Positions 1 to 64,000 of a stretch of DNA of 64,000 nt are shown one piece after another. The position numbers and the translations under genes were made by a program. Below the pieces are notes generated by a model. The model did not search any database. It had not been told where the DNA came from and saw only the letters and a program-made list of their open reading frames with translations. Origin of the DNA: Kaistella treverensis (GTDB lineage: Bacteria; Bacteroidota; Bacteroidia; Flavobacteriales; Weeksellaceae); the NCBI RefSeq assembly GCF_900114045.1, contig NZ_FORQ01000002.1, positions 434,001 to 498,000 of the forward strand, read 5' to 3'. Every line of letters begins with the position of its first letter. The stretch's first letter is position 1.

Positions 1-661
1 CGTGGATGATTCCGCCGTTCATTTTGCTGGTTCCGAGCTCGCGATTGGTGAAAATTATGGGAACTTCAACAATTTTAAAACCTTTCTGATAGGCACGGAA
101 TTTCATTTCAATCTGGAAACCGTAGCCTTTCAGCTTTATGTTTTCCAAACCGATGTTTTCTAAAACCTTTCGGGAAAAACACACGAAACCTGCAGTGGTG
201 TCGTGAATCGGAATTCCAAGAATGGTCTGAACATATTTCGAGGCAAAATAAGAAAGCAGCACTCTTCCCATGGGCCAGTTGACCACGTTTACGCCTTTGG
301 AATAGCGAGAACCGATGCTCATGTCCGCTGTTTGACAGGCTAAAAATAATTTATTCAAATCCTGAGGATTGTGCGAAAAATCCGCATCCATTTCAAAAAT
401 ATAATCGTAATTATTTTCCAGCGCCCATTTAAAACCGTGAATATAAGCTTGCCCAAGACCGTCTTTTACTTTCCTTATGCTTAGAAAAAGATTTTTTGGG
501 TGCAAAAGCTGCATTTTTTTTACGGCCTCACCAGTGCCGTCGGGCGAGGAATCATCGACCACCAGAATATGGAAATCCTCCTGCAGCGCGAACACGGCAG
601 AGATAATACTTTCGATATTCTCAATCTCATTATACGTTGGTATGATGACGAGTTTCTTCAT
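1..661 (-). CDS. Polyprenol-phosphate mannose synthase (GT2), C-terminus beyond window
   Basis: This is a family 2 glycosyltransferase of the DPM1 type, which moves mannose (or another hexose) from a nucleotide sugar to a polyprenyl phosphate at the inner face of the membrane. The protein begins MKKLVIIPTYNE, followed by the nucleotide-binding motif VVDDSSPDGTGE and the metal-binding MDADFSHNP. A GSRYSKG motif follows, as in bacterial DPM1 homologues. The gene runs off the left edge, so about 220 N-terminal residues are seen and any C-terminal membrane part is missing. A TATCTTTG box 16 bases upstream of the ATG supports the start. The sugar specificity cannot be read from sequence. Confidence 0.85.
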   Translation of the reverse strand, partial: MKKLVIIPTYNEIENIESIISAVFALQEDFHILVVDDSSPDGTGEAVKKMQLLHPKNLFLSIRKVKDGLGQAYIHGFKWALENNYDYIFEMDADFSHNPQDLNKLFLACQTADMSIGSRYSKGVNVVNWPMGRVLLSYFASKYVQTILGIPIHDTTAGFVCFSRKVLENIGLENIKLKGYGFQIEMKFRAYQKGFKIVEVPIIFTNRELGTSKMNGGIIH

Positions 662-677
662 CCGGAAAATTAATGTG

Positions 678-685
678 CAAAGATA
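678..685 (-). promoter_or_regulatory. Promoter -7 box for the GT2 gene
   Basis: On the minus strand this reads TATCTTTG, matching the Bacteroidetes TAnnTTTG consensus, 16 bases before the GT2 start codon. No clear TTG -33 element is seen at the usual distance. Confidence 0.5.
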
Positions 686-754
686 AACTATTCCGCCGTT
701 ATTTTTTTAAATTCTAATTTAGCTAAATCCTCGGTTCAGCTGCTTAATTTTTGG

Positions 755-783
755 TTGAATTAGCCGTAATATTCTTATTTTTG
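755..783 (+). promoter_or_regulatory. Promoter for DUF4271-hemD
   Basis: TTG at 755-757 and TATTTTTG at 776-783 are 18 bases apart, a good fit to the Bacteroidetes sigma-A consensus. The box ends 14 bases before the TTG start of the next gene. Confidence 0.6.
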
Positions 784-797
784 CAAAAAGGTTTTTC

Positions 798-1439
798 TTG
801 GTTAGAATCGTACAGCAGAATGATTGGGTGACCTTTATTGTCACAGGCTGCATTTTGCTCTATACTTTCATGTTGCTTTACTTACAACGGGATTCTTCGG
901 TGCGGGTTTTCATATTGCAAAAATTTGCCGATTCTTCCAATAATTTTTTAAGCTGGTTAATTATCAGCGCAGTTTTTGTGCTGTCCTTCGCGACATTAAT
1001 TTCGCAAACCATTCCTATTGTACCGGCAAAAATCCGGGAATTGAATCTTTTCGGTTACGAGCTGAATAAGTTTGGTTTTACGCTGTGGGTTTTAATTCTG
1101 TTTTATTCGGTTAAAAGCGGTCTCGGTTATCTTTTTTTCGCCGGAACCGGTAGTCAGGAAAAATGGCCGTATTTTCAGTTTACCGCCTCGAAGTTTTATT
1201 TTGTTGCTTCTTTGGTTTTGCTCGTGGCGTGTATTTACCAATTTTACTTCAATGCAGATTTATCACTGCTTTACAATTATTATTTTTGGGGTTTTTTAGG
1301 TGTTTTTTTATTAAAAATACTGCTTTACCTCTTCTCTCCTCAATATATCCTGCCTATAAAATGGTATTATAAATTTTTGTATATTTGCACGCTCCAAATA
1401 GCGCCTGTCATTGCGCTTTGGAGAATATTATATTTTTAA
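798..1439 (+). CDS. DUF4271 family membrane protein
   Basis: A 213-residue integral membrane protein with about six hydrophobic segments, including residues 14-29, 54-73, 95-112 and 131-150. It resembles the DUF4271 family, which in Bacteroidetes commonly sits directly upstream of uroporphyrinogen-III synthase, as here (9-base gap to hemD). Its biochemical role is unknown. The start used is TTG at 798, because no ATG occurs before the first membrane segment and a strong promoter box ends at 783. A role linked to haem synthesis is only suggested by the neighbour. Confidence 0.75.
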   Translation: MVRIVQQNDWVTFIVTGCILLYTFMLLYLQRDSSVRVFILQKFADSSNNFLSWLIISAVFVLSFATLISQTIPIVPAKIRELNLFGYELNKFGFTLWVLILFYSVKSGLGYLFFAGTGSQEKWPYFQFTASKFYFVASLVLLVACIYQFYFNADLSLLYNYYFWGFLGVFLLKILLYLFSPQYILPIKWYYKFLYICTLQIAPVIALWRILYF

Positions 1440-1448
1440 CAAAATTTA

Positions 1449-2192
1449 ATGATGAAAATTAAATCTATCCTTGTTTCACAACCTGCTCCCAACGAGTCGT
1501 CGCCTTATCTTGAAATGGCAAAAAAGGAAAAAATCAAGATTGATTTTAGACAGTTCATTCATGTAGAAGGTGTAGATGCGAAAGAACTACGAGGTCAAAA
1601 AATTGACTTATCACACTTTACCGGCGTAATTTTTACCAGTAAAAATGCGATCGACCACTTTTTCCGTTTGGCGGAAGAAATGCGTTTCGCTGTGCCGGAT
1701 TCTATGCGCTATATCTGCCAGTCTGAAGCGATTGCGAATTACCTGCAGAAACATATCGTGTACCGAAAAAGAAAAATTTCTTTCGGTGAGAAAAACTTCT
1801 GCGATTTGGCACCACTTTTCAAAAAATTTCCATCGGAGAAATATATTTTACCTGCTTCGGACATTTTAGGTTCTGACATTCAGAAGGTTATGGATGCTTC
1901 CGGCGTGGAGTGGGTGAAAGCTACGATGTACAAAACCGTCAGCAGCGATTTAAGCGATATTAAAATCGATGATTACGACATGCTTGTGTTTTTTACGCGT
2001 CAGGGCATCAAATCTTTGGGTGAAAATTTCCCCGATTTTAAACAGAATGACACCAAGATCGCCGTTTTTGGAGCAACCACAGAACAGGCAGCAATAGATG
2101 CCGGTTTCCGCGTGGATGTTATGGCGCCAAGCAAGGAATCACCTTCTATGACCATGGCGATTGAAAAATACATTAGAAATTTGGAAAAATAA
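1449..2192 (+). CDS. hemD: Uroporphyrinogen-III synthase
   Basis: HemD closes and inverts ring D of hydroxymethylbilane to give uroporphyrinogen III in tetrapyrrole synthesis. The 247-residue protein has the loosely conserved two-lobed HemD layout: an N-terminal SILVSQPAP strand, GVIFTSKNAIDHFF near residue 60, and the second-lobe LVFFTRQGIKSL near residue 180. A late AVFGATTEQAA segment resembles the family's FxxGxxTAxAA motif. The length fits the family. The reading begins with two ATG codons in a row (1449 and 1452). Other haem genes are not adjacent. Confidence 0.85.
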   Translation: MMKIKSILVSQPAPNESSPYLEMAKKEKIKIDFRQFIHVEGVDAKELRGQKIDLSHFTGVIFTSKNAIDHFFRLAEEMRFAVPDSMRYICQSEAIANYLQKHIVYRKRKISFGEKNFCDLAPLFKKFPSEKYILPASDILGSDIQKVMDASGVEWVKATMYKTVSSDLSDIKIDDYDMLVFFTRQGIKSLGENFPDFKQNDTKIAVFGATTEQAAIDAGFRVDVMAPSKESPSMTMAIEKYIRNLEK

Positions 2193-2218
2193 TTTTCTGA
2201 AATTTTTGAAATAAAGTA

Positions 2219-2251
2219 AAAACCGCCTTTCCATGTAAAGCCGGTTTTTAT
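2219..2251 (+). terminator. Intrinsic terminator after hemD
   Basis: An inverted repeat pairs AAAACCG-CTTT with AAAG-CGGTTTT around a short loop, with one mismatch, ending in a T-run 20 bases before the next start codon. It should separate hemD from the peptidase gene. Confidence 0.6.
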
Positions 2252-2270
2252 CATTTAAAGACTATAATTA

Positions 2271-4367
2271 ATGAGCAATATAAATCAGGAAAAAAAGCCC
2301 GAAAAGCAGCCAAAAAATTCAGTGCCGAGGGCGAGGAAAGTTGACCATATTCTGGAAACGCACGGTGACAAAAGAAATGATCCGTATTTCTGGCTGAACG
2401 AAAGGGAAAACCCGGAAGTTTTGGCGTACCTGAAAGCAGAAAATTCCTACGCGGACGCGGTGATGAAAGATACCGAAGATTTTCAGCAACAACTTTTTGA
2501 TGAAATGAAAGCGCGTTACAAGGAAAACGACGAATCTTTGCCGTATTTTTTCAACGAATACTGGTACATCGTACGTTACGAGGAAGGCAAAGAACATCCG
2601 CTTTTCACCAGAAAACATTTGACTTTAGAAAATCCCGAAGAGTTGATTCTCGATGTAAATATTCTGGCCGAAAAGCACAAATTTTTTGAAGTTGGCAGCG
2701 TCGCGGTTTCACCTAATAATAAACTTGCGAGCTATTCTTCGGACAACATGGGACGCAGAATTTACGAGCTGAATTTTAAAAACCTGGAAAACGGCGAAAT
2801 TTTACAGGATCAAATTCCCAACACGACCGGAAAAGCGGTTTGGGCAAACGACAACGAGCATGTTTTCTACATCCGGAAAGATGAAAGTCTGCGCGCTTTT
2901 CAGGTTTATTTGCATCAACTTGGAACGGATTCTTCGCAGGATGTTTTGGTTTTCCACGAGAAAGATGAAACTTTTGACGTTAATGTTTACAAAACCAAAT
3001 CGCTGGAATATATTTTCATTGCGAGTTCCAGCACAATTTCTGATGAACAGCGTTTCATTCCGGCGAGCGATGTTTTGGCGGAATGGAAAATCATTCAACC
3101 AAGAATTGACGATCTGGAATACGCGGTGGAACATTATCAGGATGAATTTTATATCATCACTAATGCTGATGACGCTACGAATTTTAAACTCGTAAAAACA
3201 AAAGTTGCACAACCGGGAATTGAATTTTGGACAGATGTTATTCCGCACCGCGAAGATGTTTTGCTGGAAGGTTTTGAAATTTTTAATAAATATCTTGTTC
3301 TTGAAGAAAGAACTGAAGGTTTGCTGCAGCTGAAGATTATAAATTCTACCGACAATTCTGTCCATTTTTTACCTTTTTCCGATCCTACGTATACCGCTTA
3401 TATCGGTTTAAATCTGGAATTTGATACCGATAAACTTCGTTATGGCTACACTTCTTTGACGCAGCCAAGTTCAACTTTCGAATATGACATGAAGGAACGA
3501 ACCACAATTCTCCTGAAACAGCAGGAAGTTTTAGGTGGCGATTTTTCACCCGAAAATTATATTTCCGAAAGAATCTGGGCAAAAGCGCGCGACGGAAAAA
3601 AAGTGCCGATTTCGCTGGTTTTTCATAAAGATACTCCGAAATCTTCGGAAACACCTTTGTTGCTTTACGGTTACGGAAGTTACGGTCACACGGTGGACGC
3701 AAGCTTTTCAAACGTGCGGCTTTCGCTTTTAAACCGCGGTTTTATTTTTGCAATCGCGCATATTCGTGGTGGCGAATATTTGGGCCGCGAGTGGTATGAA
3801 GACGGAAAAATGCTGAATAAAAAGAACACTTTTTTCGATTTTATCGATGCGGCGAAACATTTGATTAAAGAAAATTACACCTTATCAAAACATTTGTATG
3901 CGATGGGCGGCAGCGCCGGCGGACTTTTGGTAGGGGCAGTGATGAACTACGAACCAGAACTTTTCAACGGAATTGTGGCGCAGGTTCCATTCGTGGACGT
4001 TGTTACCACGATGTTGGATGAAACTATTCCGCTGACAACGGGTGAATTTGATGAATGGGGAAATCCGAAAAAGAAAAAATACTACGAGTATATGAAATCG
4101 TATTCGCCGTACGATAATATTGAAGCGAAAAATTACCCGAATTTACTCATCACCACTGGTTTTCACGATTCTCAGGTGCAATATTGGGAACCCGCAAAAT
4201 GGACTGCGAAATTTCGGGATGTGAAAACTGACCAAAATCTGCTTATCTTTAAAACCGATTTAAGCTCCGGTCACGGCGGCGCCAGCGGGAGATTTGAATC
4301 TTTAAAGGAAGACGCGCTGGAATATGCTTTTTTAATGAAATTAGAGAATAAAATTGATGGAAAATAA
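2271..4367 (+). CDS. Oligopeptidase B-like S9 family serine peptidase
   Basis: A 698-residue prolyl-oligopeptidase-family enzyme, most like oligopeptidase B, which cleaves short peptides after basic residues. The N-terminal part (about 1-420) has the weakly conserved repeats of a beta-propeller, opening with the HGDKRNDPYFWL segment typical of the family. The C-terminal alpha/beta-hydrolase part holds the nucleophile in GGSAGG (Ser548), with Asp633 in GFHDSQV and His668 in SGHGG completing the triad. No signal peptide is seen, so a cytoplasmic location is likely. The next gene overlaps its end by 11 bases, which suggests co-transcription. Confidence 0.9.
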   Translation: MSNINQEKKPEKQPKNSVPRARKVDHILETHGDKRNDPYFWLNERENPEVLAYLKAENSYADAVMKDTEDFQQQLFDEMKARYKENDESLPYFFNEYWYIVRYEEGKEHPLFTRKHLTLENPEELILDVNILAEKHKFFEVGSVAVSPNNKLASYSSDNMGRRIYELNFKNLENGEILQDQIPNTTGKAVWANDNEHVFYIRKDESLRAFQVYLHQLGTDSSQDVLVFHEKDETFDVNVYKTKSLEYIFIASSSTISDEQRFIPASDVLAEWKIIQPRIDDLEYAVEHYQDEFYIITNADDATNFKLVKTKVAQPGIEFWTDVIPHREDVLLEGFEIFNKYLVLEERTEGLLQLKIINSTDNSVHFLPFSDPTYTAYIGLNLEFDTDKLRYGYTSLTQPSSTFEYDMKERTTILLKQQEVLGGDFSPENYISERIWAKARDGKKVPISLVFHKDTPKSSETPLLLYGYGSYGHTVDASFSNVRLSLLNRGFIFAIAHIRGGEYLGREWYEDGKMLNKKNTFFDFIDAAKHLIKENYTLSKHLYAMGGSAGGLLVGAVMNYEPELFNGIVAQVPFVDVVTTMLDETIPLTTGEFDEWGNPKKKKYYEYMKSYSPYDNIEAKNYPNLLITTGFHDSQVQYWEPAKWTAKFRDVKTDQNLLIFKTDLSSGHGGASGRFESLKEDALEYAFLMKLENKIDGK

Positions 4368-4710
4368 ATCAGAAAGCCAATTGTGGTCGGAAGTAGAAGA
4401 ATTTTTTGTAAAAACGTTTGATACCGAAAAGCACCCGCAGATCGATACGATTTTATTTTTGATTGGTGTGCAGGAACTGGGTAGCGGCCAGCAGAAATAT
4501 ACGAAAGATGATAAGTTGAACATCCTGCACATTGCGGTTTGTAGATTATTGGAGCCTTTTGGGTACTACAAATTTTCGCATTACGATGATGATGGTTATC
4601 CGCATTTTGATGAGGTAGATAAACTTCCAGAACTGAAGCCGAACGAACAACAGATTTTAATGAAAAAAGCGATCATTCAATATTTTATCGACGAAGAACT
4701 TATTAATTAA
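4357..4710 (+). CDS. Conserved small protein of unknown function
   Basis: A 117-residue soluble, acidic protein that I do not recognise as a characterised family. Visible features are the segment IDTILFLIGVQELG, a middle part mentioning FSHYDDDGYPHFDEVD, and a helical C-terminus. ATG at 4357 is preferred over the TTG directly before it. It overlaps the oligopeptidase stop by 11 bases and is followed by a strong terminator, so it is the last gene of that unit. Similar short ORFs exist in flavobacteria to my knowledge, but no function can be given. Confidence 0.7.
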   Translation: MENKSESQLWSEVEEFFVKTFDTEKHPQIDTILFLIGVQELGSGQQKYTKDDKLNILHIAVCRLLEPFGYYKFSHYDDDGYPHFDEVDKLPELKPNEQQILMKKAIIQYFIDEELIN

Positions 4711-4743
4711 AAAAAGGCCGAAAAGAAATTTTCGGCCTTTTTT
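4711..4743. terminator. Bidirectional terminator between convergent genes
   Basis: A near-perfect hairpin, AAAAAGGCCGAAAA / TTTTCGGCCTTTTT with a 4-base loop, lies between two convergent genes and has A- and T-runs on both sides, so it can serve both strands. Confidence 0.85.
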
Positions 4744-4769
4744 AGGCAAATTTTTTAAAAATGCCTGAA

Positions 4770-5267
4770 CTAACTTTTTGGATTTTCCAAGATGTTTTCC
4801 AGTTGCTGCAGACTTTTCAGCACGCGCTCTTCAAACCCGAGTTTCATTAAAGTTTTCATTTCCTCTTCAGAACCGAAATGAATATTGATGGTCAGCTTCA
4901 TGCCTTCTTCCACACCGGTAAAACCCACAAGCCAGTTGGAAGTGGGGATCAGCGGATTAATTTCTCCGTGTTCATCGGCCATAAAATCTGTAAAATCAAA
5001 ACTTCTTCCGCTGTTGATTTCATGAAATTTAAATCCGGCAAATTGGGTTTGATTTTCCGGATTCGTCATTTTATACTTCCAGAAGCCGTTTGGTGCAAAA
5101 TTCATTTCCACAGTTTCTGCTTTCCACGGCGCTGGCGCCCACCAGCGTTCCAGCAAAGTTGCTTCGGTGAAATGCGACCAAACTTCGGTTGCCTGGACAT
5201 TTAAAATTTTCATAATATACACCGTGGCTGCCTGTTCGTCGGTATTGAAGATGACTTTTGCTTTCAT
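4770..5267 (-). CDS. SRPBCC (AHSA1-type) domain protein
   Basis: A 165-residue protein of the START-like SRPBCC superfamily, the group often annotated as activator of Hsp90 ATPase homologue 1-like. The diagnostic early segment is VWSHFTEATLLERWWAPAPW, followed by the FKFHEI and WLVGFTGVEEGMKLTINI strands and a C-terminal helix ending LENILENP. These proteins bind hydrophobic ligands in a deep pocket; the ligand here is unknown. ATG at 5267 is chosen over an upstream GTG because the GTG overlaps a TAAATTTG promoter box (minus strand, 5282-5289). The gene is transcribed alone. Confidence 0.75.
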   Translation of the reverse strand: MKAKVIFNTDEQAATVYIMKILNVQATEVWSHFTEATLLERWWAPAPWKAETVEMNFAPNGFWKYKMTNPENQTQFAGFKFHEINSGRSFDFTDFMADEHGEINPLIPTSNWLVGFTGVEEGMKLTINIHFGSEEEMKTLMKLGFEERVLKSLQQLENILENPKS

Positions 5268-5334
5268 TTTTCTTGTTTTCACAAATTTAGCTATTATTTA
5301 CCAGACGGTTTTTGCGTGATTTATTAAATTAAAA

Positions 5335-5352
5335 TTAACTATAATTAGTTAA
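5335..5352. repeat. Inverted repeat upstream of the histidine kinase
   Basis: TTAACTA and TAGTTAA are perfect inverted arms with a 4-base spacer. A second inverted repeat with related half-sites lies at 5411-5431. These may be operator sites for the two-component system; that is inference. Confidence 0.4.
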
Positions 5353-5410
5353 ATAAAAGATTTTTAAGAAAATAAGCACAATATAACGGCTAAAAATTTG
5401 TTATAACAGT

Positions 5411-5431
5411 GTTAAAATCATTAATTTTAAC
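5411..5431. repeat. Second inverted repeat before the histidine kinase
   Basis: GTTAAAAT and ATTTTAAC are perfect 8-base inverted arms with a 5-base spacer, ending 22 bases before the kinase start. The half-sites share GTTAA with the repeat at 5335-5352. Confidence 0.4.
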
Positions 5432-5452
5432 AATTCATATTTAAAATTTCTG

Positions 5453-7000
5453 ATGAACAATAAGTTTATACCATTTATCTCTGTCCTGATGACGATTTCC
5501 ATGATCGTCTTTGTTACGCTTCAGCTTTATTGGTTGAAGGAACTTTACGGCGCTTTGAATCAGGATTTTAGCAATAAAGTTTATTCCTCTATGGAATCTT
5601 CTGCGTTGAAGATTTCACAGCTTGAAAATGAAAAATACCTGAACCAGGATTTTAAAAATTTCGGAAAAAGCGTTGTTGACAGCAGCAATAAACCAACGCA
5701 AACTTACATTCAGCAAAATTCCGATGCCGGAAACCGCGAAACTGTAATTTTCCAGAAAAGCATCGTTGAAAACCAAAATTTTCCGATTTCTCAGAAAGGT
5801 GACAGTTTAAAACTGACAAATCTCTACACCGATGAGGGGATTCTTCAGATTAAAAAATCGCCAAACACCACCGAACCGCTGACGGCACAAATGAGCAAAG
5901 ACATTAATAATAATACGTATGCGCTGCGCCAGTTTGTAAAATTAAGCGCCTCCAGCTTGCCGATAGAAAAAAGAGTTGATGTAAAAACGCTGGATTCGGT
6001 GTTGTCCAATGAACTGAAATTAAGCGGTTTAAGCACGAAATTCGGGTTTGCAGTTATCGACCGCACAAATAAAATGACAAAAGTGGTGAATCCGACTTTT
6101 TTGGAGGAAAAAGATAAAAATAATTACACTTATCCGCTTTTTACCGACAGCAAAGACCGGCCGCTTTACACGCTGGCGCTGGTTTTCCCGCGCAAAGATT
6201 ATTCTTTGGCGAAAAATAATTTGCCTATGCTGCTCGGAACTTTTATGTCCTTGCTTACGATTTTGGGAATTTATATTATTTCCATTAATTATATGATGCG
6301 TCAGAAAAAAATTGCGGAAGTGAAAACCGATTTCATCAACAATATGTCGCACGAATTTAAAACTCCTTTAGCGACGATTTCGGTGGCGACAGATTCTTTG
6401 GCAAATGATAAAATTGCAACGAATCCGGAGAAAGTAAAATATTATTCCGGTTTGATCAAGCAGGAGAATCTACGAATGAAAAAGCAGGTGGAAAATGTGC
6501 TGAATATGTCTAAACTAGAGCGGAATGAGGTTAAATTATTTTTAAAGGAAACCGACGTGCGAAGTCTCATAAAAGAGATTACAGAATCTTTCGGCCTCAT
6601 CGTTGCAAATCGCGATGGTACGCTGACTCAGGAGTTTAACACCGAAAAATATGTCTTTAAGATTGATGAATTTCACATTTCTAATGCGCTTGTAAACCTG
6701 CTGGATAACGCCAATAAATATTCGCCCGAAGCACCGGAAATAAAAGTAAGCACCCGGAATGAAGGAAACTGGTACATCATTGAAATCGCTGACAAAGGGA
6801 TCGGAATGGAAACCGACAATAAATCCAGGATTTTCGAGAAATTTTTCCGCGAAGAAACGGGTAATATTCACAATGTAAAAGGTCAGGGTCTTGGATTATC
6901 TTATGTGAAGAAAATCATTGAACTCCATAAAGGCGTTGTATTGGTGGAATCTCAAAAAGGTCTTGGAAGCAAGTTCACCATCAAATTACCGATGGTTTAA
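5453..7000 (+). CDS. Sensor histidine kinase
   Basis: A 515-residue membrane-bound histidine kinase. Residues 7-29 and about 262-283 are membrane segments flanking a periplasmic sensor domain of some 230 residues that I cannot assign to a known fold. The dimerisation domain carries the phospho-acceptor His300 in NMSHEFKTPLATIS. The ATPase domain follows, with the N-box LLDNANKYSPEAP, G1 box ADKGIGM and G2 box GQGLGLSYVKKI. It is followed after 49 bases by its likely partner response regulator. The signal sensed is unknown. Inverted repeats upstream may reflect autoregulation. Confidence 0.9.
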   Translation: MNNKFIPFISVLMTISMIVFVTLQLYWLKELYGALNQDFSNKVYSSMESSALKISQLENEKYLNQDFKNFGKSVVDSSNKPTQTYIQQNSDAGNRETVIFQKSIVENQNFPISQKGDSLKLTNLYTDEGILQIKKSPNTTEPLTAQMSKDINNNTYALRQFVKLSASSLPIEKRVDVKTLDSVLSNELKLSGLSTKFGFAVIDRTNKMTKVVNPTFLEEKDKNNYTYPLFTDSKDRPLYTLALVFPRKDYSLAKNNLPMLLGTFMSLLTILGIYIISINYMMRQKKIAEVKTDFINNMSHEFKTPLATISVATDSLANDKIATNPEKVKYYSGLIKQENLRMKKQVENVLNMSKLERNEVKLFLKETDVRSLIKEITESFGLIVANRDGTLTQEFNTEKYVFKIDEFHISNALVNLLDNANKYSPEAPEIKVSTRNEGNWYIIEIADKGIGMETDNKSRIFEKFFREETGNIHNVKGQGLGLSYVKKIIELHKGVVLVESQKGLGSKFTIKLPMV

Positions 7001-7049
7001 AAAAAATAAAAAAGTAGGTGAAAGCCGTATAACATTAAACAAATAAATT

Positions 7050-7736
7050 ATGAGCAACAGAATCTTATTAGTAGAAGACGACCAAAGTTTTGGTGCGGTT
7101 TTGAAGGATTATTTATCCATTAATAATTTCGAGGTTACCCTTGCAACGGACGGTGAACAGGGCTTGAAAGAATTTACGGAAAACGAGTTTGATATCTGTA
7201 TTTTCGATGTGATGATGCCGAAAAAAGATGGTTTCAGTTTGGCGGAAGACGTAAAGCGCATTGATAAAAATATTCCCATAATTTTCCTCACCGCGCGGAA
7301 TATGCGCGAAGATATCCTGAAAGGTTACCAGCTGGGCGCCGACGATTATATTACAAAACCTTTCGATACCGAACTGCTTCTTTACAAAATAAAAGCGATT
7401 TTGCAGCGCAGCGCGACATTGGAAAATGATGAGCAGGAACAGTTTAAAATCAGCAATATATTTTTCGATTCGATGTTGAGACAATTGCGTGTTGGTGAAA
7501 ATGAATACAAGCTTTCGCCAAAAGAAAACGAACTGCTGAAACTGCTTTGCCAGCACCGCAATGATTTTATGCCGCGAGATTTGGCTTTGAGAAAAATCTG
7601 GAAAAAAGAAAATTATTTCACCGCGAGAAGTATGGATGTTTACATCGCGAAGCTGAGAAAACTGCTGAAAGACGATGACGGTTTGGAAATCATCAATGTT
7701 CACGGTGAAGGTTTCCGTCTTTTGGTGAAAAATTAG
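7050..7736 (+). CDS. OmpR-family response regulator
   Basis: A 228-residue response regulator with a receiver domain (residues 1-120) and a C-terminal winged-helix DNA-binding domain. The phosphorylation site is Asp53 in FDVMMPKKDGF, with the acidic pocket in VEDD near residue 10 and the conserved lysine in ITKPFD. The effector domain has the OmpR/PhoB pattern, including LSPKENELLKLL and the wing segment INVHGEGFRLLV. It follows the histidine kinase and almost surely is its partner. The TAG stop lies inside the first unit of the repeat cluster that starts at 7727. Confidence 0.92.
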   Translation: MSNRILLVEDDQSFGAVLKDYLSINNFEVTLATDGEQGLKEFTENEFDICIFDVMMPKKDGFSLAEDVKRIDKNIPIIFLTARNMREDILKGYQLGADDYITKPFDTELLLYKIKAILQRSATLENDEQEQFKISNIFFDSMLRQLRVGENEYKLSPKENELLKLLCQHRNDFMPRDLALRKIWKKENYFTARSMDVYIAKLRKLLKDDDGLEIINVHGEGFRLLVKN

Positions 7737-8047
7737 GCCAAATAGCCGGTAATTTTTTGTTTTGAAATTCCGGCAGTTTTTAGCAATTGCCAAAACTGAA
7801 AAATTCGGTGTTTTAGCGGCAAATTTTTTTGATTTAAATAAAATTAGCGATTTGCTAAAACAGGAAAATTTGCTCTTTTACTAGGTAATTTTTTTGATTT
7901 AAATAAATGCACTTTTTAGTGTTGTGCTAAATTGAAAAAATTAGCCATTAAAGCAGGTAATTTTTTTAGTTTTATTTAAAGCCAGTTTTCAGCGTGTTCC
8001 AAAATAGAAAAATTTGCCGTTAAAGCAGGTAATTTTTAATAATTAAA
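7727..8047 (+). repeat. Degenerate tandem repeat, five units of 65-73 bp
   Basis: Units begin with GAAAAATT-like sequence at about 7727, 7798, 7863, 7934 and 8007. Each continues into an AGC-GGTAATTTTTT-like core and an AT-rich tail often reading GATTTAAAT. Units 4 and 5 share the exact 18-base core TTAAAGCAGGTAATTTTT at 7948-7965 and 8020-8037. This fills the gap between the response regulator and the SPOR gene; no ORF or RNA gene is seen in it. The same family recurs at 53583-53775, and single related copies lie at 47821-47856 and near 39014 and 46582. Confidence 0.75.
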
Positions 8048-8090
8048 AAAATAAGAGCCACTTTCAAAAAAAGTGGCTCTTATTATATAT
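8048..8090. terminator. Strong bidirectional terminator
   Basis: AATAAGAGCCACTTT and AAAGTGGCTCTTATT form a 15-base perfect stem with a short A-rich loop. It ends transcription of the minus-strand SPOR gene and any readthrough from the repeat region. Confidence 0.8.
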
Positions 8091-8104
8091 GGTGTATTGT
8101 GAAA

Positions 8105-8632
8105 TTATTTTGCTTCCACACAGAAAACGCGGTATTGTATCGGCAGTGCGCTCGGGAATTGCTGTTTGATTCGGGCGAGATCCGCCGCCGCACTTTTTTT
8201 GGTAAAATAACTACCGGCCATTACTTTATAGTTTGGTCTTAGCGAGGCATCGATTTCAACTTTCATATTCGGGAAACGTCTGCGGAAAAACATACCGACT
8301 TCGCGCGCTTCTTCATTACTTTTTACCACCGCCAACTGAATTTTGTAACCCATAATTCTTGGGTTTCTACGGCAGATTTCGGCATCGGTAAGTTCGCGTT
8401 CCGGTACGGCGATTTTCGGTTCTGAGGTTCTGCCCTCATTATTTCCGGAAAATGTAGTGCTAGGTGTGGCACATTTATCTTCGATATTGGCAAGCAGGTC
8501 GTTCACGTTCTGGTCCATCACAATGGTAAGTGGCGTACCGTTGATGGTGTCGTTTTTTATAACTTGCTGTGCGGTAAAGAAATTAACCGAAAAAAGGGAA
8601 AACAGGGCAAATATCTTAAAATAGTTTTTCAT
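8105..8632 (-). CDS. Secreted SPOR-domain protein
   Basis: A 175-residue exported protein. An N-terminal signal peptide (MKNYFKIFALFSLFSVNFFTAQ) is followed by a low-complexity linker and a C-terminal SPOR-like domain. That domain contains YKIQLAVVKSNEEAREVGMFFRRRFP and YKVMAGSYFTKKSAAADL, matching the two halves of the SPOR fold that binds denuded septal peptidoglycan. ATG at 8632 is used, not the upstream GTG at 8650, because it gives a clean signal peptide and a TAAATTTG box (8648-8655, minus strand) lies 15 bases before it. A cell-envelope role is likely. Confidence 0.75.
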   Translation of the reverse strand: MKNYFKIFALFSLFSVNFFTAQQVIKNDTINGTPLTIVMDQNVNDLLANIEDKCATPSTTFSGNNEGRTSEPKIAVPERELTDAEICRRNPRIMGYKIQLAVVKSNEEAREVGMFFRRRFPNMKVEIDASLRPNYKVMAGSYFTKKSAAADLARIKQQFPSALPIQYRVFCVEAK

Positions 8633-8760
8633 CGAATATATTTTGCACAAATTTAAAACAAATAAAAATTATAGGAGTATTTGTTATTTAGAACCTTTAT
8701 AAATTAAACCAAAACCTCCGATGGATACGTAATCGGCTGTTAAGATTCTGTTAAAAGTCT

Positions 8761-8768
8761 TATTTTTG
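8761..8768 (+). promoter_or_regulatory. Promoter -7 box for the act operon
   Basis: TATTTTTG fits the TAnnTTTG consensus 49 bases before the actA start. A matching TTG -33 element is not clear, so this is a moderate call. Confidence 0.45.
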
Positions 8769-8817
8769 CCAAGTTGAAAGTAAACTCAATACAATTTACT
8801 AACCCAAGATTTTATAA

Positions 8818-10197
8818 ATGATTAGTTGGAGAAAGCATTACAAAAGAGGTCTTATCGCAATAGGTCTATTGCTGTCGACCAGTGCTTCTATTTACGCTCA
8901 GGGAGATGCAAAAAACGGTGAAAAGCTTTTCAAAGCGCAATGTACCGCGTGTCACGCTTTAGACAAGCAACTTGTAGGTCCTGCTTTAGGTGGCGTAGTA
9001 GAGAGACTCAAAACGGAGCAAAATTTAGATACCGATTGGCTTCATAAGTGGATTAAAGATAACAAATCTTTACGAGAATCGGGCGATAAATATGCCATTG
9101 AAGTCTATGAAAAATTCAACAAAGTTGAGATGACGCCGTTTCCTAATCTTAGTGATCAGGAAATCGATGACATCTTAGAATACACCACAAATCCTCCTGC
9201 TGCAGAGCCAGCTGCTGATGCTACCGCTGCCGGTGCGCCGGGTGCTCCTGCCGGGATGGACGCCGTAACCGCTCTTGAAGTTTCCAAAAGAGAATCCATG
9301 AACTCTAAAGTGATTTTGATTTCGCTTTTAGCTATTGGTGCTCTTTTGCTTTGGTTGTTGCTAAAACTGCGACAGCTGGTAAAACTTCAGCAAGACGATG
9401 ATCTGGTAGGTGTAAATGCTAATAAAGCGGTTTCTTTCGGGGAGCTTTACAGAAAATATCATTACGTAGGAAAAGGGCTTGTAGTTCTTTTGGGAATTTT
9501 TGCCGCCTACGGAATTTGGAACAGCTTAATGTGGATCGGAGTATACAAAGGTTATAAACCGGATCAGCCGATTTATTTCTCGCACAAAATTCACGCAGGT
9601 GAAAACAAAATTGACTGTCAGCTTTGTCACTCTTCCGCGAAATATGGTAAAGTTTCGGAAATTCCATCAATGAACGTGTGTATGAACTGTCACCGAAATA
9701 TTGCTGAATACAACGGCAAATATATGGAGCCAGGAAAAGACAAGGCTTTCTATGACGGTGAAATTCAGAAAATTTATGCTGCTACCGGCTGGGATCCAGC
9801 GTCACAACAGTACACCGGAAAAACGCAACCTGTTGAATGGACGAGAATTCACAATATGCCGGATTTCGTTTACTTTAACCACGCACAGCACGTAGTCGCC
9901 GGCGAAACCGCAATTATCAACGGATTTAACCAAAAAAATCCTGATGCTAAAATTGATGTGGTTTGTAAAGCATGTCACGGACAGGTTGACACAATGAACG
10001 TGGTACAGATGGCAAACGACTTCACTATGGGTTGGTGTATCGAATGTCACCGAACTACCGAAGTGGATATGAAAAATGGTTATAATCAGGAATATTTCAA
10101 AAATCTACATGAGAAGCTGAAAAAACAGTATGGCTCGGGTGCGAAAGTTACCGTAGATGCAATTGGTGGTCTTGAGTGTGGTAAATGTCATTATTAA
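8818..10197 (+). CDS. actA: Alternative complex III subunit ActA, multihaem cytochrome c
   Basis: ActA is the multihaem electron-transfer subunit of alternative complex III, which oxidises menaquinol and passes electrons to cytochrome c or an oxidase. The 459-residue protein has an N-terminal hydrophobic signal/anchor and a monohaem domain with CTACH at 42-46. An Ala/Pro-rich linker and two membrane segments (about 163-182 and 218-240) follow. A C-terminal pentahaem part has CxxCH at 267, 288, 383, 407 and 454. Six haem motifs are therefore visible, meaning a cytochrome c domain is fused to the pentahaem ActA core. It is the first gene of a six-gene operon. Confidence 0.88.
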   Translation: MISWRKHYKRGLIAIGLLLSTSASIYAQGDAKNGEKLFKAQCTACHALDKQLVGPALGGVVERLKTEQNLDTDWLHKWIKDNKSLRESGDKYAIEVYEKFNKVEMTPFPNLSDQEIDDILEYTTNPPAAEPAADATAAGAPGAPAGMDAVTALEVSKRESMNSKVILISLLAIGALLLWLLLKLRQLVKLQQDDDLVGVNANKAVSFGELYRKYHYVGKGLVVLLGIFAAYGIWNSLMWIGVYKGYKPDQPIYFSHKIHAGENKIDCQLCHSSAKYGKVSEIPSMNVCMNCHRNIAEYNGKYMEPGKDKAFYDGEIQKIYAATGWDPASQQYTGKTQPVEWTRIHNMPDFVYFNHAQHVVAGETAIINGFNQKNPDAKIDVVCKACHGQVDTMNVVQMANDFTMGWCIECHRTTEVDMKNGYNQEYFKNLHEKLKKQYGSGAKVTVDAIGGLECGKCHY

Positions 10198-10218
10198 TAA
10201 CAAAAATTAGAAGTATCA

Positions 10219-13200
10219 ATGGCTTCAAATAAAATACAATTCAGAAGTATTCAAGAACTGAAAGATCCTACGCTGAACGGGAAACTGGCTCAGAAGGAAT
10301 TTCAGACAGAAATCCCGGTGGACGAGGTATTAGATTCGTCGCGGTCTTCCGACTCAGGGACTTCACGTAGAGATTTCCTTAAGCTTTTAGGATTTTCTAC
10401 AGCAGCTGTTACTTTAGCAGCTTGTGAGGCGCCGGTTATTAAAACAATTCCGTACGTGGTAAAACCGCACGAAATTATTCCGGGTATCCCAAATTATTAT
10501 GCAAGTACCTACTTTGACGGATTTGATTTTGCAAGTGTTTTAGTGAAAACCAGAGAGGGGCGTCCAATTAAAATTGAACCGAATCCTTTAGCTGGAGATT
10601 TAGGTAAAACCCGCGCAAGAACTCAGGCGTCCGTCCTTACTTTATACGATAACGAAAAAGTAAAACAGCCAAAACTTAACGGTAAAGACGAAACTTTCGA
10701 TAAAGTAGATGATTTCGTTCTTAAGGGTCTTACGGATGCCCAGAGCTTTGGTAAAAAAATAGTTGTTTTATCGCATTCTTTCCCTTCACCGACATTTAAA
10801 AAATTGTTTGGTGAATTCAAAGCAAAATATCCTACAGCAGAACTGGTAACTTATGATGCTTTACCATACAGCGCAGCGTTGGATGCAGCTCAGGAAGTAT
10901 TCGGTCAGCGTGCTTTACCGGTTTACGATCTTTCTAAAACTCAGCTGGTAGTTTCTTTCCAGGCAGATTTCTTAGGAGATTTTAACGGTGGAAATTTAGA
11001 TACTTCTTACGCAGCAGCTAGAAAACCGGGCCCGGACATGATGAGACACATCCAGGTGGAGTCCAACATGACTTTGACAGGGGCTAATGCTGATACAAGA
11101 ATACGCTTGAAACCAAGTGCAGTAAATAAAGTTTTAGTTGAAGTTTACAACGGTTTGAACGGTGGAGCAATCAGCAAAGAAGCTGGTGAAATTGTAAAAG
11201 AATTACAGGCAAAAGGCAGCAACGCTGTTGTGTTTGCTGACGGTTCTAAAGCGGCTCATGTTTTAGCTAACTTAATTAACCAAAAATTAGGTTCTAGCGC
11301 TTTCACCGGAAAAGCAAGTTTCTTAAAAGAATTTGACGGTGCACGATACAAAGAGTTTTTATCGTGGTTAAATGCAGGTCAGGTTGGTGTTTTAATCGCG
11401 AACAATGTAAACCCGATTTATTCCAACATTCAGGGCGAAAATTTCAGAAAATCTCTGGAAAAAGTTCCTTATGTAATTGCGGTTACCGATAAGAAAAATG
11501 AAATGTATAAAGCAGCGAAAGCTGTAATACCGGTAGCAAACTGGTTGGAATCCTGGGGAGATTTAGCGCCGCAGACGGGAATTTATACATTGATGCAGCC
11601 TACCATCCAGAAAATCTTTAAATCAAGACAGATTGAAGAATCTCTTTTGGTTTGGATGAACGGAAAAGGCAACGAAGCAAACAATTACTACGATTATTTA
11701 AAGGCGAACGCTCAAACTTTATTGGGTTCTACAACCTTTAATCAAGCCTTATACAACGGTATTATAGCGGGTGGAAACACCGCGTCATTAAGCTATTCCG
11801 GTGGAAATGCACAACAGGCAATCGCTGAATTGGGAGGTTTTAAAGCTTCTGATTTAGAATTGGTGCTATATACCAAAACTGCTGTAGGTGACGGTACACA
11901 AGCCAACAACCCATGGTTGCAGGAATTACCGGACCCAATCACCAGAATGACTTGGGACAACTATTTAACAGTTTCTCCAAAAGATGCGGCGAGATTAGGT
12001 ATCGATAACGATCTCAACGGCAGAATGCAGCTGAACGGCTCTTTAGTAAATCTTACCGCAAACGGCGTAACCTTGAAAAATGTGCCGGTTTATATTCAGC
12101 CAGGCCAGGCAGACGGTTCTGTGGGACTTGCTTTAGGTTATGGTAAAAAGAATTCCGGGAAAGTTGCCGAAACAGGGGTAAATGCTTATCCGATTTTCGA
12201 TGGAAGCAATTTGGTTCTTTCAAATGTGAAAATTGAAAAAACTGGTGATCTGCATGAATTTGCAGGGATGCAGCTTCAAAATACTTTAATGGGCCGTTAC
12301 GAAATTGCAAGAGAGGTTTCTTTGGATACGTTCTTAAATGTAAAATTCGATGACGAAAAATTAGGTTGGAACAAACCTTTGGAATATCATACCATCGGAG
12401 GTGCTTTACCGGCAGGTAAAATTGACCTTTGGGATGCTTTCGATGATACCGACGGGCCACACTTTAATTTGTCAGTTGACCTTAACTCATGTATCGGATG
12501 TGGCGCCTGCGTTGTAGCTTGTCAGGCAGAAAACAATATTCCGGTTGTTGGTAAAGATGAAGTAAGAATGTCCCGTGATATGTTTTGGTTAAGAATTGAC
12601 CGTTACTATACCACAGATATTCCAGCTGAAGTTGACACCAATAAAGACAGTAAACTTTCTCAGGAAGAAGCAATTACAGCGGACCTTAATGTACCAGGAA
12701 TGTACGGTCACTTCATGGATAAAGAAAGTGGAATACTTAATCACCCGGCAGAAAATCCGGATGTGATCTTCCAGCCGGTGATGTGCCAGCACTGTAACCA
12801 CGCACCATGTGAAACGGTTTGTCCTGTAGCTGCTACTTCTCACGGTAAGCAAGGTCAGAACCAGATGGCTTACAACAGATGTATCGGTACAAGATACTGT
12901 GCGAACAACTGCCCTTATAAAGTTAGACGTTTCAATTGGTTTACTTATAACCTTAATGATAAATTCGACTTCAATCAAAACAATGATTTAGGCAGAATGG
13001 TTCTTAACCCTGATGTTGTTGTAAGAACAAGAGGGGTAATGGAAAAATGTTCAATGTGTATTCAAAAAACACAGAACGTAATTCTTGAAGCTAAAAAAGA
13101 AGGCAGAATTGTAAAAGATGGTGAGTTCTCTACTGCCTGTTCAAACGCCTGTCCGACTGGTGCCTATACATTTGGTGATATGAATGATAAGAACTCTGAA

Positions 13201-13314
13201 GTTCGCAAATTATTCAGCACCAACAGGAAGTATACTTTGCTGGAAGAAATTGGGACTAAACCTAACGTATTCTACCACACCAAAGTGAGAAATAGAAAAG
13301 AAAATAATGTTTAA
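10219..13314 (+). CDS. actB: Alternative complex III subunit ActB, Fe-S molybdopterin-like protein
   Basis: ActB is a 1031-residue periplasmic fusion of a molybdopterin-oxidoreductase-like domain and a four-cluster ferredoxin domain, as in characterised alternative complex III; in that family the first part lacks the cofactor. It has a twin-arginine motif SRRDFLKLLGFS (Arg50-Arg51) followed by LAAC (Cys69), suggesting Tat export with possible lipidation. Cysteine clusters begin at 758 (CIGCGACVVAC) and include CQHCNHAPCETVC, CIGTRYCANNC and CSMC. A canonical EF-hand-like loop (DTNKDSKLSQEE, residues 806-817) sits inside the ferredoxin domain. It lies 21 bases after actA. Confidence 0.9.
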   Translation: MASNKIQFRSIQELKDPTLNGKLAQKEFQTEIPVDEVLDSSRSSDSGTSRRDFLKLLGFSTAAVTLAACEAPVIKTIPYVVKPHEIIPGIPNYYASTYFDGFDFASVLVKTREGRPIKIEPNPLAGDLGKTRARTQASVLTLYDNEKVKQPKLNGKDETFDKVDDFVLKGLTDAQSFGKKIVVLSHSFPSPTFKKLFGEFKAKYPTAELVTYDALPYSAALDAAQEVFGQRALPVYDLSKTQLVVSFQADFLGDFNGGNLDTSYAAARKPGPDMMRHIQVESNMTLTGANADTRIRLKPSAVNKVLVEVYNGLNGGAISKEAGEIVKELQAKGSNAVVFADGSKAAHVLANLINQKLGSSAFTGKASFLKEFDGARYKEFLSWLNAGQVGVLIANNVNPIYSNIQGENFRKSLEKVPYVIAVTDKKNEMYKAAKAVIPVANWLESWGDLAPQTGIYTLMQPTIQKIFKSRQIEESLLVWMNGKGNEANNYYDYLKANAQTLLGSTTFNQALYNGIIAGGNTASLSYSGGNAQQAIAELGGFKASDLELVLYTKTAVGDGTQANNPWLQELPDPITRMTWDNYLTVSPKDAARLGIDNDLNGRMQLNGSLVNLTANGVTLKNVPVYIQPGQADGSVGLALGYGKKNSGKVAETGVNAYPIFDGSNLVLSNVKIEKTGDLHEFAGMQLQNTLMGRYEIAREVSLDTFLNVKFDDEKLGWNKPLEYHTIGGALPAGKIDLWDAFDDTDGPHFNLSVDLNSCIGCGACVVACQAENNIPVVGKDEVRMSRDMFWLRIDRYYTTDIPAEVDTNKDSKLSQEEAITADLNVPGMYGHFMDKESGILNHPAENPDVIFQPVMCQHCNHAPCETVCPVAATSHGKQGQNQMAYNRCIGTRYCANNCPYKVRRFNWFTYNLNDKFDFNQNNDLGRMVLNPDVVVRTRGVMEKCSMCIQKTQNVILEAKKEGRIVKDGEFSTACSNACPTGAYTFGDMNDKNSEVRKLFSTNRKYTLLEEIGTKPNVFYHTKVRNRKENNV

Positions 13315-13332
13315 ATAATAAATAGGTAAAAA

Positions 13333-14733
13333 ATGTCAGGACATTACGAAGCTCCGATAAGGGAACCTTTAATTATTGGTCACAAGACTTATCACGATAT
13401 CTCCGAGGATATCGCCAGACCTATAGAAGAAAGAGCAGGGAAGTTATGGTGGGTTTCTTTTTGGATCGCATTAGCCCTTTTCGTCTACGGATTTGGTTGT
13501 ATTGCGTACACCATCGGTACCGGTATTGGTGCTTGGGGACTTAACCGAACCAACAACTGGGGCTGGGATATTACCAACTTTGTATGGTGGGTAGGTATCG
13601 GTCACGCAGGAACACTTATTTCTGCTGTACTTTTATTATTTAGACAAAGATGGAGAATGTCTGTAAACCGTTCTGCGGAAGCGATGACGATTTTCGCGGT
13701 AGTTCAGGCAGCGATCTTCCCGGTAATTCACATGGGTAGAGTTTGGGTAGGATATTGGGTTTTCCCTTTACCAAACCAATTCGGTTCACTTTGGACCAAC
13801 TTTAACTCGCCACTACTTTGGGACGTATTTGCAATTTCTACTTATTTCTCCGTATCCACAGTTTTCTGGTTTATGGGGTTGATTCCGGATTTTGCGATGA
13901 TCAGAGACCGTGCAAAAACTCCTTGGACCAAAAGAATCTATACCTTCTTGTCTTTCGGATGGGGTGGAAAAGCAAAACACTGGCAGCGTTTCGAAGAATT
14001 ATCTTTGGTATTGGCAGGATTGGCAACTCCACTTGTATTCTCGGTACACACCACGGTATCCTTTGACTTTGCTACGTCCGTAATTAAAGGTTGGCACTCC
14101 ACCATTTATCCGCCATATTTCGTTGCGGGAGCAATTTTCTCAGGCTTCGCAATGGTACAGACGCTTCTATTAGTAGCTAGAAAAGTAGCACACTTAGAAG
14201 ATTATATTACCATGTATCATATCGAGATTATGAACATTGTAATTATAGTAACAGGTGGTATGGTAACTGTAGCTTATGCTACTGAATATTTTATCGCATG
14301 GTATTCCGGATCAAGATATGAGGATTTCACCTACCTTTCACCAGGGGCGGCAACCGGACCTTACTGGTGGGCGTTCTGGGCATTGATCATCTGTAACTTG
14401 GTAATTCCAGCTTTATTCTGGTTCAAGAAAATCAGAACAAACATTTTCGCGACATTTATTATCGCTTTGGTAATCAACATCGGGATGTGGTTTGAAAGAT
14501 TTGACATTATCGTTATCAATATTTCCAGAGATTATTTACCAAGTTCCTGGACAATGTTTAAACCTTCAATTATTGATGTCGGCGTCTATTTAGGAACAAT
14601 TGGTTTCTTCGGAGTTTTATTCTTATTGTACGCCAGAACCTTCCCGGTAATCGCACAGGCAGAATTGAAGACCATCTTGAAGATATCAGGTGAAACTTAT
14701 AAAGCTAAAGAAGAAGAAGATGAGCACCACTAA
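13333..14733 (+). CDS. actC: Alternative complex III subunit ActC (NrfD/PsrC-like)
   Basis: A 466-residue polytopic protein of the NrfD/PsrC family with about ten membrane helices. In alternative complex III this subunit carries a quinol-binding site and a possible proton path. Segments such as WWVGIGHAGTLISAVLLL, FPVIHMGRVWVGYWVFP and FSVHTTVSFDFATSV match the family. The acidic, His-rich tail (KEEEDEHH) is cytoplasmic by inference. The gene follows actB by 18 bases and overlaps actD by 14 bases, supporting one transcript. Confidence 0.9.
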   Translation: MSGHYEAPIREPLIIGHKTYHDISEDIARPIEERAGKLWWVSFWIALALFVYGFGCIAYTIGTGIGAWGLNRTNNWGWDITNFVWWVGIGHAGTLISAVLLLFRQRWRMSVNRSAEAMTIFAVVQAAIFPVIHMGRVWVGYWVFPLPNQFGSLWTNFNSPLLWDVFAISTYFSVSTVFWFMGLIPDFAMIRDRAKTPWTKRIYTFLSFGWGGKAKHWQRFEELSLVLAGLATPLVFSVHTTVSFDFATSVIKGWHSTIYPPYFVAGAIFSGFAMVQTLLLVARKVAHLEDYITMYHIEIMNIVIIVTGGMVTVAYATEYFIAWYSGSRYEDFTYLSPGAATGPYWWAFWALIICNLVIPALFWFKKIRTNIFATFIIALVINIGMWFERFDIIVINISRDYLPSSWTMFKPSIIDVGVYLGTIGFFGVLFLLYARTFPVIAQAELKTILKISGETYKAKEEEDEHH

Positions 14734-15241
14734 AAGAATATACGGCATGTATGCCGACGACGATGATTTATTGGAAGGTGTAAAAGCTTTCAACGATAAA
14801 GGTATTGCGATTGCAGAAGTCTACACACCATTCCCGGTACACGGGCTGGACAAGGCTTTAGGTTTAAGAAAAACCAGAATTTCTGACGCTGCTTTTATTT
14901 ACGCAGTGTACGGTTTAACAATCGGTGCTTTGGTTACCTGGTATACCATGAATCATGACTGGCCAATGAATATTGGTGGTAAGCCTGCATTTACGTGGGG
15001 TGAAAATATGCCCGCTTTCGTGGTTCCAATGTTTGAATTAATGGTTTTCTGTGCAGCACACATGATGTCCCTTACCTTTTTGGTGAGAAACAAAATGTAT
15101 CCTGGATGCCCACCGCAAAACCCGGATCCGCGCACGACCGATGATAAATTCATGATGGAATTTGTTACAGACAATGTAGATGCAGTAAAACAAATCCTGA
15201 TTGATACCGGGGTTGAAGAAATAACTGTAAAAGATGCTTAA
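14720..15241 (+). CDS. actD: Alternative complex III subunit ActD (DUF3341)
   Basis: A 173-residue DUF3341 protein, the ActD subunit, with an N-terminal soluble domain (YGMYADDDDLLEGVKAFNDKG) and two membrane helices near residues 58-78 and 98-118. The soluble part includes the VYTPFPVHGLDKALGL motif that marks this family. ATG at 14720 is chosen because it starts MSTTKRIYGMYA, while the longer reading adds a basic stretch lying wholly inside the end of actC. Its role in the complex is structural as far as is known. Confidence 0.88.
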   Translation: MSTTKRIYGMYADDDDLLEGVKAFNDKGIAIAEVYTPFPVHGLDKALGLRKTRISDAAFIYAVYGLTIGALVTWYTMNHDWPMNIGGKPAFTWGENMPAFVVPMFELMVFCAAHMMSLTFLVRNKMYPGCPPQNPDPRTTDDKFMMEFVTDNVDAVKQILIDTGVEEITVKDA

Positions 15242-15242
15242 G

Positions 15243-15965
15243 ATGACAAAGAATATAATTAAAGTTACAGCAATCTTAGGATTCGCCGCAATTAGCTTAA
15301 GTTCTTGCAGCGACGCAAATCCGCCTTTGGTTTATTTTCCGGATATGTATTTTCCAGTAGCGTACGATCCTTTGATGAAGGCTGAAGATGCATACTCAGA
15401 CCACGATAATTCCATTCCTGCTTTTGTTAAAAATAATGGAGGTACCGGTCTTGGTTCTGTGAACGGAACAGTAGCACAAAACGAAGAAGGTATTGCAGAT
15501 CAGGCGGCAAACAAAGCAATGACCCCGGATGAATACAATGCGGGTTACGACGAGTCCAAAATGCTAACAACTTCACCGTTAGATGCTGCAAACCAAGAAA
15601 AAGACATCAAAAGGGGCAAAATTTTATACGATCAAACCTGTGCTGCTTGTCACGGCGTAGCTGGTGACGGTCAGGGACCAATCGTAGAAAGTGGTGCGTA
15701 TCTGGGTGTTCCGAAATATGCAGACCGGGAACTTACCGTAGGTTCTGTGCACTATGTCTTAACAAATGGGAGAAATGCTATGGGATCATATGCGGGTCAG
15801 CTGAAACCTGGTGACCGTTGGAGAGTTTCCCTTTACGTGATGAATGCCTTCAAAGGTGGAACATCAGCAGCTCCTGCAGCTTCTGCTACAACTGCCGCAG
15901 CAGCACCTGCTACAGCGGACGCAGCCGCGCCGGGAGCACCATCTAGTACGAGTCCTAAAAAATAA
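15243..15965 (+). CDS. actE: Alternative complex III subunit ActE, monohaem cytochrome c lipoprotein
   Basis: A 240-residue lipoprotein cytochrome c. The signal peptide ends at a lipobox reading SLSSC, so the mature protein is anchored by Cys near residue 21. One CxxCH motif (CAACHGVAGDGQG) marks a class I cytochrome c domain in the second half, with the axial Met probably in NAMGSYAG. The C-terminal 35 residues are an Ala/Pro/Thr-rich tail. The ATG at 15243 gives a standard lipoprotein signal; an ATG at 15234 overlapping actD is the alternative. It is the fifth gene of the act operon. Confidence 0.85.
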   Translation: MTKNIIKVTAILGFAAISLSSCSDANPPLVYFPDMYFPVAYDPLMKAEDAYSDHDNSIPAFVKNNGGTGLGSVNGTVAQNEEGIADQAANKAMTPDEYNAGYDESKMLTTSPLDAANQEKDIKRGKILYDQTCAACHGVAGDGQGPIVESGAYLGVPKYADRELTVGSVHYVLTNGRNAMGSYAGQLKPGDRWRVSLYVMNAFKGGTSAAPAASATTAAAAPATADAAAPGAPSSTSPKK

Positions 15966-15978
15966 AAAGAGTAATAAA

Positions 15979-17310
15979 ATGTATAGTTTTTCACCGAAAT
16001 TAAGATTATATTCAATCATATTCATCATAGCGGGATTGGTGCTTTTTGGCGCAGGTTATTTTATGAACCATGCTGCAGATGATGCACAAATTGAACATAT
16101 GATGGAGGCTGTTCATGCAGGCGGTAATCACGCTCCTTCCAACTCCAGCGAGCTTGTTGGACCGCAGGATCACGCGGCGCACTTGGAGCATGCTAAACTT
16201 CAGTTCCATAATCAGCCGTTAGCAGCAATTCACACCGTTGCAGTTTTCCTTTTTGCGTTAAGCTGTTGTGCCTTGTTTTTCTACGCCATTCAAACGGCTT
16301 CACACGCAGGTTGGTCCATTATCATCTTACGGGTGATGGAGGCAATCGCTTCATTTATTCCATGGGCGGGGGCGATCATCGTGATCATTATGTTGCTGAA
16401 CGTTTCCCATTTAGGACATCTCTTCCATTGGATGGATCCTGAACTCACCGAAAAAGGAAACCCGAATTTTGATGCAATCTTATTTGAAAAGAAAACATTT
16501 TTAAATATTCCTTTTTATGCGGTAAGAACATTAATTTATGTAATCGGTGCTTCTTTCTTCGCCTGGAAACTTAAAAGCCTTTCCAAAAAAGTGGACGAAA
16601 CAAAAAGTAGAGCTACCTATGCCACTTATTATAACTGGAATGTAGGATATATCGCTTTCTTCGGTTTCGCATCTGCAGCTTGGGCTTGGGATTGGTTAAT
16701 GTCCATCGATCCGCACTGGTATTCTACCATGTATATCTGGTATGCGATGGTAAGTACATTAGCTTCCTCAATTGCTGCGATTTTATTAATCAGCGTTTAT
16801 TTGAAGAAAAAAGGTTTCTTACCTCAGTTTAATGATAACCACTTACATGATTTAGGCGTATTCTTATTTGCTTCTACGATGTTGTGGACTTATACCTGGT
16901 TTGCACAGTTCATGTTGTACTGGTATGCAAATATTCCGGAAGAAGTAAACTACTTCTACGGTCGATTTGAATACTACGGTTGGGCATTCTGGTTAATCTT
17001 GGTTTTAAACTTTGCACTTCCGTTAATGGTTATGGTAAGTTCCAGCATCAAAAGAAACTATACCGTAATGACTACGATGGCGATCATCATTATCTGCGGG
17101 CACTGGTTAGTGTATTACAATATGGTAATGCCGGGCTCCGTAGGTCCATACTGGGAAAATATCACCGGATTGTTAACTAATCTTGGTGCAGTGCTATTCG
17201 GCTTTGGATTATTCGTTTTCGCAGTGATGACCGCATTGTCTAAACGCAAATTAATTCCGGAAGGAAATCCATTCGTTCACGAATCAAAAATTTATGAATA
17301 TCCTTTCTAA
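15979..17310 (+). CDS. actF: Alternative complex III subunit ActF (NrfD-like)
   Basis: A 443-residue polytopic membrane protein, the second NrfD-like subunit of alternative complex III and a partner of ActC. About ten helices are visible, with a large early His-rich loop (residues 30-75, AADDAQIEHMM onward). Segments such as FFGFASAAWAWDWLMSIDPHWYSTMYIWY are typical of ActF. The start ATG at 15979 lies 13 bases after actE; a longer open frame that begins inside actE is not used. A terminator follows at 17333, closing the operon. No haem-copper oxidase genes follow within the window. Confidence 0.9.
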   Translation: MYSFSPKLRLYSIIFIIAGLVLFGAGYFMNHAADDAQIEHMMEAVHAGGNHAPSNSSELVGPQDHAAHLEHAKLQFHNQPLAAIHTVAVFLFALSCCALFFYAIQTASHAGWSIIILRVMEAIASFIPWAGAIIVIIMLLNVSHLGHLFHWMDPELTEKGNPNFDAILFEKKTFLNIPFYAVRTLIYVIGASFFAWKLKSLSKKVDETKSRATYATYYNWNVGYIAFFGFASAAWAWDWLMSIDPHWYSTMYIWYAMVSTLASSIAAILLISVYLKKKGFLPQFNDNHLHDLGVFLFASTMLWTYTWFAQFMLYWYANIPEEVNYFYGRFEYYGWAFWLILVLNFALPLMVMVSSSIKRNYTVMTTMAIIIICGHWLVYYNMVMPGSVGPYWENITGLLTNLGAVLFGFGLFVFAVMTALSKRKLIPEGNPFVHESKIYEYPF

Positions 17311-17332
17311 GCGAATATTCATATCAAATACA

Positions 17333-17358
17333 ATCCCGGCCTTTGTCGGGATTTTTTT
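17333..17358 (+). terminator. Terminator of the act operon
   Basis: ATCCCG and CGGGAT arms around an 8-base loop followed by TTTTTTT lie 22 bases after the actF stop. Confidence 0.75.
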
Positions 17359-17384
17359 ATAAATTTGTTTTAAACCAAACTCTG

Positions 17385-18593
17385 ATGAGAATTAACTTTT
17401 TAACCGATATTTCGCCAAAGGCAATTTTAAAAAAAAGCCGCTTTTTGCTCCTAATTTTTGTTTTTGCCGCGCTTGCAAGCTGTAAGAAAACCACCGTTGA
17501 TGCAACCAATACGAAGACATTGCAGTCCAGTATCAATGATATGGCAACCAGTTTAACCACGTTGCAGCAGGTAAAGTTTAGCGAAGCTCTATACATTATT
17601 AAAACTTTCGGTGTGGAGGCAGAAGGTTCCTATAACGAGCTGAAAGGTTTAGGAAATCTAATAAATGGCAAGAAAGTGCCGGAAATTTTTGCTTTAGCGG
17701 ATAAAGTCGCAAAAAGCAACGGTATCGACTGGACAAGCACCGGACCACCGTCTTTAGGTGAAATGAACATTTTCGGGAACGAACTCGCTAAAGAGTCCGA
17801 TCCGAATGAAGTTTCAGCAAACTCTTTAAGCATCGTGGTAAGTCCGCTCGGTAATGATGAAGTTTTAGGTCCGCAATCTTTGCAAATTGTCCCAAGACTG
17901 TTAGACAATAAAGGAAATAAGGTTGATTTTACCGGCGCAGCGCTGGAAGTTGTTATGCAGGTTTACAGTGGTGGCGCGCAGGTTTTGCAGGCTAAAAATT
18001 TAATGCAGGACAATAATTTTAAAGGTTTTACCTTAAGATACTCCTCGTTACCTTCCCAAAAAATCATCAATAACCAAATTGATATTACGGTTACGGTAAA
18101 AACCACGAAAAAGACGTTTAAAATGACTAAGGTCGGTATTGATGTCAATCCGAAAGCCTTACGTATGCCGCCCGGCGATCCCGCGCTAAATCCAGCAAAT
18201 CCGGATGCACAGTTACCAACCGATTCCATTAGATTTAATGACGATACACCTGTTGACAAAGCTGTAATTCCCGCAGGGGATCCGAAAGCTACGGTTTCAC
18301 GTTTCCTCAACAATCTTTCTGCTCAAAATTTAAGAGGTGCTTATGCCACAGCCGATAATCCGGGTTGGGGCTCTTACGATCAGTTTTCCAATCCAACTTC
18401 CGGTTTTGGTGGAGTTAAAGGTGTAAACGTAAAAAATATAGCAACCACTTCAGTGAATCCAAATGCTGCAAGCGTAAACGCCACGTATGACATCACAGAC
18501 AAAGACGGAAAAACAACAGCTATCCAGGTGACTTTCGGGCTTAAAAATACAAATGGAGAGTGGAAGATTTCCAGCTATAAAATCAATCAATAA
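17385..18593 (+). CDS. Lipoprotein of unknown function
   Basis: A 402-residue predicted lipoprotein whose signal peptide (core LLLIFVFAALASC) ends in a lipobox. I do not recognise the main part. The last 100 residues, from about TVSRFLNNLSAQNLRGAYATAD to GEWKISSYKINQ, resemble the small alpha/beta cone-like domains of the DUF4878/NTF2-like type, but this is a weak similarity by eye. A Pro/Asp-rich linker with repeated AxPxNPDA-type residues joins the parts. ATG at 17385 is used because the longer reading would cross the act terminator. Its stop overlaps the apt start by one base, so the two are co-transcribed. Confidence 0.75.
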   Translation: MRINFLTDISPKAILKKSRFLLLIFVFAALASCKKTTVDATNTKTLQSSINDMATSLTTLQQVKFSEALYIIKTFGVEAEGSYNELKGLGNLINGKKVPEIFALADKVAKSNGIDWTSTGPPSLGEMNIFGNELAKESDPNEVSANSLSIVVSPLGNDEVLGPQSLQIVPRLLDNKGNKVDFTGAALEVVMQVYSGGAQVLQAKNLMQDNNFKGFTLRYSSLPSQKIINNQIDITVTVKTTKKTFKMTKVGIDVNPKALRMPPGDPALNPANPDAQLPTDSIRFNDDTPVDKAVIPAGDPKATVSRFLNNLSAQNLRGAYATADNPGWGSYDQFSNPTSGFGGVKGVNVKNIATTSVNPNAASVNATYDITDKDGKTTAIQVTFGLKNTNGEWKISSYKINQ

Positions 18594-19126
18594 TGAATCA
18601 GCAGTTAGTAGAAGATTTAGAAAAAACCATCGAAAATATCCCGAATTTTCCGAAAGAGGGAATTCAGTTCAAAGATATTACGCCCATTTTCCTGAATCCG
18701 CAGCTTTACAAAGATGTCATCAGAGATCTTGCGGCGTTCAGCCGTGATAAAATTGATGTGGTTTGCGGAATCGAAAGTCGCGGCTATTTATTTGGAATCG
18801 CCATCGCTGTCGCTTTAGACGTTCCGTTCATTTTAATCCGAAAAAAAGGCAAATTACCACCGCCTTTCGTCGGACAAAAATACGATCTGGAATACGGCTC
18901 CGCCGAAATTGAAATGCGCACCGGCCAGCTGAAACCGAAGCAAAGAGTTTTAATCCACGATGACTTATTAGCAACCGGCGGCACTACAGAAGCGGCAGCG
19001 CTCTTGATAGAAAAGCAGGGTGGTGTGGTTTCGCAGTTCAGCTTTTTAATCGCTTTGAAAGATTTGGGTGGCGAAGAACGCTTGAAAAAATTCAATGCAG
19101 AAGTTCACCAGATTCTGAGTTACTAA
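18593..19126 (+). CDS. apt: Adenine phosphoribosyltransferase
   Basis: Apt converts adenine and PRPP to AMP in purine salvage. The 177-residue protein has the expected length. It shows the N-terminal IPNFPKEGIQFKDITP motif, GIESRGYLFG in the core, the LIRKKGKLP loop, and the PRPP-binding signature VLIHDDLLATGGTTEAA around residues 121-137. The ATG overlaps the preceding stop (TAATG arrangement), pointing to translational coupling with the lipoprotein gene. It is cytoplasmic. Confidence 0.95.
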   Translation: MNQQLVEDLEKTIENIPNFPKEGIQFKDITPIFLNPQLYKDVIRDLAAFSRDKIDVVCGIESRGYLFGIAIAVALDVPFILIRKKGKLPPPFVGQKYDLEYGSAEIEMRTGQLKPKQRVLIHDDLLATGGTTEAAALLIEKQGGVVSQFSFLIALKDLGGEERLKKFNAEVHQILSY

Positions 19127-19200
19127 AAACGAAAAAAATAGTGTGTTTAGCAGGTAAAATTTCGCGGCGGAATGGCGGCTTCTTTTTTAGAAACTTAATT

Positions 19201-19230
19201 TTGTATATCGCTCAAAAACAGTTAAATTTG
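19201..19230 (+). promoter_or_regulatory. Promoter for the TPR protein-ribH unit
   Basis: TTG at 19201-19203 and TAAATTTG at 19223-19230 are separated by 19 bases, an excellent match to the Bacteroidetes consensus. The start codon follows after 21 bases. Confidence 0.65.
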
Positions 19231-19251
19231 CACTTCAATTTTTATTAAATT

Positions 19252-19962
19252 ATGGCAAAACAGAGACCTCACATCAACAAAAACGATATGGAAGGTAAGG
19301 AAACGGTAGAAGTTTTCAAAGATTTAGATCGCGGTGCTTTAGATACCGAAAGATTTCTGGAAAAAAATGCAAAACTTCTGACCATCATTTTTGGTGCTTT
19401 AGTGATCGCTGTATTGGGCTTTTTTGCGTACAAACAGTTTTACGTGCAGCCGCGCAATGAAGAAGCAACTTTAAGCTATTTGTCTGCACAAAAAAATCTT
19501 GCCGAAGGTAAAACCGATTTAGCTTTAGGTGGAAAAAGTGCTGCAAACCCAGGATATTTAGGAACTTTCAAAGATTATTCAGATACTGAAGTTGGTAAAC
19601 TTTCTGCTTATAATGCAGGATTAATTAAATTCAAAGAAGGTAAATATCAGGAAGCTTACGATTTGTTAGACAATTTTTCCAGCGACAGCAAAGTTTTAAC
19701 TGCTTTGAAATATGGCGCAATGGCCGACAGCCAGTCTAATTTAAATAAAAACGAAGATGCGTTATCACTTTTAGATAAAGCAATTTCTGCAAGCGACGAT
19801 CCGTACACGAAATATTATTTTACCAGAAAAGCCGGAACTTTAGCTCTTGCAATGAAGAAAAATGCGGAAGCAAAAAAATATTTCTCTACAATCGAGGAAA
19901 AATATGAAGATTACGATAACGGCATGTCTGACGCGTACATTGAAATGGTAAAATATTTCTAA
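19252..19962 (+). CDS. Membrane-anchored tetratricopeptide repeat protein
   Basis: A 236-residue protein with one membrane segment at about residues 44-63 (LLTIIFGALVIAVLGFFAYKQFY) and a C-terminal region with TPR-like helical pairs, for example YNAGLIKFKEGKYQEAYDLL and YFTRKAGTLALAMKKNAEAKKYFSTI. The topology resembles YfgM-type proteins that work at the periplasmic face of the inner membrane in envelope protein folding. That link is by architecture only. It has its own promoter and is followed after 11 bases by ribH. Confidence 0.75.
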   Translation: MAKQRPHINKNDMEGKETVEVFKDLDRGALDTERFLEKNAKLLTIIFGALVIAVLGFFAYKQFYVQPRNEEATLSYLSAQKNLAEGKTDLALGGKSAANPGYLGTFKDYSDTEVGKLSAYNAGLIKFKEGKYQEAYDLLDNFSSDSKVLTALKYGAMADSQSNLNKNEDALSLLDKAISASDDPYTKYYFTRKAGTLALAMKKNAEAKKYFSTIEEKYEDYDNGMSDAYIEMVKYF

Positions 19963-19973
19963 AAAAATATAAA

Positions 19974-20456
19974 ATGGCAACTGTAAATCTTTCAGATTAT
20001 CAACCATTAAAAATCAGCGATGCCAGTTCTTTTAGAATTGGCATTGTTGTTTCCGAATGGAATGATTTTGTAACCGACAACCTGCGCGATGGTGCGCTGG
20101 AAACACTGCTAAAAGAAGGGATAAAAGAAGATCATATTAAAATCTTCAACGTGCCGGGTGCTTTTGAGCTTAATTATGCGACGATGCAACTCTGTAAAAC
20201 CGGCTATTTCGATGCGGTAATTGCAATTGGCTGCGTCATCCGCGGCGAAACACCACATTTTGATTATGTTTGTTCCGCAGTTGCGCAGGGAATTAAAGAT
20301 TGCAATATTCTGACGGATGTTCCGGCAATTTTTTGCCTTTTAACTGATGATACCAAAGAGCAATCGATTGCCAGAAGCGGTGGCCTGCTCGGAAATAAAG
20401 GAATTGAAGCGGCCGTTACAGCAATGCAGATGGTTGCTTTCAAACGAGATTTGTAA
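19974..20456 (+). CDS. ribH: 6,7-dimethyl-8-ribityllumazine synthase
   Basis: RibH condenses 5-amino-6-ribitylaminouracil with 3,4-dihydroxybutanone phosphate, the step before riboflavin. The 160-residue length is typical. Motifs include RIGIVVSEWNDFVTDNL, the substrate-binding NVPGAFELNYA, and the catalytic loop AIGCVIRGETPHFDYVC with the conserved RGETxHFD. It sits directly after the TPR gene; other rib genes are not in the window, and no FMN riboswitch is seen upstream. Confidence 0.95.
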   Translation: MATVNLSDYQPLKISDASSFRIGIVVSEWNDFVTDNLRDGALETLLKEGIKEDHIKIFNVPGAFELNYATMQLCKTGYFDAVIAIGCVIRGETPHFDYVCSAVAQGIKDCNILTDVPAIFCLLTDDTKEQSIARSGGLLGNKGIEAAVTAMQMVAFKRDL

Positions 20457-20488
20457 AGTCCGACTAGGTAGAATTAAATTTGTTTAGA

Positions 20489-21232
20489 GTGAAAAAAGCA
20501 GTCATCATTCCTTGCTATAATGAATCTTCGCGGCTGCCGGTCGACGGATATTCTGCGTTTTTAAAGGGGAATAATCACTGTAAAATAGTTTTCGTGAATG
20601 ATGGTTCCACCGATGATACTTTAAGCATTCTTCAGCGACTACAACTAAATTTTCCGGAAAACGTTCAAATTATCGACTTGCCCGAAAACGGAGGTAAAGC
20701 TGCTGCGGTGCGGGCCGGAATGTTGGCTAGTAGCGATGCTGGCTTCGAAAAGCTTGGCTATCTCGACGCTGATCTTGCCACGTCACTTGAAGAATGGCTT
20801 GCAATTTCTAACAAGATTTCGGATGAAATTGTCTTTGCTTTTGGCTCCCGAATTTCTAAAATCGACAACTTCATTTCACGAAAAAAATACCGTCACTATT
20901 CCGGGCGGGTGATCGCTACTTTTATTTCCGAAGCTTTGGGAATTGCGGTTTATGACACGCAGTGTGGGTGCAAAGTTTTCCGTGCAGACATGGTGAGGGC
21001 GCTTTTTGAAGATAAATTTATCTCGAAATGGCTGTTTGATGTCGAGATTTTTTTCCGGCTGAAAAATATCCTTGGCGGACCAAAAATGTCGCAGTTCTGC
21101 CGTGAAATTCCTCTCGAACGTTGGCAGGACGTTGAAGAGTCCAAAGTTAAATTCACTTACTTCTTTAAGCTTTGGATCGATCTTTTTTTAATCGCTAAAA
21201 AATACCGAAATGCAGAAAACAGCATTTTATAA
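20489..21232 (+). CDS. Polyprenyl-phosphate glycosyltransferase (GT2, GtrB/DPG-synthase-like)
   Basis: A 247-residue family 2 glycosyltransferase of the dolichyl-phosphate beta-glucosyltransferase type. It opens with KKAVIIPCYNESSRLP, has VFVNDGSTDDTL for nucleotide binding and YLDADLAT as the metal-binding DxD region, then the FGSRI and YDTQCGCKVF motifs of this subgroup. GTG at 20489 is the preferred start because it places VKKAVIIPCYNE at the N-terminus; a TTG at 20480 is possible. It overlaps the next gene by 23 bases, suggesting it makes the lipid-linked sugar donor that the GT39 enzyme uses. Confidence 0.8.
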   Translation: MKKAVIIPCYNESSRLPVDGYSAFLKGNNHCKIVFVNDGSTDDTLSILQRLQLNFPENVQIIDLPENGGKAAAVRAGMLASSDAGFEKLGYLDADLATSLEEWLAISNKISDEIVFAFGSRISKIDNFISRKKYRHYSGRVIATFISEALGIAVYDTQCGCKVFRADMVRALFEDKFISKWLFDVEIFFRLKNILGGPKMSQFCREIPLERWQDVEESKVKFTYFFKLWIDLFLIAKKYRNAENSIL

Positions 21233-22595
21233 TTCAACCAAATTCTACAAGATCGCGCTTGTTTGCTTAATTGTTACGCGTTTAATTTTAAATGCGCTGA
21301 TTCCGCTAATGGACCAAACGGAAGCCCGCTATGCGGAAATTGCCAGACTGATGGCCGAAACCGGCAACTGGGTTACACCGCAGATTGACTATAATACACC
21401 GTTTTGGGCGAAACCTCCACTTTCTACATGGCTTTCCGCTTTATCAATCAAAGTTTTTGGAGTTAATGAATTCGCCGTGCGTTTTCCTGCTTTTGCAATT
21501 TCTATGTTGCTGATATTGCTATTGAAACCATTTGCCAAACGCGCAAACCTTCCGCTGGTTATACCTGCTTTTATTCTCTTTACGCTGCCGGAATTTTTAT
21601 TGCATGTCGGGGTAGTTTCCACAGATATGACTCTGTTGCTCACTATTACGCTGATGATGGTTTCTTTTTGGGAAACCATGAACGGTGGAAAGCGTTATTG
21701 TGGATATCTTTTCTTTGTGGCAATAGGGCTCGGATTTTTAGCAAAAGGGCCTATTATTTTGCTGTTGACAGGTCCGCCGCTATTCGCGTGGACGGTTTGG
21801 TTTAAATCATTTCGAAAACTTTTAGCTTTTCCGTGGTTTATCGGTGTGCTGCTTGTCATCGCCGTGGCGCTGCCGTGGTATTATCTTGCTGAAAAAACAA
21901 CACCGGGATTTCTGGAGTACTTTTTTGTTGGTGAGCATTACAAACGGTTTTTCGATGCTTCCTGGAAGGGTGATAAATATGGTTTTCCGAAAATCCAGCC
22001 TTTTGGTATTATCTGGGTTTTTCTGTTTTCACTGGCACTGCCCTGGATTATTTTTTTCGCAAATAAGGCTGTCAAACAACCAAAATTAATTCTTCAAGAC
22101 CGTTGGCTTTTATTTCTAGCGCTGTGGGTTTTGTGGACTCCGCTGTTTTTCACCTCATCGAAAAGTCTCATCCACACTTATATTTTGCCGTGCTGCGTTC
22201 CGCTTGCGCTGTTTGTGGCAACTTATTGGGACAGCATTAAATACAAAAAAGCGTACGTCTGGTCCGCACTTGTTGTTCCGATACTTTCGGTTCTTATTAT
22301 CCTGCTTTATTTTGTTCCCGGAGTTTTTGAAAACAATACTAATACTGATAAGTACATTTTAAAAAATTATAAAGGTGAAAAACTCTTCTACCTCGGAGAG
22401 AAAACGTATTCAAGCCAGTTTTACAGCAAAGGTCGCGTTAAAACTGTTCCGGTTGAAAAGTTAGACAGCCTGAAAAGCGCCGACAAAAACTTCCTTTTAC
22501 TGGTCCGTAAACGAAATCTGGAATCAGTGCAAAATTCCCCCGAAATGATAAAGCTGGACGAAAGTCGGAAAAGTATTTTGTTTAAAGTAAAATAG
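21210..22595 (+). CDS. GT39/ArnT-like membrane glycosyltransferase
   Basis: A 461-residue polytopic enzyme of the GT-C fold (ArnT/PMT-like), which transfers a sugar from a polyprenyl phosphate carrier to an acceptor on the outer face of the inner membrane. The first periplasmic loop has the acidic motif MDQTEARYAEIARLM, as in ArnT, followed by GNWVTPQIDYNTPFWAKPPL. About ten membrane helices precede a soluble C-terminal domain from residue 380. It is paired by overlap with a polyprenyl-phosphate sugar synthase. The acceptor (lipid A, protein or polysaccharide) is not known. Confidence 0.82.
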   Translation: MQKTAFYNSTKFYKIALVCLIVTRLILNALIPLMDQTEARYAEIARLMAETGNWVTPQIDYNTPFWAKPPLSTWLSALSIKVFGVNEFAVRFPAFAISMLLILLLKPFAKRANLPLVIPAFILFTLPEFLLHVGVVSTDMTLLLTITLMMVSFWETMNGGKRYCGYLFFVAIGLGFLAKGPIILLLTGPPLFAWTVWFKSFRKLLAFPWFIGVLLVIAVALPWYYLAEKTTPGFLEYFFVGEHYKRFFDASWKGDKYGFPKIQPFGIIWVFLFSLALPWIIFFANKAVKQPKLILQDRWLLFLALWVLWTPLFFTSSKSLIHTYILPCCVPLALFVATYWDSIKYKKAYVWSALVVPILSVLIILLYFVPGVFENNTNTDKYILKNYKGEKLFYLGEKTYSSQFYSKGRVKTVPVEKLDSLKSADKNFLLLVRKRNLESVQNSPEMIKLDESRKSILFKVK

Positions 22596-22667
22596 TTTGC
22601 GGCGGCGTCCTCTTAATTGATAACTAGGTATATTTTTTGTTAATGTAAAAAATTAAAATAAACTATT

Positions 22668-23522
22668 ATGAAATGGACAAATGATAGAAGTGGGAATGTA
22701 GATGACAGACGAGGCTCCGGCGGGGGCGGCATGCTTGTCGGTGGTGGTTTGGGAACCTTAATTATCGCAGCAATCATATTTTTTCTGGGTGGTGATCCGT
22801 CCGCTATTTTATCTTCGGGGACTGGCAGTGCTGGTCCGGCGACCGAACAGCGCGACTTAACAACTGAAGAACTTAAAGTTCGCGATTTTGTCGAAATGGT
22901 GACCGCTGAAAACGAGCAGACTTGGACTAAAATTTTTCAGGAAAACGGCATGCAGTACGAAGCCGCGAAAGTGGTGATGTTTGAAGATGTAACACAATCC
23001 GGTTGTGGCACAGCGCAGGCTGCAATGGGCCCATTTTACTGTCCCGCAGACCAAACCGTATATATGGATATGAGTTTCTTTAAAGAACTGGAGCAGCGTT
23101 TTGGTGCTCAGGTAACCGAGTTTTCAATAGCTTACGTAATGGCGCATGAAATCGGGCATCATGTGCAGACGCTTTTAGGAACCACCCAAAAAGTAAACCA
23201 GTTGCGAAACAGCGGTAGGTATTCTCAAACTGACATGAACCGCGTTTCTGTGGCAACAGAGCTACAGGCGGATTTTTATGCCGGAGTTTGGGCAAAACAA
23301 ACCGATAATCGGGAAAATATTCTAGAACCTGGTGATATTGAGTCTGCAATTTCTGCAGCCGAAGCCGTTGGTGATGATAATATTCAGAAACGTTCGCAAG
23401 GTTATGTGAACCAGGAAGGTTTTACACACGGAAGTTCTGCACAGCGTAAAGAATGGTTTATGAAAGGTTATAACACGGGAGACATTCGTCAGGGAGATAC
23501 TTTCAACGCTTTATTAAATTAG
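22668..23522 (+). CDS. Neutral zinc metallopeptidase (YpfJ-like)
   Basis: A 284-residue membrane-anchored zinc peptidase. The Gly-rich N-terminal part DRRGSGGGGMLVGGGLG precedes a membrane segment near residues 25-44. The zinc site is HEIGHH near residue 161, followed by the conserved ELQADFYAGVWA with the third ligand. QRKEWFMKGYNTGDIRQGDTF near the C-terminus is characteristic of the YpfJ family. The substrate is unknown. The gene appears to be transcribed alone and ends at a strong terminator. Confidence 0.88.
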   Translation: MKWTNDRSGNVDDRRGSGGGGMLVGGGLGTLIIAAIIFFLGGDPSAILSSGTGSAGPATEQRDLTTEELKVRDFVEMVTAENEQTWTKIFQENGMQYEAAKVVMFEDVTQSGCGTAQAAMGPFYCPADQTVYMDMSFFKELEQRFGAQVTEFSIAYVMAHEIGHHVQTLLGTTQKVNQLRNSGRYSQTDMNRVSVATELQADFYAGVWAKQTDNRENILEPGDIESAISAAEAVGDDNIQKRSQGYVNQEGFTHGSSAQRKEWFMKGYNTGDIRQGDTFNALLN

Positions 23523-23548
23523 AAAAAAATGCTCCTATAGCACCGAAA

Positions 23549-23580
23549 AAAACCACCGAACAAAATGTTCGGTGGTTTTT
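23549..23580. terminator. Terminator after the zinc peptidase
   Basis: AACCACCGAAC and GTTCGGTGGTT form an 11-base stem with a 5-base loop and a T-run between convergent genes. Confidence 0.82.
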
Positions 23581-23606
23581 AAATATATGAATGTAAATTG
23601 CGTTTT

Positions 23607-23864
23607 TTAATAGCCTTGATTCATGCCGGTCTCTGGACTAGTGGCATTGGTACTGGTAGTTTCGCTAACTTTATCTTTAACCTGTGAAGTCAGATCTGAA
23701 GCTTTTGACTTGATGTCGTTCCCCCACTGGTTGAAATTATCTTTAGCGGTGTTTACTTTGTCCTTTACCATTTGCTTTTCTTCCGGACTGGAATTTTTAT
23801 ATTTCCACCATGCAACTGCACCTAATCCTAATAATGCTAACAAGCCGTTTGTCTTGGTTCCCAT
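23607..23864 (-). CDS. Small YtxH-like stress-type protein
   Basis: An 85-residue protein with an N-terminal hydrophobic segment (residues 6-20, NGLLALLGLGAVAWWKYK) and a hydrophilic, helical remainder rich in Lys, Asp, Ser and Thr, like YtxH/general-stress proteins. A Met/Asn/Gly tail ends the protein. Its leader of about 100 bases is similar to that of the minus-strand gene at 30004-30270, another small hydrophilic protein, which suggests common control. No catalytic motif is seen. Confidence 0.7.
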   Translation of the reverse strand: MGTKTNGLLALLGLGAVAWWKYKNSSPEEKQMVKDKVNTAKDNFNQWGNDIKSKASDLTSQVKDKVSETTSTNATSPETGMNQGY

Positions 23865-23947
23865 AACTTTAATTTTTAATTATTTAATGAATAAAATTTT
23901 AAATTGATAGCATCTAATATGTAAATTTTGTGCCAATTCACCTTCTG

Positions 23948-23968
23948 CAATGCTAAAATTTTGTTAAT
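23948..23968 (-). promoter_or_regulatory. Shared upstream element, copy 1
   Basis: On the minus strand this reads as TTAACAAAA, two bases, TTAG, one base, AT. The same spaced pattern occurs at 30348-30368 at nearly the same distance (84 versus 78 bases) before another small minus-strand gene. It does not fit TAnnTTTG, so it may be an activator site or an alternative sigma promoter. Confidence 0.4.
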
Positions 23969-23980
23969 ATCTATAATTAA

Positions 23981-24010
23981 AAATTCCGCCCTAAAAGAGC
24001 GGAATTTTTT
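23981..24010. terminator. Terminator after pruA
   Basis: AAATTCCGC and GCGGAATTT arms surround a 9-base loop, with T-rich flanks in the minus-strand direction, just past the pruA stop. Confidence 0.75.
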
Positions 24011-24024
24011 AATTTAAAATTAGT

Positions 24025-25650
24025 TTAACCTAAATAAGGATATTTATAATCTTTTGCAGAAACGAAAGTTTCTTTAATACTTCGAACGGAAACCCAACGC
24101 AGCAAATTCATTTTTGAACCTGCTTTATCATTGGTTCCGGAAGCACGCGCGCCACCAAACGGCTGCTGACCAACAACCGCACCGGTTGGCTTGTCGTTGA
24201 TGTAGAAGTTTCCGGCAGCATTTTCAAGCGCTTTATAAGCTTCAGCAATCGCGTAACGGTCCTGCGCAAATACAGCTCCTGTCAAAGAATATGGTGAAGT
24301 TTCGTCAACCAGTTTCAAAGTTTCATTCCATTCAGCATCTTCGTAAACGTAAACGGAAAGAATCGGCCCAAAAATTTCCTCACAAACCGACTCATATTTC
24401 GGATTTTTTGTTTCGATAACCGTTGGTTCTACAAACCAGCCTTTGCTGTCATCGCATTTACCACCGATGATTACTTCAGCGTCGCTGGAGTTTTCGGCTC
24501 TTTCGATGTATCCTTTACATTTTTTAAAAGAATTTTCATCGATTACCGCATTAACAAAGTTCGAAGGATCTTCCGGACTTCCTACTTTAATGGTTTTCAT
24601 TTGTTTTTCCATCACCGCTTTTACATCTGCCCACAAAGATTGTGGAATATACGCACGGGAAGCAGCTGAACATTTTTGACCTTGATATTCGAATGCACCA
24701 CGCACCAGGCCGGTCGCTACAGCATCAACATTCGCAGACGGATGAGCAACCACGAAATCTTTTCCGCCAGTTTCACCCACGATTCGCGGGTAGGTTTTGT
24801 ACTGGTGAATATTGTCGCCGATGGTTTTCCACATGCTTTGAAAAACTTTGGTAGAACCTGTGAAGTGCAATCCTGCAAAATCCGGATGTGCCAAAACTTT
24901 CTCTGCAGTTTCTTTCCCATCGGTGAAAATCATATTGATAACACCGTCTGGTAAACCAGCTTCGGTTAAAATATCCATAATGACTTTTGCGGAGTAAATT
25001 TGCTTGTCAGAAGGTTTCCACACAACAACATTTCCCATCAAAGCCATACAAGTTGGTAAGTTCCCGGAAATTGCTGTAAAGTTAAACGGAGTTACCGCAA
25101 AGCAAAATCCTTCCAGAGGTCTGTATTCCGATCTGTTCCAGATTCCGTTATCAGAAATTGGCTGTTCACTATATAAATCCGTCATGAATTCTACATTGAA
25201 TCTTAAAAAGTCAATAAATTCACAAGCTGCATCAATTTCCGCCTGATGCACATTTTTACTTTGTCCGATCATAGTCGCTGCATTCAAGCGGTCGCGGTAC
25301 GGACCAGCAATTAAATCTGCAGCTTTTAAGAATATTGCTGCACGTTGTTCCCAACCTAAATTATTCCATTTTTCTTTTGCGGTTAATGCAGCATTGATGG
25401 CGTCATCAACATGCTGCATGGTTCCTTTGTGGTACACGCCTAAATTATGTTGGTGATCCTGTGGTGAAGTAATCACGACTTCATCGCCGGTTGTAACCTC
25501 TTTACCATCAATCACCATCGGGATATTCATTTTTTCTTTCCACATTTCTTTGTAGGTGGCAATCAGTGATTTTACCTCATCAGATCCTGGTTCATAGCTT
25601 CTTACGGGCTCGTTTATAGCTAAAGGAACTTGGGAAATTGCTTTTGACAT
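24025..25650 (-). CDS. pruA: L-glutamate gamma-semialdehyde dehydrogenase
   Basis: PruA (1-pyrroline-5-carboxylate dehydrogenase) oxidises glutamate semialdehyde to glutamate with NAD+, the second step of proline breakdown. The 541-residue protein is the stand-alone type found in eukaryotes and Bacteroidetes. It shows FAVTPFNFTAISGNLP, HFTGSTKVF, the catalytic Glu in VGETGGKDFV, and the catalytic Cys in YQGQKCSAASRAY. The late PTVIETKNPKYESVCEEIFGPILSVYVY segment is also typical. No proline dehydrogenase gene is adjacent. It has its own promoter at 25687-25716. Confidence 0.95.
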   Translation of the reverse strand: MSKAISQVPLAINEPVRSYEPGSDEVKSLIATYKEMWKEKMNIPMVIDGKEVTTGDEVVITSPQDHQHNLGVYHKGTMQHVDDAINAALTAKEKWNNLGWEQRAAIFLKAADLIAGPYRDRLNAATMIGQSKNVHQAEIDAACEFIDFLRFNVEFMTDLYSEQPISDNGIWNRSEYRPLEGFCFAVTPFNFTAISGNLPTCMALMGNVVVWKPSDKQIYSAKVIMDILTEAGLPDGVINMIFTDGKETAEKVLAHPDFAGLHFTGSTKVFQSMWKTIGDNIHQYKTYPRIVGETGGKDFVVAHPSANVDAVATGLVRGAFEYQGQKCSAASRAYIPQSLWADVKAVMEKQMKTIKVGSPEDPSNFVNAVIDENSFKKCKGYIERAENSSDAEVIIGGKCDDSKGWFVEPTVIETKNPKYESVCEEIFGPILSVYVYEDAEWNETLKLVDETSPYSLTGAVFAQDRYAIAEAYKALENAAGNFYINDKPTGAVVGQQPFGGARASGTNDKAGSKMNLLRWVSVRSIKETFVSAKDYKYPYLG

Positions 25651-25686
25651 ATTTTAAATATTTTTATTGATAAATTTTGAATGTTA

Positions 25687-25716
25687 CAAAGTTACGGGAT
25701 TTAAAGCGATGGTCAA
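25687..25716 (-). promoter_or_regulatory. Promoter for pruA
   Basis: On the minus strand a TTG (complement of 25714-25716) is followed after 19 bases by TAACTTTG (complement of 25687-25694). The start codon is 36 bases further on. Confidence 0.6.
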
Positions 25717-25731
25717 AATTGAAAAAAAGGC

Positions 25732-26385
25732 TCAAACCTTGACCAAAATTTTGTCGCACACCATTTTACTCAACACGATTTTGCTTTCATCGTCTTTTGC
25801 AATCGTCATCGATTCGTCGTATTTTTCGATGTCTAAAACCGTGAGAATTTTTCCGAGTTCGAGTTCTTTGCTGTTCAGATAATTTAAGAAATCATCATCA
25901 GAAACAGTTACTGCGCTGAAAGTTACGGTGTCGCCCTTTTTGGATTCGCTCAGTTTTTTCAGGTCTAAAGAGATTATATTTCCATCTTTGTTTGGTATTG
26001 GTTCGCCGTGCGGATCAAATTTCGGGAACTGCAGCAGCTCGTCCATTTTATCAAAAAACATTTCCGAATGCACGTGTTCCAGCTGTTCCGCGATTTCGTG
26101 CACGTTTTCCCAGCCGAAATTCATTTTTTCCACCAGAAACATTTCGGTCAACCGGTGTTTTCTGACGATTAAAGCGGCTTCTTTTTTTCCAAGTGCAGTG
26201 ATGATGAGCGGCTTATACGTTTCATAAATTACCCAACCTTTCTGCGCAAATTTTTTCATCATGTTATTCACGCTCGGCATTTTCACATTCAAAAACTTGC
26301 TTAATTCGTTTACGGTGACTGAATTATCGTCTTTCAGTAGGTGAAAAATAGCTTTAAGGTAATTTTCTTCGGTAAGTGAAATCAT
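25732..26385 (-). CDS. DtxR/MntR-family metal-dependent regulator
   Basis: A 217-residue metalloregulator with an N-terminal winged helix (LTEENYLKAIFHLLKDDNSVTVNELSKFLNVKMPSVNNMMKKF split over two helices) and a dimerisation/metal-binding domain with HRLTEMFLVEKM, VHEIAEQLEHVHSEMFF and DPHGEPIP. The C-terminal 70 residues look like an SH3-like FeoA domain. Such proteins repress manganese or iron uptake genes when the metal is abundant; which metal is not clear from sequence. A 14-base perfect palindrome directly upstream (26398-26411) could be its own operator. Confidence 0.87.
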   Translation of the reverse strand: MISLTEENYLKAIFHLLKDDNSVTVNELSKFLNVKMPSVNNMMKKFAQKGWVIYETYKPLIITALGKKEAALIVRKHRLTEMFLVEKMNFGWENVHEIAEQLEHVHSEMFFDKMDELLQFPKFDPHGEPIPNKDGNIISLDLKKLSESKKGDTVTFSAVTVSDDDFLNYLNSKELELGKILTVLDIEKYDESMTIAKDDESKIVLSKMVCDKILVKV

Positions 26386-26397
26386 ATGTTAGACAAT

Positions 26398-26411
26398 GTT
26401 TTGTACAAAAC
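26398..26411. promoter_or_regulatory. Candidate operator of the DtxR/MntR-type regulator
   Basis: GTTTTGTACAAAAC is a perfect 14-base palindrome 12 bases upstream of the regulator start codon. It is nested inside wider ATGTTAG / CTAACAT arms (26386-26392 and 26411-26417). Size and location fit a dimeric repressor site; the match to a known DtxR-family box was not tested. Confidence 0.5.
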
Positions 26412-26431
26412 TAACATTTTTTAAAATGAAC

Positions 26432-26461
26432 GAAAGCGCGCAAAAATTTTGCGCGCTTTCT
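26432..26461. terminator. Strong hairpin between divergent genes
   Basis: CGAAAGCGCGCAAAA pairs with TTTTGCGCGCTTTC to give a very stable stem with almost no loop. It lacks a clear T-run on either strand and lies upstream of both flanking genes, so a normal terminator role is doubtful. Between it and the next gene (26462-26639) I see only AT-rich DNA. Confidence 0.45.
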
Positions 26462-26639
26462 CTTCAAATACATAAAATGAAATAAAAAATCTTCCTTCAA
26501 ATAAAACAGCGCTTATAAAAAGAATGATATGAAAAGGTTAAAGGTTGGTTAGCTGTAATAGCTTATCAAAGGTGAGATTTTAATTAAAAAAAATACGCGT
26601 GATTTAACCCGATCTTTTAGTTTTTTAGACCCATTTGTG

Positions 26640-26647
26640 TAAATTTG
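26640..26647 (+). promoter_or_regulatory. Promoter -7 box very close to the threonine aldolase start
   Basis: TAAATTTG ends four bases before the ATG at 26652. With the usual box-to-start distance, transcription would begin at or next to the start codon, giving a leaderless message. Confidence 0.5.
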
Positions 26648-26651
26648 GTTA

Positions 26652-27683
26652 ATGAAGTATTCATTTAAAAACGATTATGCCGAAGGTGCGCATCCGCAAA
26701 TTCTGGAAGCTTTGATCAAAACCAATCTGAATCAGCAAAACGGTTATGGTTTGGACGATTTTTCCAGCGAAGCAAAAGAAATTATTAAGCAAAAAATCGG
26801 TAATCCCAATGCGACGGTAGATTTTGTTTCAGGTGGAACTCAGGCCAATTTAATTGCGATTTCAGCGTTTTTACGCCCGCACGAAAGCGTGGTTTCCGCT
26901 TCTACTGGCCATATTTTCACCAATGAAAGTGGCGCTATTGAAGCGACCGGGCATAAAGTGCACTCGGTTGAAACTTCGAACGGAAAAATTTCTCCCGAGG
27001 ACATCCAAAAAATTATTGATGTTCACCAAAATAAACCGCATCAACTCAAGCAAAAACTAGTTTATATTTCAAATTCCACAGAATTGGGAACCATTTATTC
27101 CAAACAGGAATTGGTAAATTTATACCGGTATTGCCAGGAAAATAATCTGTATTTATTTGTAGATGGTGCGCGTTTAGGTCATGCTTTAACTGCGGAAACC
27201 AATGATTTAAAACTCGAAGATTTCGGAAAATATACCGACGCTTTTTATTTAGGTGGAACTAAAAACGGCGCTTTGATCGGTGAAGCAATTATCATTAATA
27301 ATGAAAATCTGCAGGAAGAATTCGGTTTTCATTTAAAGCAAAAAGGCGCTTTGCTTGCTAAAGGAAGGTTGTTAGGCATACAATTTCAGGAGCTCCTCCG
27401 CGAGGATTTGTATTTCGATCTGGCAAAACACGCAAATCAGCAGGCAATGAAAATTAAGGAAGCTTTTAAAGATTTCGGATATAATTTCTTTTCGGAAACT
27501 TTTACCAATCAGATTTTCCCGATTTTACCAAATACACAAATCGAAAAGTTATCCCAAAATTTCGACTTTTACGTCTGGAAAAAAATCGATGATGAAAATT
27601 CCGCAGTTCGCATCATCACTTCGTGGTCCACGCCGGATGAAATCGTGGAAAAATTTATTAATGAAATAAAAAAATTGCAATGA
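26652..27683 (+). CDS. Threonine aldolase family PLP enzyme
   Basis: A 343-residue fold-type I PLP enzyme of the low-specificity threonine aldolase / beta-eliminating lyase family, which splits L-threonine to glycine and acetaldehyde. It shows FVSGGTQANLIAI, HIFTNESGAIEATGHKV, the PLP-stacking and Asp region LFVDGARLGHAL, and the Schiff-base lysine in YLGGTKNGALIGEA. The enzyme is cytoplasmic. It overlaps the downstream M28 peptidase gene by four bases (ATGA), so the two are translated as a coupled pair, although no functional link is evident. Confidence 0.87.
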   Translation: MKYSFKNDYAEGAHPQILEALIKTNLNQQNGYGLDDFSSEAKEIIKQKIGNPNATVDFVSGGTQANLIAISAFLRPHESVVSASTGHIFTNESGAIEATGHKVHSVETSNGKISPEDIQKIIDVHQNKPHQLKQKLVYISNSTELGTIYSKQELVNLYRYCQENNLYLFVDGARLGHALTAETNDLKLEDFGKYTDAFYLGGTKNGALIGEAIIINNENLQEEFGFHLKQKGALLAKGRLLGIQFQELLREDLYFDLAKHANQQAMKIKEAFKDFGYNFFSETFTNQIFPILPNTQIEKLSQNFDFYVWKKIDDENSAVRIITSWSTPDEIVEKFINEIKKLQ

Positions 27684-29023
27684 AAAAGACCCTATTTTTT
27701 ATAAGCCTTTTGGCAATCACCGTGCTAAATGCGCAAAAAATGCCAAAAGACCCGGAAATTTCTGCGTACGTCGATGCGGTAAGTAAAGACTCGTTACGCG
27801 CTAATATTGAAAAACTCGTGAGTTTCGGTACACGACACACACTGAGTTCTACCACCGATAAAAACCAGGGAATTGGTGCGGCGAGAAACTGGGTTTTATC
27901 CAAGTTTAAAAACTACGCGAAAAATTCTGGCGGCAGAATGGAGGTTTTTTTGCAAAATCAAGATTTGCAGCCAGATGGAAAGCGCGTTAACAAAGCTATT
28001 AATTTAGGAAATGCAGTAGTATTTTTAAAAGGAACCGATCCTTCGGATAACAGAATTATCATTATTTCCGGGCATTTGGATTCCCGCGTTTCCGATGTAC
28101 TGAATTCTACGAGCCCCGCGCCCGGCGCCAATGACGACGGAAGTGGCGTGGCTGCGGTAATTGAAAGTGCACGTGTTTTAAGCAAATCAAAATTCCCGAG
28201 TTCCATACTTTTTGTCGCGGTGAGTGGGGAAGAACAGGGACTGCTAGGCGCGCAAATGTTAGCCGACAAAGCAAAAGCTGAAAACTGGAATATTCAGGCG
28301 GTTTTAAATAACGACATGATTGGCAACAACAGTTTCGATGCGAAAAAAAATGAAGGTACACCAAAACTTCGCGTTTTCAGCGAAGGTTTATCGGCTTTTG
28401 AAACTGAAAAAAATGCCGCCAGAACCCGGAATTTAGGTTTGGAAAATGATGGAAATGCGAGACAGCTCGCCAGATATGTAAAGGAAATTGGTGAAAAATA
28501 CGTGAAAAATATCGACATTAAACTGATTTACCGAAACGACCGATTTCTTCGCGGCGGTGACCACACGCCATTTGTAAACCACGGTTTCACCGGAGTTCGT
28601 TTGACAGATTATTACGAGAATTACGATCATCAGCACCAGGATCTACGGACAGAAGACGGAATTAAATACGGAGATTTAATCGAGTTTATGGACTTTGATT
28701 ATTTGAAAACAAACACCGCCGTAAATGTCGCGGTGATGGCGAATTTAGCAAAATCTACTCCGCCGCCGGTAAATGTTTTGATGGATGTAAAAGAGCTTTC
28801 CAACTCTACCAAACTCATGTGGGAAAAGCCGGCAGCTGGCACGGCGAAAGGTTATAATATTTTATACCGCGAAACTTCCAGCCCGGTTTGGACTGATAAA
28901 ATTTTCACCACCGAAACCACTTTTACGGTTCCGCTTTCGAAAGATAATTTCATTTTTGCGGTTCAAAGTGTATCCAGTTCAGGAAATGAAAGTTTACCGG
29001 TCATTCCAAAAATATCCCGCTAA
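27680..29023 (+). CDS. Secreted M28-family metallopeptidase with fibronectin type III-like tail
   Basis: A 447-residue exported zinc aminopeptidase-like protein. A signal peptide (MKKTLFFISLLAITVLNAQ) is followed by the M28 catalytic domain with zinc ligands in SGHLDSR, GANDDGSG and SGEEQGLLGAQ, a later VLNNDMIG, and GGDHTPFVNHG. The last 85 residues (from about PPVNVLMDVKEL) form a fibronectin type III-like domain. No type IX secretion C-terminal sorting domain is seen, so a periplasmic location is likely. It ends at a strong terminator. Confidence 0.88.
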   Translation: MKKTLFFISLLAITVLNAQKMPKDPEISAYVDAVSKDSLRANIEKLVSFGTRHTLSSTTDKNQGIGAARNWVLSKFKNYAKNSGGRMEVFLQNQDLQPDGKRVNKAINLGNAVVFLKGTDPSDNRIIIISGHLDSRVSDVLNSTSPAPGANDDGSGVAAVIESARVLSKSKFPSSILFVAVSGEEQGLLGAQMLADKAKAENWNIQAVLNNDMIGNNSFDAKKNEGTPKLRVFSEGLSAFETEKNAARTRNLGLENDGNARQLARYVKEIGEKYVKNIDIKLIYRNDRFLRGGDHTPFVNHGFTGVRLTDYYENYDHQHQDLRTEDGIKYGDLIEFMDFDYLKTNTAVNVAVMANLAKSTPPPVNVLMDVKELSNSTKLMWEKPAAGTAKGYNILYRETSSPVWTDKIFTTETTFTVPLSKDNFIFAVQSVSSSGNESLPVIPKISR

Positions 29024-29032
29024 AAGCACAAA

Positions 29033-29069
29033 AAAATCCGTTTTGCAGAACTGCGAAACGGATTTTTAT
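29033..29069. terminator. Bidirectional terminator, M28 peptidase / fabI
   Basis: AAATCCGTTT and AAACGGATTT form the stem, extended by GCAG/CTGC, between convergent genes with T-runs on both strands. Confidence 0.82.
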
Positions 29070-29085
29070 TTTTATAGAAGTTTTC

Positions 29086-29898
29086 TTATTCTAAATCTTC
29101 AAACTTATCTACGATTTTTTGCGAAACTCCGGTTTTGCTAAAACCTCCGTCGTGGAAAAGATTCTGCATGGTTACCTTTCTGGTTAAATCTGAGAAAAGA
29201 CTTACGCAGTAATTTGCACAGTCAAGTGCGCCGGCATTTCCAAGTGGCGACATATCATTAGCGAAATTAAAAAATCCGCTGATCCCTTTTACGCCGGCGC
29301 CAGCTTTAGTCATAACGGGAGATTGGGAAATGGTATTCACACGAACTTTCCGATCGCCCCAATAGTAGCCGAAACTTCTGGCAATACTTTCAAGGTAAGA
29401 TTTATTGTCGGCCATATCGCCATAATTTGGGAAAACACGTTGTGCTGCGATGTAAGTTAAAGCTACAATTGAGCCCCATTCGTTCATAATATTTCGGTCC
29501 CACGCCGCTTTCATCACTTTGTGGAAGGAAACTGAAGAAACGTCCCAACCTTTTTCCAGGAAATCGTAGTTAAGATCGGTATAAGATTTTCCTTTTCTGA
29601 TATTTACAGACATCCCGATGGAATGTAAAATAAAATCGATTTTGCCGTATTTTTCTTCTGCGTGCGCAAAGAGTTTGTCTAAATCTTCCACAGAAGTTGC
29701 GTCAGCAGCAATAACATCAGAACCGGTTTTTTTTGCCAATTCATCAATTTCGCCCATTCGCATCGCGATTGGCGCGTTAGATAAAATGAACTCTGCACCT
29801 TCTTCATGACATCTTTCTGCAACTTTCCAGGCTATGGATTGGTCGTTTAAGGCTCCGAAAATAATTCCTTTCTTTCCTTTTAATAATCCGTATGACAT
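29086..29898 (-). CDS. fabI: Enoyl-[acyl-carrier-protein] reductase FabI
   Basis: FabI performs the last reduction of each fatty acid elongation cycle with NAD(P)H. The 270-residue protein has the divergent SDR pattern of FabI: GALNDQSIAWKV near the N-terminus, the HSIGM segment, and the catalytic Tyr and Lys in NYGDMADNK (Tyr-x6-Lys). A TISQSPVMTKAGAGVKGI segment follows. ATG at 29898 is chosen since it begins MSYGLLKGKKGIIFG; the upstream alternative adds seven unlikely residues. A TAAATTTG box lies at 29919-29926 on the minus strand. Confidence 0.95.
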   Translation of the reverse strand: MSYGLLKGKKGIIFGALNDQSIAWKVAERCHEEGAEFILSNAPIAMRMGEIDELAKKTGSDVIAADATSVEDLDKLFAHAEEKYGKIDFILHSIGMSVNIRKGKSYTDLNYDFLEKGWDVSSVSFHKVMKAAWDRNIMNEWGSIVALTYIAAQRVFPNYGDMADNKSYLESIARSFGYYWGDRKVRVNTISQSPVMTKAGAGVKGISGFFNFANDMSPLGNAGALDCANYCVSLFSDLTRKVTMQNLFHDGGFSKTGVSQKIVDKFEDLE

Positions 29899-29950
29899 AC
29901 TCTTAATTTTATTTAGCACAAATTTAAAAATTTTTTATTGTTTAACGCAT

Positions 29951-29985
29951 AAAAAAAGAGAACCGCCGTGTAGCGGTTCCCTTCC
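29951..29985 (-). terminator. Terminator after the small hydrophilic gene
   Basis: On the minus strand GGGAACCGC and the near-complementary GGCGGTTCTC form a stem with a short loop, followed by seven T residues. Confidence 0.75.
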
Positions 29986-30003
29986 TTTAATATGATCCGA
30001 AAA

Positions 30004-30270
30004 TTAGTTAGTTGATTTTCTTACTTCAGATTTAGCATCTTCAGTCCAGTCTTTGGTTTGTTCCCAAGCGTCAGAAACTGCATCTTTTGTATCTTCCCAA
30101 GCATCAGAAATATTTTCTTGTGCTCTTTCCATCCAGCCATCGCGGGTGGGTTCTGCGTTTCTGTTTCTTTCTTCGCGAATGTAGTCTTTAGCTCTGTCCG
30201 CATAACTGTTTGCAGTCCATTGTGCATTATCTACTGCATTTTCTGCTTTGTTATAATCTTGTCTGTCCAT
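30004..30270 (-). CDS. Small hydrophilic stress-type protein
   Basis: An 88-residue, highly charged protein with no membrane segment. It has repeating amphipathic helical stretches such as ENISDAWEDTKDAVSDAWEQTKDWTEDAKSE with a near 11-residue spacing of DAWE/Q-TKD units, reminiscent of LEA or CsbD-like proteins. No enzymatic motif is present. Its upstream region resembles that of the YtxH-like gene at 23607-23864, including a TTAACAAAA-TTAG element. A role in osmotic or stationary-phase protection is a guess from composition. Confidence 0.65.
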   Translation of the reverse strand: MDRQDYNKAENAVDNAQWTANSYADRAKDYIREERNRNAEPTRDGWMERAQENISDAWEDTKDAVSDAWEQTKDWTEDAKSEVRKSTN

Positions 30271-30324
30271 AATGATAATTTTTTATGTTAATAATTAATG
30301 ATGAAAATTTAATTTGATATGCAT

Positions 30325-30338
30325 GTAATTGCAATTAC
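30325..30338. promoter_or_regulatory. 14-base perfect palindrome in the leader
   Basis: GTAATTGCAATTAC reads the same on both strands. It lies 54 bases upstream of the small hydrophilic gene, in the 190-base gap before tag. It may be a regulator site; nothing else is seen in this AT-rich gap apart from the element at 30348. Confidence 0.35.
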
Positions 30339-30347
30339 TATTCCTAA

Positions 30348-30368
30348 TTATCCTAATGTTTTGTTAAA
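30348..30368 (-). promoter_or_regulatory. Shared upstream element, copy 2
   Basis: The minus strand reads TTAACAAAA, two bases, TTAG, one base, AT, as at 23948-23968. Further similarity between the two leaders extends towards the start codons (TTACAT, TATCAA and ATTAA blocks in the same order). Confidence 0.4.
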
Positions 30369-30460
30369 AATTTACTAATTTAATATTAAAGCTTTTGAAG
30401 ATTTGATATTTAATTTTACAATAACCATTTTTAAATTATTTTCGTAGGTAAATAAATTCA

Positions 30461-31030
30461 ATGGAAATTATAAGATGCGGGTGGAGAGAAAAAGATGATT
30501 TGTACCAGAAATACCACGACGAAGAATGGGGAAAACCGGTTTTCGATGATGATACCATTTTCGAATTTCTGGTGCTGGAAAGTTTCCAGGCAGGTTTGTC
30601 GTGGTATACCATTTTGAAAAAGCGTCCAAACTTCCGCGAAGCTTTCGATAATTATAATTACAAAAAAATTGCCGTTTACCCGGTAGAAAAAGTAGAAGAG
30701 TTGATGCAGAACGCCGGCATTATCCGCAACCGGCTGAAGATTTTAGCAACCATTAACAACGCGCAGCATTTCCAGGAAATTCAGGCCGAATTCGGCACTT
30801 TTTCTCAATATATCTGGAGCTTTGTCGGTGGAAAACCCATTATTAATTCTCCGAAAACCTTAAAAGAAGTTCCCGCTACCACCCAAATTTCTGATGCTTT
30901 AGCGAAAGATTTAAAGAAAAGAGGTTTTAAATTTCTCGGTTCCACCGTGGTTTACGCGCATATGCAGGCAACCGGAATGGTAAACGATCATTTGGTGGAT
31001 TGCCACTGCAAAAAAAATGCGGCTATTTAG
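30461..31030 (+). CDS. tag: DNA-3-methyladenine glycosylase I
   Basis: Tag removes 3-methyladenine from alkylated DNA. The 189-residue length is standard. It opens with RCGWREKDDLYQKYHDEEWGKP, giving the first zinc ligand Cys and the WG pocket, then LESFQAGLSWYTILKKRPNFREAF with the substrate-binding Glu/Trp. The zinc site is completed by the C-terminal HMQATGMVNDHLVDCHC. The stop codon lies inside the loop of its terminator hairpin. The gene is preceded by an AT-rich gap and appears monocistronic. Confidence 0.94.
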   Translation: MEIIRCGWREKDDLYQKYHDEEWGKPVFDDDTIFEFLVLESFQAGLSWYTILKKRPNFREAFDNYNYKKIAVYPVEKVEELMQNAGIIRNRLKILATINNAQHFQEIQAEFGTFSQYIWSFVGGKPIINSPKTLKEVPATTQISDALAKDLKKRGFKFLGSTVVYAHMQATGMVNDHLVDCHCKKNAAI

Positions 31031-31040
31031 CCGCTTTTTT
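31012..31040. terminator. Terminator overlapping the tag stop codon
   Basis: GCGGCTA and TAGCCGC form a short strong stem flanked by A6/T6 runs; the TAG stop of tag is part of the hairpin. It can also serve the convergent phosphorylase gene. Confidence 0.78.
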
Positions 31041-31048
31041 GTAAATTT

Positions 31049-31903
31049 TTATTTGATGATGCGGTCCAAAACCCATTCAATCATATTTCTTTCCGAAGCC
31101 GCGTGATCCGCAGAAAACTCACCGCGGCGGCGGTTTGCAATTACAGAGTTTACGGTAATCGCTTTATGACCCAGCAATTTCGAAAGTCCGTAAATCGCAG
31201 AAGTTTCCATCTCAAAATTCGTTACACCTAAATCATTCAGCGTTTCCAGAAACTGGTCATCAATAGCTTTTAGGCGCAGTTGTCGACCTTGCGGCGCATA
31301 AAAACCCGGAAAAGTTGCCGTATTTCCGTGGTATTTTGCGTCTTTATAATAACCGCTGATTTCTTCCGACCAATCCGAAAAATACAGCATCGGTTTTATT
31401 TTTTCGTACGGAAATTTTTCCATGAAATTGCGCGAAAATTCGTTTTCGAATTCGTAATCCTGGTAAAAATGAAGCAGTCCGTCCAGACCCACAACATTTT
31501 CTGTCACCAGCATATTATCAACTTCCACGTCGGGATTAACACTGCCGCAGGTTCCCATCCGGAAAAGTTCCAGCGCGGTGTGTTCGCTTTTAAATTCCTT
31601 GTTTTTAAGGTCAATATTTACCAGCGCATCCAGCTCGTTCATTACGATATCGATGTTTTCGGTACCAATTCCGCTGGACATCACCGTGATTCTTTCACCG
31701 CGCAAAGTTCCGGTATGCGTATAAAATTCTCTTTTATTTTTCTTGATTTCGATTTTATCAAAATATTTCGAAACTTTCGGCACCCGATCCGGATCGCCCA
31801 CCAACAGTATTTTTCCCGCAATATCCTCCGACAAAAGATTCAGGTGATACACACTTCCGTCGTCATTCAGCACCAGTTCCGATGCGGCTAATTTATTCAG
31901 CAT
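31049..31903 (-). CDS. Nucleoside phosphorylase (uridine phosphorylase-like)
   Basis: A 284-residue member of the PNP/UDP family, which cleaves nucleosides with phosphate. Recognisable parts are ILLVGDPDRVPKVSKYF near the N-terminus, TGTLRGERITVMSSGIG, the phosphate-binding RMGTCGSVNP, and the ribose-binding NFEMETSAIYGLSKLLGHKAITVNSV towards the C-terminus. Uridine phosphorylase is the closest type by eye, but base specificity is unsure. ATG at 31903 is preferred; the extended reading only adds a poly-Lys leader encoded by the A-rich ribosome-binding region. A candidate structured RNA element lies about 60 bases upstream. Confidence 0.88.
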   Translation of the reverse strand: MLNKLAASELVLNDDGSVYHLNLLSEDIAGKILLVGDPDRVPKVSKYFDKIEIKKNKREFYTHTGTLRGERITVMSSGIGTENIDIVMNELDALVNIDLKNKEFKSEHTALELFRMGTCGSVNPDVEVDNMLVTENVVGLDGLLHFYQDYEFENEFSRNFMEKFPYEKIKPMLYFSDWSEEISGYYKDAKYHGNTATFPGFYAPQGRQLRLKAIDDQFLETLNDLGVTNFEMETSAIYGLSKLLGHKAITVNSVIANRRRGEFSADHAASERNMIEWVLDRIIK

Positions 31904-31965
31904 AATTTTCTTTTTTTTTTTGGCAGACATTTGGCGACGCCGAAAGTCTATTTATAATTGTTTTT

Positions 31966-32062
31966 GGGCAGACAATTCCGCCTTCCGTTCCCGCTATTTT
32001 TTTGCCTTTGCTTTCCCTTCGAAAAAAAATGAGCTCCACTCAAGTCGGGCTGCAGATTCCAG
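31966..32062 (-). ncRNA. Candidate structured intergenic RNA (Flavo-1-like)
   Basis: On the minus strand this segment begins CCTGGAATCTGCAGCCCGAC, continues with TTGAGTGGAGCTC, a T-run, an A-run, then AGCGGGAACGGAAGGCGG and ends in GTCTGCCC. CCCG can pair with CGGG, and the T- and A-runs can pair to form the long arm. The block order matches an intergenic element I know as widespread in flavobacteria and associate with the Flavo-1 RNA motif; that name is from memory. It lies between the SUI1 gene and the nucleoside phosphorylase gene, both on the minus strand. Confidence 0.5.
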
Positions 32063-32118
32063 GTTATTTCAATTTATTTGCTGCTATTTGAGCATTTTTT
32101 TTGAAAATACAAATTTCT

Positions 32119-32442
32119 TTAACCGCCAACGCGTTTTGTTTTATAACCCATTTCCTTTAAAATTATCATGATTTTATCGCGGTTATCACCCTGTATAATT
32201 ATAGTTCCATCTTTTTCCGAACCGCCGATACCCAAAGTGGTTTTTATTTTCTTCGAAATTTTTTTCAGCTCTTCGTCGCTACCTTCAAAACCTTCCACCA
32301 AAGTCACCGGTTTTCCATGCCGTCCTTTTTTCTCGAATTTACAAACCAATGGTTCTTTCTGCACGAATTTTTCCAGCGGCATCTCGAAATCCTGCTCTTC
32401 GTGATCTGGAAAAATATTTTTCAGTTGATCTCTTAAATCCAT
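32119..32442 (-). CDS. SUI1/eIF1-like translation factor (YciH family)
   Basis: A 107-residue protein of the eIF1/SUI1 fold, known in bacteria as YciH, thought to affect start-codon fidelity. The C-terminal two-thirds carries the family pattern: LVCKFEKKGRHGKPVTLVEGFEG, LKKISKKIKTTLGIGGSEKDGTIIIQGD and the final IMIILKEMGYKTKRVGG. The length is typical for the bacterial family. It is the gene before the candidate structured RNA, on the same strand. Confidence 0.9.
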   Translation of the reverse strand: MDLRDQLKNIFPDHEEQDFEMPLEKFVQKEPLVCKFEKKGRHGKPVTLVEGFEGSDEELKKISKKIKTTLGIGGSEKDGTIIIQGDNRDKIMIILKEMGYKTKRVGG

Positions 32443-32542
32443 TAAACAAAATTAAGGAAATTTAGTTTTCACAGCCTGTTTTACGATAATGAAATTTTTG
32501 GCTCTTTTTCATAAAGAAATCTTAAAACTTCTTTTTGGTTCG

Positions 32543-32559
32543 TTTAGTTCTGAACTAAA
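32543..32559. promoter_or_regulatory. Candidate operator of the GbsR/MarR-type regulator
   Basis: TTTAGTTC-T-GAACTAAA is a perfect 17-base palindrome lying just before the TATTTTTG promoter box, in the spacer where a bound dimer would block RNA polymerase. Confidence 0.6.
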
Positions 32560-32562
32560 TTG

Positions 32563-32570
32563 TATTTTTG
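32563..32570 (+). promoter_or_regulatory. Promoter -7 box of the regulator-RND operon
   Basis: TATTTTTG fits the consensus and ends 21 bases before the regulator start. A TTG at 32536-32538 is 24 bases upstream, longer than usual. Confidence 0.5.
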
Positions 32571-32591
32571 CCCCAATCTCTAAATTTAATA

Positions 32592-33035
32592 ATGAAAATC
32601 GATAAAGAACTATTTCGCGAAATGGTAAAATTTTATGGTGATGCCTACCATTTACCGCCTCTTGCTGCGAAAATTTATGCTTATCTGGTTTTTGATTTCG
32701 AGCGTAAAGGCGTTTCCTTTGATGAATTTGTAGAGGTTTTAGCCGCGAGTAAAAGTTCGGTTTCGTCAAATCTTAATTTGCTCCTTAATTTAAAAATCAT
32801 CAAAGATTTTAATAAAATAGATGAACGGAAGCGCTTTTTTGTGATGAACGAAGATTTTATGAAAATCCGTTTTGAAGAACTCATCGAAATGATGCAACGC
32901 GAATTGTTAATTATTGATAACATAAAGCAAATCCGCGATACTAAATGCGAGGTAGCACTTGCTAAATTCGACATTTATAGGAATCTTTTTGAAAAGAATA
33001 TTTCTAACATTAAAGAAACATTGAAACAACTTTAA
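32592..33035 (+). CDS. GbsR/MarR-type transcriptional regulator of the RND operon
   Basis: A 147-residue winged-helix protein of the GbsR branch of the MarR superfamily. The core is LPPLAAKIYAYLVFDFERKGVSFDEFVEVLAASKSSVSSNL, where the SKSSVSSNLNLL stretch is the recognition helix, followed by a C-terminal dimerisation helix ending IKETLKQL. ATG at 32592 is used because the longer reading starts inside the promoter box. It precedes the three RND efflux genes by 58 bases and probably represses them; the palindrome at 32543-32559 is a likely binding site. Confidence 0.82.
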   Translation: MKIDKELFREMVKFYGDAYHLPPLAAKIYAYLVFDFERKGVSFDEFVEVLAASKSSVSSNLNLLLNLKIIKDFNKIDERKRFFVMNEDFMKIRFEELIEMMQRELLIIDNIKQIRDTKCEVALAKFDIYRNLFEKNISNIKETLKQL

Positions 33036-33093
33036 AATAAAGTAGACGCACTTACTTAAGACTTCTTAAGCAAAAAAATATAAAAATAAGTTC

Positions 33094-34323
33094 ATGAAAA
33101 ATAAAATTATACTTCTGTCATTTTCAGTTTTGTCGGTTTTGTCCTGCAAAAAGCAAGATGAAAAGCCGCCGCAAGGTCCAAAAGTAGTTTCCACCGTTCA
33201 AGTTGAGAATCGAAATGTTGTCGGTTATTCCACATTTCCGGCAAAAATTGAAGGCCGTGTGAATAATGATGTTCGTGCAAAAATGCAGGGTTACATCACG
33301 CAGGTTTTGGTTGATGAAGGACAATTTGTGCGTAAAGGTCAACCTCTTTTCCGTCTTGAAACCAATTCGCTTAACCAATCTGCAAACGCTGCGAGAGCCG
33401 GAGTTGGCGCCGCGCGTTCCAGTGTTGCCGCTTCCGACGCTAATGTGAAAGCTGCGCAATCTGCTGTAAACGCCGCGCAGGTGGAAGTAAATAAACTGAA
33501 GCCATTGGTGGAAAAAAATATCATCAGCAGTGTTCAGCTGCAAACCGCGCAAGCGAATTTAGCGAAAGCACAGGCGCAGGTTTCTCAGGCAATTGCTTCA
33601 AGACAGCAGGCGAGCGCAGGTGTGGCACAAGCGCAGGCGAATTTTCAGGGTGTTCAGGCGAATATAGATTATTCCGTCATTCGGGCGCCTATTTCAGGAA
33701 CCGTGGGTAAAATTAATTTCCGAACCGGAAGTTTGGTGGGTCCCGGCGATCCAATGCCTATTTCTACAGTTTCTGATACCAGCGAGTTATACGCTTATTT
33801 TTCAATGAACGAAAAAGAATATCTGGATTTCCTGAAAAATGCTGAAGGTGCAACCGTTCCGGAAAAAATAAAAAATATGCCGCCAGTTGAGCTAATTTTA
33901 GCGAATGGCGATGTGTACGCTGAAAAAGGTTATATCAAAGCAATCACCGGACAAATCGATCCGTCCACGGGAAGTATTCAGTTCCGGGTGTCTTTCCCGA
34001 ATCCGAATAAATTGCTGAGCAACGGAAACAGCGGAACCATAAAAATTCCGGTTGCGTATGATAATGCGTTGGTATTACCGGAAAGCGCTACGTATGAGCA
34101 GCAAGGTTTGGTTTACATTTATAAAGTAAATCAGGATACGGCGAAAAGCAACGTGATTTCCATCATCGACCGTGTGAACAATATGGTGATTATTAAGGAA
34201 GGTGCGAAAAAAGGTGAAGTGGTAGTTGCCGAAGGGGTAGGAACGATAAAATCCGGTTCTCCGGTAAAACCTCAACCAAAGAAATTTGATGACATTATCA
34301 ATGCTATAAAACCGCAATTCTAA
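33094..34323 (+). CDS. RND efflux periplasmic adaptor (membrane fusion) lipoprotein
   Basis: A 409-residue AcrA/MexA-type adaptor that links an RND pump to an outer-membrane channel. The signal peptide ends in a lipobox (SVLSC, Cys18). The lipoyl-like part has VRAKMQGYITQVLVDEGQFVRKGQPLFRL, followed by an Ala/Gln-rich alpha-helical hairpin (about 92-190) and the second lipoyl half IDYSVIRAPISGTVGKI. Beta-barrel and membrane-proximal domains follow. It is the first structural gene of a complete tripartite pump operon, six bases ahead of the permease. Confidence 0.93.
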   Translation: MKNKIILLSFSVLSVLSCKKQDEKPPQGPKVVSTVQVENRNVVGYSTFPAKIEGRVNNDVRAKMQGYITQVLVDEGQFVRKGQPLFRLETNSLNQSANAARAGVGAARSSVAASDANVKAAQSAVNAAQVEVNKLKPLVEKNIISSVQLQTAQANLAKAQAQVSQAIASRQQASAGVAQAQANFQGVQANIDYSVIRAPISGTVGKINFRTGSLVGPGDPMPISTVSDTSELYAYFSMNEKEYLDFLKNAEGATVPEKIKNMPPVELILANGDVYAEKGYIKAITGQIDPSTGSIQFRVSFPNPNKLLSNGNSGTIKIPVAYDNALVLPESATYEQQGLVYIYKVNQDTAKSNVISIIDRVNNMVIIKEGAKKGEVVVAEGVGTIKSGSPVKPQPKKFDDIINAIKPQF

Positions 34324-34329
34324 AATAAG

Positions 34330-37300
34330 ATGATAAAAAAGTTTATAAACAGACCGGTTCTTTCAACGGTAATTTCCATTATCATTGTCATTTTAGGTAT
34401 TCTGGGCTTGGTTTCCTTGCCAGTAACCCAATATCCGGATATTGCGCCGCCAACCGTAAGAATCTCTGCAAATTATACCGGAGCCAATGCGCAAACGGTG
34501 ATGAACAGTGTTGTTATCCCGATCGAAGAACAGGTAAACGGTGTGGAAGGAATGGATTATATTTCTTCTTCAGCCGGAAATAACGGTTCGGCTTCCATTC
34601 AGATTTTCTTTAAACAGGGGATTGATCCCGATATCGCAGCGGTGAATGTTCAAAACCAGGTGCAGCGCGCAATGCCGCTTTTACCTTCGGAAGTTACACG
34701 CTCCGGAGTGCAGGTGAACAAGCAGCAAACCAGTGCGTTGATGTATCTGACATTTTTCACCTCAAATCCTGATTTAGATGAGGTTTGGTTGCAGAATTAC
34801 ATGAACATCAATATTATTCCGGCTTTAAAACGGGTAAATGGTGTAGGTGATGCAATGGCTTTTGGCGGAAAAAATTACGCGATGCGAATTTGGCTGGATC
34901 CTGCGAAAATGGCAGCTTACGGTCTCGAACCTTCTGAAGTTTCTGCGGCGATCAATGAGCAGTCCCGCGAGGCTGCAGCCGGTGCATTAGGTGAAAACAG
35001 CGGAAGTTCTTTTCAGTATATCATTACCTACAAAGGAAAATATAATGAAGTTGACCAGTTCGAAAATATAATTCTCCGTGCGATGGGCAATGGTGAATAT
35101 CTGCGTTTAAAAGATGTCGCCGAAATAAAACTCGATGCGCAAAGCTACGGTGGAATCGGGGAAAACAACGGACGTCGCTCCATCAGTATGGGAATCTTCC
35201 AAACACCGGGATCAAACGCGCAGGAAATTATTACCGAAATTAAAAAACTGCTCGCAGAGACCGAAAAAACTTTGCCTAAAGGCATCGGTTACAGTATAAA
35301 TTTCGATACCAATGAATTCCTCGAAGCTTCAATTGCAAAAGTAATTACCACTTTGCTGGAAGCTTTTGTTTTGGTATTCCTGGTGGTTTTCCTTTTTTTA
35401 CAGGATTTCCGTTCCACTTTAATTCCCGCGATTGCGGTGCCGGTTTCGATTATCGGAACATTTTTCTTCCTGAATTTACTCGGTTATTCCATCAATTTAT
35501 TGACGCTTTTCGCGTTGGTTCTTGCCATCGGTATTGTGGTCGATGATGCGATTGTCGTCGTGGAAGCCGTGCACGCCAAAATGGAACACGGTATTACCGA
35601 TGCGAAAAAAGCTACAGTGGAAGCGATGGACGAAATCACCGGCGCAATTATTTCCATTACGTTGGTAATGGCAGCGGTATTTATTCCGGTAACATTTTTA
35701 ACGGGTCCAACGGGTGTTTTTTACCAACAATTTGGAATCACGCTTATTATTGCGATTTTAATTTCCGCCGTAAATGCTTTGACTTTAAGTCCGGTTTTAT
35801 GTTCGTTATTTTTGAAACCGCCAAAGCACCATAGTAAAGCATATTCTGAAATGAATTTCATGCAGAAATTCTTCAGCAAGTTTAATGCAGGATTCAGTGC
35901 GACTACGAGAAAATACGGCAATTCTTTCGCGTATTTATTACGACACAAATGGGTTACTTTACTCATTTTTGCCGCTGGAGCACTTACTTTTTGGTGGGCA
36001 AGTTCTACCATGCCGACAGGTTTTATTCCAAAAGAAGACCGCGGAATTTTATTTACCGATGTTCAGCTTCCTCCTGGCGCGTCTATGGAGAGAACTTATA
36101 ATATTCTAAAAGATTTGCAGGCTGAAGCCCGAAAAATTCCCGGTGTACAAAACGTAAGTTTTACCGCGAGCCGTGGTTTCATGTCGGGTCAAGGTTCAAA
36201 CGTCGGTCAGGCTTTCATCAAATTAAAACCTTTTAATGAACGCGGCCACGAAAAAGGACAAAGCGTTGACGAAATCACCAAGAAATTATTTGGTTTGGCA
36301 GGTAAATATCCCGATGCTAAAATTATCTTCTTCTCGCCACCAAGTGTTCCCGGGTTTGGTTCCAGCGATGGTTTTTCGGCCGTTTTGCTCGATAGATCCG
36401 GCGGTGACATCAATGAATTAAATAGTGTAACTCAAAATTTCATCGGTGCTTTAATGCAAAGACCGGAAATACAGTTCGCTTCCACTTCGTTTAATACCAA
36501 TTATCCGCAGTTTCAGATGGTGATTGATGTGCCGCGCGCGAAAGAAAGTGGTGTTACATTGAACAGTATTTTGAGCACAATGCAGGGTTATATCGGCGGA
36601 ATTTATTCCTCAGATTTTACCAAATACGGAAAGCAGTTCCGCGTTATGATTCAGGCTTTGCCTAATGACCGTCGCGATCCGGAAAGCTTAAATTCCATTT
36701 TTGTGAAAACCGCTTCCGGCGCCATGGCTCCGATTTCCCAGTTTGTAACTTTGGAAAAATCTTTCGGGCCGCAATCTTTGGAGCGTTATAATCTCTTTAC
36801 CTCAGTGGGAATCAGCGGCTCCAGTAATCCCGGGTTTTCCACCGGTGATGCGATTAAAGCCGTCCAGGAAGTTGCCGCAGAAAATCTGCCGGCGAGTTAT
36901 GATGTAGAATTTACGGGACTTTCGAAAGAAGAAATGAAAGCGGGTTCCCAAACGTACGTCGTCTTTTTATTGAGTTTCCTTTTCGTTTACTTTATTTTGG
37001 CGGCACAGTATGAAAGTTATCTGCTCCCGTTTTCGGTGATTCTTTCTTTACCGTTAGGCGTCGTGGGCGCATTTTTCGGTCAAAGAATTTTTGGGCTTGA
37101 AAACAACATTTATTTCCAAATTGCCATTATCATGTTGATAGGTTTGCTGGCGAAAAACGGTATTTTGATTGTGGAATTTGCCCTGCAGCGGCGCCATCAC
37201 GGTGAATCAATTGCGATGTCCGCTATTAATGCCGCAAAAGCACGACTAAGACCAATTTTAATGACTTCTTTTGCCTTTATTTTCGGAATGTTGCCACTGG

Positions 37301-37479
37301 TTTTTGCGACCGGAATTGGTTCCGTTGGTAACAGATCGATTGGTACAGGTGCTGCCGCCGGCTTGCTTATCGGAACATTTTTCGGGCTGATTGCCATTCC
37401 GGTGCTGTATGTCATTTTCCAGTATCTGCAGGAAAAAGTTTCACCATTGAAGAAAAAAGAAATTAATCTTTCAGAATAA
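34330..37479 (+). CDS. RND efflux permease (HAE1/AcrB family)
   Basis: A 1049-residue proton-driven multidrug pump of the hydrophobe/amphiphile efflux-1 family. The N-terminus MIKKFINRPVLSTVISIIIVILGILG is the first of twelve membrane helices. VQNQVQRAMPLLPSEV marks the porter domain. The proton-relay aspartates appear in LAIGIVVDDAIVVVEAV of TM4, and GLLAKNGILIVEFA lies in TM10-11. The length and internal two-fold repeat are as expected. Drug range cannot be predicted. It sits between adaptor and outer-membrane genes and is under the same likely repressor. Confidence 0.95.
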   Translation: MIKKFINRPVLSTVISIIIVILGILGLVSLPVTQYPDIAPPTVRISANYTGANAQTVMNSVVIPIEEQVNGVEGMDYISSSAGNNGSASIQIFFKQGIDPDIAAVNVQNQVQRAMPLLPSEVTRSGVQVNKQQTSALMYLTFFTSNPDLDEVWLQNYMNINIIPALKRVNGVGDAMAFGGKNYAMRIWLDPAKMAAYGLEPSEVSAAINEQSREAAAGALGENSGSSFQYIITYKGKYNEVDQFENIILRAMGNGEYLRLKDVAEIKLDAQSYGGIGENNGRRSISMGIFQTPGSNAQEIITEIKKLLAETEKTLPKGIGYSINFDTNEFLEASIAKVITTLLEAFVLVFLVVFLFLQDFRSTLIPAIAVPVSIIGTFFFLNLLGYSINLLTLFALVLAIGIVVDDAIVVVEAVHAKMEHGITDAKKATVEAMDEITGAIISITLVMAAVFIPVTFLTGPTGVFYQQFGITLIIAILISAVNALTLSPVLCSLFLKPPKHHSKAYSEMNFMQKFFSKFNAGFSATTRKYGNSFAYLLRHKWVTLLIFAAGALTFWWASSTMPTGFIPKEDRGILFTDVQLPPGASMERTYNILKDLQAEARKIPGVQNVSFTASRGFMSGQGSNVGQAFIKLKPFNERGHEKGQSVDEITKKLFGLAGKYPDAKIIFFSPPSVPGFGSSDGFSAVLLDRSGGDINELNSVTQNFIGALMQRPEIQFASTSFNTNYPQFQMVIDVPRAKESGVTLNSILSTMQGYIGGIYSSDFTKYGKQFRVMIQALPNDRRDPESLNSIFVKTASGAMAPISQFVTLEKSFGPQSLERYNLFTSVGISGSSNPGFSTGDAIKAVQEVAAENLPASYDVEFTGLSKEEMKAGSQTYVVFLLSFLFVYFILAAQYESYLLPFSVILSLPLGVVGAFFGQRIFGLENNIYFQIAIIMLIGLLAKNGILIVEFALQRRHHGESIAMSAINAAKARLRPILMTSFAFIFGMLPLVFATGIGSVGNRSIGTGAAAGLLIGTFFGLIAIPVLYVIFQYLQEKVSPLKKKEINLSE

Positions 37480-37505
37480 TTCAGATTACGAAAAATTAGA
37501 AAAAA

Positions 37506-38915
37506 ATGAACAAATACCTCAAAATAAATTTATTTTCACTCGTTTTCAGCGTGGTTTTTCTTTCGTCGTGTATGACGCGTGAAAAGTACGTAACGCCGAA
37601 AGATGTGGTTAATGAAAACCTGTTCCCCACAGATTTGCTGCCGAAAGATTCTACTTCGATGGCAACTATTTCCTGGAAAGATTTTTTCACGGATACTATT
37701 TTACAGAAACATATCGCCACGGCGCTTGAAAATAATCTGGATGTTCGTGTGGCGTTGCAGAATATCAGTGCTGCAGAATCTTATTTAAAGCAAAGTAAAG
37801 CTGCGTATTTGCCAACACTTTCTGCAGGACCAAATTACACCTTTCAAACACAGTCTTTGAATACACAATCCGGGCAGATTTTAAATCAAAGAAAATACAA
37901 CAATTCGTTCGATATTTCTGCGAATGCAAGCTGGGAAGCTGATATTTGGGGAAAATTAAAATCCCAGGAAAAAGCTGAATTGGCGAATTATTTGGGAACC
38001 GTAGCAGCACATCAAACCGTGAAAAGCGATCTGGTGGCAAGCATCGCTTCGGCATATTACCAGCTTTTGACTTTTGATAACCAGAAAAAAATCATTAATG
38101 AAACCATTTTGGTCCGCAAGAAAAACCTGGAAACTACAAACGCGCTGAAGGAGGCCGGCACGCTGACCGAAGTTGCCGTTCAGCAAAGTGAAGCCCTGGT
38201 TTTCAATGCAGAATCCATGTTGATCAGCATCGATGTCCAGATTGCCTTGTTAGAAAATACAATCAGTCTGTTGATGGGCGAACCAAGTCACGCCATCGAA
38301 AGATCGACCATTTTTGTACAACAAATGCCGGCCAGTTTGGAACTGGGTTATCCCGCGAATCTTTTGGCCAACCGCCCGGATGTAAAAGCTGCTGAATATC
38401 GTTTGATGAATGCTTTTGAATTGACAAATGCCGCAAAAGCTAGCTTTTACCCGAGTTTGAGGTTAACCGGCAGCGGCGGAATTGGTGCTGCAGATTTAGA
38501 CCAGTTGTTCAGTGTAAATTCTCTTTTTGCCAATGTGGTTGTGGGTTTAGCGCAGCCGATTTTAAATAAAAGACAAATCCGTACGCAATACGAAGTCAGC
38601 TTGGCGAATAAAGAAATCGCTTATTTGAACTTTCGAAGATCAGTGTTGACAGCTGGAAAAGAAGTTTCTGATGCGCTCAAAATTTATCAGGCGCAGGATT
38701 CTTTCATTAATTTGAAAAGACAGGAGCTCGACGCATATAAAAAATCGGTTGGTTATTCGCAGGAACTGGTGAACTACGGTCTGGCGAATTATCTGGAAGT
38801 TCTCAACGCGAGCGTCAATCAGCTTAATGCAGAACTTAACATTTCCAACGCAGAATATTCAAAACTTGATGCCGGCATTGAATTGTATCGCGCGCTCGGT
38901 GGTGGTTGGAGATAA
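37506..38915 (+). CDS. Outer-membrane efflux lipoprotein (TolC/OprM-like)
   Basis: A 469-residue outer-membrane factor of the NodT/OprM group that forms the exit channel for the RND pump. The signal peptide ends at a lipobox (FLSSC, Cys22). Two long helical repeats are visible, each with the family pattern: ALENNLDVRVALQNISAAESYLKQSKAAYLPTLS in the first half and NRPDVKAAEYRLMNAFELTNAAKASFYPSLRL in the second. The C-terminus ends with ELYRALGGGW, a hallmark of this family. It is the last gene of the operon, and a terminator follows. Confidence 0.93.
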   Translation: MNKYLKINLFSLVFSVVFLSSCMTREKYVTPKDVVNENLFPTDLLPKDSTSMATISWKDFFTDTILQKHIATALENNLDVRVALQNISAAESYLKQSKAAYLPTLSAGPNYTFQTQSLNTQSGQILNQRKYNNSFDISANASWEADIWGKLKSQEKAELANYLGTVAAHQTVKSDLVASIASAYYQLLTFDNQKKIINETILVRKKNLETTNALKEAGTLTEVAVQQSEALVFNAESMLISIDVQIALLENTISLLMGEPSHAIERSTIFVQQMPASLELGYPANLLANRPDVKAAEYRLMNAFELTNAAKASFYPSLRLTGSGGIGAADLDQLFSVNSLFANVVVGLAQPILNKRQIRTQYEVSLANKEIAYLNFRRSVLTAGKEVSDALKIYQAQDSFINLKRQELDAYKKSVGYSQELVNYGLANYLEVLNASVNQLNAELNISNAEYSKLDAGIELYRALGGGWR

Positions 38916-38937
38916 TTTTAACTAAAAAATAAAAATT

Positions 38938-38967
38938 CTCTTTCATTTTTTGAAAGAGATTTTTTTG
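38938..38967. terminator. Terminator of the RND operon
   Basis: CTCTTTCA and TGAAAGAG with a short T-rich loop, flanked by A and T runs, 22 bases after the last efflux gene. Confidence 0.75.
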
Positions 38968-39018
38968 GCCGCTATTTGGCTGTTTTTTCCGATTTAGCAA
39001 AAAGATATTTAGCAAAAA

Positions 39019-39558
39019 TTACTGCTTTAAGGCCTTAAAAAATTCCCACATTACAATTCCGCCACACACCGAAACATTTAACGAATGTTTAGTTCCCAGC
39101 TGCGGAATTTCCAGGAAATTGTCATAAAACGGGAAAGCATCGTCTGTCAAACCATCCACTTCATTTCCCAAAACAACCGCATATTTCCCGGAATTTTTCG
39201 GGGTAAAACCGGCAATATTTTCGGAATTGGATGTCTGTTCAATTCCGATGATTTGATAGTTTTCCTCCTTTAATTTTTTTAGTGCTTCAGCGGTGTTTTT
39301 TTCATAAATCCATGAAACGCTTTCTGTAGCTCCCAGCGCCGCTTTTTGAATTTCACGGTGCGGCGGTTGCGGTGTAATGCCGCACAATACCACTTTTTCA
39401 ATCAAAAAAGCATCGGCTGTCCGGAAAATTGCGCCCACATTATGCATGCTCCGAACATTGTCCAAAACCACAACGAGCGGTGTTTTTTCCGTCTGTTTAA
39501 AGGTTTCAACATCTATTCGTCCTAATTCTTCGAGTTTCAGTTTCTTGGTGGAGCCCAT
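39019..39558 (-). CDS. SpoU/TrmH-family RNA 2'-O-methyltransferase
   Basis: A 179-residue SPOUT-fold methyltransferase. Motif 1 is VVVLDNVRSMHNVGAIFRTADAF, motif 2 is AVVLGNEVDGLTDDAF, and motif 3 is ILEI-like LEIPQLGTKHSLNVSVCGGIVMWEF, together building the knotted AdoMet site with the catalytic Arg in motif 1. The target RNA is not known. ATG at 39558 is preferred; the longer reading runs back through the promoter into mutS. The last codons and stop resemble the dispersed repeat core with one base missing (39014-39030). Confidence 0.88.
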   Translation of the reverse strand: MGSTKKLKLEELGRIDVETFKQTEKTPLVVVLDNVRSMHNVGAIFRTADAFLIEKVVLCGITPQPPHREIQKAALGATESVSWIYEKNTAEALKKLKEENYQIIGIEQTSNSENIAGFTPKNSGKYAVVLGNEVDGLTDDAFPFYDNFLEIPQLGTKHSLNVSVCGGIVMWEFFKALKQ

Positions 39559-39563
39559 TTTCG

Positions 39564-39580
39564 TATTTTTGGCAAAAATA
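39564..39580. promoter_or_regulatory. Face-to-face promoter boxes between trmH-like gene and mutS
   Basis: TATTTTTG on the plus strand (39564-39571) and TATTTTTG on the minus strand (complement of 39573-39580) are separated by one base, forming a 17-base palindrome. Each box points to the gene on its far side, so the two transcripts should overlap at their 5' ends. Confidence 0.5.
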
Positions 39581-39631
39581 AGGTTTTTAAAGCCGAAATT
39601 TTTCAGTTCAAAACTTTTTAAAACAAATGCC

Positions 39632-42217
39632 GTGGCGAAAGAAAAAAAAGAAACTCCCCTAATGACGCAGTACAACACCATCAAGGCGAAATATCCGGAT
39701 GCGCTGTTACTTTTTCGCGTGGGGGATTTTTATGAAACCTTCGGGACGGATGCCACTCGCGCCGCGCAGATTCTGGGCATTGTTTTAACAAAAAGAGCCA
39801 ACGGTGAAGGTCATATCGAACTTGCGGGTTTTCCGCATCATTCCATTGATTCTTATTTGCCGAAACTGGTGCGCGCGGGTTTGCGCGTTGCGATTTGTGA
39901 CCAACTGGAAGATCCGAAATCGGTAAAAGGAATTGTAAAACGCGGCGTCACCGAACTCGTGACGCCCGGTGTAACTTTCAACGAGCAGGTTTTAAGCTCG
40001 AAAAAGAACAATTTTCTACTTTCGGTGCACAAAGAGAAAGAAAAATACGGCCTTGCTTTGGTCGATGTTTCTACCGGAGAATTTCTTGCTTCCGAAGGGA
40101 ATTTAGAGCAGTTGCTGCACATTGTCGGCACTTTTGATCCGAGTGAAATTATTTACCAAAGACGCACGGAACTGCCTACTCAGCTTGCAAACCGAAGTTC
40201 TTTCAAGCTGGAAGACTGGGCTTATCAATACAATTATGCGTACGAAAAATTAACCGGTCATTTCAAAACAAATTCCTTAAAAGGTTTCGGAATTGAAGAT
40301 GTAAAACTGGGAATTATCGCCGCCGGCGCCATTTTCGCTTATTTGGTGGAAGATACGCACCACGCTCTTTTACAGCATATTACGACCATAAAATTGATTC
40401 CGAAAGATGATTATCTGATGATGGATCATTTTACCTTGCGGAATTTAGAAATTGTTTTCCCGAGTCATTCGCAGGGAAAATCGCTGCTGGATATCATCGA
40501 TAAGACCTGCACACCGATGGGCGGAAGATTGCTGAGACGCCGCTTAATTCTGCCTTTGAAATCTGTAAATGAAATCAACCGCAGATTAGATTTGGTGGAA
40601 TTTTTCAATAAAGAAGAAAATCTGAAGTATGAAATTCTTCAACTTTTAAAATCAATTTCGGATTTGGATAGGTTGCTGGGAAAACTGGCTTCGGAAAAAA
40701 TTTGCCCAAAAGAGGTCGGATATTTGCGCCAAAGTCTTACCAACATTCAAAAAATTAAAGAACTTCTGCAGCCGCACGCGGAAATTTTAGCCTGGATTTC
40801 ACCTTTGCTGAATCTGGAAGAGCTCATTAAATATCTGCAAAAGAATGTGAATGAGGAACTTCCGGTAAATATTTCGAAAGGAAATGTCATAAAAACCGGA
40901 ATTTCTGAAGAGCTGGATCACCTGCGCGGGCTTCAAACCAAAGGAAAAGATTTTCTCGAGGAAATGTGCGACCGCGAGATAAAGCGCACCGGAATAACAA
41001 GTCTTAAAATCAGTTTCAATAACGTTTTCGGTTATTATATTGAAGTCCGAAATTCGCATAAAGATAAGGTTCCCGACGATTGGATCCGAAAACAAACTTT
41101 GGTTAACGCGGAAAGATACATTACCGAAGAATTAAAGGAGTATGAAGAACAAATCCTCGGTGCAGAGGAAAAAATTTCAAAAATTGAGCAGCAATTGTAC
41201 CGCCAGGTTTGTGAAAACGTGATGGTGTACATCGATCAAATTCAGGAAAATTCCAAGATTATTGCGGAACTGGATTGTGGTGTTGCTTTATCGGAACTGG
41301 CGGTTTCTGAGAGTTATACAAAACCTGTTCTGAACGACGGTTTTGAAATCGATTTAAAAGAAGCGCGTCACCCGATCATTGAGAATGCTTTGCCTTTAGG
41401 CGAAAAATACATTCCGAACGATTTATTTTTAGCCAAAGATTCGCAGCAGATCATTATGGTTACCGGACCGAACATGGCAGGAAAATCCGCAATTTTGAGG
41501 CAAACGGCAATTATTTGTCTGCTCGCGCAGATTGGCAGTTTTGTGCCGGCAAAACATGCTGAAATCGGAATTTTGGATAAGATTTTTACACGCGTTGGTG
41601 CTTCAGACAATATTTCTTCCGGCGAATCGACTTTCATGGTGGAAATGAATGAAGCTGCGAATATTTTGAACAATATTTCGGAACGAAGCCTGATTTTATT
41701 AGATGAAATTGGGCGCGGAACTTCTACATACGACGGTGTTTCCATTGCCTGGGCGATTGCAGAATATCTTCACCAACATCCGACGCAAGCGAAAACTTTA
41801 TTTGCTACGCATTATCATGAACTGAATGAAATGACGGTGAATTTCGAAAGAATTAAAAATTTCCATGTTTCGATTCAGGAGCATAAAGGAAGTATTATCT
41901 TCCTGCGGAAACTCGTGCCGGGCGGCAGTGAACACAGTTTTGGGATTCATGTGGCGAAATTGGCCGGAATGCCGGCCAAAGTCGTGAACCGCGCTAATGA
42001 AGTCCTGAAAACTTTAGAAAAAAGCCGTTCGCAAAGTGGTTCGAAAAACTCTGCGAGAGCAATTACCGAAGAAAGTTTGCAGCTTTCATTTTTCCAGCTT
42101 GATGATCCGGTTTTAGAAAATATCCGCGAAGAGCTGCTAAAAATTGATGTGAATACTTTAACACCAATTGAAGCCTTGATGAAATTGAATTCGATTAAAA
42201 AGATGATTGGAAGATAA
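39632..42217 (+). CDS. mutS: DNA mismatch repair protein MutS
   Basis: MutS recognises mispaired bases and short loops and starts mismatch repair with MutL. The 861-residue protein has the mismatch-reading Phe-x-Glu in FRVGDFYETF near the N-terminus. The clamp and lever domains occupy the middle, and the ATPase domain has Walker A GPNMAGKS, the GESTFMVEM segment, Walker B LILLDEIGRGTSTYDG and FATHYHEL. GTG at 39632 is chosen as it gives VAKEKKETPLMTQYNTIKAKYP at the N-terminus, like homologues I know; an ATG at 39662 is possible. A longer open frame over the trmH-like gene is not used. Confidence 0.94.
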   Translation: MAKEKKETPLMTQYNTIKAKYPDALLLFRVGDFYETFGTDATRAAQILGIVLTKRANGEGHIELAGFPHHSIDSYLPKLVRAGLRVAICDQLEDPKSVKGIVKRGVTELVTPGVTFNEQVLSSKKNNFLLSVHKEKEKYGLALVDVSTGEFLASEGNLEQLLHIVGTFDPSEIIYQRRTELPTQLANRSSFKLEDWAYQYNYAYEKLTGHFKTNSLKGFGIEDVKLGIIAAGAIFAYLVEDTHHALLQHITTIKLIPKDDYLMMDHFTLRNLEIVFPSHSQGKSLLDIIDKTCTPMGGRLLRRRLILPLKSVNEINRRLDLVEFFNKEENLKYEILQLLKSISDLDRLLGKLASEKICPKEVGYLRQSLTNIQKIKELLQPHAEILAWISPLLNLEELIKYLQKNVNEELPVNISKGNVIKTGISEELDHLRGLQTKGKDFLEEMCDREIKRTGITSLKISFNNVFGYYIEVRNSHKDKVPDDWIRKQTLVNAERYITEELKEYEEQILGAEEKISKIEQQLYRQVCENVMVYIDQIQENSKIIAELDCGVALSELAVSESYTKPVLNDGFEIDLKEARHPIIENALPLGEKYIPNDLFLAKDSQQIIMVTGPNMAGKSAILRQTAIICLLAQIGSFVPAKHAEIGILDKIFTRVGASDNISSGESTFMVEMNEAANILNNISERSLILLDEIGRGTSTYDGVSIAWAIAEYLHQHPTQAKTLFATHYHELNEMTVNFERIKNFHVSIQEHKGSIIFLRKLVPGGSEHSFGIHVAKLAGMPAKVVNRANEVLKTLEKSRSQSGSKNSARAITEESLQLSFFQLDDPVLENIREELLKIDVNTLTPIEALMKLNSIKKMIGR

Positions 42218-42232
42218 TTTATTCCGGGTTAT

Positions 42233-44071
42233 TTACCCGAAATTTTGCAAATCAACGAGTTTGCGGTATATGCCGTTTTTACCGAATAATTCCTGATGCG
42301 TGCCCTGCTCAACGATAATTCCGCGTTCCATCACCACAATCCAGTCCGCTTTTTGAATGGTTGAAAGTCGGTGCGCGATTACGAGTGAAGTGCGGTTTTC
42401 CATCATTTTTTCTAATGCTTCCTGCACAAATCTTTCGCTTTCCGTGTCCAATGCGGAAGTTGCTTCATCCAAAATCATGATCGGCGGATTTTTCAAAACC
42501 GCTCTCGCAATGGAAACTCGCTGTTTTTGTCCCCCGGAAAGTTTGTTGCCGTCATCGCCGATGTTGGTGTAATATTTCTCCGGAAGTTCGTCGATGAAGT
42601 GATGCGCGTTGGCAATTTTTGCAGCGGAAATTACCTCATCTTCGGTGGCGCTAGGCTTTCCCATCAAAATATTATTGAAAACCGAATCATTGAACAAAAC
42701 TGATTCCTGAGTTACCATTCCCAAAAGATTCCGGTAATCAGTGACTTTTAAATTTTTTATATTTTGGCCATCGACTAAAATTTCACCTTCGGAAACGTCA
42801 TAAAAACGCGCCAAAAGATTCGCAATCGTCGTTTTTCCGGAGCCGGACTGGCCGACCAAAGCGATGGTTTTACCCTTTGGAATTACCAGGTTGAAATTTT
42901 TCAGAATAACATTATCTTTATCGTAGAAAAATCCAATGTTTTTGAATTCAATTTTATCTTTTAAAGTCGAAATCGGCAGTGGATTTTCAATTTCATCAAT
43001 TTTTAAATCGTAATCTAAAACTTCTGAAACGCGGTCTAAACTTGCCATTCCACCCTGAATATTTGAAATCGCGTTAGACAGCTTTTTCGCGGGATCTAAA
43101 ATCTGAAAAAACATGCCAATAAAGACCAAAAAAGTTTCGGGTTCCATTGTTTGCGCATTCAGGATTTGAACGCCGGCAAACCAAGTGATAATTAAAATAG
43201 TTACGGAACCTAAAAATTCGCTCATCGGTGAGGCGAGTTCACGGCGACGGCTCATTCCGATGGCATATTTCTGCCAGTTATCGGTGGTAGAATTAAAGCG
43301 GTTTTTGAGAATTTTGTCGGCATTAAAAATTTTAATGACTTTCGAAGATTTCAAGGTTTCATCAACCAATGAAAATAAATTTCCAAGCTCTTCCTGCGCG
43401 GCGGTGGCTTTTTTCTTTAGACTTTTACCAACCCAGCCGATTAAGCCGCCCATCACGGGGAAAACCAACAAGGAGAATAGTGTAAGCTGCGGCGACAGGA
43501 TAAATAAAGTGATGAGCGAGGTGATGATCATAAACGGTGAATTGATGACATCAACCAAACTTCCCATAATTCCGTTTTCAACGCTTCCGATATCGTTGGA
43601 AATGCGCGACATCATATCGCCTTTGCGTTTTTCGGTGAAAAATGAAACCGGCAGCTTCAAAAATTTGTCGTACATCGCGGTACGCAGATCTTTGGTGATT
43701 CCCACGCGGTAATTCACTAATAAATAAGCGCCCAGATAGCGGAAAATATTTCTTAATAAAAAAGCTACGGCGGTGATTGCACATAGAATTGCCAAAACTC
43801 TTACGGCACCATATTGATCGATATTTGTCTGAATGGTATAGTACGCCCAGTCTTTAGCAAAACCAAAAAAATCAACAATTCGCCCGGAATATTTTGGTGC
43901 CACGGAAGTGTCAACTTTTTCTACGGTGCCAAACATCAAACCTAAAATCGGCAGCATGGTGGCGACTGAAAATATATTCAGCACGGAATACATGATATTG
44001 AAAAAAATGCTGGCAAACAGAAATCTCTGATGAGGTTTTGCGAAAAATAAAATGCGTTGAAATGGTTTCAT
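42233..44071 (-). CDS. ABC transporter, fused permease and ATPase (MsbA-like)
   Basis: A 612-residue type I ABC exporter half-transporter. The N-terminal 320 residues hold six membrane helices, with the coupling sequence FTEKRKGDMMSRISNDIGSVENG after the second pair. The nucleotide-binding domain has Walker A ALVGQSGSGKTTIANLL, signature LSGGQKQRVSIARA, Walker B PIMILDEATSALDTESE and the switch His in VIAHRLSTIQ. It is MsbA-like in layout and would form a homodimer. Lipid export is a fair guess, but drug export is equally possible. A TAATTTTG promoter box lies at 44088-44095 on the minus strand. Confidence 0.88.
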   Translation of the reverse strand: MKPFQRILFFAKPHQRFLFASIFFNIMYSVLNIFSVATMLPILGLMFGTVEKVDTSVAPKYSGRIVDFFGFAKDWAYYTIQTNIDQYGAVRVLAILCAITAVAFLLRNIFRYLGAYLLVNYRVGITKDLRTAMYDKFLKLPVSFFTEKRKGDMMSRISNDIGSVENGIMGSLVDVINSPFMIITSLITLFILSPQLTLFSLLVFPVMGGLIGWVGKSLKKKATAAQEELGNLFSLVDETLKSSKVIKIFNADKILKNRFNSTTDNWQKYAIGMSRRRELASPMSEFLGSVTILIITWFAGVQILNAQTMEPETFLVFIGMFFQILDPAKKLSNAISNIQGGMASLDRVSEVLDYDLKIDEIENPLPISTLKDKIEFKNIGFFYDKDNVILKNFNLVIPKGKTIALVGQSGSGKTTIANLLARFYDVSEGEILVDGQNIKNLKVTDYRNLLGMVTQESVLFNDSVFNNILMGKPSATEDEVISAAKIANAHHFIDELPEKYYTNIGDDGNKLSGGQKQRVSIARAVLKNPPIMILDEATSALDTESERFVQEALEKMMENRTSLVIAHRLSTIQKADWIVVMERGIIVEQGTHQELFGKNGIYRKLVDLQNFG

Positions 44072-44147
44072 TCACTAATTTAAGGGCCAAAATTACGGAA
44101 TTTAAAAATGTTCCGGATAAAAAATAGTGTGATGTACTTAAATGAAA

Positions 44148-44171
44148 AAACAGCCCAAAAATAGGCTGTTT
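44148..44171 (-). terminator. Terminator after the DUF4293 gene
   Basis: AAACAGCC and GGCTGTTT arms with an 8-base loop are followed on the minus strand by a T-run, between the DUF4293 gene and the ABC transporter gene. Confidence 0.7.
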
Positions 44172-44195
44172 CACTCAAAAAAAATCGTTGTACGT

Positions 44196-44585
44196 TTAGC
44201 GGAGTCTGTCTACAGATTTTACGAGCCGATCATCTTTCCGGATAAATAAATTTGCAATCAGTAAAAAGACAATTGCTAAAAGTGGAAAAAGTGGCTCAAT
44301 ACCCTTCTCAGGAAAATCAATTCCTCCGGGTAAGGTGAGTATCCAATACGCCAATAAACCGAGCAACAAAGCGTTTATATAAATGCTGATGTTATTCAGC
44401 AAAATCTGTCGTTTGCGTTCTTTAAAGCTCAAAATGCTGATAAATCCGAAAAGCACCAATACCACGCAAATTACAGAAATAATGGGAAGCGGACCGAAAA
44501 GCGCAAAATCCTGGCCGGTAATAAATAAAAATACCGCGCTTAAAATCGCTAAAAATATCCAAACCGTTTGTATCCGTTGCAGCAT
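44196..44585 (-). CDS. DUF4293 family membrane protein
   Basis: A 129-residue integral membrane protein with four hydrophobic helices, at about residues 7-24, 32-50, 62-82 and 98-114, and a charged C-terminal tail ending KSVDRLR. The N-terminus MLQRIQTVWIFLAIL is typical of the Bacteroidetes DUF4293 family, whose genes often lie next to rho in this group, as here (divergent, 154-base gap). The function is unknown. A TATTTTTG box (minus strand, 44604-44611) lies 18 bases before its start. Confidence 0.8.
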   Translation of the reverse strand: MLQRIQTVWIFLAILSAVFLFITGQDFALFGPLPIISVICVVLVLFGFISILSFKERKRQILLNNISIYINALLLGLLAYWILTLPGGIDFPEKGIEPLFPLLAIVFLLIANLFIRKDDRLVKSVDRLR

Positions 44586-44622
44586 ATATGGTGATTCTGC
44601 CTACAAAAATAGCAATAATTTT

Positions 44623-44652
44623 TTGCATAATTAAAATAAAAACGTAGATTTG
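44623..44652 (+). promoter_or_regulatory. Promoter for rho
   Basis: TTG at 44623-44625 and TAGATTTG at 44645-44652 have a 19-base spacer. The start codon of rho lies 87 bases after the box, leaving a leader of about 80 bases. Confidence 0.6.
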
Positions 44653-44739
44653 CAGCTATAACGACCTATAAAAGAAAAGTCGCCCGACTTAACTTTCTTA
44701 CTTACACCTACTTATAACTTACATTTTTGCGTAACATTT

Positions 44740-46553
44740 ATGTTCAATATTGAAACGTTAAGGTCTAAATCGGATTCTGATTTGACCAAGATTACCAGTG
44801 ACCTGGGCGTTAAAATTGCTAAAAACAGCAACGAGAACGATAAAATTTTTGCTATTCTGGACTTTCAGGCTTCTAATACGAAAGTGGCAAAAGATTATTT
44901 CACCGCAACGGAAAAACCCGCAGATTCTCCCGAAACTCCGGCACCGGCACCTAAAAAAGCGCCAGTTAAAAAAGCGGCACCAAAGAAAAAAAAACAGAAA
45001 GTGCGCCGAAAGAAACCACTACAGCAACTGTGGAACCTGAAATAGCTGCAACGGAAAAGAATGCCGAAACAGCACCCGAAATTTCTGAAAAGCCTCAACA
45101 AACGCCGGAAGAAAGAGAAGCAAATCCGAGACGCCAAAAAAGACAACGCGTAGCAGCTCCAAAAAAACCTGCCGAAGCGGAAATTGTAGAAAATGAGGTT
45201 GTTGCAGAAGCTGAAAAACCTGCTGAAATTCCGCAGGAAGCATCAAAAAATCAAAACGGAAACCATCAGCAAAAGCAGAACGGAAATCCAAATCAAAATA
45301 AACATGCTCAACAGCAGCATAAAAATCCCAACCAAAACCAAAATCCCAACCAAAACCAAAATCCAAATCAGAACAAAAACCAGCAGCGCAACCAAAACGG
45401 CGATGTGCAGGAAGAAAATTCAAAAAAAGAATTTAATTTCGACGGTTTAGTAACGATTGAAGGCGTTCTGGAGATTTTACCGGATAACTACGGATTTCTA
45501 CGTTCTTCGGATTTCTCTTATATTTCGTCACCTGACGACGTGTATGTTTCAACCAATCAAATCCGGAATTTTGGTTTAAAAACAGGTGATACCGTAAAGG
45601 GAATCGTCCGTTTGCCAAAAGAAGGCGAAAAGTATTTTTCACTTTTAAAACCGACAGAAGTAAACGGCCGCGACCTGGAATTTATTAAAGACCGCGTTGC
45701 GTTTGAATTTTTAACTCCGCTTTTTCCGGAAGAAAAGTTCAATTTGACAGGTAAAAATGCGACACCTTCCACAAGAATCGTGGACTTATTTACGCCGATT
45801 GGAAAGGGCCAGCGCGCAATGATTGTAGCACAGCCGAAAACAGGTAAAACCATGTTGCTGAAAGAAATTGCTAACTCAATTTCTGCAAACCATCCGGAAG
45901 CTTACATGATGATTTTGCTCATCGATGAAAGACCGGAAGAGGTTACCGATATGGAAAGAAGTGTGAACGCGGAAGTTATCGCATCAACTTTTGATGAGCC
46001 AGCAGACAAACACGTAAAAGTGGCAAACTTGGTTCTTTCCAAAGCACAAAGAATGGTGGAATGTGGTCATGATGTGGTGATTCTTTTAGATTCAATTACG
46101 CGTCTTGCACGTGCTTACAATACCGTAACGCCGGCGTCCGGGAAAATTCTTTCCGGTGGTGTGGATGCCAACGCGCTGCACAAACCGAAACGCTTTTTCG
46201 GTGCGGCGAGAAATATCGAAGGTGGTGGTTCATTAACCATCATTGCGACAGCATTGATCGATACAGGTTCTAAAATGGACGAAGTGATTTTTGAAGAATT
46301 TAAAGGAACTGGAAATATGGAACTTCAGCTCGACCGTAAAATCGCCAACAAGCGAATTTATCCGGCGATTGATTTAATTTCTTCCAGCACGCGCCGCGAC
46401 GATCTTCTTCTTGACGAAACCACACAACAAAGAATGTGGATTTTAAGAAAATATCTGGCGGACATGAATCCGGTGGAAGCAATGGAATTCGTAAACAAAA
46501 GCATAAAAAACACCTTAAATAACGAGGAATTTCTAATGTCAATGAATCGCTAA
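44740..46553 (+). CDS. rho: Transcription termination factor Rho, reading frame interrupted by a -1 shift
   Basis: Rho is the hexameric RNA helicase that ends transcription. The N-terminal Rho_N part ([15 protein letters not shown] to about residue 85) is in one frame (44740-45045); the rest is in another frame, open from about 45000 to 46553. The frames join at an A9 run (44986-44994): one extra A, or a -1 slip, gives a 604-residue Rho. The downstream frame has no ATG before the ATPase core, only a GTG at 45030. It holds an Asn/Gln-rich disordered stretch (45240-45410), an RNA-binding domain ([14 protein letters not shown]), Walker A QPKTGKTM, and [10 protein letters not shown]. It could be a sequencing error, slippage or true damage. 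Confidence 0.8.
44986..44994 (+). other. A9 slippery run at the rho frame junction
   Basis: Nine consecutive A residues follow AAG and are read AAA AAA AAA in the upstream frame. Inserting one A, or a -1 ribosomal or polymerase slip, moves reading into ACA GAA AGT and onward into the Rho core. Runs of this length are known sites for transcriptional slippage and for base-calling errors. Confidence 0.7.
45327..45380 (+). repeat. 18-bp tandem repeat in the rho Asn/Gln-rich region
   Basis: CCCAACCAAAACCAAAAT occurs twice exactly (45327-45344 and 45345-45362), with a third degenerate copy. It encodes repeated PNQNQN in the disordered part of Rho. Confidence 0.8.
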
Positions 46554-46587
46554 TTTTTAGCTGAATTGCTTTAAAATATTGAAAAAT

Positions 46588-46614
46588 TACCTGCTTTTTG
46601 CAGGTTTTTTTTTG
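46588..46614 (+). terminator. Terminator of rho
   Basis: CCTGC and GCAGG form a stem with a T5 loop and a T9 tail. Its upstream half (46582-46597) is the reverse complement of 16 bases of the dispersed repeat core. Confidence 0.7.
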
Positions 46615-46678
46615 TTTTTTCAATGTTAAAGATTTATTAAAGTGATTGCGCTACCCTGGAATTGTTCTAAATAATGAG

Positions 46679-46686
46679 TAAATTTG
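46679..46686 (+). promoter_or_regulatory. Promoter -7 box for superoxide dismutase
   Basis: TAAATTTG lies 25 bases before the start codon. A TTG at 46662-46664 gives a 14-base spacer, shorter than usual. Confidence 0.4.
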
Positions 46687-46711
46687 GATATAACATATAA
46701 ATCAAAATATT

Positions 46712-47308
46712 ATGGCATTCGAATTACCGAAATTAGGATATGCGTACGACGCATTAGAACCAACCATTGACGCGAAAACAATGGAAATTCATTACACCAA
46801 ACACCACCAGGGTTACGTAGATAATTTAAACAAAGCAGTTGAAGGAACAGATTTAGCAGATAAATCCATCGAAGAGGTTTGCAAAACCGGTACTGATAAA
46901 ACTGCCGTTAGAAACAACGGTGGCGGTCACTATAACCACACACTTTTCTGGGAAATTCTTACACCTGGCGGCAGCAAGGAACCTGTCGGAAATGTAAAAT
47001 CAGCTATCGAATCTTATGGTGGTTTTGAAAAATTTAAAACAGATTTTACCGAAGCTGCAAAAACCAGATTTGGTTCAGGCTGGGCATGGCTTTGCAAAAA
47101 AGATGACGGTTCGGTTTCCGTTTGCTCTACACCAAACCAGGATAACCCGCTGATGCCGGTTGCAGATTGCCAGGGAACACCACTTTTAGGATTGGATGTG
47201 TGGGAACACGCATATTATCTAAATTACCAAAATAGGAGACCGGATTATGTTACCGCGTTTTTCGATGTAATTAACTGGGACAAAGTTGAAGAGAAATTCA
47301 ACAAATAA
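46712..47308 (+). CDS. Superoxide dismutase (Fe/Mn family, Mn-type residues)
   Basis: A 198-residue superoxide dismutase. Metal ligands are His27 in [12 protein letters not shown], a His in [11 protein letters not shown], and Asp and His in [10 protein letters not shown]. The [11 protein letters not shown] context and [10 protein letters not shown], where the NQD Gln matches the second-shell Gln of MnSOD, favour manganese, although cambialistic use is common. No signal peptide is present, so it is cytoplasmic. It is transcribed alone between the rho terminator and its own terminator. Confidence 0.93.
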
Positions 47309-47330
47309 CAGCTAATTTTTTTTCAAAATA

Positions 47331-47359
47331 AAAAAGTTCAGATTTTCTGAACTTTTTTT
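47331..47359. terminator. Bidirectional terminator after superoxide dismutase
   Basis: AAAAAGTTCAG and CTGAACTTTTT with a TTTT-type loop lie between convergent genes. Confidence 0.82.
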
Positions 47360-47370
47360 GTTTTTTTAGG

Positions 47371-47787
47371 TTACCGCGCGTCAACTCCGCTGAGGCCGTT
47401 CATCTTCAAACCGTATTTCCAGCTAACATAAGCAAAAACCTGGTAGAGCTTATATTCATATTTTAAACCGTAATCGATGGTCGGGTCGTAGTCGATTGAT
47501 GATTCAATGATATTTCTGTAGCGCCCCGAAAAATAATAGGAATTCCATTCGCTCACCAAAAAAGCGTTTTTGCTTTTCAGATAAGTTTCCGAATACATGC
47601 TCATCGGTCTTGCGATAGCGTTCAGAAAATAATCGTATTGCGTGTCGAAGACTTCCAAATCATATTCGCCTTCATCATTTTTTTGGGCCTGAATGCCCGG
47701 TTTTTCTTCATTTACAGAAGGCGCTGCATTTGGCGCGCAGCTCATCATCAAAATAAAAATACCGAGTATAGCCGTTAATTTTTTCAT
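47371..47787 (-). CDS. DUF6146-like lipoprotein
   Basis: A 138-residue predicted lipoprotein with the lipobox LMMSC (Cys17). The mature part has the pattern of a flavobacterial family I recall as DUF6146: YDLEVFDTQYDYFLNAIARPMSMYSETYLKSKNAFLVSEWN, then DYGLKYEYKLYQVFAYVSWKYGLKMNG. No function is known. It is on the minus strand, downstream of the nuclease gene, with a repeat-related copy (47821-47856) in the 67-base gap between them. Confidence 0.72.
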   Translation of the reverse strand: MKKLTAILGIFILMMSCAPNAAPSVNEEKPGIQAQKNDEGEYDLEVFDTQYDYFLNAIARPMSMYSETYLKSKNAFLVSEWNSYYFSGRYRNIIESSIDYDPTIDYGLKYEYKLYQVFAYVSWKYGLKMNGLSGVDAR

Positions 47788-47820
47788 TTTAAATGTTTTT
47801 AATTAATAATTTCAAAACCA

Positions 47821-47856
47821 AAAAATTGGGCCAAATAACCGGTAATTTTTGGTTTT
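47821..47856. repeat. Single copy of the dispersed repeat family
   Basis: The segment opening AAAAATTGGGCCAAATAACC and going on to GGTAATTTTTGG matches the first unit at 7727 (GAAAAATTAGGCCAAATAGC, then CGGTAATTTTTTG) with only a few changes. It touches the stop codon of the minus-strand nuclease gene at 47855. Confidence 0.65.
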
Positions 47857-49051
47857 AGTCAACTTCGCGCTGCAGCACTACAAATGCCGGAAAGTGGTCG
47901 CTGTAACCGCCTGTAAAAGAATCTCCGTTCCAAGAACGGAAAGGATAACCTTTAAAATTTCCTTCTTTATTAATGAGATACGATGGCGCAAAAATTTCAG
48001 TTTTGTATACCGAATAATCTTTACCAACTTCATCTGAAATTACATTTCCGCTCACGATAATCTGGTCGAAAAGGTTCGGCGCATCCTGATAGGCTAAAGA
48101 CGCTACACCGCGCTTATAAAGCGGATACATCAAGTTCAGGTAAGAATTTTCAGCGCTTAAATCTTTCGGATTTAGCACCGCTTTTAAATGGTTTTTTAAA
48201 CTTGAACTCACCGGATCATCGTTAAAATCGCCCATTGCGAAAAGCTTGGTACTTGGGTCTTTTAACCTGATGCTGTCCATCTGCTGTTTCAAAACCACGG
48301 CTGCGGCATTTCTTTTCGGTAAAGAAGCGGCTTCGCCACCACTTCGGGACGGCCAGTGGTTCATGAAAACGGCAATTTTCTCATTATCCAAAAACCCGGT
48401 TGCTACCAGGATATTTCTGGTATAAGAGCGTTTTCCTTCGTCGTTAAATAGTTTAATTTCTTTTTTTATGGAATTGGTTGGGGTAAATCTTCTTTTCTGA
48501 TAAATTAAGGCAACATCAATCCCCCGCGCGTCAAAAGAATTGTAATGAATAATGCCGTAATCGTATTTAGCTAAAAGCGGATGCTTGATGAGGTCTTCGA
48601 TAACCTGGCGGTTTTCAACCTCGATCAAACCTACAATTGCAGGCGCGGTTTTGGTGTATTGCGCACCCAGTTCCGAAATTACTTTGGCTTCGTTGGCTAT
48701 TTTTTGCTTATATTTTTTGGTATCCCAGTTTTTCGCACTTTTTGAGGTGAATTCATCAGTCAAAATTTGATGGCGGATTACTTTTTTACCTTTCAGGTTT
48801 TCATTTTTCCATTCACCACGATATTCTTCCGTGGTTTCAAGATATTTTAAAGAATCCAAAGGCACACTTCTGTGAAAGGCGGGATTGCTGAAATCTTTGG
48901 TGCCGTCGATATAATCCGTGGAGGGTACGGTGTCAAAAAGGTTTTCGACATTTAAAAAGCCAATCGTTGCTACTTTTCTGAGTTTTCCTTTCTGTTGTGC
49001 GAAGGAAAAACTCACCATAAATAATAATAAAAAAATGCTGATTTTTTTCAT
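47855..49051 (-). CDS. Secreted endonuclease/exonuclease/phosphatase family protein
   Basis: A 398-residue exported hydrolase. A signal peptide (MKKISIFLLLFMVSFSFAQQ) is followed by an EEP fold of the DNase I/exonuclease III type: TIGFLNVENLFD at the start, the catalytic Glu in GLIEVENRQV, NHWPSRSGGEAAS, the DFNDDP metal site, and GGYSDHFPAFVVL with the catalytic His at the end. The substrate may be DNA/RNA or a phosphoester. It is divergent from the TonB receptor and DUF5689 genes, which suggests a role in feeding on extracellular nucleic acid or phosphate. Confidence 0.85.
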   Translation of the reverse strand: MKKISIFLLLFMVSFSFAQQKGKLRKVATIGFLNVENLFDTVPSTDYIDGTKDFSNPAFHRSVPLDSLKYLETTEEYRGEWKNENLKGKKVIRHQILTDEFTSKSAKNWDTKKYKQKIANEAKVISELGAQYTKTAPAIVGLIEVENRQVIEDLIKHPLLAKYDYGIIHYNSFDARGIDVALIYQKRRFTPTNSIKKEIKLFNDEGKRSYTRNILVATGFLDNEKIAVFMNHWPSRSGGEAASLPKRNAAAVVLKQQMDSIRLKDPSTKLFAMGDFNDDPVSSSLKNHLKAVLNPKDLSAENSYLNLMYPLYKRGVASLAYQDAPNLFDQIIVSGNVISDEVGKDYSVYKTEIFAPSYLINKEGNFKGYPFRSWNGDSFTGGYSDHFPAFVVLQREVD

Positions 49052-49181
49052 TTTTTCCGAATGTTTATCAAATACGAAGTTAGGAATAAATTTTTTTTTA
49101 AATGAAGGAAATTCATCAGGGAACGGTTGGATAAACGAAAAGATAGATTGTTAAAAATAAATAAGATATTATAATTATTTT

Positions 49182-49189
49182 TAAATTTG
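49182..49189 (+). promoter_or_regulatory. Promoter -7 box for the TonB receptor
   Basis: TAAATTTG lies 57 bases before the start codon. No TTG is found at the normal spacing, so the promoter may depend on an activator. Confidence 0.35.
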
Positions 49190-49246
49190 TGTTAATTCAT
49201 TTTCTTAAATGATTTTCACTCGAAAAGGAATAAATATATTATTAAC

Positions 49247-52111
49247 ATGATTAAAAAATTATCTTTAATCTCCTTGTTTACTCTGCTTCCGGCCTCCTTT
49301 TACTTTGCGCAGACTACGGTCTTTGCTTATATAAAAGATGCGAACGGCAGTCCTGTAGAAAGTGCGGAGATTGACCTAAAAGGGACTGGTAATGATGTGA
49401 AAGCTGATAAAATTGGGTATTTCCAGTTCGTCGACCTCAAATCAGGACACTACCAAATCGTAATTACGAAACCCAATTTCGAAACCAAAGTGATGGAGTT
49501 CGATGTGGCGTCGGAAAAAAGAAAAGATTTAGGTGTTGTTACCTTATATTCCAGTTTAACCGGCGCTGACCAGGGACTTGCAATCATTGAAAGCACCGGC
49601 GACGAGGAAAATGCGAGCCAGGGAACAACTGTTGGTTTACTGCAGTCTTCACAGGACGTTTTCAGCAGAATTGCAGCGTATGATTTAGGAGCTTATTGGT
49701 TCCGCCCGCGTGGTATTGATGGACGAACCGGCGAAACCATGATGAATGGTGTTTCCATGGTAAAAGCGGACAACGGAAACGTGGATTTCAGCAATTGGGG
49801 CGGTCTTAATGAAATTACGCGTTACCCGGAAGTCGCCGCGAACCACGCACCATCGGAATACGCTTTTGGAGGCGCAAGCGCTGTAATTTACAAAAACACC
49901 AACGCCAGCGAATACCGCAAAGGTTTTCAGGCAACTTATTCTTTAACCAACAGAAATTACCGTAACCGCGCGTCTCTGCGCTACACTTCAGGAATGAGCA
50001 GAAGCGGTTGGGCAGTAACAGCAATGGCTGCAAGACGCTGGGCGCAGGAAGGAATCCAGGAAGGAACTTTCTACGATGCATACGGTGCTTTTTTAGGTAT
50101 AGAAAAAAAAATCTCAGACAGTCACTCGGTTAGTTTAAGTGCTTTTGCAGCACCATACAGACGCTCGACAGCGAGCCCGAGCACTCAGGAAGTTTATGAT
50201 TACCGCGGTGTACACTACAATTCTTATTGGGGATGGCAAGACGGTGAAAAACGTAGCGAAAGAGTTCGCGCAGGATTTCAGCCAATTTTCCAGCTGCAGG
50301 ATTTCTGGAAAATTAACAGTAAATCAAGTTTAAGAACTGCTGTTTCTTACCAGTTTGGAAAAGATAAAAGCGCGCGTTTAGACTGGCAGAATGTGCCGAA
50401 TCCGTCGCCGCAATATTACCGCTATTTACCAAGTTATTACGATTCTTTAGATCCGAACGCTTCGGTTCCGGTGACTGGCGACCAAACAGCAACTACGGCG
50501 CAACAGGCTTATGCTGATGCTTTGCGAGGCTGGCAAACCGGCGACCCGAATTACACACAGATTAACTGGGACGCGCTTTACCGGAGAAATACGAACCAAC
50601 CAGCTGGTGAATATTTCGGAGTTACCGGAAAACGTGCTCTTTATTTTCAGGTAAATGATGTGAGCGATGATAAAATATTCAACGCAGGCACGCACTTCAC
50701 CCATAATTTTACCGACACTTCACGCCTTTTTTTGAATATTTCTTACCAGAATTACAAATCGGAATTATACCGCGAAGTAAAAGATCTTTTGGGTGCTGAT
50801 TTTGCGCTGAACCGCGATCCTTTCGCTGCTACAAACCAACCTGGCGAAAGCGGTTTATACAATGAAGGTGAAACCGATGTTGTAAAACGCGAAGGCGACA
50901 AAATAAACTACGATTACAATTTCCGCCGACAGGAAATCAAGGTAAATCCTGCGTTCAAGTTCCAGACAGGAAATTTTGATGTTTTCGTATCCGGTTTAGC
51001 AGGTTATTCCAGTTCTTCACGTGAAGGATTATTCAAACATTATTTATATGAAGATTCTTTCGGTAAAAGTGCCGATTACAATTTCTGGAATTTTGGTCTT
51101 AAAGGCCAGATAATTTATAAAATAAACGGGCGGAACTTCCTCGTTTATAATGGCGCTTATTTTTCTCAGGCTCCGTTCCTCGAAGATTTATTCATCAACC
51201 CGAGAGTGAACAGCTCAGTTACGCCAAACATTCGAAATGCGGTCGTTAATGCCAACGATTTAAGTTATATCGTGAGCAGTCCGTTCATTAAAATGCGTCT
51301 CACAGGATTTTTGGTTGATACTGAAAACGACACCAATGTTCAGCGGTTTTTCGCGGACGGAATTCAGTTCCAGACAACTGGCGCGGACGGTACAGTTTCT
51401 AATGTTCAAAGTGCTTTTGTAACGCAGGTGATGTCTAATGTTTCCAAAAGAAATATGGGCGGTGAACTCGGTGTTGATGTGAAAATTACACCAACTTTAT
51501 CCGCACAGGGACTTGCGAGTTACGGTCAGTACACGTACAGAAACGATCCGAATGTCTACTTTGCATCTGATGCGACCGGAACTTTCGAAGACGGTAAATC
51601 TTATTTGGATTTAGGAAAAGCTTATTTAAAAAATTACCGACAAGGCGGAACTCCACAACAGGGATATTCTGTCGGGCTCCGGTATAATTCACCAAAATAC
51701 TGGTGGTTAGGTGCAAACTGGAATTATCTTGATGATAATTTCCTTGATCCTTCGGCGCTTTTAAGAACTGAAAGATTTGTGCAGAATCCGGTTACGGGAA
51801 CGCCGTATGCAGATTTAACTGAAGCAGATTTGCGCCGTGTTTTACAGCCTACCAAACTTCCGTCCGCATTTTTCTTTAATGCTAATGCCGGAAAATCCTG
51901 GAGATTCGGAAGTTATTATGTTTTGCTTACTGCTTCTGTTAATAATATTCTCGATAACACGCGATACGTTACCGGAGGTTTTGAACAGACCAGAAGAGTA
52001 ACTTATCCTGGATATGTGGAGGAAAACAACCGCGAATTTCCTTTATTTGGACCGAAACTTTGGTACACGCAAGGACGATCATATTTCGTAAACCTTCAAT
52101 TTAGATTTTAA
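49247..52111 (+). CDS. TonB-dependent outer-membrane receptor with carboxypeptidase-like N-domain
   Basis: A 954-residue outer-membrane importer. A signal peptide (cut after YFAQ) is followed by a carboxypeptidase-regulatory-like beta domain (about 22-100, GSPVESAEIDLKGTGNDVKADKIGYFQF). The plug domain contains VFSRIAAYDLGAYWFRPRGIDGRTGETMMNGV, and a long beta-barrel ends in FVNLQFRF with a terminal Phe, as outer-membrane proteins need. No SusD partner follows; instead a DUF5689 lipoprotein gene lies 30 bases downstream. The ligand is unknown, but the divergent secreted nuclease suggests nucleic-acid-derived material. Confidence 0.9.
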   Translation: MIKKLSLISLFTLLPASFYFAQTTVFAYIKDANGSPVESAEIDLKGTGNDVKADKIGYFQFVDLKSGHYQIVITKPNFETKVMEFDVASEKRKDLGVVTLYSSLTGADQGLAIIESTGDEENASQGTTVGLLQSSQDVFSRIAAYDLGAYWFRPRGIDGRTGETMMNGVSMVKADNGNVDFSNWGGLNEITRYPEVAANHAPSEYAFGGASAVIYKNTNASEYRKGFQATYSLTNRNYRNRASLRYTSGMSRSGWAVTAMAARRWAQEGIQEGTFYDAYGAFLGIEKKISDSHSVSLSAFAAPYRRSTASPSTQEVYDYRGVHYNSYWGWQDGEKRSERVRAGFQPIFQLQDFWKINSKSSLRTAVSYQFGKDKSARLDWQNVPNPSPQYYRYLPSYYDSLDPNASVPVTGDQTATTAQQAYADALRGWQTGDPNYTQINWDALYRRNTNQPAGEYFGVTGKRALYFQVNDVSDDKIFNAGTHFTHNFTDTSRLFLNISYQNYKSELYREVKDLLGADFALNRDPFAATNQPGESGLYNEGETDVVKREGDKINYDYNFRRQEIKVNPAFKFQTGNFDVFVSGLAGYSSSSREGLFKHYLYEDSFGKSADYNFWNFGLKGQIIYKINGRNFLVYNGAYFSQAPFLEDLFINPRVNSSVTPNIRNAVVNANDLSYIVSSPFIKMRLTGFLVDTENDTNVQRFFADGIQFQTTGADGTVSNVQSAFVTQVMSNVSKRNMGGELGVDVKITPTLSAQGLASYGQYTYRNDPNVYFASDATGTFEDGKSYLDLGKAYLKNYRQGGTPQQGYSVGLRYNSPKYWWLGANWNYLDDNFLDPSALLRTERFVQNPVTGTPYADLTEADLRRVLQPTKLPSAFFFNANAGKSWRFGSYYVLLTASVNNILDNTRYVTGGFEQTRRVTYPGYVEENNREFPLFGPKLWYTQGRSYFVNLQFRF

Positions 52112-52141
52112 TCATAACTCAGAATTTTAAAAAACAATACA

Positions 52142-53530
52142 ATGAATATTAAAAGATATTTTAAGACGGCTTTTGTGATTGCATTTTCGGCATTTACGGT
52201 AAGCTCTTGTGTAAATAAGGACGAATGGGATACGCCGCCAATTAACTGTACCAACAAGTTTGCGGCGCCCAACATTTCTTTAGCAGATTTCAAAGCAATG
52301 GCGCCTTCAACAGGTTATATTCTGATTGATAAAGACATGATTTTCGACGGTTACGTGGTTTCATCCGACGAAAATGGAAATTTCTACAAAACCATTTCCT
52401 TTCAGGATAAACCGGAAAATCCTACCGCCGGACTTCAGATGGAAGTGGACAGAGCAAGCAATTATGCAGATTTCCCTGTGGGAACACATATCAGAATTAA
52501 TGCTAAAGGCCTGAGGTTAGGTTTAGACCGCGGCACCGTAAAAATCGGTTCTGTGGATCCTACTTACGCGATTGGCAGAATTCCGGGAACATTGTTCTCC
52601 AACTATATTTCTGCAGTTTGTAACGGAAACCAAATGGATATTGTTACCATAAAACCTACAGAATTGCCAAGTCTTTCTGCAGCGCTTCAGGATAAATACA
52701 TCAATACTTTGGTGAAAGTTCCGAATGTACAGTTCAGCACTTCCGAAATTTATCCAACCAACAAAACCTACATCGATTATGTTGCCGGTGCCGGTGTTGA
52801 TACCGACCGAAGCATTGAAGATAATTCCGGCGGTACGTCTGTCATCAGAAATTCCGGTTTTGCGACATTTGGTTCTACACTTTTACCAAAAGGAAGCGGA
52901 AGCTTAACTTTCGTGGTGAGCAAATACAACCAAAATTATCAGTTGTTGATCCGAAATTTAAACGATGTTAGCATAACTTCAGCAAACAGGTTTGATCCTA
53001 CACCGGCAAAAGGCGGTTCTGCGATTACATATCCTACCACTTTAGCAGAAACTTTTGAAGGTTTCTCCGGCAGTAACCTGGAGGCTTTTCCACCGTACAT
53101 CAACGATCCGGTTTTAGGAAATAGATATTGGCAGCTGAAAAACTTCAGCAATAACAATTATATCCAGTTAAGCGCAAACGCCGGACGTGGCGCTTACGAA
53201 ACCTTGTTTGTCGTTCCGGTAACATTTGCAGCGGGTCAGAAAATCAGTTTTGACGTAAATATTGGGTATTACAACGGTACCGCGCTGAAAGTGTATACTT
53301 CTACAGATTACGTTCCGATGGGCGATGTTACCGCCGCAACTTTAACCGAAATTACGTCTGCTTTCAAAATTCCGAAAACGCCGACTTCAGGTTACGGAAC
53401 TTTTGAAAATGCGGGCACTTACACCGTTCCTTCAACCTTGTCCGGTAAAGGATATCTTGTTTTCAAATATGTTGGAAACGGATCCGGAACTACAACTACG
53501 ATTCAGCTGGATGATATTACAGTTCAGTAA
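52142..53530 (+). CDS. DUF5689 domain lipoprotein
   Basis: A 462-residue lipoprotein (lipobox TVSSC, Cys23). Residues about 40-270 form a DUF5689 region with OB-fold-like parts: GYILIDKDMIFDGYVVSSDENGNFYKTISFQDKPENPTAGLQMEVDR and VGTHIRINAKGLRLG. The C-terminal 170 residues look like a beta-sandwich (LAETFEGFSGSN onward, FDVNIGYYNGTALKVYTST) of the choice-of-anchor or carbohydrate-binding-like type. It follows the TonB receptor by 30 bases and probably acts as its surface binding partner. A terminator follows. Confidence 0.82.
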   Translation: MNIKRYFKTAFVIAFSAFTVSSCVNKDEWDTPPINCTNKFAAPNISLADFKAMAPSTGYILIDKDMIFDGYVVSSDENGNFYKTISFQDKPENPTAGLQMEVDRASNYADFPVGTHIRINAKGLRLGLDRGTVKIGSVDPTYAIGRIPGTLFSNYISAVCNGNQMDIVTIKPTELPSLSAALQDKYINTLVKVPNVQFSTSEIYPTNKTYIDYVAGAGVDTDRSIEDNSGGTSVIRNSGFATFGSTLLPKGSGSLTFVVSKYNQNYQLLIRNLNDVSITSANRFDPTPAKGGSAITYPTTLAETFEGFSGSNLEAFPPYINDPVLGNRYWQLKNFSNNNYIQLSANAGRGAYETLFVVPVTFAAGQKISFDVNIGYYNGTALKVYTSTDYVPMGDVTAATLTEITSAFKIPKTPTSGYGTFENAGTYTVPSTLSGKGYLVFKYVGNGSGTTTTIQLDDITVQ

Positions 53531-53551
53531 AATTGCAAATTATAATTAAAG

Positions 53552-53582
53552 AAAATCCGCCCAATTCGGGCGGATTTTTTTG
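53552..53582 (+). terminator. Terminator after the DUF5689 gene
   Basis: AAATCCGCCC and GGGCGGATTT pair perfectly with a 5-base loop and a T-run. Confidence 0.85.
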
Positions 53583-53775
53583 TTTTAGCAGCTGAGGTTT
53601 GATTTAAATTTCAGAAAAATATGCTGTTAAAGCAGGTAATTTTTTTGATTTAAATATTTTCAAATGAATTTAAAAATCTGAAAAATCTTCGGTTAAAGCA
53701 GGTAATTTTTTCCGATTTGATGAATTTGAAAAAAGAAAAATATGCGGTTAAAGCAGGTAATTTTTTCGTTTTGTC
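53583..53775 (+). repeat. Second cluster of the dispersed repeat, three units plus a fragment
   Basis: Full units start at 53614, 53680 and 53735, with the exact 18-base core TTAAAGCAGGTAATTTTT at 53627, 53693 and 53748. A partial unit lies at about 53583-53613. Unit length is 55-66 bases. The units have the same order of blocks as those at 7727-8047. No ORF is present. Confidence 0.78.
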
Positions 53776-53805
53776 ACATCAACAGACCATCGCATCACCA
53801 CATAT

Positions 53806-53878
53806 CCTAATTCTCAAATTCTCAAAATTTCCAAGTTTTGAATTCTCAAATTCTGAAGTTTCAAATTTCAAATTTAAA
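53806..53878. repeat. Low-complexity A/T/C direct repeats
   Basis: Short direct repeats of the type AATTCTCAAATTCT and TTTCAAATTTCAAATTT fill this part of the gap before the Rrf2 gene. No gene is seen in it. Confidence 0.6.
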
Positions 53879-53912
53879 TAAGATAAAAAAGTCCGAATTA
53901 GAAAAAGTTTTT

Positions 53913-53920
53913 TATCTTTG
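53913..53920 (+). promoter_or_regulatory. Promoter -7 box for the Rrf2 operon
   Basis: TATCTTTG ends 20 bases before the Rrf2 start codon. Confidence 0.5.
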
Positions 53921-53940
53921 TACTCTGAAACTGCTTAATT

Positions 53941-54375
53941 ATGTTATCAAAAACCTGCGAATATGCCTTGCGAGCGATGATCTACATCGCGCAACAGTCC
54001 TGGGACGGTTCTACGGTGAATATCAAGGAAGTCTCGGATAAAATAAATTCCCCCGAAATATTCATCGGTAAAATCCTGCAAAATCTTAGCCGCCAGGGTT
54101 ATTTGCAATCGGTGAAAGGCCGGTATGGCGGATTTTTTATCACACAGGAACACGCCAATATTTCGCTCGCAGACATCATCACCGCCATTGATGGCGATAA
54201 AATGTTTCATGGCTGCGGACTTGGCCTGGCGTATTGTTCCGAAACCAATCCGTGCCCCATTCATAACACCTACAAAGAAGCGCGTGACCAGCTGTATGAC
54301 ATTTACGGCAAAACGACTTTGGACCAGTTCCGGAATGAGCATCACACCGATGAACTCCAGCTTCGGCGGGGTTAA
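53941..54375 (+). CDS. Rrf2-family Fe-S transcriptional regulator (NsrR-like)
   Basis: A 144-residue Rrf2 regulator. The winged helix begins MLSKTCEYALRAMIYIA, with the recognition region IFIGKILQNLSRQGYLQSVKGRYGGF. The dimer-helix region carries three cysteines (92, 99 and 105, in GCGLGLAYCSETNPCPIHN) placed as in Fe-S-binding members such as NsrR and IscR. Since the operon downstream encodes an Fe-S repair protein and other NO-linked families, sensing of nitric oxide or Fe-S damage is likely. It is the first gene of that operon. Confidence 0.88.
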   Translation: MLSKTCEYALRAMIYIAQQSWDGSTVNIKEVSDKINSPEIFIGKILQNLSRQGYLQSVKGRYGGFFITQEHANISLADIITAIDGDKMFHGCGLGLAYCSETNPCPIHNTYKEARDQLYDIYGKTTLDQFRNEHHTDELQLRRG

Positions 54376-54428
54376 TTTTAAAAAACAGCATTTTAACCAC
54401 AAATAAACAACGCTAAACTATCATTAAA

Positions 54429-55631
54429 ATGGCAACAGTAGAAACTTTGGATGTTACACAGATTGAACCTAGACTGAAACATCCGACCATCTTTAAATAT
54501 TTCGATGCGCTACAACCGGGCGAAGAATTCGTAATAGAAAACGACCACGACCCGAAACCTTTGTATTACGAACTGATCGGTGAAAGAGGAAACATTTTTA
54601 CCTGGGAATATCTGGAAAAAGGACCGGAATGGTTCATTGTAAGAATCTGCAAAAACCCTTTGGAAACGCAAAAGGCAATTGAAAGACTGGTTGTAACAAC
54701 CATTGAACCCAAATTTAAACATCCAACAATTTTCAAATGGTTTGACGCGCTGAAAGCCGGCGAAAGTTTCATCATTGAAAATGACCACGACCCAAAACCT
54801 TTGTATTACGAATTATTGGCTGAAAGAGGCGATATTTTTACCTGGGAATATCTTGAAAAAGGTCCGGAAGTTTACGAAGTGAAAATCGCTAAAAATCCGG
54901 TAAGCGAAACGGGTGAAGAAACCGTAGGTTCCATCGCGGCGAAAGATATTAGAAAAGCAGAGCTTTTAAAATCAAAAGGTATTGATTTTAGCTGCGGCGG
55001 CGATAAAACCGTAAAAAAAGCCAGCGCCGAAGCTGGGATTTCTGAAGATGAACTGCGCAGCGCTTTGACCGAAGTTTCCAAAACGCCACCTGCACCGAGC
55101 TTTGACTATGACAAATGGGAACTGGATTTCCTGGCGGATTATATCGTGAACACACACCACAGATACGTAAAAGAAAATGCGGAAAACCTGAACGACATGG
55201 CCATAAAAGTTGCGGAACATCACGGTGACGGTCACCCGGAACTGAACCGTTTGGCAACAATTACCTATCACTTCCTACAGGATTTGCTGGATCATATTGT
55301 GAAAGAAGAAGAGGTTTTATTCCCCGTTATCAAGCAGATTGTGGCAAAAACCAAAAATTCGGAAAGCGAAACGAATTATAGAATCGGTTCTTTGAACGAA
55401 CCAATTTCCTTGCTTGTAAAAGAACATGAAATCGCGAATGAAGATTTGAATTTCTTCCGTAAATTAACCGATAATTACACGCTTCCGGAAGGTGCCTGTA
55501 ATTCTTACCGCTATTTGTTCCAGAAAATGCAGGAATTTGAAAATGATTTCAAAGCTCATATTCACCTCGAAAATAATATTTTATTTCCGAAAGCACTGCA
55601 AATGGATGCCGAACTGGCAAAATTGAATTGA
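54429..55631 (+). CDS. ric: Iron-sulfur cluster repair di-iron protein with duplicated DUF2249 domain
   Basis: A 400-residue Ric/ScdA/YtfE-type protein, thought to supply iron to damaged Fe-S clusters after NO or oxidative stress. It has two DUF2249 domains (about residues 12-77 and 92-157), nearly the same sequence 240 bases apart. An ScdA_N domain with KSKGIDFSCGGDKTVKKA follows, then a hemerythrin-like di-iron domain with His ligands in THHRYV, VAEHHGDGH, TYHFLQDLLDH, VKEHE and FKAHIHLENNILFP. The extra DUF2249 pair at the N-terminus is unusual compared with the roughly 220-240-residue standard form. It follows the Rrf2 gene by 53 bases. Confidence 0.88.
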   Translation: MATVETLDVTQIEPRLKHPTIFKYFDALQPGEEFVIENDHDPKPLYYELIGERGNIFTWEYLEKGPEWFIVRICKNPLETQKAIERLVVTTIEPKFKHPTIFKWFDALKAGESFIIENDHDPKPLYYELLAERGDIFTWEYLEKGPEVYEVKIAKNPVSETGEETVGSIAAKDIRKAELLKSKGIDFSCGGDKTVKKASAEAGISEDELRSALTEVSKTPPAPSFDYDKWELDFLADYIVNTHHRYVKENAENLNDMAIKVAEHHGDGHPELNRLATITYHFLQDLLDHIVKEEEVLFPVIKQIVAKTKNSESETNYRIGSLNEPISLLVKEHEIANEDLNFFRKLTDNYTLPEGACNSYRYLFQKMQEFENDFKAHIHLENNILFPKALQMDAELAKLN

Positions 55632-55637
55632 TGTCGT

Positions 55638-55694
55638 GCGGCTGCAGATAAACCTGATGGTGCAATGTCTGAATTCTGCAGCCGCTTTTTTTTT
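55638..55694 (+). terminator. Long-loop hairpin between ric and the DUF2249 gene
   Basis: GCGGCTGCAG and CTGCAGCCGC form a perfect 10-base stem with a 28-base loop and a T9 tail. It is probably a partial terminator that sets a lower level for the downstream genes. Confidence 0.65.
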
Positions 55695-55739
55695 AAAGCT
55701 GAGGTCACCTGATTTGATGGTCTAATTAAAATCAAAAAA

Positions 55740-56573
55740 ATGGCATATGTAACACCGAAAACCAAGATTTCGGAACTCATAAAAGAAAACTCCAAAAGTG
55801 TAGATGCGATTGCGTCTTTAGCGAAACCGTTGGAAAAACTTAAAAACCCAATTCTGAGAAAGATCATGGCGTCACGCGTTACCATTGCAGAAGCTGCGAA
55901 AATGGGCGGCACCACGGTGGCGGAATTTAAGCGGGTTTTAAGTCCGCTCGGATTTACTTTTGGTGATGAAAATGTCACTCTTTCAGAGAGCGAAGTTGAG
56001 GCAAAACCAAACTGGCTTATCGATGCCGCATCAGACCAAATTGATAATTTCGATGTTCGGCCAATCATCGATAATGGCGCTGATCCTTTAAAAGAAATTT
56101 TACACCGTTTCAAAGAAGTGGAACCTGGAAGAATCCTGTGTGTCATTAATAATTTTGTTCCCACGCCATTAATTCATTTGCTTAAACAGGAAAAAGCGGA
56201 AGCGACTTTCGTGGAAAATGTAAGCGAAAAAGAATTTCGTACTTATTTCCTTAAAAAAGAAAAAGAAGCAGCGGTTTCTACCGTAACTGCTGATGAAAAA
56301 CTGGTGATGGATACTGAAGAAAGTTTCAAAGCTGTTTGCGAAAAATTTGCCGCTGAAACAACTAAAAAAATCGATGTCCGCGAGCTGGAAATGCCCGGAC
56401 CGATGCAGCTTATTCTTTCTGAACTTGAGGAATTGCCTCACGGTCACGCGCTCTACATCAATCACAAAAGAGTTCCCGTATATTTGTTAGAAGAACTGGC
56501 GGATAAAAGTTATGAAGTTCATATATATAACAAGGCGGAAGGCGACGTAAAAATGCTGATTTTTAAAAAATAA
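55740..56573 (+). CDS. DUF1858/DUF2249 domain protein
   Basis: A 277-residue soluble protein. The N-terminal 80 residues look like DUF1858/ScdA_N-type helices (TKISELIKENSKSVDAIASLAKPLEKLKNPILRKIMASRVTIAEAAKMGG). Two DUF2249-like parts follow, the first with FDVRPIIDNGADPLKEILHRFKEVEPGRILCVINNF and the second with ELEELPHGHALYINHKRVPVYLLEELADKSYEV. Members of these families cluster with Ric and denitrification genes, but their molecular role is unknown. The gene ends directly against the next ATG (no gap), implying translational coupling. Confidence 0.78.
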   Translation: MAYVTPKTKISELIKENSKSVDAIASLAKPLEKLKNPILRKIMASRVTIAEAAKMGGTTVAEFKRVLSPLGFTFGDENVTLSESEVEAKPNWLIDAASDQIDNFDVRPIIDNGADPLKEILHRFKEVEPGRILCVINNFVPTPLIHLLKQEKAEATFVENVSEKEFRTYFLKKEKEAAVSTVTADEKLVMDTEESFKAVCEKFAAETTKKIDVRELEMPGPMQLILSELEELPHGHALYINHKRVPVYLLEELADKSYEVHIYNKAEGDVKMLIFKK

Positions 56574-57839
56574 ATGGCACACATTAATATCGGAAAAGCA
56601 CCCGGAAATGGCGCTGTATTGCCTTTTTATGCCACCGGCGCGGTAATGTTTTTGGTGTTGTGTCTGCTGATGCTTTTCACGCCGGAAACTTTTACGAAAC
56701 ATTATTTCACGCCACATCTTTTAACCATAGTTCATGTCGCGGCTTTGGGCTGGGGAACGATGGTGATTTTTGGCGCTGCGCATCAACTTTTGCCTGTGAT
56801 TTGTGAACAGGATTTATACAGCGAAAAATTAGCTGCTTTTGTCTGGTACACGCTGACTTTAGGAATGGTTTTGCTGACGACGCATTTCTGGAAACTTACC
56901 GTTGGCTGGGTCATGATTTTTGGCGGTAGTTTGATCGTTTTTTCTGTAATTCTATATCTCTTCAATGTCTGGAAAACGACAAAAATCTGCACAAAATACA
57001 GCATCCAGAAATTATATGTTTTGAGTTCCGCGATTTGGCTGCTTTTCACGGTGGTGATGGGTTTGCTTTTGGCGATCAATTTAAAATTTTCGTTTTTTAA
57101 TGTCAGCCATTTAGAAATTTTAAAGCTTCACGCGCACGTAGGTTTTGCAGGTTGGTTTTTACAGCTGATTACGGGCGTGAGCTCGAAATTGGTGCCTATG
57201 TTTTTGCTCGGAAAGTCAAAAAAGGAAAATTTGCTCAAATATGCCTTTATTTTTCAAAATGCCGGACTTATTCTGTTTTTAGCAGATGGTTATTTTATAG
57301 GTGTTACCTCAAGAGTTTTAATCTATGCTTTAATCACGTTTGTGGGAATTATTTTTTGGCTGCTCTTTCTGTATGACAATTATAAAAACCGACTGAGAAA
57401 AAGAGTAGAACTGCTGATGAAGCATTCTTTCCTTTCTTTTTTGGCTTTAATTATAGCAGTTTTGCTGATTCCTGCCGTTTATTTTGCGGAAGGTTACCGC
57501 TGGGCAATGCTGTACGGGACATTGATTTTTATGGGCTGGATTACGAGCATTATTTTAGGAAAAACCTTCAAAACTTTACCGTTTATCATTTGGAACGACC
57601 ATTATAAAAACCTTTCTGGAAAAGTAAAAGTGCCTTTGCCAAAAGATTTGTACAGCGAAAAACTCACCGTGTGGCAATTCCGTATTTTTATTGCCGCTTT
57701 TCTGGTATTTGCTACGGGAATTATTTTAGAATCAGTTCCGGTAATTCGGTCTGGCGCCGTGCTTTGGTGTGTAGTCGCCGTGCTTTATAATGTAAATGTC
57801 TTTAAACTAATTTTACACACGAAAAAACAAACGCAATGA
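56574..57839 (+). CDS. Haem-copper-oxidase-like / NnrS-like membrane protein
   Basis: A 421-residue protein with about twelve membrane helices, related by eye to the short CcoN/NorB-like or NnrS-like proteins found beside NO-responsive regulators. Candidate metal-binding His residues are in TPHLLTIVHVAALGW, IFGAAHQLLPVI and LKLHAHVGFAGWF. The HH pair for a standard copper site is not apparent, so a full oxidase or NO reductase activity is doubtful. Overlap with the next gene (ATGA) and the zero gap before it place it firmly in the Rrf2-ric operon. A haem-bound NO-handling role is inferred. Confidence 0.7.
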   Translation: MAHINIGKAPGNGAVLPFYATGAVMFLVLCLLMLFTPETFTKHYFTPHLLTIVHVAALGWGTMVIFGAAHQLLPVICEQDLYSEKLAAFVWYTLTLGMVLLTTHFWKLTVGWVMIFGGSLIVFSVILYLFNVWKTTKICTKYSIQKLYVLSSAIWLLFTVVMGLLLAINLKFSFFNVSHLEILKLHAHVGFAGWFLQLITGVSSKLVPMFLLGKSKKENLLKYAFIFQNAGLILFLADGYFIGVTSRVLIYALITFVGIIFWLLFLYDNYKNRLRKRVELLMKHSFLSFLALIIAVLLIPAVYFAEGYRWAMLYGTLIFMGWITSIILGKTFKTLPFIIWNDHYKNLSGKVKVPLPKDLYSEKLTVWQFRIFIAAFLVFATGIILESVPVIRSGAVLWCVVAVLYNVNVFKLILHTKKQTQ

Positions 57840-58165
57840 TTTTAGATCCTACCGACGAAAATTATAACAATATATCACGCGCAGAAATGGCGCTGTACAA
57901 AGTTATCGATCCTGAATTAATGGTAAACATCATGGATTTAGGTCTCGTTTACGATATTGAATTTAAAGAGGGCAAACACCTGCTTGTAACGATGACGCTG
58001 ACCACGCCGTCCTGCCCGATGGGCGAAGCCATACAAACTGGCGTGAAAAATTCTTTGGAAACAGAATTTCCGGGTTTTGAAATCGAAATCGACCTGACTT
58101 TCGAGCCCGCCTGGAATTATGACATGGTTTCTTCCGAAGGCATGCAGCAGCTGAACAATCGCTAA
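57836..58165 (+). CDS. DUF59/MIP18-type Fe-S assembly factor
   Basis: A 109-residue protein of the DUF59 family (SufT/PaaD/MIP18-like), which takes part in maturing Fe-S proteins. Visible motifs are ALYKVIDPELMVNIMDLGLVYDIEF, the conserved Cys in TLTTPSCPMGEAI, and the C-terminal FEPAWNYDMVSSEG. It overlaps the membrane protein gene by four bases and is the last gene of the operon before a strong terminator. Its presence strengthens the view that the operon deals with Fe-S cluster damage. Confidence 0.88.
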   Translation: MILDPTDENYNNISRAEMALYKVIDPELMVNIMDLGLVYDIEFKEGKHLLVTMTLTTPSCPMGEAIQTGVKNSLETEFPGFEIEIDLTFEPAWNYDMVSSEGMQQLNNR

Positions 58166-58187
58166 AAATTAAGAAAAAATTAGGCAC

Positions 58188-58223
58188 AAAAAAGCCGTTT
58201 TTTTTCAAAACGGCTTTTTTTTT
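58188..58223. terminator. Bidirectional terminator of the NO/Fe-S operon
   Basis: AAAAAGCCGTTTT and AAAACGGCTTTTT with a short loop lie between convergent genes. Confidence 0.85.
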
Positions 58224-58240
58224 ATTTTTTGAGAATTTAA

Positions 58241-58711
58241 TTAAAAACTGACTTCATTTACTTCTTTACCACGTTGAAAATTCATTGTTTTCTGGTTGCC
58301 TTTGTAAGCGATATTTACGAGGTTAAACTGTTTCGGAAAAGTTGCCAGTAAAATGGTGTTTTTAATTCTTACTGTGCTAAAATTTGCTATTCCGTTTGCT
58401 TCAAAATACACCCAAACTGATTCGCCGTTCACCTGACTTCCGGTAAATGTGAGTGTGCGCACACTACCGTCTACATATAAATCGAAATTGTTGTTGACGT
58501 ATTTCTTTACTTCTGCTTCAAAACCTGCGGTATTTGGGTTGATCTTAATAGCGTCTGATATATGTGCAGTATTCATTTTTGTCGTAAACTTCAAGGTTTT
58601 GCTCCCTTCTACATAATCTACTTTTGTCATCGAGGAATAAAATTCTGCCGCCGCAAAACTCATCATCAGCATCGATGCAAAAATTAATATACTGAATAAA
58701 AATTTTTTCAT
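58241..58711 (-). CDS. DUF6702-like exported protein
   Basis: A 156-residue protein with a signal peptide (MKKFLFSILIFASMLMMSFA) and a beta-rich mature part: FYSSMTKVDYVEGSKTLKFTTKMNTAHISDAI, NNNFDLYVDGSVRTLTFTGSQVNGESVWVYFEANG and FPKQFNLVNIAYKGNQKTMNF. It matches the pattern of the Bacteroidetes family I recall as DUF6702, of unknown function and often found next to M1 peptidase genes, which is not the case here. It is on the minus strand, 40 bases after the LOG-type gene. Confidence 0.7.
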   Translation of the reverse strand: MKKFLFSILIFASMLMMSFAAAEFYSSMTKVDYVEGSKTLKFTTKMNTAHISDAIKINPNTAGFEAEVKKYVNNNFDLYVDGSVRTLTFTGSQVNGESVWVYFEANGIANFSTVRIKNTILLATFPKQFNLVNIAYKGNQKTMNFQRGKEVNEVSF

Positions 58712-58751
58712 CTCTTAATTTGTTACTGGGTATTCTCAAATATGGTGCCAA

Positions 58752-59510
58752 CTAAAAATTAACGTTGACCGAGTATTTATCGTAAAAAGCTTTAATATGA
58801 CTTACCGCTTCATCGGCCGTATCTACAACGCGATACAGGTTCAAATCTTCCGGAGAAATCATTCCGTTTTCCAGCAAAGTGTCTTTAAACCATTCGAATA
58901 ACCCGGCCCAAAATTTAGATCCGACCATTACGATCGGGAAGCGCCCGATTTTATTGGTTTGAATTAAAGTCATCGCCTCCATCAACTCATCCAATGTACC
59001 AAAACCACCCGGCATCACGACAAAACCCTGAGAATATTTTACAAACATCACTTTGCGAACGAAAAAGTAATCGAAATCAATGCTTAAACCTTTGTCGATG
59101 AACGGATTAAAATGTTGCTCAAAAGGCAAATCAATATTCAGTCCGATGGATTTTCCGCCACCTTTTCTCGCACCGCGGTTTCCGGCCTCCATAATTCCGG
59201 GGCCGCCGCCGGTGATAATTCCAAAACCGATATCGGTAATTTTTTCAGCAATTTCTACAGCAAGATCGTAGTATTTGTCGCCTTCTTTTAAACGTGCTGA
59301 GCCAAAAATAGAAACGCAGGGACCAATTTTCGCCATTTTCTCGTAGCCGTCCACAAACTCCGCCATTACTTTGAAAACCATCCAGCTGTCTTTGGTTACC
59401 ATTTCATCCCAGGTTTTTTCCTTGAATGAATTCTGTATTCGCTGATCAATTTCCAGAAGACTGCCGCTCGCTTCCTTCGTGGTGCCTTTGCCTCTTTTTA
59501 TTTTGCTCAT
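58752..59510 (-). CDS. LOG family protein (TIGR00730 type)
   Basis: A 252-residue Rossmann-fold protein of the Lonely Guy family, which cleaves nucleoside 5'-monophosphates to base and ribose 5-phosphate. It carries both signatures: GGGPGIMEAGNRGARKGGG and PGGFGTLDELMEAMTLIQTNK. SIFGSARLKEGDKYYDLA precedes them. It starts directly after the stop of the MurU-like gene (adjacent bases), so it is the last gene of the four-gene minus-strand operon. Cytokinin-type activity is known for plant homologues; the bacterial substrate here is likely AMP or a related nucleotide. Confidence 0.88.
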   Translation of the reverse strand: MSKIKRGKGTTKEASGSLLEIDQRIQNSFKEKTWDEMVTKDSWMVFKVMAEFVDGYEKMAKIGPCVSIFGSARLKEGDKYYDLAVEIAEKITDIGFGIITGGGPGIMEAGNRGARKGGGKSIGLNIDLPFEQHFNPFIDKGLSIDFDYFFVRKVMFVKYSQGFVVMPGGFGTLDELMEAMTLIQTNKIGRFPIVMVGSKFWAGLFEWFKDTLLENGMISPEDLNLYRVVDTADEAVSHIKAFYDKYSVNVNF

Positions 59511-60224
59511 TTATATAAAAATTTTTTCAGCCGCCGCAATAGATTCCGGTTTACCAACATCTACAATATGGGCGTTGTGTTCGTATCCGAAAATCGATTC
59601 CGTCATCATCAAATCTAGATATTCCTCCATAATCGAAAATTTTCCGCGTCTTTTTATTTTGCGGAAGATCTGCGGCTTTACACAGTGAATTCCGCTGAAA
59701 GCCAAAGGCTTAAAACCCTTATTGAATTCCGCCAAACGCTGCTCGCCACTTTCTACATTTAGCCAGCCTTTCAGAATCATTTCCGGGCTGAAGAGCAGTT
59801 TTCGGGAACTTTTACGGTCTGATACGGCTAAAGTAGCAAAATCTTTCTTTTCCTGATGATATTTTATAAATAAATTCAAATCCAGATCGGTTAAAATATC
59901 CGCATTCATAATCAGAAAATCTTCGCCGCCGTCTAAAAATTTCTGAGCAAAAAGCAAACCGCCGCCGGTTTCCAGCAGCTGATCTTTCTCATCAGAAAGC
60001 TCAATCCTGGCATTGAAATTATTATTTTCCTGAAGAAAAGTTCGGATTTGGTCACCAAAATGATGAATATTGATGACAAAATCATTGATGCCATAACTTT
60101 GCAGATATTTTATATTTCTTTCCAGCAAGGGAACACCGTTCACGGGCGCCAGCGCTTTCGGATGGTTGTCGGTAAAAGGTTTCAGGCGCGTGCCTTTTCC
60201 GGCTGCAAAAATCAGCGCTTTCAT
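59511..60224 (-). CDS. Sugar-1-phosphate nucleotidyltransferase (MurU-like)
   Basis: A 237-residue nucleotidyltransferase with the N-terminal signature MKALIFAAGKGTRLKPFTDNHPKALAPVNGVPLLERNI and metal-binding Asp in MNADILTDLD. The size and short C-terminus, without an acyltransferase repeat, fit MurU, which makes UDP-MurNAc from MurNAc 1-phosphate in cell-wall recycling, better than GlmU or RmlA. The position two genes after an AmgK-like kinase supports that reading. Mannose-1-phosphate guanylyltransferase is the main alternative. It overlaps the RapZ-domain gene by four bases. Confidence 0.78.
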   Translation of the reverse strand: MKALIFAAGKGTRLKPFTDNHPKALAPVNGVPLLERNIKYLQSYGINDFVINIHHFGDQIRTFLQENNNFNARIELSDEKDQLLETGGGLLFAQKFLDGGEDFLIMNADILTDLDLNLFIKYHQEKKDFATLAVSDRKSSRKLLFSPEMILKGWLNVESGEQRLAEFNKGFKPLAFSGIHCVKPQIFRKIKRRGKFSIMEEYLDLMMTESIFGYEHNAHIVDVGKPESIAAAEKIFI

Positions 60225-60634
60225 GAAACTGTATTCAACTGCGGCTGTTCGTCGTGATTGATCGAAACGCTGGCTTCCGGATATTTTTCGCGGATAAATT
60301 CAGCAGTTTTTTCAGCGGCGTAAACCGAACGGTGTTGGCCACCGGTACAGCCAAAATTTATCTGAAGATTTTCAAAACCGCGCGACAGATAATTTTCAAT
60401 ATTAATGGAAATGATGTTTTTCACCGCTTCTAAAAATTCCGGCATTTTTGTGCTTTTTTTCAGAAATTCCTGAACGCCGATGTCGCAGCCGGTTTGTGCT
60501 TTAAATTCTTCCAACCGTCCCGGATTTAAAACGCCGCGACAGTCAAAAGCGAAGCCGCCACCGTTACCGGAATAATCCTTCGGAATTCCGCCTTTTTTAT
60601 AGGAAAAACTGTGTATTTCGATTTTTAAACTCAT
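60221..60634 (-). CDS. Stand-alone RapZ C-terminal domain protein
   Basis: A 137-residue protein equal in length to the C-terminal half of RapZ (YvcJ). It has the domain's hallmarks: IEIHSFSYKKGGIP at the start, FDCRGVLNPGR, and FGCTGGQHRSVYAAEKTAEFI. The N-terminal P-loop kinase-like domain of RapZ is wholly absent, and no such ORF is upstream. In enterobacteria this domain binds small RNA and senses glucosamine 6-phosphate. Here it lies between AmgK-like and MurU-like genes, so a link to amino-sugar balance is plausible but unproven. Confidence 0.82.
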   Translation of the reverse strand: MSLKIEIHSFSYKKGGIPKDYSGNGGGFAFDCRGVLNPGRLEEFKAQTGCDIGVQEFLKKSTKMPEFLEAVKNIISINIENYLSRGFENLQINFGCTGGQHRSVYAAEKTAEFIREKYPEASVSINHDEQPQLNTVS

Positions 60635-60674
60635 TATAATTTTTTGTAGACTTTCAGAGTCAAGCTTAAAAATT

Positions 60675-61697
60675 TCAAGCTTTTGAAAGCATATTTTTGA
60701 TTTTTAATTGTGTTTCTGGCGCTTTTAGTGATCGAATTAACTTTAAAAGCTCCGGATATTTATGCATTTCTTGCCACGATTTGGAGAAATTTTGAAGGTT
60801 TGAAATTCCCTGATTTAAGCTTTCCATAAAATGCGATTTTCTTTGAATTAAACCACGGAATCCATAGGCGCCCAAAACCTGTAAAAACCGAATTAATTGC
60901 AGATATTCCAGCGAATTTTTTAATTGAGATTTTTTCACCTCGTCGTCCCAAAGCAAATAATAATATTCGAGCATTTTTGCCTTAAATTCTGCGGAAAAAT
61001 TTGCTTTTGCCTGGAAAAGAAAGGAAATTACATCGTACATCAGCGGACCTTCCATCGCCGACTGATAATCGATGAAAAAAACTTCATCGCGCTCATTCAC
61101 CATAATATTTCTTGCCTGAAAATCCCGGATCATAATTCCGCGCGGCTCTAGTTTTTCTATTTTTTGGATGAGGTTTTTAAACTCCTGAAGTAAACTGGAT
61201 TTGTGATAAGGAAGTTCCAACACATCGGCGACGAAACTTTTGAAATAAAATAAATCGTTGGTAATGGCGAGCTCACCGTATTCTTTGTACTCGAAAGTTT
61301 TAGAAAAATTCACGGCATTTTGGGTCTTTTTTTGTGTTTCAGCTAAACGAAAAAGCGCGCTTTTAACAAGTTTTTCGACACGATCTGTTTGCCCTTCTGC
61401 AGCGATAATTTCGGATAAAGTCTCTTTTCCGACAAACTGCTGAATGTACAATTTTCGGTCTTCCGAAATTTTTAAAATTTTGGGCGTATTTAAATCAAGT
61501 TCAGAGAAAAGTGATGAAAAATAAAAAAAAGCCTCGTTTTCAGCCAAATTTTCATTGTAGGTCACCACGTATTTATGGTCATCTTTTGTTCCGATGAAAT
61601 TTCGTCGCGCCGAACCACTTTGTTCTAAAAGGTAAAAATTGCCCGTTTTAGCGCCTAAAAAATTTTCAAGAAAAGACTGAGCTTCTGTGATGGTCAT
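60675..61697 (-). CDS. Aminoglycoside-phosphotransferase-fold kinase (AmgK-like)
   Basis: A 340-residue kinase of the APH/choline-kinase fold. The N-lobe has LLEQSGSARRNFIGTKDDHKYVVTYNE, and the catalytic loop is RGIMIRDFQARNIMV (Asp with following Asn) with the metal Asp in VFFIDYQSAMEGPLMYDV. AmgK, the anomeric MurNAc/GlcNAc kinase, has the same length, and its usual partner murU-like gene is two genes downstream. An unrelated small-molecule kinase remains possible. A TATATTTG box ends six bases before the ATG, implying a leaderless message. It is the first gene of a four-gene operon. Confidence 0.75.
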   Translation of the reverse strand: MTITEAQSFLENFLGAKTGNFYLLEQSGSARRNFIGTKDDHKYVVTYNENLAENEAFFYFSSLFSELDLNTPKILKISEDRKLYIQQFVGKETLSEIIAAEGQTDRVEKLVKSALFRLAETQKKTQNAVNFSKTFEYKEYGELAITNDLFYFKSFVADVLELPYHKSSLLQEFKNLIQKIEKLEPRGIMIRDFQARNIMVNERDEVFFIDYQSAMEGPLMYDVISFLFQAKANFSAEFKAKMLEYYYLLWDDEVKKSQLKNSLEYLQLIRFLQVLGAYGFRGLIQRKSHFMESLNQGISNLQNFSKSWQEMHKYPELLKLIRSLKAPETQLKIKNMLSKA

Positions 61698-61703
61698 ATG
61701 TTA

Positions 61704-61711
61704 CAAATATA
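61704..61711 (-). promoter_or_regulatory. Promoter -7 box for the AmgK-like operon
   Basis: On the minus strand this reads TATATTTG, six bases before the start codon at 61697. Transcription would begin at or next to the ATG. Confidence 0.5.
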
Positions 61712-61736
61712 GGAAAAATCCTATTTTAGAAAGCAG

Positions 61737-61744
61737 TATATTTG
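61737..61744 (+). promoter_or_regulatory. Promoter -7 box for xrtF
   Basis: TATATTTG ends five bases before the xrtF ATG at 61750, again suggesting a leaderless message. Confidence 0.5.
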
Positions 61745-61749
61745 CCGTA

Positions 61750-62292
61750 ATGTTCAGTGATTTTAAACCGGTTCTGGGAGTTCTTCTGCGGTTCGTCGCC
61801 ATTTATGTGGTGACGGTTTTGCTGTACCAGCTGTACCTAAATCAATACCAAAATGCCGGGCTGGACCCGTTTTCGACTTGGGTGATGAAACAGGTTGATT
61901 TTATCCAAAATTCTTTCGGTTATTCATCTGAAATGGTTCCCGGAAAACCTGAAGAGGAAACGACCTGGTTTTACGTGAGCGGACAGTACGTCTCGCGAAT
62001 GGTGGAAGGCTGTAATGCGATTTCGGTGATGATACTTTTCCTCTCCTTTATTTTTGCTTTTTACAAAGGTTATAAAACTTTTGTTTTTGTGGCCGTTTCC
62101 TTGGTAGCGCTCCATATCATGAATGTTCTGCGCATTGTGGGGCTGAATATTCTTTTGGTTGAAATGCCGCAATATTCCAAAATCGGGCACGACTATTTAT
62201 TTCCTGCGATTATTTATGGAAGTGTGGTGATTCTTTGGTTAATTTGGATTAAATTTTTCGCGATAAATGAAGTTCCGGATGAAACTGCTTAA
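61750..62292 (+). CDS. xrtF: Exosortase family protein XrtF
   Basis: A 180-residue membrane transpeptidase-like protein of the exosortase/archaeosortase group, F subtype. The three catalytic residues are visible: Cys88 in MVEGCNAISVMILF, Arg128 in VLRIVGLN, and His147 in KIGHDYLFPAIIYG. About four to five membrane helices surround them. Exosortases cut and process C-terminal sorting signals on exported proteins. ATG at 61750 is used because the longer reading starts upstream of the promoter box. The next gene encodes the partner found with XrtF. Confidence 0.88.
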   Translation: MFSDFKPVLGVLLRFVAIYVVTVLLYQLYLNQYQNAGLDPFSTWVMKQVDFIQNSFGYSSEMVPGKPEEETTWFYVSGQYVSRMVEGCNAISVMILFLSFIFAFYKGYKTFVFVAVSLVALHIMNVLRIVGLNILLVEMPQYSKIGHDYLFPAIIYGSVVILWLIWIKFFAINEVPDETA

Positions 62293-62716
62293 ATGGTTTT
62301 TGGTGGCGCTGTGCGTTTTCGGACTAATCGCAGTGAGAATGTTCGAAGACCAACTTTTTTACGATCCGTTTCAGGCATTTTTTCACATCGCAAATGAACA
62401 TGCGACTTTCCCGGCTTTTGAATGGAGTCCGCTGATTTTCGGCTATATTTTCAGGTTTTTTTTGAATTTAGCTTTATCAACTGCAATTGTTCACCTTATT
62501 TTCAACAGCAAAAGATGGACGCTGCAAGCTGCCGTTTTAATTACAGTTGTATTTCTGATTACATTTCCCATTTACCTTTACTGCATTTACACGCACTTTG
62601 AAGTCGGTTATCTTTTCTCATTTTATATGAGAAGATTCGTCATTCAGCCGCTGATTTTATTGCTGATTATTCCGCTTTTTTATTACCGTTTACATACGAC
62701 GAAGGCAAATCATTAA
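62279..62716 (+). CDS. Exosortase F system-associated membrane protein
   Basis: A 145-residue protein with about four membrane helices. The segment VRMFEDQLFYDPFQAFF after the first helix, FRFFLNLALSTAIVHLIF in the second, and YMRRFVIQPLILLLIIPLFYY at the end match the small protein that accompanies XrtF in flavobacteria. Its role is unknown. The start may be 62279 (14-base overlap with xrtF) or 62267, which adds four residues. It converges with the cation transporter gene and overlaps its end by 50 bases on the opposite strand. Confidence 0.82.
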   Translation: MKLLKWFLVALCVFGLIAVRMFEDQLFYDPFQAFFHIANEHATFPAFEWSPLIFGYIFRFFLNLALSTAIVHLIFNSKRWTLQAAVLITVVFLITFPIYLYCIYTHFEVGYLFSFYMRRFVIQPLILLLIIPLFYYRLHTTKANH

Positions 62717-63707
62717 CGGTGTGCTTATTCTCCTGAGTAATTGTATTTACGTTCCATTCCACTTGTCCAACGAAAGCCTGCTCGCGAACCGGACAGCTGA
62801 ATAAAGCACAAATTGCACACGAAATAGGTTTACAATCGTCGAGGTGAAAATTGAATTCGATTGCGCGGTCGTGACTTTCACCAATTAATTTGTACATATC
62901 TTCCATTTCCTGATGCGCCCGCCGGAGTTCGTAATACCACGGCATGGTCAAATGAGCGTCGATGTGCAGGCCGCTCCCGTGTTGCTGAATCCGGACATTG
63001 TGAAGATCGGTCCATTGTGGTAACCGGCGGTCATCTAAAAATTTTGCAAGTCTTTTCAGCATGTCTTCATCAGCTTCATCCATGATTCCGCTTAAAGATT
63101 TTCGAATAATCTGATAGCCGACATACATAATATAAGCGCCGAAGAGAAAAGCGACCACGGCATCAATCCAATACAGTTTGGTGATTTGAACTAAAATCAA
63201 ACTGATAACAACACCGAAAGTCGTTAAAGTGTCGCTTTTCAAATGCGTTCCGGAACTTTGTAAAACCAAAGAGTTTTCGCGCACACCTTTTTTGAAGGAA
63301 ATATGTCCCATCAAATAATTGATGATTGCTGTAGCTGCCACGATCGCGATTCCCCAATCAAGCTGTTTGGGAATGTTACCATGTAAAAGCGAGTCTACCG
63401 CCTGGACAATGATGATAATGCCCGCAAAAATAATCAAGGCTCCTTCAACTCCCGAAGTTACAAATTCCACCTTTCCGTGACCATACGGATGGTCAATATC
63501 TTTCGGTTTTGCGGCGAGATACAGCGAATATAAGCCCATAAAAGCAGCGATAATATTCACAATACTTTCCATGGCGTCCGAGAACACTGCATCGGAATTG
63601 GTGAAATGCCACGCCAGTAACTTTCCTAAAAAAAGCGCAATACCAACGATGGCGACATTCCGCTGGAAAGTGAAATTGTTCTGTGAATGATTTTTATTTT
63701 CAGACAT
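62667..63707 (-). CDS. Cation diffusion facilitator family transporter
   Basis: A 346-residue CDF metal exporter (Zn2+, Fe2+, Mn2+, Co2+ or similar). Six membrane helices are visible, with the metal-site residues in FSDAMESIVNIIAAF (TM2, Asp) and LKSDTLTTFGVVISL (TM5, HxxxD-like in THLKSD), and the DIDHPYGHGKVEF loop typical of the family. The cytoplasmic domain ends with an unusual Cys/His-rich tail (DDCKPISCAICALFSCPVREQ), which may bind metal. Its 3' end overlaps the convergent exosortase partner gene by 50 bases. Confidence 0.88.
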   Translation of the reverse strand: MSENKNHSQNNFTFQRNVAIVGIALFLGKLLAWHFTNSDAVFSDAMESIVNIIAAFMGLYSLYLAAKPKDIDHPYGHGKVEFVTSGVEGALIIFAGIIIIVQAVDSLLHGNIPKQLDWGIAIVAATAIINYLMGHISFKKGVRENSLVLQSSGTHLKSDTLTTFGVVISLILVQITKLYWIDAVVAFLFGAYIMYVGYQIIRKSLSGIMDEADEDMLKRLAKFLDDRRLPQWTDLHNVRIQQHGSGLHIDAHLTMPWYYELRRAHQEMEDMYKLIGESHDRAIEFNFHLDDCKPISCAICALFSCPVREQAFVGQVEWNVNTITQENKHTVNDLPSSYVNGNKKAE

Positions 63708-63750
63708 GGGGTTTTATTAAGCTATTATTAATGTTCGACGCATCTAATAC

Positions 63751-63780
63751 AAAAAAAATGCTCACATATTGTGAGCATTT
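63751..63780 (-). terminator. Terminator of asd
   Basis: AAATGCTCAC and GTGAGCATTT with a 5-base loop; the minus strand continues with T8, just after the asd stop. Confidence 0.8.
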
Positions 63781-63783
63781 GGT

Positions 63784-64000
63784 TTAAACTAAGTCGTTTT
63801 TAAGGAGATATTCTGCGATCTGCACCGCATTGGTCGCAGCGCCTTTTCGGAGATTATCTGCGACAATCCAAAGGTTTAAAGTTTTTGGCTGAGACAAATC
63901 ACGACGGATTCTGCCTACAAAAACCTCATCTTTTCCTTCGGAATATAAAGGCATCGGATAGATGTTGTTTTTCACATCATCCAAAACCACAACACCCGGT
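63784..64000 (-). CDS. asd: Aspartate-semialdehyde dehydrogenase, C-terminal part
   Basis: Only the last 71 residues are in the window. VVLDDVKNNIYPMPLYSEGKDEVFVGRIRRDLSQPKTLNLWIVADNLRKGAATNAVQIAEYL is the standard C-terminus of aspartate-semialdehyde dehydrogenase, which makes the branch-point aldehyde for lysine (diaminopimelate), threonine and methionine. The NLRKGAATNAVQIAE motif is diagnostic. The catalytic Cys and NADP-binding parts lie beyond the right edge. Confidence 0.9.
   Translation of the reverse strand, partial: PGVVVLDDVKNNIYPMPLYSEGKDEVFVGRIRRDLSQPKTLNLWIVADNLRKGAATNAVQIAEYLLKNDLV

Follow-up and report, generated by a model that had tools for sequence, protein, structure and literature searches.

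Background

What does the C-terminal domain of RapZ do between a sugar kinase resembling AmgK and a nucleotidyltransferase resembling MurU? The question is raised by three adjacent genes of Kaistella treverensis, which lie in the window (the whole 64-kb stretch of DNA analysed here) and for which the original prediction proposed a MurNAc-recycling operon with a built-in amino-sugar sensor or regulator. The C-terminal domain of E. coli RapZ (RapZ-CTD) binds GlcN6P (PMC7073468) and the roles of its RNA-contacting residues have been described (PMC9841335, PMC7073468); according to the E. coli authors, many bacteria share the putative sugar-phosphate site, but the part that binds RNA is not similarly widespread (PMC7073468). 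The answer bears on the disposal of MurNAc-6P in those Bacteroidota that possess AnmK and lack MurQ, and on the bypass of MurA inhibition (fosfomycin) in Bacteroidota. Besides, a tail-less RapZ C-domain inside a recycling kinase would be a direct and simple system for probing the role of the RapZ pocket.

Results and Discussion

The locus in Kaistella treverensis

The features of the locus, in coordinates of the window, are the following:

61697-60675, minus strand: KIN, an APH-fold sugar kinase, AmgK-like, 340 aa (PF01636, E 3.3e-11)
60634-60221, minus strand: RAPC, a stand-alone RapZ C-terminal domain, 137 aa (PF22740, E 3.3e-29)
60224-59511, minus strand: MURU, a MurU-like sugar-1-phosphate nucleotidyltransferase, 237 aa (NF045761, E 7e-44)
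58752-59510, minus strand: a LOG/TIGR00730-family gene (TIGR00730, 152 bits)
61704..61711, minus strand: TATATTTG, a candidate promoter element (TAnnTTTG match, 6 nt 5' of the KIN ATG)
61687-62716, plus strand: an XrtF-type exosortase and a flavo_near_exo membrane protein (TIGR04128, 196 bits; TIGR04127)

The prediction had started from three consecutive reading frames on one strand with a four-base overlap, and these are borne out to the exact nucleotide on the minus strand: KIN and RAPC are separated by 40 bp, RAPC and MURU overlap by 4 bp (ATGA), and the LOG/TIGR00730 gene follows directly 3' of MURU with zero gap. The order KIN-RAPC-MURU is kept in Chryseobacterium, so the arrangement is not due to chance, and among the 80 named loci of our survey the LOG gene adjoins MURU only in Chryseobacterium and Epilithonimonas (L033-L039). 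TAnnTTTG is the consensus of the Bacteroidetes promoter element; it is matched 35-36 times per strand in the 64 kb, including the site in front of KIN, and no such element was found upstream of RAPC on the minus strand. As far as the sequence allows us to judge, KIN, RAPC, MURU and the LOG gene probably form one operon. No Rfam family was matched in a scan of the 64-kb window, and no further neighbours of the unit that are conserved across families were found.

On the other side of KIN, a second TATATTTG element faces the divergently oriented exosortase gene. The listed GTG start of this gene overlaps KIN, and an ATG near 61750, just past the TATATTTG element, fits better. The exosortase and flavo_near_exo pair, divergent from KIN, is also found beside the unit in Chryseobacterium.

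An AmgK-like kinase and a MurU-like transferase

The best NCBIfam model for KIN is AmgK (E 4.9e-12), with a score of 45.6 bits that is below the equivalog cut-off of 550, and for MURU it is MurU, with 150.4 bits, again below the equivalog cut-off (250); other sugar nucleotidyltransferase models match MURU more weakly, the best of them with 88 bits. The closest PDB sequences to MURU are also MurU structures (8hhd, E 1.1e-25; 4y7t, E 2.3e-25), and MURU looks like a minimal nucleotidyltransferase, with GxGTR, Lys23, Asp109 and Asp222 conserved in 23 relatives. In KIN the catalytic motifs RDFQARN and IDYQ are intact, and the catalytic Asp/Asn and metal Asp of APH enzymes (RDFxxRN and ID motifs) are conserved in 26 relatives. 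An AF2 model of a fused KIN-RAPC protein from Phocaeicola plebeius (pLDDT 94.1, pTM 0.76), which has good local confidence and comes without an inter-domain error estimate, predicts an APH fold for the kinase part, with 3csv as the closest PDB entry (E 2.5e-13). The assignment of the two enzymes as AmgK- and MurU-like is thus supported by the best-matching models and by the predicted kinase fold of the fused relative.

A RapZ C-domain with the phosphate loop but without the RNA-binding tail

RAPC matches PF22740 over the whole domain with 102 bits (cut-off 27), but only residues 160-276 of the 278-residue model of full-length RapZ, the N-terminal Walker-type domain being absent. It is the single RapZ C-domain in the genome of Kaistella treverensis, where no full-length RapZ was found. 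The description of RAPC as a "kinase-less" RapZ domain is correct in that the N-terminal ATPase domain of RapZ is missing, but it overlooks that an AmgK-like kinase is there instead, usually in the same polypeptide in the relatives. The AF2 model of RAPC (pLDDT 94.8) was matched by Foldseek to E. coli RapZ-CTD (5o5s, TM 0.81/0.90, E 1.7e-8). Residues 96-103 form the phosphate loop CTGGQHRS, in which C96-X5-R102-S103 is placed by the model between a strand (89-96) and a helix (102-117). In the pocket of E. coli RapZ, sulfate or malonate is held by the backbone of T248/G249 and by H190, H252 and R253 (PMC5737377). The equivalents of C247, T248, G249, H252 and R253 are invariant in 45 relatives; the H190 position is occupied by Gly in RAPC and is invariant across the relatives.

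The residues used by the E. coli protein to bind RNA have fared differently. Loss of four residues of its tail abolishes RNA binding (PMC7073468), and in RAPC the tail residues K270, K281, R282 and K283 are replaced by P, Q, L and N. Likewise, K251 is replaced by Q, K194 by E and R238 by F; at the other contact positions RAPC retains K170 and R184 and has Lys in place of R196 and R211. Conservation of the loop together with the loss of most RNA-binding residues argues against an RNA adaptor and in favour of a phosphosugar site acting in cis, in line with the proposal that the domain works without the known small RNAs GlmY and GlmZ.

Separate genes as a result of gene fission

The survey of gene order across Bacteroidota that the original prediction called for was carried out on the 80 named loci, and the association holds, though mostly in the form of a KIN-RAPC fusion. 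KIN and RAPC are encoded by one ORF in 70 of these loci, by separate genes at the same locus in five loci, all from Chryseobacterium, and in overlapping frames in two (L073 and L104); in the remaining three KIN is absent nearby. Outside the family to which the window belongs, RAPC is nearly always the C-terminal part of a protein of 480-520 aa with KIN at the N-terminus, and the fusion protein is usually followed by MURU, which is directly downstream in 42 of the 75 loci with enough room. One of the 70 fusions includes MURU as well: in a Bacteroidaceae metagenome assembly (L094:6885-9203) a single ORF of 773 aa comprises KIN, RAPC and MURU. Two Epilithonimonas loci (L035 and L036) exhibit a RAPC-MURU-LOG cluster without KIN upstream.

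In the kinase tree, the window and Chryseobacterium form one clade that is nested in fused lineages (supports 97 and 98) and sits beside loci from Chitinophagales-like genomes. The 47-aa tail of KIN and the 8-aa head of RAPC together correspond to the usual linker of the fused proteins (49-58 aa), which indicates that the split fell in the linker. Given the nested position of the split clade and the break in the linker, the separate KIN and RAPC genes of the window are, on sequence comparison, the product of fission of an AmgK-RapZ-C fusion. Hence, of the predicted stand-alone regulator gene only the separate ORF stands; in the light of the relatives it is a piece of a broken-up fusion protein. 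The RapZ C-domain was not found in f2, the other sampled family of the same order, which makes it plausible that the domain arrived by horizontal transfer.

Co-occurrence with the recycling pathway

In our first sample of 296 Bacteroidota genomes the RapZ C-domain is present in 36, every one of which also encodes KIN (strong matches, E < 1e-70) and MURU (E < 1e-56). In a second sample of 69 genomes from one family (f16) it is present in 22, again all with strong KIN matches, so that in the joined samples KIN accompanies RAPC in 53 of 53 distinct genomes. The three proteins are kept even when encoded on different contigs or far apart (G180 and G271). In the latter genome (L148 and L149) the RapZ C-domain is encoded alone amid unrelated genes, more than 500 kb from KIN. 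Together with the fusions, this co-occurrence supports a functional tie of the RapZ domain to the pathway. The dependence is not symmetrical: at least four genomes (G009, G312, G316 and G327) have KIN without RAPC, G321 has a KIN fragment only, and the 63 genomes of family f17 have a distant AmgK-MurU pair without RAPC.

The catabolic MurNAc-6P etherase MurQ is present in 195 of the 196 genomes with neither KIN-RAPC nor the f17 pair, as compared to 16 of the 36 RAPC genomes (Fisher p 4e-18, from counts that ignore shared ancestry) and none of the 63 f17 genomes. The KIN/RAPC/MURU unit is thus complementary to MurQ, which supports a role in anabolic recycling of muramic acid. AnmK is no simple correlate of RAPC, as it is found in 26 of 36 genomes with it and 182 of 260 without it, which is no difference; a signal emerges only once MurQ is taken into account. 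AnmK is combined with a lack of MurQ in 13 genomes from six families, among them Kaistella treverensis, and each of these carries RAPC. Conversely, AnmK was not found in any of the 64 genomes of the phylum sample that have KIN and MURU without RAPC, 63 of which belong to one family. Family f16, taken as a separate check of the link to AnmK, was uninformative (3 of 22 against 0 of 5). Of the 36 RAPC genomes of the phylum sample, 10 lack AnmK, and seven of these lack MurQ as well; in f16, AnmK is missing from 19 of the 22 RAPC genomes. NamZ was rejected as a discriminating gene, since it was found in 286 of 296 genomes.

Genomes with AnmK and without MurQ presumably make MurNAc-6P, which would become a substrate for AmgK only after dephosphorylation, a step performed in Pseudomonas by the HAD enzyme MupP (PMC5371407). 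Kaistella treverensis has two HAD_2 genes, one β-phosphoglucomutase-like and one for a YjjG nucleotidase; no MupP was found among them (best score 40.8 bits, cut-off 359).

Possible functions of the RapZ C-domain

We propose that the three genes constitute an anabolic MurNAc-salvage unit of Bacteroidota, in which the AmgK-type kinase would convert MurNAc to MurNAc-alpha-1-phosphate and the MurU-type transferase would convert the latter to UDP-MurNAc. RAPC would be a dedicated module of the kinase, to which it is joined as the C-terminal half in most relatives; in the lineage of the window, a break in the linker has turned one gene into two, whose products would be synthesised next to each other and presumably come together again. 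The CTGGxHR loop may bind a phosphosugar, for which GlcN6P, GlcNAc-6P, MurNAc-6P or the product of the kinase are candidates, and RAPC may thereby adjust the activity of the kinase directly, by allostery, with no need for small RNAs or RNase E. This reading, in which RAPC is a phosphosugar-binding module that needs no RNA and acts in cis on an AmgK-type kinase, is the one we prefer, at about even odds.

The pattern C-X5-R(S/T) is that of cysteine-based phosphatases, and it is fitted both by C247-X5-R253-S of E. coli RapZ and by the loop of RAPC. RAPC could therefore be an enzyme that uses its C-X5-R(S) site to remove the 6-phosphate of MurNAc-6P made by AnmK and passes MurNAc to the attached kinase, so that KIN-RAPC would equal MupP plus AmgK. 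Such a role, which the original prediction did not consider and which we regard as possible though somewhat unlikely, would agree with the presence of RAPC in all AnmK-positive, MurQ-negative genomes, with the lack of AnmK in the 64 genomes that have KIN and MURU but no RAPC, and with the scores of the two HAD_2 genes, neither of which is a MupP by model score. Published data fit as well: the C247A and C247S variants of E. coli RapZ are inactive, and its authors suggest that the SH group may be catalytic; GlcN6P in the crystals was probably chemically transformed in the pocket (PMC9841335); and phosphatase activity has been reported for YvcJ, a RapZ homologue from Bacillus subtilis (PMC7525490). 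The invariant Cys and the dead C247S mutant suggest a role beyond binding. However, homology of RAPC with protein phosphatases was supported neither by a PDB profile search nor by Foldseek, which returned only RapZ, followed by phosphofructokinase and others at E > 1, with no phosphotyrosine-type phosphatase among the 50 matches listed; the likeness is therefore a local motif at most, and no general acid was recognised for the candidate site. Moreover, RAPC persists in the genomes without AnmK enumerated above, the contrast in AnmK comes from a small number of independent lineages, and the HAD survey covered the HAD_2 class only. The non-phosphatase fold and the occurrence in AnmK-less genomes lead us to rank a sensor or regulatory module first and a phosphatase second. 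We give a similar probability to the wider scenario that the RapZ C-domain was originally a C-X5-R phosphosugar phosphatase, which would be retained in Bacteroidota as a MurNAc-6P phosphatase fused to AmgK and repurposed in E. coli as an RNA-binding sensor.

Two further explanations concern the sugar and the RNA. As the scores of KIN and MURU fall well short of the curated AmgK and MurU cut-offs, and other nucleotidyltransferase models match MURU, albeit more weakly, another sugar is possible: the trio might make a nucleotide sugar other than UDP-MurNAc (e.g. from GlcNAc or another free sugar), with RAPC serving that route. We find this improbable in view of the precedence of MurU among both the models and the PDB matches, the complementarity of the unit to MurQ, and the distant AmgK-MurU pair of f17, which at the locus read (L146) adjoins NamZ, an exo-N-acetylmuramidase. 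Least probable is that RAPC acts, like E. coli RapZ, as an RNA-binding adaptor that regulates the operon or glmS via a small RNA yet to be found: homology to E. coli RapZ-CTD and the retained equivalents of K170 and R184 would be expected of such a protein, but RAPC has lost the basic tail along with several further RNA contacts, the domain is covalently fused to a metabolic kinase in the relatives, and the window contains no Rfam match.

Comparison with known systems

Among the open-access papers searched, none that deals with RapZ together with AmgK or MurU was found, so the association is new as far as checked, while its parts are known. Fused KIN-RAPC proteins may already be an architecture in domain databases, and the nearest case in the literature is reportedly AmgK of Tannerella forsythia.

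The route known from Pseudomonas, in which AnmK and MupP precede AmgK and MurU (PMC5371407), shares with the unit described here an APH kinase and a MurU-type transferase, and AnmK is present and MurQ absent in Kaistella treverensis too. On the other hand, the kinase of Bacteroidota would work with a RapZ C-domain, the sequence similarity is remote, and the HAD_2 genes lack a MupP type. In the f17 cluster (L146), genes for an AmgK-like kinase, a MurU-like transferase that ends in a hexapeptide-repeat tail, and the exo-N-acetylmuramidase NamZ follow one another. It resembles our unit in that the kinase adjoins a MurU-like transferase and MurQ is absent, and differs from it by the lack of a RapZ C-domain and of AnmK, by the hexapeptide tail and by the link to NamZ. 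The sampled f17 genomes lack both AnmK and MurQ.

YvcJ of Bacillus subtilis, with its partner GlmR, is also a case of a RapZ homologue tied to amino-sugar metabolism with no evidence of RNA binding, and it has been reported to bind UDP-GlcNAc (PMC7525490). However, it is a full-length RapZ with a P-loop NTPase domain, and GlmR is not a sugar kinase. E. coli RapZ-CTD has 29% identity to RAPC, the same fold and the same CTGGxHRSV loop, but it is attached to a Walker-type N-domain, whereas RAPC is tied to an APH sugar kinase. RAPC further differs in an SGNGGG insertion before the second strand, in Gly at the position of the pocket residue H190, which is needed in E. coli, and in the loss of the basic RNA-binding tail and of K251, K194 and R238.
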